From: a virus
Virus record (IMG/VR): IMGVR_UViG_3300023184_000604
Location: 1 to 20,892 of that record
DNA length: 20,892 nucleotides
Strand: one strand, 5' to 3'
The position numbers were made by a program, and so were the translations under genes. Shown here in pieces: positions 1 through 20,892 of this stretch. The stretch's first letter is position 1. Each line of letters starts with the position of its first letter. The notes beneath the pieces are model-generated. The model searched no databases, was not told the origin of the DNA, and was given only the letters and a program-made list of their open reading frames with translations.

Positions 1-677
1 ACATTGATGAATCAATTTTCTACTACTTTACAAATGTTATAAAACCTTCTGTAGTACAAAATGGCGAAAGAATTGAAGTGCCTATAATATATGGTTCACC
101 TGAAAAATGGAAATCCTTTCAAAAAGACGGATACTATAGAGATGTTCAAGGCAGAATTATGATGCCTATAATAATGTTTAAAAGAGACAGCATTGATAAG
201 GTAAGATCTATAGCTAATAAATTAGACGCCAACAATCCTAACAATTTAACTTTACACAGAAAAAAATACAGTTCTAAAAATGCATATGACAACTTTAATG
301 TGTTAAACAATGTTGTTCCTCAAAAAGTAAATTATGCAGTTGTAGTACCAGACTATATAACAATAACATACAGTTGTGCCATTAACACTTATTACATGGA
401 TCAACTAAATAAAATTGTTGAAGCAATTGGATATGCATCTGACTCATATTGGGGTGATCCTTCACGTTTTCAATTTAGAGCGATGATTGATTCGTTTGCT
501 ATAAAAACAGAAATATCAGATAAAGAAGAAAGAGCAGTAAGTAGTACATTCAACATAAAATTAAACGGATATATAATTCCTGACATATTACAAAAAGACA
601 TAACAGCATTGAAAAAATTACCAGATAAAGTTAAAATTACATTTACATCAGAAACAATTCCACCTTCACAACTTTAA
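1..677 (+). CDS. Tail sheath stabiliser / tail terminator, gp15-like (5' partial)
   Basis: This is the 3' part of a gene whose start lies before the window. The frame is open from base 3, and the GTG at 78 is internal, because the residues before it read smoothly into it and belong to the same motif. The product resembles T4 gp15, which caps the tail tube and sheath at the head-proximal end and joins the tail to the neck. Shared landmarks are the early GERIEVPIIYGSPEKW stretch (compare DKFIRVPITYASKEHF in gp15), a central YSCAINTYYMDQLNKIVEAI segment (gp15 has a similar IFTRYEDDMFQIVEQI), and a late STFNIKLNGYIIP strand pair. The gene sits directly ahead of the sheath and tube genes, as expected for a tail operon. 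The assignment comes from remembered family sequence, not from an alignment run here. Confidence 0.72.
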   Translation, partial: IDESIFYYFTNVIKPSVVQNGERIEVPIIYGSPEKWKSFQKDGYYRDVQGRIMMPIIMFKRDSIDKVRSIANKLDANNPNNLTLHRKKYSSKNAYDNFNVLNNVVPQKVNYAVVVPDYITITYSCAINTYYMDQLNKIVEAIGYASDSYWGDPSRFQFRAMIDSFAIKTEISDKEERAVSSTFNIKLNGYIIPDILQKDITALKKLPDKVKITFTSETIPPSQL

Positions 678-680
678 TAA

Positions 681-690
681 TATTTATAAC
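681..690 (+). promoter_or_regulatory. Late-promoter-like motif TATTTATAAC
   Basis: An exact copy of the repeated 10-mer, 12 nt before the ATG at 703. The same 10-mer occurs at 972, 4414, 7344 and 15708, always just before a start codon. It is probably a phage-specific promoter -10 element; this is inference from repetition and position. Confidence 0.5.
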
Positions 691-702
691 AAAATAAAAT
701 TT

Positions 703-951
703 ATGACAACAAAAGTTTTAACAGCAGAAGAAATTACACAATTGAAAGAAGTTCAAGAAAAAAGACTTCAACTAATTGAACAGTTTGGAATAATTGAATT
801 AAGAATTCAAGAATTTAAATTGCAAAAAGAATATTTAATAGTAGAACTTAAAAAAATACGTCAAGAAGAAACCACAATTGGTGAAAACTTACAGAAAAAA
901 TATGGCGATGGTTCAATAAATCTTGAAAAGGGAGAATTTGTAAGCGCTTAG
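703..951 (+). CDS. Small coiled-coil virion-operon protein
   Basis: An 82-residue protein of unknown function. Residues about 8-65 are a charged, heptad-rich helix (many E, K, L, I and Q, no proline), so a coiled coil or prefoldin-like helical hairpin is likely. The C-terminal tail has a YGDGSINLEKGEF stretch. There is no signal peptide and no membrane segment. It lies between the gp15-like and sheath genes, with the TATTTATAAC motif immediately upstream, so it is probably made late with the tail proteins. It could be a minor structural component or an assembly chaperone; the sequence does not decide between these. Confidence 0.7.
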   Translation: MTTKVLTAEEITQLKEVQEKRLQLIEQFGIIELRIQEFKLQKEYLIVELKKIRQEETTIGENLQKKYGDGSINLEKGEFVSA

Positions 952-971
952 TATTTTAATATGTTTCATCA

Positions 972-981
972 TATTTATAAC
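972..981 (+). promoter_or_regulatory. Late-promoter-like motif TATTTATAAC
   Basis: A second exact copy of the 10-mer, 20 nt before the sheath start. The flanking sequence (atATTTATAACAAAATAAAA) is also shared with the copy at 681, so the conserved block is longer than the core. Confidence 0.5.
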
Positions 982-1001
982 AAAATAAAACATAATAAAC
1001 A

Positions 1002-2744
1002 ATGGCAGAAACATTAATATCACCTGGAGTCTTAGCAAGAGAAAACGATTCATCTTTTGTATCTCGTAGACCTGTAACAGCTGGAGCAGCAATCATTGGA
1101 CCAACAGTTAAAGGTCCAGTTGAAATTCCAACAATTGTTACCACATTTAGCGAATATGCTAATATATTTGGCACAACATTTGACAGTGGAAGTGTTACAA
1201 ATAGTAAAACATACACTTATTTTACTTCAATTGCAGCGTACAACTACTTTGTTAATGGTGGAACATCTTTACTAGTAGCTCGAGTAGTAACAGGATCTTA
1301 CACATCAGCTAACACAACTACAGCTTCAGCTGGAAATGACGCAATTAAAGATTATAATAACAGTGAATCATTTGCTTTAGAAACACTTTCTGAAGGCATA
1401 ATTATGAACAACTCAGGTTCCCAAACAGCTGGAGCTTTAATAAGTGGTTCTAAAGACAATGTAAGATATCAAATTGTAAATTCAAATACAGGATCAGGAA
1501 CATTTGATTTACTAATTAGAAGAGGTGATGACAATGTTCTTACACCTACTGTGTTAGAAACTTTTACAATGTTGTCTTTAGATCCAAATTCTCCAAACTT
1601 TATTTCTCGTGTAATTGGTGATCAAGTTCAAAATTACAATGGAGTTACAATACAAATTGAGACTACAGGTTCATATGCTAACAGATCAAATTACATAAGA
1701 GTAAAAAATGTAAATGTTACAACATTAAATTATTTTGACAATAATGGAGTAGCTAAAAATGCATATACTTCTTCTATTCCTATAAATAAAAGTGGATCAT
1801 TTGGTGGAGCAACAGGTACTGTAAGAGGAGGAGCTAAATTTTACAATGATATTTCTGACTCAGATACACAAGGACTAACAGCAGGATGTTATACTAATAT
1901 GATTAATCTCTTATCAAATACTGATGATTTTAAATTTAATGTATTGTTAACACCAGGATTAATTGATAATACAACTTTGTTTCCAACTCATATTGGAGCA
2001 ATATCTTCAATTATTACAAATACTCAAAATAGAGGAGATAATATTTATGTACTTGATCCTGTAGGATATGGTTCAGTAGTTTCAGCTGCTGTTGCAGCTG
2101 CTGGTACTCGTAACACATCATATGCTGCTGCTTACTGGCCTTGGTGCCAAATAGTAGATCCATCTACAGGAGACTTAGTTTATGTACCAGCCTCAACAGT
2201 AATTGGAGGAGTATATGCTTACAATGACTCAGTAGCTGAACCTTGGTTTGCACCTGCTGGAATAAATAGAGGAGGACTGTCACAAGTAGTTAGAGTTGAA
2301 CAAAAACTCTCAGCTGCAAACAGAGACACTTTATACAATGGAAAAGTAAATCCAATTGCAACCTTCCCAGGAACAGGCATAGTAGTATATGGACAGAAAA
2401 CATTACAAACTAGAGCTAGTGCTTTAGACAGAGTAAATGTTAGACGTTTGTTGATTGCTTTAAAATCATACATTTCTCAAATAGCTCTCAATTTAGTATT
2501 TGAACAAAACACTATTGCTACAAGAAATCAATTTTTAAGCCAAACAAATCCTTACTTAACATCTGTTCAACAAAGACAAGGATTGTATGCTTTCAAAGTA
2601 ATTATGGATGAAACAAACAACACACCTGATGTAATTGACAGAAATGAATTAGTAGGTAAAATATTTGTTCAACCAACTAAAACAGCTGAATTCATTTACT
2701 TAGACTTCAACATCACACCAACAGGAGCTACTTTTGGAGCATAA
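1002..2744 (+). CDS. Tail sheath protein, gp18-like
   Basis: This 580-residue protein forms the contractile sheath around the tail tube. The N-terminus has the family's opening (SPGVLARENDSSF, then RPVTAGAAIIGPTVKGP, about residues 7-40), which forms the inter-subunit linking arm. A variable middle part follows. The C-terminal domain (about 480-580) holds the conserved core: RRLLIALKSYISQIALNLVF, the FEQNT..TRNQF region, and the closing strands with GKIFVQPTKTAEFIYLDFNI. T4 gp18 is a little longer (about 660 residues), so this version is compact. It starts at the ATG after an A-rich, non-Shine-Dalgarno leader and is followed 47 nt later by the tube gene, the usual pair order. Confidence 0.95.
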   Translation: MAETLISPGVLARENDSSFVSRRPVTAGAAIIGPTVKGPVEIPTIVTTFSEYANIFGTTFDSGSVTNSKTYTYFTSIAAYNYFVNGGTSLLVARVVTGSYTSANTTTASAGNDAIKDYNNSESFALETLSEGIIMNNSGSQTAGALISGSKDNVRYQIVNSNTGSGTFDLLIRRGDDNVLTPTVLETFTMLSLDPNSPNFISRVIGDQVQNYNGVTIQIETTGSYANRSNYIRVKNVNVTTLNYFDNNGVAKNAYTSSIPINKSGSFGGATGTVRGGAKFYNDISDSDTQGLTAGCYTNMINLLSNTDDFKFNVLLTPGLIDNTTLFPTHIGAISSIITNTQNRGDNIYVLDPVGYGSVVSAAVAAAGTRNTSYAAAYWPWCQIVDPSTGDLVYVPASTVIGGVYAYNDSVAEPWFAPAGINRGGLSQVVRVEQKLSAANRDTLYNGKVNPIATFPGTGIVVYGQKTLQTRASALDRVNVRRLLIALKSYISQIALNLVFEQNTIATRNQFLSQTNPYLTSVQQRQGLYAFKVIMDETNNTPDVIDRNELVGKIFVQPTKTAEFIYLDFNITPTGATFGA

Positions 2745-2760
2745 TTTTTTAAAAATATAA

Positions 2761-2770
2761 TATTTATAAT
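2761..2770 (+). promoter_or_regulatory. Late-promoter-like motif, variant TATTTATAAT
   Basis: A one-base variant of the TATTTATAAC motif, 21 nt before the tube start. The same variant also occurs once inside a coding region (15281), so this copy is weaker evidence than the exact ones. Confidence 0.35.
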
Positions 2771-2791
2771 AAACAAAAACATAAAAATAAA

Positions 2792-3280
2792 ATGGCAGTA
2801 CTAAGTCCCAACGAAATATTTTTCACCGCATTTGAACCTAAAGTAAAAAATCGCTTTATTATGTATGTGGATGGAATTCCAGCTTACACAATTAAAAAGA
2901 TTGGAGCTGTGGGTGTAACAATGGATGAAATTGTCTTAAATCACATTAACGTTTACCGTAAAATTAAAGGTAAAGCTAAGTGGGATGACATTGAAATGAC
3001 ATTGTTTGATCCTATTACACCATCAGGTGCTCAGTCTGTAATGGAATGGGTACGTTTACATCATGAATCTGTTACAGGCCGCGATGGTTACTCTGATTTT
3101 TACAAGAAAGATGTAACAATTAACGTTTTAGGACCAGTAGGAGACATTGTATCTGAATGGGTTATCAAAGGAGCATTTATTAAATCTGCAAAATTTGGAG
3201 ACTACAGTTGGGATGATGAAGCAGCAGCACAAGAATTAACAGTTAACTTAGGAATGGATTATTGCATCTTAAACTTCTAA
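2792..3280 (+). CDS. Tail tube protein, gp19-like
   Basis: A 162-residue tube subunit, almost exactly the length of T4 gp19 (163). It polymerises as hexameric rings around the tape measure to make the inner DNA channel. Recognisable features are the NRFIMYVDGIPAYTIKKIGA opening, the central VYRKIKGKAKWDDIEMTLFD beta segment, the SVMEWVRLHHESVTGRDGY helix, and the C-terminal FIKSAKFGDYSWDDEAA stretch leading to the closing strand. It directly follows the sheath gene and precedes a strong terminator, which would give extra copies of these two abundant structural messages compared with downstream genes. Confidence 0.93.
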   Translation: MAVLSPNEIFFTAFEPKVKNRFIMYVDGIPAYTIKKIGAVGVTMDEIVLNHINVYRKIKGKAKWDDIEMTLFDPITPSGAQSVMEWVRLHHESVTGRDGYSDFYKKDVTINVLGPVGDIVSEWVIKGAFIKSAKFGDYSWDDEAAAQELTVNLGMDYCILNF

Positions 3281-3299
3281 TTTAACAAAACACAATATA

Positions 3300-3336
3300 A
3301 AGGAAACTCACTTAAACTTGGTGAGTTTCTTTTTTG
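3300..3336 (+). terminator. Rho-independent terminator after tail tube gene
   Basis: A perfect 9-bp stem, GAAACTCAC (3303-3311) with GTGAGTTTC (3321-3329), has a 9-nt loop and is followed by a T run (3330-3335). It can extend by a few A-T and G-T pairs at the base. It lies 22 nt after the tube stop codon and would separate the sheath-tube transcript from the tape-measure group. Confidence 0.88.
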
Positions 3337-3342
3337 TTCGTA

Positions 3343-3352
3343 TATTTATATA
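3343..3352 (+). promoter_or_regulatory. Late-promoter-like motif, variant TATTTATATA
   Basis: The 8-nt core TATTTATA with a different tail, just after the terminator and 28 nt before the next start. This is where a promoter restarting transcription is expected. Confidence 0.4.
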
Positions 3353-3380
3353 TGAACAATAAGTTACATTAATAAAATCT

Positions 3381-4118
3381 ATGGAAAATACCAATGAAGT
3401 CAAATATGACTTCCCAACAGAAGAAATTGAATTGCCATCAAAAGGCTTAGTTTACCCTGAAGACAACATTTTGTCAAGTGGTAAAATTACCATGAAATAC
3501 ATGACAGCTAAGGAAGAGGACATTTTAACCAATCAGTCTTACATTCAAAAAGGCACAGTATTAGACAAAGTAATGCAAGCTTTAATTGTGTCTAAAATCA
3601 ACTACAGTGATTTAATTGTAGGAGATAAAAATGCAATTATGGTAGCTGCTCGCATTTTAGGATATGGTAAAGACTATTTATTTGACTACAATGGAGAAGA
3701 ACATACTGTAGATTTATCAACAATTGAAAATAAACCATTTGAATTAAAAAACAAAGGTGTTAATGAATTTGACTTTACTTTACCATCTACAGGTGTAAAC
3801 ATTACCTATAAAATATTAACTCATGGTGATGAACAAAAAATTGAAACAGAGTTAATTGGTTTAAAAAAAATCAATAAAGACACTTCACCTGATCTTTCCA
3901 CACGTTTAAAATACATAATCACATCTGTTGGAGGAGATCGAGAAGTAAAAACAATTCGAGAGTTTGTAGACAAACACTTATTAGCTCGAGACTCACGAGA
4001 GTTAAGAAAACACATTAAATTAACACAACCAGATGTAAATCTGACTTTTTTTCCCGATAGGAACTCAGTTGGAGTCGATATCCCAATTGGGATTAAGTTT
4101 TTTTGGCCTGACTTCTAA
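3381..4118 (+). CDS. Tail assembly / baseplate hub protein, gp26-like (frame-0 product)
   Basis: A 245-residue protein resembling the T4 gp26 family of baseplate hub assembly proteins (Pfam T4_baseplate). The family's start, IELPSKGLVYP (residues 17-27), is clear, followed by an alpha-rich KYMTAKEEDILTN segment and the closing VDIPIGIKFFWPDF just before the stop. It sits directly upstream of the tape measure, the place where many tailed phages encode the G / G-T type tail assembly chaperone. The frame stops at TAA 4116-4118. The overlapping +1 frame, open from 4045, then continues with sequence that looks like the natural C-terminal extension of this family. A minority product of about 338 residues made by frameshifting is therefore likely. 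Confidence 0.8.
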   Translation: MENTNEVKYDFPTEEIELPSKGLVYPEDNILSSGKITMKYMTAKEEDILTNQSYIQKGTVLDKVMQALIVSKINYSDLIVGDKNAIMVAARILGYGKDYLFDYNGEEHTVDLSTIENKPFELKNKGVNEFDFTLPSTGVNITYKILTHGDEQKIETELIGLKKINKDTSPDLSTRLKYIITSVGGDREVKTIREFVDKHLLARDSRELRKHIKLTQPDVNLTFFPDRNSVGVDIPIGIKFFWPDF

Positions 4119-4398
4119 CACCGCACCAATTGCAAGATCTAACCTATTTATTCAAATTCATGAAATTGTATTTCATGGCAAGGGAGGATATGATTGGAAC
4201 ACAATATATAACATGCCGCGCTGGCTGCGCCAGTTTACATTTAACAAAATCAATGACTTTTATCAAAAAGAATCTGAAGCAAATGAAAATGCTTCTAAAG
4301 GCAAGAATTCCAACACATTAATGGATTCTTCTGGCAAAATCAACCGTAAAAATTTTCCTAACACACAAAAATCCTCTTCTAAAGTTAACTATAAATAA
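4069..4398 (+). CDS. Frameshift-encoded C-terminal extension of the tail assembly chaperone
   Basis: This frame is open from 4045 and has only a TTG (4069) as an early start, with no leader of its own; the first ATG is at 4213. Its real content begins about 4117: NTAPIARSNLFIQIHEIVFH, then a G-K-G-G-Y-D-W-N segment and YNMPRWLRQFTF, followed by a charged, Ser/Asn/Lys-rich tail. The GGYDW...YNMPxWLRxF pattern is what I recall following the FFWPD motif in unbroken members of the family, so this segment is probably translated as a fusion after a +1 (or -2) shift. Alternatives are an indel or base-calling error in the 7-T run at 4098-4104, or a genuinely broken gene. The fused protein would be an analogue of lambda gpG-T. 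Confidence 0.6.
   Translation: MESISQLGLSFFGLTSNTAPIARSNLFIQIHEIVFHGKGGYDWNTIYNMPRWLRQFTFNKINDFYQKESEANENASKGKNSNTLMDSSGKINRKNFPNTQKSSSKVNYK
4098..4104 (+). other. Candidate slippery site for programmed frameshift (T7 run)
   Basis: In frame 0 the run reads AAG TTT TTT TGG. A peptidyl-tRNA-Phe on 4101-4103 can slip +1 to 4102-4104, or back 2 to 4099-4101, with perfect UUU re-pairing. Either move enters the downstream frame. A second option is a +1 shift at the terminal TTC TAA C (4113-4119), which would keep the FFWPDF residues. The two cannot be separated from the sequence alone. Confidence 0.45.
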
Positions 4399-4413
4399 AT
4401 TGTAAATATTTAA

Positions 4414-4423
4414 TATTTATAAC
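4414..4423 (+). promoter_or_regulatory. Late-promoter-like motif TATTTATAAC
   Basis: An exact copy of the repeated 10-mer, 11 nt before the tape measure start, in a 36-nt intergenic gap. Confidence 0.5.
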
Positions 4424-4434
4424 AAAATATATAA

Positions 4435-6849
4435 ATGGCAGATTTAACTCCTGAACAAATAAAGTTACTTCAACAACAGAATGATCTTTATAGAAAACAG
4501 CTTGAAATGCAAGCTGAGGGATATAGTCTTTCTACATCATATTTAGAATCTTTAAAGGAAGTTATGAACATCAGATCTAGAACTTCTGTATCTGATGGTA
4601 ATATATTAGACATAAATAAAAAAATAAATAGAGAAATAGCTGCACAAAAAGGTGTATATGATACATCTTCAGATGTACAAAAACAGATTGTAAAAAATAA
4701 AGCCTTAATACATAAAGCATCAGTTCAAGAATTAAGTTTATCTAGTCAATTAAATGATGATGATAAAAAAAGATTAGAATATGCTAATGCAAATATTAGC
4801 ACTATTAATAAAAAAATGAAACTCCTTGATGAGGAAAAAGCTAAAAATTCTTCTCTTCAAGATAAAAATTTAATTAAACGATTACAAACTGAAATAGCTC
4901 AAAAAGAAAGAGGTTTAGATCTTCATACTAAATCTATGTCTCAAGCTGCTAGAACTTTATTATATACTCAAAAACAACGAGAAGAGCTAGAAAAACAAAA
5001 TGTATTACGAGAAAAGGAAATAGTTAGATTAAAACAAATTGAAAAAACTTTAGGCTTAACTGGAGCTTTAATTAAAGGTATAGGTAAAATTCCTATAATA
5101 GGGAATCTTGTAGATACAAATAAAGCTTTAAAAGAAATGGAGAAAACCATTGCTAGTGGAGGAGGAAAATTTGCAGCTATGGGAACAGGTTTAAAATCTG
5201 TAGGAAAAGATATATTTACTCATTTAACTGACCCCTTAACAATATTAACATCTGTAACTACAACATTTTTTAATCTACTAACATCAGGTGATAAGGCTAT
5301 AGGAGATTTAGCTAAAGGTATGAATATGTCTTATGAAAATGCTGCTAGTTTAAGAAATGAATTATCTACTATTTCTGAAAAAACAGGAGATACATATATT
5401 AACACTCAGGGTTTACAAGATTCTTTATTAGCTATAGGACAATCTTTAGGTTCAAATGGTAAATTAAATGAAAAAGATTTAGTAACATTTACTGAATTAA
5501 GAGAAAAAGCAGGTTATACTAATGATGAATTAATTGAAATGCAAAAATTAACTTTTGCAGTAGGAGGTAGTTTAGAAAATAATGTTAAAAGTTTCGCAGG
5601 CACTGTTGCCCAAATGAATTTGCAAAATAAACTAACAATTAATGAAAAACAATTATTAAAAGATATATCTAAAACATCTGATGCTATTAAATTATCAGTT
5701 GGAGGAACAACAGAAAAAATAGCAAAAGCTGCTTTCCAAGCAAAACAATTTGGTATCAATTTAGAACAAGCTGATAAAATATCTTCTGGGTTATTAGATT
5801 TTGAATCATCAATACAAAATGAACTTGAAGCTGAATTGCTAACAGGTAAAGATTTGAATTTAGAAAAAGCAAGATTATTAGCATTAAATGGTGACATAGC
5901 AGGAGCATCTGCAGAAATATTAAAACAAGTTGAAAGCTCAGCTGAATTTGCGGGAATGAATCGTATTCAACAAGAAGCAATAGCAAAAGCTGTTGGTTTA
6001 AGTAGAGATGATTTAGCAAAATCTTTAGTAGAAAGAGAAGCATTACAAAAATTAGGAGTAGATAGTGCTGAACAAGCTCAAAAAGAATTTGATCTTAGAG
6101 TATCACAAGTTGGATATGAACAAGCCTTAGCAGAATCTAAAGATCAAGCATATGGAAAACAACTTCTTCAAAATTCATTATCTGAAGATATGAATAAACT
6201 TGTGCAACAATTACAAGAAGCATTTATTCCTATAGCAAATGAATTGTTACCTAAAATTTCAAATTTTTTAAAAAATGATCTCCTTCCAATGGTAGGTGAA
6301 TTAAAAAAGAATTTTGGTGTAATTAGAACAATAGTTGAAGCTATTGCTGTAATAATAGGAGTAAGAATGGTAGCAGGTCTTGTAGCTTCTATTGCTAAAG
6401 CTTTGATATTACTAGGAATTCAAGGATCAACAGCAGCAGCAGCTGCCGCAACTAATGCCTCTATTACTTTTGGTTTAGGATCAGTAGCTATTATAGCTGG
6501 AGTAGCAGCAGTTATGGGAGCAGTAGGAGGATATGCTTTGTCAGATGGCCACATTGGCTCAGATGGAGGATTAATAGTGTCAGGAGAAAAAGGATCATAC
6601 CAACTAGACAAAAACGACTCAGTTATAGCAGGTACTAACTTAATGAGTGGTGGAGCAGCTGCATCATCAGGAGGCAATAATTCTGTAGTGAATGAATTAC
6701 AACGTATAGAAGCAATGCTTCAAAATACATATGAAGTGCAAGCAAATATAGAAAAAGGAATTAAAGCTTCCAGTTTAGCATCAGCTATATATATGGATTC
6801 TACTCATGTTGGTACAGCTACAAATATAGGAACTTATAAAGTACAATAA
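4435..6849 (+). CDS. Tail tape measure protein
   Basis: This 804-residue protein sets tail length and sits inside the tube. Residues about 1-200 are heptad-rich coiled coil (many Q, K, E and L). A basic, glycine-containing region follows near 205-250, then a long helical middle of about 280-620 with few prolines. There are two hydrophobic stretches at about 626-664 and 677-702, the second preceded by an alanine run, and then a Gly/Ser-rich SGEKGSYQLDKNDSVIAGT segment. This arrangement (long helices plus internal hydrophobic segments, right after the tube and chaperone genes) is characteristic of tape measures. At about 1.5 angstrom per residue the tail would be near 120 nm. The sequence itself shows no enzymatic domain. 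Confidence 0.9.
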   Translation: MADLTPEQIKLLQQQNDLYRKQLEMQAEGYSLSTSYLESLKEVMNIRSRTSVSDGNILDINKKINREIAAQKGVYDTSSDVQKQIVKNKALIHKASVQELSLSSQLNDDDKKRLEYANANISTINKKMKLLDEEKAKNSSLQDKNLIKRLQTEIAQKERGLDLHTKSMSQAARTLLYTQKQREELEKQNVLREKEIVRLKQIEKTLGLTGALIKGIGKIPIIGNLVDTNKALKEMEKTIASGGGKFAAMGTGLKSVGKDIFTHLTDPLTILTSVTTTFFNLLTSGDKAIGDLAKGMNMSYENAASLRNELSTISEKTGDTYINTQGLQDSLLAIGQSLGSNGKLNEKDLVTFTELREKAGYTNDELIEMQKLTFAVGGSLENNVKSFAGTVAQMNLQNKLTINEKQLLKDISKTSDAIKLSVGGTTEKIAKAAFQAKQFGINLEQADKISSGLLDFESSIQNELEAELLTGKDLNLEKARLLALNGDIAGASAEILKQVESSAEFAGMNRIQQEAIAKAVGLSRDDLAKSLVEREALQKLGVDSAEQAQKEFDLRVSQVGYEQALAESKDQAYGKQLLQNSLSEDMNKLVQQLQEAFIPIANELLPKISNFLKNDLLPMVGELKKNFGVIRTIVEAIAVIIGVRMVAGLVASIAKALILLGIQGSTAAAAAATNASITFGLGSVAIIAGVAAVMGAVGGYALSDGHIGSDGGLIVSGEKGSYQLDKNDSVIAGTNLMSGGAAASSGGNNSVVNELQRIEAMLQNTYEVQANIEKGIKASSLASAIYMDSTHVGTATNIGTYKVQ

Positions 6850-6851
6850 CC

Positions 6852-7340
6852 ATGGGACTATTAACTAAATATACACTTCAAGGATCAACAATGTTAGGAA
6901 GTTTACTTAATCCAGATTTAACAACACAATATCCTTCCACTGTAACAGGCACACCAAATACTTTTAGCAATCCTGGAGGTCCAATTGTGCCTTTTCATCA
7001 AATATACAACTTTGCAAGAAATGGAGACACTTACTTAAGTCACATAAACAACTTACTTGTAGACAATAGTGACTTGTCAAATGACTTAAACATTCCAAGA
7101 ATTTTAGCCATCACAAATCTAGACACTGAAAATGTTGGAGTAAATGGAGGATTTCCTACTAATCCACTTAATGACCCAACAGTATATCCTTTAACAACTA
7201 CACACACTTCACCAATAAGAGGATATTTTGCTGACCCATCAACACCTCCTTCAAAATTTACTCAAAGTTTTAGTCCAAATGGCACATATTTAACATTTAT
7301 TGAAAATGGAAAAGATATATATAATAAACCATATATTTAG
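6852..7340 (+). CDS. Unknown virion-operon protein with N-terminal MGLL motif
   Basis: A 162-residue protein that I do not recognise. It starts 2 nt after the tape measure stop, so translation is probably coupled. The first residues, MGLLTKYTLQGST, match those of the next gene (MGLLNQLTINGST). The rest is rich in Pro, Asn, Thr and Ser with few charged residues, suggesting an extended or beta-structured structural protein. There is no signal peptide and no clear membrane helix. Its position between the tape measure and the tube initiator suggests a small baseplate or tail-tip component; that is inference from context only. Confidence 0.7.
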   Translation: MGLLTKYTLQGSTMLGSLLNPDLTTQYPSTVTGTPNTFSNPGGPIVPFHQIYNFARNGDTYLSHINNLLVDNSDLSNDLNIPRILAITNLDTENVGVNGGFPTNPLNDPTVYPLTTTHTSPIRGYFADPSTPPSKFTQSFSPNGTYLTFIENGKDIYNKPYI

Positions 7341-7343
7341 TCA

Positions 7344-7353
7344 TATTTATAAC
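7344..7353 (+). promoter_or_regulatory. Late-promoter-like motif TATTTATAAC
   Basis: An exact copy of the 10-mer in the 26-nt gap between the two MGLL genes, 13 nt before the start at 7367. Confidence 0.5.
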
Positions 7354-7366
7354 AAAAATACATACC

Positions 7367-7639
7367 ATGGGACTCTTAAATCAACTTACAATCAACGGCT
7401 CTACATTTTCATATGGAAATGGAGTGACACCTCCTACTAATCAAGGAGCAACTACATTATCTAAATTACATGCTGACGGAGCAACTCCAGGATATTCATT
7501 AGATGGATCTGACTTTTCAACAGTAAATGCTGCTTACCAAGCCTACAATGATGGCACAAATAACATTTTACCTCAACCATCACAATTAGACTTAAACGGA
7601 GCAACACCAACTCAATACGTTAACAACTTACCTCAATAA
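7367..7639 (+). CDS. Small virion-operon protein, N-terminal relative of preceding gene
   Basis: A 90-residue protein of unknown function. Its first 13 residues share the MGLLxxxTxxGST pattern with the gene before it; beyond that the two diverge. The remainder is Gly, Asn, Thr and Pro-rich with almost no basic residues, like a small structural or capping protein. It has its own upstream TATTTATAAC motif and ends 3 nt before the tube initiator gene. Both MGLL proteins may share a docking peptide for one partner, perhaps the baseplate; this is inference. Confidence 0.65.
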   Translation: MGLLNQLTINGSTFSYGNGVTPPTNQGATTLSKLHADGATPGYSLDGSDFSTVNAAYQAYNDGTNNILPQPSQLDLNGATPTQYVNNLPQ

Positions 7640-7642
7640 ACT

Positions 7643-9304
7643 ATGCCACTAATAGATCTTACAACTAATCTAAGAGATCTTAAGTTTGGTAGAGATAGAG
7701 TTGATGGAGGTAGCAGCAACCAACCTTATGTTCAATCTGACATTCCTGCTCTTGACAAAGAGCCAGAGGGATTAGGCTACTTAAGTCAAGATTTTATTGT
7801 AAGAGGAGGTCTTAAAGCAGTCACTAACTCTGTTAAAGATGTTGAAAGACTGTCAAAATATTTTTCAGACATAAGAAATCCTAGTGGTCTTTTATTTATA
7901 GCTAAACAAAATTTACTTTCTAGACTGTCAGTAAAAACTCAAACTAGTGATCTTATTCTTAATGATGGCATATATTCTTCTTTAAGCACATTAGCAACAG
8001 CTGGAGGGTCAGCAGTTTTAGGATTACATACTGATAAACAAATTCGTCTTTCTGACAAATATGAAAGTAAAGTATATGAAAGTAAAATAAAAGGCAATGT
8101 TGAATGGAAGAACAATAGCAGACTATTTCAACTACAAAATTCTATAGTAAATAATAAAAATGATTATACACTTGGAGGAATAGGAATAGGAAATTCTAAA
8201 ATTGGAGGAATAAAACTAAATCCAGATCCAAGTATTCTTTTAAAATATGGAGGAGGACCAGAATCTCCTTTAGGAATAGGCAACACAAACATTAGATTTG
8301 CTTCAGAAAGAGCATCTAATCTTGTTAGTCCTAATACCTTAAATGCTGCAGGAATTTCCAGTTATAGTGATACAAATAAAACAATAGAAAAACAACAATC
8401 AAATCCAGTTGCTATGGATTTTAGAAAACGTATTGTTTATTCTGATCCTGCAAAAAATATAGAAGATAGACTAAATTTAGGATCACCCGGTAAAATGTCC
8501 CCTTTACAATTTCGCCATGACAGAATAAACGCTTTACCTTTATATCAATCAGAAAATGTAAATTCTGATAAAATTACCACAGACATAATTCCTTTTAGAA
8601 TAGGTGTTATAGATAATGACACTCCTACCTTAAAAACATACATACACTTTAGAGCTTTTTTAGACAACATAAGTGACTCATATTCAGCGGAGTGGAAAAA
8701 ACAAAATTACATAGGAAGAGGTGAAGATTTCTACACATATGGAGGATTTGACAGAAAAGTTTCATTATCTTGGACAGTTGTTGCTCAATCAAAAAAGGAA
8801 CTTATTCCAATGTATAAAAAGTTAAACTATTTAGCATCTGTTGTAATGCCTGACTATAGTCCATCAGGATACATGAGAGGAAATATGGTTACTTTAACTG
8901 TAGGAGGATACTTCAATGAACAGCCTGGTATTATAACTGGTTTTTCTTTTGACATGAATGATGATAACGCTACTTGGGAAATAGGCATAGATGAGAATGG
9001 AGAAGAAGATAACACCACTAGTCAACTTCCACATCTAATAAAAGTTAAAGGATTTAACTTTATTCCAATTCATAAATTTGTTCCAAGATTGCAACAAAAT
9101 ATATTTGGAACAGCTATACAGGATGATAATGGAAAATTAGAATTAATAGAGGGACCAGATAAAAGTGTATTATATAGTGGTGTAGAATATGGTAAAGAAC
9201 ATTTTATAGCTCTTACACCTACTAATGAAACACTACCTAGTCTATACACAATAGATGGTTTAAAAACATTAACTACATTCACTTCGACAGAATCCACACC
9301 ATGA
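7643..9304 (+). CDS. Baseplate tail-tube initiator/cap protein, gp48/gp54-like
   Basis: A 553-residue protein. The C-terminal part (about 316-482) matches the pattern of T4 gp48/gp54, which sit between the baseplate hub and the first tube ring and start tube assembly. It reads HFRAFLDNISDSYSAEW, then GRGEDFYTYGGFDRKVSLSW, then KKLNYLASVVMPDYSPSGYM and a closing GGYFNEQPGIITGFSFDMND with TWEIGIDENGEE. Residues about 1-310 are a less conserved, Asn/Ser/Gly-rich N-terminal region that begins MPLIDLTTNL. The stop overlaps the next start by ATGA (9301-9304), so the two are translationally coupled. T4 gp48 and gp54 are shorter (about 320-365 residues), so this is an enlarged version. Confidence 0.8.
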   Translation: MPLIDLTTNLRDLKFGRDRVDGGSSNQPYVQSDIPALDKEPEGLGYLSQDFIVRGGLKAVTNSVKDVERLSKYFSDIRNPSGLLFIAKQNLLSRLSVKTQTSDLILNDGIYSSLSTLATAGGSAVLGLHTDKQIRLSDKYESKVYESKIKGNVEWKNNSRLFQLQNSIVNNKNDYTLGGIGIGNSKIGGIKLNPDPSILLKYGGGPESPLGIGNTNIRFASERASNLVSPNTLNAAGISSYSDTNKTIEKQQSNPVAMDFRKRIVYSDPAKNIEDRLNLGSPGKMSPLQFRHDRINALPLYQSENVNSDKITTDIIPFRIGVIDNDTPTLKTYIHFRAFLDNISDSYSAEWKKQNYIGRGEDFYTYGGFDRKVSLSWTVVAQSKKELIPMYKKLNYLASVVMPDYSPSGYMRGNMVTLTVGGYFNEQPGIITGFSFDMNDDNATWEIGIDENGEEDNTTSQLPHLIKVKGFNFIPIHKFVPRLQQNIFGTAIQDDNGKLELIEGPDKSVLYSGVEYGKEHFIALTPTNETLPSLYTIDGLKTLTTFTSTESTP

Positions 9305-9627
9305 ACCGTTATCAAAACATATCTACTACTACAATTGATAAAAAGCAAGTTTATGAAACAACTCGCTATCCTGAAATTCCCACCACAAGTGATGATATTT
9401 ATATATACACAACCCAAGGTGACAGATTTGACGTTTTAGCAAATGTATATTATCAAGACAGTTCATTATGGTGGATTATATCAACAGCAAACACAGCAAT
9501 AGCAGGAACAACATTACCTTCAGACTTACCACAAGACTCTTTAGTTATACCTGAAGGACTACAAATAAGAATACCTGCTAATTACATAGCAGTGTTAAAT
9601 AGTTTTAAATTTTTAAACGGTTTATAA
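9301..9627 (+). CDS. Baseplate wedge protein, gp53-like LysM fold
   Basis: A 108-residue protein with a LysM-like module: GDRFDVLANVYY (40-51), the paired tryptophans in SSLWWIISTAN (54-64), and a closing LQIRIP (87-92). An RYPEIP segment (22-27) precedes it. This order is typical of T4 gp53-type baseplate wedge proteins, which use the LysM fold for protein contacts rather than peptidoglycan binding. T4 gp53 has about 196 residues, so this is a minimal form. It overlaps the initiator gene by 4 nt and is followed 2 nt later by the hub gene. Confidence 0.82.
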   Translation: MNRYQNISTTTIDKKQVYETTRYPEIPTTSDDIYIYTTQGDRFDVLANVYYQDSSLWWIISTANTAIAGTTLPSDLPQDSLVIPEGLQIRIPANYIAVLNSFKFLNGL

Positions 9628-9629
9628 AA

Positions 9630-12600
9630 ATGGGCAACATATTTGGGGAAGGATTTCCCACAGAAATAATTAAACAAATAGGTATAAGGCAAGAATTCCA
9701 AGGGGCTGGTTTTTCAAATGAACAACGAGATGCAAATAATTTAAAATTAAGAAATAATACTGCTTTTTGTCAATTATTATCTTCTACTACAATTACTGAT
9801 TTAAAAAAACTTAATAATATTGGATTAATAGGTTTAGGTTTAACAGGTGATGCTTTAGCAAGAAAATACATGTTAAAAAATGGTGTAACCTCTTACAATG
9901 CAGAAACATTACCAGATGGTACAATACGTTATAAGGATATAGCAGCATATGGCATAACAGGTAATAAAATTAAAGGAGAACCTACAAGTTTAGATGCATA
10001 TGGTATAGGAGGAACAGATTTTGGAGGATACGCTCCAATGATGGGTATTATTGGTGCTGACATTAAATATAAAAACATGGGTTCTATTCGAATAGCCAAT
10101 GTAAAAATTAAAGCATTTAACAAAACCCAATTTGATATCATTGATATTTTATATTTACGTTTAGGATTTACTGTTCTTTTAGAATGGGGAAATTCTCTAT
10201 TTATAGATAATACATCAAATAAAGTTATTGATAATATCTATGGAAATGAACATGATGATTGGTTTAATAGTAGTGATTATTATGGTGTAATAAAAAAAGT
10301 ACAAGATAAAAGAAAAAAATCTTGTGGTAATTATGATGGTATGGTTGCTAAAGTTTCTAATTTTCATTGGTCATTTCAAAAAGATGGAAGTTATGACATA
10401 ACTGTTGATTTAGTTAGCATGGGAGACATTATAGAATCATTTAAAGTAAATAGAATATCACCTGATGATATAGCACCTGTAAATGAAAAAAAATATGATT
10501 TAGAATATCAAAATACTTATCAGGTATTAAACTACTATAAAAATACAAGTGAAATAGCTGGTTTTATTTTCGCTTTTTATGAAATAGCAAGAGGTACCTC
10601 TTGGCCAGGGGATGCTATATATAACATACAAGCTAAAACACCTAGAGAAAATACTAATTTTCAGACTACTTGGTATCTAAATTCTAATTCACCTACACAA
10701 CGTTTTCCAAATCCTTCTGGAAAAGATGGATTTGCAGAAGGAACAGCAGACTTTATTCAACCTGCTATAAATAGTTTAATTAAACCAGAAGAGGGATATA
10801 GCGAATTTGTTTTTATAAGATTAGGATGTCTATTAAGATTTATAGAAGAAGGAGTAATGTATTTTGCAAACAATGATTTAAAATCTCCTCTTTTAAAATT
10901 TGAATATTATGATATAGAAAAAACACTTATGCATGCTCCTTCTCAATTAATGAGCTATGATCCTAATGTATGCATGGTTAATAGAATAGTAAATTTCCCA
11001 GCACTTACAGACATTCCTCCAAATAGAAATTATTTTCCATTTGGTGAACCATTTGAATCTCCAAATGATTCTCAACATGGTCAAATAATGAACATATATT
11101 TAAATTGTAGAGCAGTTCTTAAAGCTCTTTCACAAACTAATGACAAAGACAAAGGACTTAATTTAATAGACTTTTTAAATGATTTATTAGGTCAAGTAAA
11201 TGTTGCTTTTGGTGGTTGGAGTGATTTAAATGCCTTTATTGATGAAGAAAATACTTTTGTAAAAATTATAGATAAAAATCCTCTTCCTAATTTAAAGAAA
11301 GTTTTAGGTTCTCAAGAATATGCTACTTTTGAATTAACAGGTTATTCACAAAGAGCAAAAGCGAATATTAAGGCTGGTTTTATAAAAGATTTTACTTTTA
11401 ACACAGAACTATCTCCTGCTTTTTCCACTATGATTAGTGTAAGTGCCACAGCTAATGGAAATGTAGTAGGAGAAAATAACACAGCTTTGTCTAAATTAAA
11501 CAATGGATTAACAGATAGATTTAGAAAAGAAATAAATAGTTATCCTACTCCATCTTTAACTACAACACTCACACCATTAGAATTAGCTGAAGCTAAGTAC
11601 AATACCGCATTTACTAATTTATGGACATTTGGAAAAACTTTAAAAACATACTTAGATAATTTAGAAGGACTATATTATTATAATGCTGAAATTGAACAAA
11701 ATAAAGATTCATTTAATAAGTATTGTAAACTTTATGTAAACATGAAAAATTATTTAGGAGAATATCTATATGAAAAAGATAAAGCAGCAGGTATTAAAAC
11801 TGCAACACCTTCAATAGAAACTTTTAATCCAAAAACAGGATTTATTCCTTTTAATTTATCTTTAACAATGGATGGACTGTCAGGTATGAAAATAGGAAGT
11901 AAATTTTTTATTGATTCTTCTTATTTACCTTCTAATTATCCTAATGTAGCAAATTTTTTAATTAAAAATCTCCAACATACTATTAATGAAAATGGATGGA
12001 ACACTAAACTAGAATCATTTTGTATAGCTGCTGGAAATGAAGATGATAACGTATCTCCTCCCTCTCCTCATATAATTATAGTTACTCCTGGAACACCTCC
12101 ACCTGCATCAGCACCAACAGCATGTGGAATTTCTACTATGTATTCACATCCTGGTAATGACTATAGAGGAGGAATTACAAAATGGATAGGAAACATAGTT
12201 AAATCAGCTAAATGTAACTTAAATGCTGTTACTTCTGATATTTATGATGCAGCACCACCACCTAATGATACAGACAGTGGTAATATGGGATGTGCTGCAG
12301 CTGTTTCTTTAATATTCTATAGAGCTACAGGATACTCTATTACTCAAAAACAATCTCCTGTTCCTTCAACGTGGCCTATTGCTACATTTCCTGGAAATGT
12401 AGGAACAACTGCTTTATATGATTTTTTTATCAGTAATACATCATTATGGACACAATATTCATTAGATAAAGCTCTACCAGGAGATGTTATTATAACTAAA
12501 AGATTTAATGCAACTAAAGCAGGCCATGTAGGTATAGTAATAGACACTATAAATGTTGATGGAACATATGATGTAATTTCAAATACATCTACTGGATTTG

Positions 12601-12722
12601 GTGGTACTAGAAAAGGAACCATACAACAAAATTACACTATTAAAACATGGAAAAATACTGTTATGCCAAAAAATCCAACAAAAACATTTTGCTTTAGATA
12701 TTCAGGAGGCTTTAGACCATAA
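9630..12722 (+). CDS. Baseplate hub protein fused to C-terminal CHAP/NlpC-P60-like lysis domain
   Basis: A 1030-residue protein. The N-terminal 800 residues look like a virion hub (beta-rich, with IGADIKYKNMGSIRIANVKI and LYLRLGFTVLLEWGN), with the role of T4 gp27 inferred from position after the gp53-like gene. A proline-rich linker (about 808-832, with PPSP and TPPP) leads to a cysteine-peptidase-like domain. That domain has NMGCAAAVSLIF with candidate nucleophile C888, a KALPGDVII turn, and AGHVGIVID with candidate H966. This is the usual Cys...GD...HVGI order of CHAP and NlpC/P60 enzymes that cut peptidoglycan. The role would be local wall degradation during DNA entry, the task of the gp5 lysozyme in T4. 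The exact clan is uncertain. Confidence 0.75.
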   Translation: MGNIFGEGFPTEIIKQIGIRQEFQGAGFSNEQRDANNLKLRNNTAFCQLLSSTTITDLKKLNNIGLIGLGLTGDALARKYMLKNGVTSYNAETLPDGTIRYKDIAAYGITGNKIKGEPTSLDAYGIGGTDFGGYAPMMGIIGADIKYKNMGSIRIANVKIKAFNKTQFDIIDILYLRLGFTVLLEWGNSLFIDNTSNKVIDNIYGNEHDDWFNSSDYYGVIKKVQDKRKKSCGNYDGMVAKVSNFHWSFQKDGSYDITVDLVSMGDIIESFKVNRISPDDIAPVNEKKYDLEYQNTYQVLNYYKNTSEIAGFIFAFYEIARGTSWPGDAIYNIQAKTPRENTNFQTTWYLNSNSPTQRFPNPSGKDGFAEGTADFIQPAINSLIKPEEGYSEFVFIRLGCLLRFIEEGVMYFANNDLKSPLLKFEYYDIEKTLMHAPSQLMSYDPNVCMVNRIVNFPALTDIPPNRNYFPFGEPFESPNDSQHGQIMNIYLNCRAVLKALSQTNDKDKGLNLIDFLNDLLGQVNVAFGGWSDLNAFIDEENTFVKIIDKNPLPNLKKVLGSQEYATFELTGYSQRAKANIKAGFIKDFTFNTELSPAFSTMISVSATANGNVVGENNTALSKLNNGLTDRFRKEINSYPTPSLTTTLTPLELAEAKYNTAFTNLWTFGKTLKTYLDNLEGLYYYNAEIEQNKDSFNKYCKLYVNMKNYLGEYLYEKDKAAGIKTATPSIETFNPKTGFIPFNLSLTMDGLSGMKIGSKFFIDSSYLPSNYPNVANFLIKNLQHTINENGWNTKLESFCIAAGNEDDNVSPPSPHIIIVTPGTPPPASAPTACGISTMYSHPGNDYRGGITKWIGNIVKSAKCNLNAVTSDIYDAAPPPNDTDSGNMGCAAAVSLIFYRATGYSITQKQSPVPSTWPIATFPGNVGTTALYDFFISNTSLWTQYSLDKALPGDVIITKRFNATKAGHVGIVIDTINVDGTYDVISNTSTGFGGTRKGTIQQNYTIKTWKNTVMPKNPTKTFCFRYSGGFRP

Positions 12723-12726
12723 AAAA

Positions 12727-13356
12727 ATGTATTATCCAAAATCACAAATTAAAACAAATTTATACACAAATGGAAATCCACCAAGTGACATATATGTTCT
12801 TTCTACAGATAAAACACTATACATAGGATACTATTATAAAATTTCAAATGGAGAAGTATTTACTGGAAAATCACCTTCTGATAAACCTAATATTTTACTA
12901 ATTCCTCAACCAGCAGGTGAAGGACAAGATGTTATTTTAGAAAAAAATAATTTAGTTGAATTTAATTTATCTGAAGCATCAACAGAAATATCTAATTATA
13001 TAAAATTAAAAAACATAGATGTAAATTTTTCAAGAACTTTACCTCTTCCATCTGCAAATCCTCCTACTTCTTTAGACTACACAAATGGAAAGTTTCCAAG
13101 ATATTTTTGTAAAAAAACAAACCAAACTATTTATTTAGAAATAAATAAAGATACATACGATAAACTAGTAAAACAAGATCCATCAATTCTTTATCAACTG
13201 TTCCAACCTTTTACTTTGACATGGACACTTATTGGCAACAAAGAACAAGTTGTTAAAAACAATCAAAATGTTGTTGAAAAAATTTCTAGCAGTTTAAGAA
13301 TTCAAAATTTAGCAGAATTTTTAAAAATGGATTTTACTAAATACTATAAACAATGA
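12727..13356 (+). CDS. Unassigned virion-operon protein
   Basis: A 209-residue protein that I cannot assign. The ATG at 12727, 4 nt after the hub stop, is chosen over an in-frame TTG at 12598 because the upstream stretch lies inside the hub gene's coding sequence in another frame. The N-terminal part has MYYPKSQIKTNLYTNGNPPS, then TLYIGYYYKISNGEVFTGKSP, a tyrosine-rich beta-looking module. The C-terminal half contains LFQPFTLTWTLIGNKEQVV. No membrane or signal segment is visible. It overlaps the next gene by ATGA (13353-13356). The context points to a baseplate or tail-fibre attachment component, but nothing proves it. Confidence 0.7.
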   Translation: MYYPKSQIKTNLYTNGNPPSDIYVLSTDKTLYIGYYYKISNGEVFTGKSPSDKPNILLIPQPAGEGQDVILEKNNLVEFNLSEASTEISNYIKLKNIDVNFSRTLPLPSANPPTSLDYTNGKFPRYFCKKTNQTIYLEINKDTYDKLVKQDPSILYQLFQPFTLTWTLIGNKEQVVKNNQNVVEKISSSLRIQNLAEFLKMDFTKYYKQ

Positions 13357-13820
13357 TTAAATTAATGACTTTATTAACCGAGTGTTTTTATACATCTCAA
13401 TGGTTAGATGTTTTACAAAAATATCCTCAAATTGTTAATTTACTTAAAAATGATAATGAAGTAAATAAACATAATTCTTTATTCGGAACTAAAATTAAAG
13501 ATTGGAATGATTTACAAAACATAGCATATCAAATAAGTTATTTGGGTGGACATTGTGGATTAGATGCTTTTACTTCTTTTAATTTAAAAACAATAGAACC
13601 ATTTATATTAGATACTATGACTAATAAAGATGGCTTTCCTATAACTAAAGAAACAGCAGAAAAATTTTTAAACATAGTCAAAGAATATTTTTATAAATAC
13701 AAAAATAAATCAAATTCAGATTGGATAGATATTGAATATAATAGATTAATAGATAGATTAGGTAAAGAAAAAGCTGATAACTGGTTAAAATGGCAAAAAA
13801 AAGTAAAATACTATAAATAA
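13353..13820 (+). CDS. Putative internal/injected protein with capsid-targeting-like N-terminus
   Basis: A 155-residue protein of unknown function, rich in Lys, Asn and aromatic residues. The first ten residues, MIKLMTLLTE, end in L-T-E, which fits the L/I-x-E cleavage rule of the T4 prohead protease. They look like the ten-residue capsid-targeting tags of T4 internal proteins and Alt. A nearly matching tag (MIRLVNLLKE) opens the kinase-like protein at 15719. The body has no recognised motif; ISYLGGHCGLDAF (61-73) is the most distinctive stretch. It is translationally coupled to the preceding gene and is the last gene of the virion block. Packaging and injection are inferred from the tag alone. 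Confidence 0.6.
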   Translation: MIKLMTLLTECFYTSQWLDVLQKYPQIVNLLKNDNEVNKHNSLFGTKIKDWNDLQNIAYQISYLGGHCGLDAFTSFNLKTIEPFILDTMTNKDGFPITKETAEKFLNIVKEYFYKYKNKSNSDWIDIEYNRLIDRLGKEKADNWLKWQKKVKYYK

Positions 13821-13857
13821 AGACATACGGATTAGGACCGTTATAGCTGCGGCTATG
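13821..13857 (+). ncRNA. Candidate structured small RNA (GC-rich element)
   Basis: Within a genome of roughly 30% GC, bases 13827-13890 are about 52% GC. Two hairpins can form: ACGG/CCGT (13827-13830 with 13838-13841, loop ATTAGGA) and ATAGC/GCTAT (13843-13847 with 13852-13856, loop TGCG). They lead straight into the terminator at 13857. No open reading frame uses this block. It does not fold as a tRNA (no T-loop consensus, no CCA end). It may be a phage small RNA or a processed 3' leader-trailer; its identity is unknown. Confidence 0.4.
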
Positions 13858-13903
13858 AAAGTACCCGACGACTCGCTATCTAGGGTGCTTTTACTTTTTT
13901 TTT
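13857..13903 (+). terminator. Rho-independent terminator at end of virion block
   Basis: AAAGTACCC (13858-13866) pairs with GGGTGCTTT (13883-13891) with one G-U wobble, around a 16-nt loop. A run of nine Ts follows at 13895-13903. It ends the virion transcription unit, or the small RNA candidate, before the polymerase gene. Confidence 0.82.
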
Positions 13904-13908
13904 AAAAC

Positions 13909-13939
13909 TTGGCTTTCCAAGATATTTTTAGTATCTTAA
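13909..13939 (+). promoter_or_regulatory. Weak candidate host-type promoter before polymerase gene
   Basis: TTG (13909-13911), a 20-nt spacer and TATCTTAA (13932-13939) give a partial match to the Bacteroidota TTG / TAnnTTTG consensus. The -7 element overlaps a perfect 6-bp inverted repeat, AAGATA (13919-13924) and TATCTT (13932-13937), which could be an operator. The last bases of the -7 box deviate, so this is tentative. Confidence 0.25.
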
Positions 13940-13961
13940 GAATATAAATTTTAAAAAGGTT

Positions 13962-15245
13962 ATGTTTTACATTGTAGAAACAAATGAACAGCTAAATGAA
14001 TTATTAAATAAAGGCTACAATAAAGTTTTTATTGAACCCATTTATTTTAATGACAATTATCATCCTTCATTAAACGACATATCTTTACTGTATTTAAAAC
14101 CGTTAAACAATGATAAAGGATATTTATTATGTCTTCATCATACTGAGGTTTTATCGCTGAATAAAGCGCCTATAAGCGCTTTACTTGCACAATACAATGA
14201 AATATATGTGCGTGATAGAAAATCATTTGTATATTACTTTCCTTTAACCAATTTAATAGACATTTCCTTTAATTCGCCAGAATGTGTAGAACCATCAACT
14301 TCAGCACATGATTTCTTTTATCAAAAACATGAAAGTTTAAAAAATGTAAACATTCTTATTCCTACAGTAAAACATTATGAAAAATGTGAACTTATATACA
14401 ATAAAGTAAAAGAATTTTGCGTAAAACCAAACAATGTAAAATTTTTAAATAAACTAACAAGTGTGTTTTTTTCAATTGAAAAAAATGGTTTAAAAACAGA
14501 CAAATACATTTTCGATAAGCATTTTGAAATCAACAATGAAGCGTTTTTTATGCACAATAATGTGGTTTATACTCAATATAATTTACACACTACAACTGGA
14601 AGATCTTCTAACAGCTTTAATGGTGTCAATTTCGCTGCTTTAAACAAAGACAATGGCAGTAGAAAGGCATTTGTTCCTAAAAACAATTGCTTTGTTGAAA
14701 TAGACATAAGCTCATATCACCCAACATTAGCAGCCCAATTGGTAAAATATGACTTTGCTAATGTCACACCATATGAGTACTTTGCAAAAGAGGCAAACAT
14801 AGAAGTAAGTGAAGCAAAGATTTTAATGTTTAAACAACTGTATGGAGGAATATACAAAAAATATCAACACATTCCTTACTTTCAACTAATTGAAGAACAC
14901 ATAAACAAACTGTGGGAAAATTACACAGCAAATGGATATGTTGAATGTCCAATTTCAGGACACAAATTTACCACTGACTTAAAAGACATAAATCCACAAA
15001 AGTTGTTTAACTATACGCTTCAAAATTTGGAAACGTCAACTAATGTTTGCATAATATGGGACATTATAAAAATACTAAAAGGCAAAGAAACGCAAATTGT
15101 GCTGTACACTTACGATTCTATACTGTTAGACTATAAACAAGAAGAAAACATACTTGAAAGCATCAAGCAAGTATTCAACAAATACAAGTTAAAAATTAAA
15201 CTAACAAAAGGTAAAAACTACGGGGCAATGGCTCTGTTACACTAA
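13962..15245 (+). CDS. Divergent family A DNA polymerase
   Basis: A 427-residue protein carrying the family A palm and fingers in order: TTTGRSSN (210-217), motif A as FVEIDISSYHPTL (D248), the fingers/O-helix-like EAKILMFKQLYGGI (284-297, in place of RxxxKxxxFxxxYG), NPQKLFNYTLQ (344-354), and motif C as LYTYDSILLD (D385) where Pol I has VHDE. Both catalytic aspartates are present. The N-terminal 130 residues occupy the place of the 3'-5' exonuclease but lack an obvious D-x-E metal site, so proofreading is probably absent or supplied elsewhere. The protein is much shorter than Pol I-type enzymes with exonuclease domains. T4 itself uses a family B polymerase. The start follows AAAAAGG, a weak Shine-Dalgarno-like run. 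Confidence 0.82.
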   Translation: MFYIVETNEQLNELLNKGYNKVFIEPIYFNDNYHPSLNDISLLYLKPLNNDKGYLLCLHHTEVLSLNKAPISALLAQYNEIYVRDRKSFVYYFPLTNLIDISFNSPECVEPSTSAHDFFYQKHESLKNVNILIPTVKHYEKCELIYNKVKEFCVKPNNVKFLNKLTSVFFSIEKNGLKTDKYIFDKHFEINNEAFFMHNNVVYTQYNLHTTTGRSSNSFNGVNFAALNKDNGSRKAFVPKNNCFVEIDISSYHPTLAAQLVKYDFANVTPYEYFAKEANIEVSEAKILMFKQLYGGIYKKYQHIPYFQLIEEHINKLWENYTANGYVECPISGHKFTTDLKDINPQKLFNYTLQNLETSTNVCIIWDIIKILKGKETQIVLYTYDSILLDYKQEENILESIKQVFNKYKLKIKLTKGKNYGAMALLH

Positions 15246-15248
15246 CAT

Positions 15249-15707
15249 ATGGAAAACATCGCTTTTGAGCCCCAAATTGATATTTATAATCGTTACGACT
15301 TTACAACAGACAACGATTTTATGAACAACAGGTTATTTGCTACATTCACCCAACAAAATGAAATAGATGAACTGATAGTTAATTTATCATCCACCTACAA
15401 CATAATGTACAAGAAGATATTTGTACTTTTTGTTAAAACTACAAATGAGTATGTTGTAACATACAATGTAGAGCAAGGCAACGTCAACTCAATTCCAGCC
15501 AACACAATATTAGTACATCGCAAAAAAGAAAGCAACACTCTATACACAATCAATGCATTAAACGATTTAATCAAAAAGTTAAATGGTGGTGAAGTTGATC
15601 CAACATTTAAAATAGAATGGCAAAACTATAAAAACTGTGTTTTGCTAACTCAACATGGAGATGTAAAGCAACTAAACACAAAGATATATAAGATAGTAGA
15701 TCTTTAA
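15249..15707 (+). CDS. Unknown protein cotranscribed with DNA polymerase
   Basis: A 152-residue protein that I do not recognise. It begins 3 nt after the polymerase stop, so the two are almost certainly made together. The middle looks like an alternating beta sheet (YKKIFVLFVKTTNEYVVTYN), followed by NTLYTINALNDLIKKLNGG (a helix) and a C-terminal FKIEWQNYKNCVLL strand pair. No Cys/His metal cluster, nucleotide loop or membrane segment is visible. A polymerase accessory or nucleic-acid-binding role is possible from position only. Confidence 0.68.
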   Translation: MENIAFEPQIDIYNRYDFTTDNDFMNNRLFATFTQQNEIDELIVNLSSTYNIMYKKIFVLFVKTTNEYVVTYNVEQGNVNSIPANTILVHRKKESNTLYTINALNDLIKKLNGGEVDPTFKIEWQNYKNCVLLTQHGDVKQLNTKIYKIVDL

Positions 15708-15717
15708 TATTTATAAC
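15708..15717 (+). promoter_or_regulatory. Late-promoter-like motif TATTTATAAC next to a start codon
   Basis: An exact copy of the repeated 10-mer, ending 1 nt before the ATG at 15719. It overlaps the very end of the previous gene (TAA at 15705-15707 is adjacent). If it is a -10 element the transcript would be nearly or fully leaderless, unlike the other copies. Confidence 0.4.
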
Positions 15718-15718
15718 C

Positions 15719-16315
15719 ATGATAAGATTGGTAAATTTATTGAAAGAGATTTATGATAAAAATTTAGTAGGTCCAGAGTATGGTCAAGGAGGACAACATG
15801 TTATTTATCAATATGGTAAAGATAAAGTAATAAAATTTAATTATAGTGAGGAAGGAGAAATAGGAGATAATTTAAAAATATTTACTAAATATCCTGATGT
15901 TTTTCCTAAAGTTTATGATATGGGATATGATTACGCTATTCTAGAAAAATTAGATGATAATAAAGCTAACTCAGAAATGTGGGAATGTAAAAAACATTTA
16001 TTCTCACAATCATCAGAAACTCCACCTAAAAATCAACATATTGCTAAATTAGTTCAAAGACCTCGAATTAAAGGACTAAATTGGTATAATTCTGAGATGA
16101 GTCAATTAATATATAATAATTTAGATGATAATGAATTGAAATCTCAATTACAAAAAGAACTACCAAGTAATTTATACAATTCTTTAATAAAAAATTGGTA
16201 TCCTTTATTCCAGAAAGTAAAAAGTATTTTATGGAGTTCAAAAATAGAAAAAGACATAAATGATGAAAATTTTGGATACAACTCAAAAGGAGAATTAAAA
16301 ATGTTAGATATATAA
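15719..16315 (+). CDS. Kinase-like protein with capsid-targeting-like N-terminus
   Basis: A 198-residue protein whose body follows the protein-kinase-like fold. It has a glycine-rich loop (YGQGGQHVIY, 21-30), a candidate ATP-lysine in KVIKF (K39), a hinge YAILEKLD (72-79), a catalytic-loop-like KDINDENFG (D179, N184) and a final KMLDI whose D197 takes the place of the DFG aspartate, immediately before the stop. The usual C-lobe after DFG is absent, so the protein may be a minimal kinase, an aminoglycoside-kinase-like enzyme or a pseudokinase. The first ten residues, MIRLVNLLKE, resemble a T4 capsid-targeting tag with L-K-E cleavage. Together with the late motif just upstream this suggests a virion-packaged, injected effector. 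Kinase activity is not shown. Confidence 0.6.
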   Translation: MIRLVNLLKEIYDKNLVGPEYGQGGQHVIYQYGKDKVIKFNYSEEGEIGDNLKIFTKYPDVFPKVYDMGYDYAILEKLDDNKANSEMWECKKHLFSQSSETPPKNQHIAKLVQRPRIKGLNWYNSEMSQLIYNNLDDNELKSQLQKELPSNLYNSLIKNWYPLFQKVKSILWSSKIEKDINDENFGYNSKGELKMLDI

Positions 16316-16376
16316 AATCATAGATTTGTAATATTAACCGGTAAAAGAACATACTCGAGTTACACTACAAAAAGAA

Positions 16377-16413
16377 AGGCATGTTTTATAGCTTTATAAG
16401 CTAAATTTGGCCT
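16377..16413 (+). other. Inverted repeat / hairpin upstream of SSB operon
   Basis: A perfect inner stem, TAGCTT (16389-16394) with AAGCTA (16398-16403) and a 3-nt loop, is enclosed by AGGC (16377-16380) and GCCT (16410-16413). It has no T run and so is a poor terminator. Its right arm touches the candidate -33 box, so it may be a regulator-binding site or an RNA hairpin at the end of the previous message. The 152-nt gap it lies in (16316-16467) holds no gene. Confidence 0.35.
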
Positions 16414-16437
16414 AATAATAAAAAGGTAGTATATTTA
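16406..16437 (+). promoter_or_regulatory. Bacteroidota-type promoter for SSB-recombinase-nuclease-helicase operon
   Basis: TTTG (16406-16409), a 20-nt spacer and TATATTTA (16430-16437) match the Bacteroidota primary-sigma pattern (TTTG, 19-21 nt, TAnnTTTG) at all but the last base. The predicted start near 16443 leaves a short A-rich leader of about 25 nt before the ATG at 16468. No TATTTATAAC motif precedes this operon, consistent with early or middle expression by host polymerase. Confidence 0.5.
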
Positions 16438-16467
16438 AGTAAATTAATAATCAATAAATAAAAAAAG

Positions 16468-17331
16468 ATGGATTTAAACTCAATCAAAAGTAAGCTTAAT
16501 GCGCTACAGTCGCAAGGAAAAAGCAAAGAAAAAGTTGACTACACCAAGTCATTGTGGAAGCCCAAAACAGAAGGCAAATTCCAAATCAGAATCGTACCGT
16601 CTATTTTAGACAAACAAAACCCATTTAAAGAAGTATTTGTACACTACGGTATTTCAAAATTTCCAATTTACGCTTTAACAAATTGGGGAGACAAAGATCC
16701 AATTGTAGAATTTGTAAAACAACTTCGCACAACAAGCGACAAAGAAAATTGGAAGTTGAGTAAAAAACTAGAACCAAAAATGAGAGTGTTTGCTCCTGTT
16801 ATTGTACGTGGAGAAGAAGACAAAGGCGTTCGTTTGTGGGAATTTGGTAAAGAAATTTACATGCAACTGTTAGGCATTGCAGATGATGAAGACTATGGTG
16901 ACTACACAGACATAAATGAAGGTCGTGATTTTACTTTAGAAACAGTAACAGGAGACATTGGTGGCCGTCAAGGTTTAAAATCATCTATTCGTATCAAACC
17001 TAAAACATCAGTACTAGGCACAGATAAAACAATTATCAAAACATGGTTAGCTGAACAGCCAGACATTTTAGAACTTCAACGTAAACATGAGTTTGACAAA
17101 TTAAAGGAAATTCTTCAAAACTTTTTAAATCCAGAAGATGCAAATGAAGTAGATGAAGAAGAAGTTAAAACACCAGTAAATGATTTGCCTTGGAAAGATG
17201 AAGAAGAAGTAGTTGCTAAAGTCGCTCCTAAAAAAGAATCAAATTACACATTAAAAACACCTCCAAAATCATCTAAAGCAGATAAATTTGACGCTTTGTT
17301 TGAAGAAGAAGAAAACAATTCACCTTTCTAA
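16468..17331 (+). CDS. Single-stranded DNA-binding protein, gp32-like
   Basis: A 287-residue protein of the T4 gp32 type (T4 gp32 has 301). It coats single-stranded DNA and organises the replication and recombination proteins. The N-terminal basic arm (MDLNSIKSKLNALQSQGKSK) mediates cooperativity in this family. The OB core starts around LWKPKTEGKFQIRIVPS (29-45). The zinc-binding cysteines of T4 gp32 are missing: the protein contains no cysteine, so the core must fold without zinc. The C-terminus (about 220-287) is acidic and flexible and ends EEEENNSPF, like the partner-binding tip of bacterial SSB. It is the first gene of a four-gene operon with the recombinase, 5' nuclease and helicase. 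Confidence 0.85.
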   Translation: MDLNSIKSKLNALQSQGKSKEKVDYTKSLWKPKTEGKFQIRIVPSILDKQNPFKEVFVHYGISKFPIYALTNWGDKDPIVEFVKQLRTTSDKENWKLSKKLEPKMRVFAPVIVRGEEDKGVRLWEFGKEIYMQLLGIADDEDYGDYTDINEGRDFTLETVTGDIGGRQGLKSSIRIKPKTSVLGTDKTIIKTWLAEQPDILELQRKHEFDKLKEILQNFLNPEDANEVDEEEVKTPVNDLPWKDEEEVVAKVAPKKESNYTLKTPPKSSKADKFDALFEEEENNSPF

Positions 17332-17345
17332 ATTAAAAATAAAAC

Positions 17346-18437
17346 ATGGCTAAAAAATCAAACGAGGAAGTTTCGTTAATGGAAGCAGTCTCTAAAGAAC
17401 TTAAAGGTAAATTTGATCTTAATAAATTTAAAGAAAAAAAACTATTAAGTGGAAATGTAAAGTTCAAAGAACAAAAATGGATTCCCTTTTCAAAAGCAAT
17501 GCAAGATGCTTTGTCCATTCCAGGAATAGCTATGGGTCACATCAACATAGTACGTGGTGGTAGCAACACAGGAAAAACCACCACGTCTATAGAGACTGTA
17601 GTATCTGCTCAAAAAATGGGTGTGTTGCCTGTTTTAATGATTACAGAAATGAAACACAGTTGGGAACATTGGAAAATGATGGGATTTGAAATGAATGAAA
17701 TTAAAGATGCAGAAGGAAAAACTGTAGATTATGATGGATTCTTTATATACAGAGACAGAGGAAAACTTAACTCAATTGAAGATGTAGCAGAATTTATGTT
17801 AGACATGTTAAATGAACAGGACAAAGGAAATTTACCATATGATTTACTATTTTTATGGGACTCAGTAGGTTCTATACCATGTAGACTAAGCATTGATCAA
17901 GGCAAAAACAATCCAATGTGGAATGCAGGAGCAATAGCTACTCAATTTGGAAATTTTATCAATCAAAGAGTTGTATTGTCAAGAAAAGAAGAAAGCAAAT
18001 ACACAAACACATTCTTGATTATCAACAAAACAGGAGTAGCACCAGCAGAAAATGTATTTTCTCAACCTAGAATGACTAATAAAGGTGGCAACACATTCTT
18101 TTATGATGCTTCAATATGTTTGACTTTTGGAAATGTTACCAACAGTGGAACGTCAAAAATTAAAGCACAAAAAGATGGAAAAGATGTTGAATTCGCTTTA
18201 AGAACTAAAGTGGCCTGTGACAAAAATCACGTAAATGGAATTACCACTAAAAACACAGTAATAAGCACAGTACATGGTTTTATTCCAGATGATCCTAAAG
18301 ACATCACTAAATATAAGAAAGAACATTCACATGAATGGGCAAACATTTTAGGAGAAGGAAACTATAAAACTATTGAAGACAACAGTGAGTGGAATGAAAA
18401 AGTAGATGTTTCTGACATTGTAGAATCTGAGGACTAG
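17346..18437 (+). CDS. Recombinase, UvsX/RecA-like
   Basis: A 363-residue RecA-fold ATPase close in size to T4 UvsX (about 390). It would form filaments on single-stranded DNA and carry out strand exchange for recombination-dependent replication and repair. Visible features are the Walker A loop GGSNTGKTT (71-79), the glutamate-containing ITEMKHSW segment after the next strand (99-106), Walker B in LLFLWDSVGS (167-176), and a DNA-binding loop region with MTNKGGNTFFYDA (243-255). The N-terminal 45 residues are charged and helical. The C-terminus is acidic (DVSDIVESED). The gene follows the SSB gene by 14 nt and precedes the nuclease gene by 2 nt. Confidence 0.88.
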   Translation: MAKKSNEEVSLMEAVSKELKGKFDLNKFKEKKLLSGNVKFKEQKWIPFSKAMQDALSIPGIAMGHINIVRGGSNTGKTTTSIETVVSAQKMGVLPVLMITEMKHSWEHWKMMGFEMNEIKDAEGKTVDYDGFFIYRDRGKLNSIEDVAEFMLDMLNEQDKGNLPYDLLFLWDSVGSIPCRLSIDQGKNNPMWNAGAIATQFGNFINQRVVLSRKEESKYTNTFLIINKTGVAPAENVFSQPRMTNKGGNTFFYDASICLTFGNVTNSGTSKIKAQKDGKDVEFALRTKVACDKNHVNGITTKNTVISTVHGFIPDDPKDITKYKKEHSHEWANILGEGNYKTIEDNSEWNEKVDVSDIVESED

Positions 18438-18439
18438 TT

Positions 18440-19486
18440 ATGGACAAAGAAAATTTACTTAAACTTCTTAATGACATTAAGGAGGATGATATGCCGTCTT
18501 TTGATGAAGGAGAAAGAATTCTAATTATAGATGGTTTAAATCTTTTTTTAAGAAATTTTGCAGTGTTAAACTACATAAATCCAGAAGGTACTCACATAGG
18601 AGGCTTAGGAGGATTTTTACGTTCATTAGGTTCATTAGCAAAACAACTCAAACCAACATCAATTTACATTGTATTTGATGGAGTAGGTTCTTCTATAAAC
18701 AGAAAAAACTTACTTCCAGAATATAAGTCAGGAAGAAATGTACTGCGAGTTAATAAAGTGTCTTTTTCATCTCAAGAAAAAGAAAATGAGTCTAAAACAG
18801 ATCAGATCATTCATCTCATTCACTATTTACAATGTTTGCCTGTTAAAATCTTATCACTAGATGGAGTTGAAGCAGATGACATTATAGCATTTTTAAGTAA
18901 AAATCTTACTCAAAATAAGAAAAACAAAACATTTATAGTGTCAGCAGACAATGACTTTCTTCAACTAGTAGATGAAAACATTACTATGTACAGATCTGTA
19001 GAAAAAGAATTTGTTACGCCTAAAGTAGTAAAAGAAAAATATGGTGTTTATCCTTTTAACTTTCTTTTATATAAAACACTAATGGGAGACAGTTCTGACA
19101 AAGTAGGAGGAGTAAAAGGACTAGGAAAAGGAAAATTTGACAAGTTGTTTCCTGAAATGTTAGGAGAAAATAACTTAACATTAGATGACATTTATAAAAT
19201 ATGTGCTGAGAGATTTAAAGAACACATTATATACTGTAGAGCATTAGAAAATTTTGACAACTTAAGAAAGGCTTACAAGATTATGGATTTAAGTAATCCT
19301 ATGTTGGATAACCAAGAAAAGGATTATATATTAGATCATGTTAAAGAATCTCCGTATGAATTAAATGTAGAAACATTTCTTAAATTTTATCATAAAGATG
19401 GATTGGGAAATGTGTTAAAAAATGTGGACTACTGGATAAAAGACATTTGGAGCCCAATCAATAGATACAATAAAGCAAAAAAATAA
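18440..19486 (+). CDS. 5'-3' exonuclease / T4 RNase H-like FEN nuclease
   Basis: A 348-residue flap endonuclease-type protein (T4 RNase H has 305) that removes RNA primers from lagging-strand fragments. The metal ligands appear in the usual order: D31 in ILIIDGLNLF, D80 in YIVFDGVGS, EADD (144-147), SADNDF with D170 and D172, and GDSSDKVGGVKGLGKGK (216-232) with D217 and D220 leading into the helix-3-turn-helix glycine motif. The sequence LLPEYKSGRN (91-100) matches the arch/helical gateway lysine-arginine region of FEN proteins. It is joined to the recombinase and helicase genes by gaps of 2 and 3 nt, so the three proteins are made together. Confidence 0.88.
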   Translation: MDKENLLKLLNDIKEDDMPSFDEGERILIIDGLNLFLRNFAVLNYINPEGTHIGGLGGFLRSLGSLAKQLKPTSIYIVFDGVGSSINRKNLLPEYKSGRNVLRVNKVSFSSQEKENESKTDQIIHLIHYLQCLPVKILSLDGVEADDIIAFLSKNLTQNKKNKTFIVSADNDFLQLVDENITMYRSVEKEFVTPKVVKEKYGVYPFNFLLYKTLMGDSSDKVGGVKGLGKGKFDKLFPEMLGENNLTLDDIYKICAERFKEHIIYCRALENFDNLRKAYKIMDLSNPMLDNQEKDYILDHVKESPYELNVETFLKFYHKDGLGNVLKNVDYWIKDIWSPINRYNKAKK

Positions 19487-19489
19487 GTT

Positions 19490-20869
19490 ATGACCCTATC
19501 AAGTATAGAAAGTTACGGAATTTCATTCCAAATTAAAGTATTATCAGCATTATTAACTGACAAACCATTTTTACAAAACATAAATGATGTTTTAACAGAA
19601 GAATACTTCAACAACACAGCACATAAATGGGTTGTAGGTGAAGTGTTAAAATACTATCAAAAGTTTCACACAAATCCTACAATGGATGTTTTAAAAGTAG
19701 AAATGAAAAAGATTGAAAATGAAGTACTTCAACTTTCAATCAAAGAACAGTTAAAAGAAGCATATCGTTCATCAGATGAAAGTGACTTAACATACATTAA
19801 GCAAGAATTTGCTAACTTTTGTAAAAATCAACAGTTAAAAAAAGCACTATTAAACTCAGTTGACTTATTAAAAGCAGGAGACTATGATTCTATTAGAACA
19901 TTAGTAGACAGTGCTTTAAGATCAGGTCAAGATAAAAACATTGGTCATGAATACAATAAAGACACTGAGTCACGCTATAGAGAAGAAGATAGAACACCAA
20001 TTCCAACACCTTGGAATAAATTCAATGAAGTGTTGCAAGGAGGTTTAGGTGAAGGTGACTTTGGCTTAATATTTGGTAACCCAGGTGGAGGAAAATCATG
20101 GAGCTTAATTGCTATAGGAGCACACGCAGTAAAATGTGGCTTTAACGTTATACACTACACATTAGAATTAGGTGAAGGATACATAGGAAGACGATATGAC
20201 GCATTCTTTACAGAAATACCTGTTGATAAGTTAAAACACAGCAAAGAAAAAGTAGGAGAAGCAACATCTGACTTGCCAGGAAATTTAATCATTAAAGAAT
20301 ATCCAATGGGCAAAGCATCATTGTCTACAATAGAAAGCCACATTAAAAAATGCATTGACTTAGACTTTAAACCAGACTTAATAGTTATTGATTATGTTGA
20401 TCTTCTTTCATCAAAAAGAACAAATCGTGAACGTAAAGATGAAATAGATGATATTTATATGAGCACAAAAGGACTAGCTCGTGAATTAAAATTACCCATA
20501 TGGAGTGTATCGCAGGTCAACAGAGCAGGTGCAAAAGATAGTATTATTGAAGGAGATAAAGCAGCAGGATCTTATGATAAAATAATGATCGCAGATTTTG
20601 CAATGTCTTTGTCAAGGCAAAAGAAAGATAAACTTAATGGAACAGGTAGATTTCACATTATGAAAAATAGATATGGAGCAGATGGCATGACATTCAACGC
20701 CAAAATAGACACATCTACAGGCCACATGGAAATTACAGGTGAATTAGGAGAGGATGAAGAGGAAGAATTAATAAGTAATGACAAAGTAAAAGCATCAAAT
20801 TTTGGCTCAAACATAGACAATTTTGACCGTGAATATTTAAGTAAACAATTTTTTGAATTAAATAAATAA
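19490..20869 (+). CDS. Replicative DNA helicase, DnaB/gp41-like
   Basis: A 459-residue hexameric helicase of the DnaB/gp41 family (T4 gp41 has 475) that unwinds the fork on the lagging strand. Residues 1-110 are the helical N-terminal domain that contacts primase in this family. The RecA-type motor follows: Walker A GNPGGGKS (196-203), the H1a-like HYTLELGEG (222-230), Walker B LIVIDYVDLL (297-306), SQVNRAG (341-347) and the arginine-finger motif KNRYG (392-396). The C-terminal tail has an EDEEEE run. It is the last complete gene of the window and closes the replication operon. Confidence 0.92.
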   Translation: MTLSSIESYGISFQIKVLSALLTDKPFLQNINDVLTEEYFNNTAHKWVVGEVLKYYQKFHTNPTMDVLKVEMKKIENEVLQLSIKEQLKEAYRSSDESDLTYIKQEFANFCKNQQLKKALLNSVDLLKAGDYDSIRTLVDSALRSGQDKNIGHEYNKDTESRYREEDRTPIPTPWNKFNEVLQGGLGEGDFGLIFGNPGGGKSWSLIAIGAHAVKCGFNVIHYTLELGEGYIGRRYDAFFTEIPVDKLKHSKEKVGEATSDLPGNLIIKEYPMGKASLSTIESHIKKCIDLDFKPDLIVIDYVDLLSSKRTNRERKDEIDDIYMSTKGLARELKLPIWSVSQVNRAGAKDSIIEGDKAAGSYDKIMIADFAMSLSRQKKDKLNGTGRFHIMKNRYGADGMTFNAKIDTSTGHMEITGELGEDEEEELISNDKVKASNFGSNIDNFDREYLSKQFFELNK

Positions 20870-20881
20870 AAAATAAAAATT

Positions 20882-20892
20882 ATGTTAAACAA
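20882..20892 (+). CDS. Start of next gene (3' partial)
   Basis: ATG TTA AAC AA follows an A-rich leader 12 nt after the helicase stop, in the same style as the other starts. Only three complete codons are present, so the product cannot be named. It is expected to belong to the replication operon, where a primase gene often follows the helicase, but nothing here shows that. Confidence 0.35.

Follow-up and report, generated by a model that had tools for sequence, protein, structure and literature searches.

A phage RNA family with two conserved loops complementary to a contiguous stretch of 23S rRNA

A small structured RNA element lies at positions 13824-13895 of a viral DNA stretch of 20,892 nucleotides (IMG/VR record IMGVR_UViG_3300023184_000604), here called the window. 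It belongs to a conserved family of phage noncoding RNAs whose existence we regard as practically certain. The family was undescribed before. Both conserved loops are antisense to 23S rRNA 1919-1936, a key property absent from the initial annotation. That annotation had proposed a small regulatory RNA of no nameable class, and this is what we find: a covarying noncoding RNA family with no match in Rfam. Judged from the sequences compared, pairing with 23S 1919-1936 is probably the selected property. We consider it quite likely that the phages encode a stable small RNA which would pair through its two loops with this stretch in the host 50S subunit.

Architecture of the RNA element

Three consecutive hairpins had been annotated from the window alone. 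They are borne out by the fold and by covariation among relatives. The features of the element and of the gene before it are as follows.

13353-13820, plus strand: upstream ORF, 155 aa; its stop codon is 6 nt 5' of ACGG
13824-13895, plus strand: whole RNA element, the extent of covariance model R1, which was built without the window copy and finds it at E = 3.7e-6
13827-13841, plus strand: hairpin 1 by the fold, ACGG (13827-13830), loop A plus UUAGGA, CCGU (13838-13841)
13832-13841, plus strand: segment A, UUAGGACCGU, antisense of 23S rRNA 1919-1928
13843-13856, plus strand: hairpin 2 by the fold, AUAGC (13843-13847), UGCG, GCUAU (13852-13856); compensatory changes at 5 of 5 pairs
13858-13891, plus strand: hairpin 3 by the fold, 9 bp with a 16-nt loop, also the terminator stem; strands AAAGUACCC (13858-13866) and GGGUGCUUU (13883-13891); compensatory changes at 8 of 8 modelled pairs
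13873-13880, plus strand: segment B, UCGCUAUC, within the hairpin-3 loop, antisense of 23S rRNA 1929-1936
13889-13903, plus strand: T-rich tail TTTTACT9, a terminator-like 3' end by sequence; nine Ts at 13895-13903

The GC content is 49% over 13824-13895, and R1 matches the element once and nowhere else in the window. Hairpin 2 is closed by cUGCGg, a UNCG-type tetraloop, and both conserved loops are exposed in the predicted fold. The minimum free energy of the element is -21.5 kcal/mol (z = -2.25), and 6 of 200 shuffled sequences fold equally well. Taken alone, the folding energy is modest evidence for structure. Since it is only mildly unusual, the decision rests on the comparison with relatives.

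Family members and covariation

A search of IMG/VR with the protein sequence of the downstream polymerase, in which the RNA motif was not used, gave 15 loci. The element is present in 10 of the 14 loci with a readable upstream region, L005, L008, L009 and L010 being without it. In L009 and L010 an apparent HNH-type endonuclease gene is located directly 5' of the polymerase instead. Within the polymerase-linked set the stem of hairpin 3 is swapped wholesale, GCACCC/GGGUGC versus GCAUCUCGA/UCGAGAUGC; UUAGGACC is unchanged, as is the loop (U)UCGCUA. The first pattern scan yielded 71 stretches, partly chance matches in coding sequence, which were removed by demanding the structure. Pattern scans followed by this structure filter identify 112 distinct copies in IMG/VR, named class I, and there is a second class besides. 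Class I copies are found in the 735-kb huge phage LR756501 and on a Bacteroidetes MAG contig (L232) that is probably a phage. Exactly one copy per record is observed in 32 of 32 large phage records. The hairpin-1 loop ranges from 6 to 11 nt across the family. In class II the ACGG strand is missing, and some of its lineages carry a replacement hairpin, GUGGU/ACCAC or GUGGC/GCCAC.

Covariation was analysed in 30 copies aligned by structure with N padding. Both partners change at each of the 13 pairs in hairpins 2 and 3, and a single pair takes as many as four Watson-Crick types. The 100% pairing arises partly by construction, the alignment having been fitted to the structure; the number of pair types does not. 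The comparison with relatives by covariance, suggested in the initial annotation as a check, thus reveals compensatory changes at every pair of hairpins 2 and 3. It lends nothing to the loop-loop pseudoknot (UAG with CUA) suggested there, whose bases are invariant, so that no covariation supports it.

Rfam 15 gives nothing at the gathering threshold in the window and chance-level matches only in a relaxed search. At 13 loci with other copies it matches tRNA genes and nothing else. In GTDB a first pattern scan had no hits. A later one had nine, among them a single real copy (L232); the rest are tRNA-Leu genes or chance matches. R1 found no match over 296 Bacteroidota genomes, but the known positive G032 was missed there too. 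No family copy was found in twelve named phages searched, including RB49, where a match of 16.8 bits is at chance level.

Complementarity to 23S rRNA

The fixed positions of the family are located in hairpin 1 (ACGG, UUAGGA and CCGU) and in the loop of hairpin 3, where UCGCUA is followed by two pyrimidines (UCGCUAYY). With blastn the conserved core matches 23S rRNA on the opposite strand. Positions 1919-1936 of E. coli rrlB read ACGGUCCUAAGGUAGCGA, and the reverse complement is UCGCUA-CC-UUAGGACCGU. The two fixed motifs are the antisense of this contiguous 18-nt stretch, ACGGUCCUAA followed directly by GGUAGCGA, which comprises the 3' strand of helix 69 together with the strand next to it, at the subunit interface. 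The element carries the two antisense halves in permuted order relative to the target. In antisense 23S both motifs are found a single time and directly adjoin each other, with a joint chance of about 5e-6. In the window copy the complementarity of segment A continues with mismatches to 23S position 1906, and segment B has one G-U pair, at G1930. The complementarity score of this copy is 47, compared with a mean of 27 and a maximum of 37 among 60 shuffled elements. The predicted hybrid with the isolated rRNA fragment gains about 20 kcal/mol, mainly from segment A. Of the 81 Bacteroidota genomes with any match, 80 contain the 18-mer target exactly, and assembled rRNA is probably missing from the genomes of that set that gave no match. 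The target is identical in E. coli.

The complementarity is above chance and is kept under change, as expected of a trans-acting antisense RNA. After UCGCUA, pyrimidines are found in 98 of 98 and 90 of 98 copies at the two positions, in keeping with pairing to G1930 and G1929 by G-C or G-U, for which pyrimidines are needed. Class II, in turn, retains 18 unbroken nucleotides of helix-69 antisense, UUAGGACCGUUAUAGUUA. The rRNA-complementary segments and the element's own stem account for every invariant base, which leaves the self-cleaving element of the initial annotation unsupported; no ribozyme family in Rfam is matched even at relaxed thresholds.

Variation in hairpin 1 was followed in members counted as confirmed at a covariance-model E below 0.001. 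The retrieval patterns fixed the core motifs, and the invariance rests on the protein-found relatives and the relaxed scans, with few independent lineages. In confirmed members the last A of UUAGGA is replaced only by G (at least three lineages), by which a G-U pair with U1923 is kept. The inner pair of hairpin 1 is replaced only by A-U (L225 and L275-L281), with U-G to G1922 kept, and the next pair likewise only by A-U (L285, L294 and L295), with U-G to G1921 kept. The weaker L289 (E = 0.004) also has A-U at this next pair. Copies altered at the third base of UUAGGA were sought in the relaxed scan and none was found. In hairpins 2 and 3, 38% of the Watson-Crick replacements are of such transition type. 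Two constraints thus seem to act on hairpin 1, its own stem and the rRNA. The wobble result is supportive, not proof: independent lineages are few, transitions are mutationally easier, and a bias from G-C to A-U could occur without an rRNA partner.

Genomic placement

Of 103 copies, 80 have the end of a same-strand ORF (60 codons or more) no further than 45 nt upstream, compared with 7.5% of random positions, and the median distance from stop codon to ACGG is 6 nt. The upstream genes vary among copies and the downstream gene is sometimes convergent; neighbour functions at other loci were read off the sequences, without profile tests. Past UCGCUA, TTTT is found within 45 nt in 89 of the 112 class I copies. 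At five loci (L025, L045, L076, L176 and L199) the element lies a few to about 15 bases behind a tRNA gene, with a second tRNA close downstream at two of them (L045 and L199). The L045 element lies in a tRNA array and its T-run is missing. This is the placement of an RNA gene whose product is processed and stable.

In the window, the element ends the gene block preceding a family-A-like DNA polymerase, which shares 39% identity with the polymerase of Flavobacterium phage immuto. Genes for SSB, UvsX, an exonuclease and a DnaB-type helicase are also found beyond the element. The ORF at 13353-13820 is without Pfam or PHROG match. A T4-late-like TATAAATA at 13812-13819 had been noted just upstream of the element. 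It spans the last codons and the stop of this ORF (TAT AAA TAA), a coincidence of the stop codon, and no more than 5 of the 103 copies scored have it upstream; its reading as a T4-late promoter is rejected.

Several other features of the window may be recorded. The region 13905-13960, between the element and the polymerase start, is AT-rich and contains a second small hairpin, CTTGGCTTTCCAAG, at 13908-13921, plus GATATTTTTAGTATC. Patterns like TTNGG...TATTTTA recur among polymerase-linked relatives, and this region is perhaps a promoter of the replication block. At 427 aa the polymerase (13962-15245) reads as a short family A type; sequenced phages contain few relatives of it (six records), and neither Pfam nor PHROG gives a match at E 0.001. 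A 198-aa ORF in the replication block (15719-16315) looks kinase-like by eye (GQGGQHVIYQYG...VIKFNY), and the C-terminal part of a 1030-aa virion-type protein (9630-12722) looks cysteine peptidase-like (CAAAVSLIF...GHVGIV); both are without Pfam or PHROG match.

Alternative explanations

The terminator with nine Ts that was originally annotated is present in the window, and most copies likewise end in a terminator, but it explains the 3' part only. With its GC-rich stem and T-run, hairpin 3 has what defines an intrinsic terminator, TTTT follows in the majority of copies and the element is seated at gene ends. It is nevertheless very improbable that the whole is just an intrinsic terminator of the ordinary kind, separating the virion operon from the replication operon, with hairpins 1 and 2 incidental. 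Conservation is not confined to stem and T-run but includes hairpins 1 and 2, of which hairpin 2 covaries, and the hairpin-3 loop, whose invariant UCGCUA is not needed for termination. Furthermore, there are tRNA-array copies without T-run such as L045, and terminators are not distributed one per genome. The start of the element a few bases past stop codons, the terminator formed by hairpin 3 in most copies and the polymerase gene that follows in the window would also suit a cis-acting mRNA element, a read-through switch or 3'-end stabiliser which senses ribosomes or free 23S rRNA and gives no free RNA. We hold this to be unlikely, as the neighbour genes differ on both sides, the next gene may be convergent, and the tRNA-array copies share no adjacent gene to control.

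Protein-binding RNAs, too, typically have invariant loops set in a covarying scaffold, and the third base of UUAGGA never varies, though G-U pairing would tolerate a G. The fixed loops might accordingly be the site of a phage or host protein or of a partner other than rRNA, with the 23S complementarity coincidental or ancestral. The contiguity of both motifs in antisense 23S makes this quite improbable, and both the pyrimidine pair past UCGCUA and the direction of the hairpin-1 changes track the rRNA. Hardly credible is a degenerate tRNA or a mimic of the tRNA-Leu(UAG) anticodon arm, to which the hairpin-1 loop nUUAGGA is similar. Three of the nine GTDB pattern hits are indeed tRNA-Leu(UAG) genes and some copies lie within phage tRNA arrays, but the variable length of the hairpin-1 loop, compared with 7 nt in an anticodon loop, largely refutes it. 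The acceptor and D arms are missing, a cloverleaf with a 7-nt anticodon loop is not found at the element, ARAGORN and Rfam call no tRNA there, and class II lacks the arm.

Proposed function

Pairing with 23S rRNA, the reading that we prefer, is supported by the covariation, the single copy per genome, the contiguity of the motifs, the kept G-U pairs, the antisense of class II, the conservation of the target and the genomic placement. Counting against it, the antisense is not simple and continuous, the segments being permuted relative to the target, and the target is folded in mature ribosomes. A free, trans-acting RNA is likely. An RNA of ~70-80 nt would be released from an mRNA 3' end or from a tRNA-array transcript. 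Its UUAGGA(CCGU) in hairpin 1 and UCGCUAYY in hairpin 3 would pair side by side with 23S 1919-1936, touching adjacent rRNA stretches as two kissing loops, and hairpin 2 and the stems would be the scaffold that presents them. A plausible partner is the free or maturing 50S subunit, whose interface would be occupied. The consequence could be slower subunit joining, 50S assembly or host translation, to the benefit of the phage. Blocked subunit joining, disturbed 50S assembly and reprogramming of captured ribosomes are all candidate outcomes and the data favour none; that the RNA inhibits subunit joining or 50S assembly is a tentative expectation, somewhat less probable than not.

No natural small RNA directed at the universally conserved 23S rRNA core is known to us, and a literature search of open-licence papers found no phage RNA against 23S rRNA. 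Helix 69 is the chief component of bridge B2a and touches the A- and P-site tRNAs. Within it, the change A1919G renders ribosomes inactive, and with A1916G the formation of 50S or 70S is impaired (PMC1190176). The portion of a Grad-seq study cited here places phiKZ ncRNAs and phage tRNAs in ribosomal fractions, and an RNA of the present kind is not described in that portion (PMC8545117). Should the RNA bind, it would be a phage-evolved RNA equivalent of antibiotics that target the subunit interface. The target site would be hard to mutate, which would fit the spread in phages with genomes of up to 735 kb.

Comparison with known systems

Trans-acting antisense small RNAs of bacteria and phages are likewise structured; their loops are complementary to a second RNA, and the 3' end is usually a terminator. 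The known ones target mRNAs, whereas here the target is the universally conserved 23S core, matched by two loops in permuted order. Homing introns and endonucleases of LSU rRNA (I-CeuI type) and R2 elements recognise the same 23S/28S stretch. They act on the DNA of the rRNA gene, while the present element is a folded RNA whose segments are permuted, and no endonuclease is involved. GOLLD, ROOL and HEARO are noncoding RNAs of phage genomes, some near tRNA genes, but they are far larger than the present RNA.

T4 stable RNA D (species 2 RNA) and RNA C are similar in being small stable phage RNAs that adjoin a tRNA cluster. In RNA D (L250 1554-1672; homologues L251-L256) the hairpin CCGG-GUCGCUA-CCGG is invariant in 7 of 7 aligned Tevenvirinae sequences, and its UCGCUACC is an exact 8-nt antisense of 23S 1929-1936, as in the present family. 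RNA D differs in having no UUAGGACCGU segment and in overall fold and length. Its remaining 23S complementarity is not above the level of shuffled elements, and RNA C was checked for an antisense match to 23S and has none. As only the UCGCUACC loop is in common, RNA D was rejected as a family member. The loop in RNA D is a lead only, by which RNA D is possibly also a ribosome-directed RNA. More broadly, many large phages may use a natural antisense RNA whose two loops grip host 23S rRNA at helix 69 and the strand after it, so that ribosomes are blocked or reprogrammed at the subunit interface, T4 RNA D being a distant functional counterpart via UCGCUACC; to us this proposal stands nearly in the balance. 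If the present RNA binds its target, the old question of T4 stable RNA function also becomes testable.
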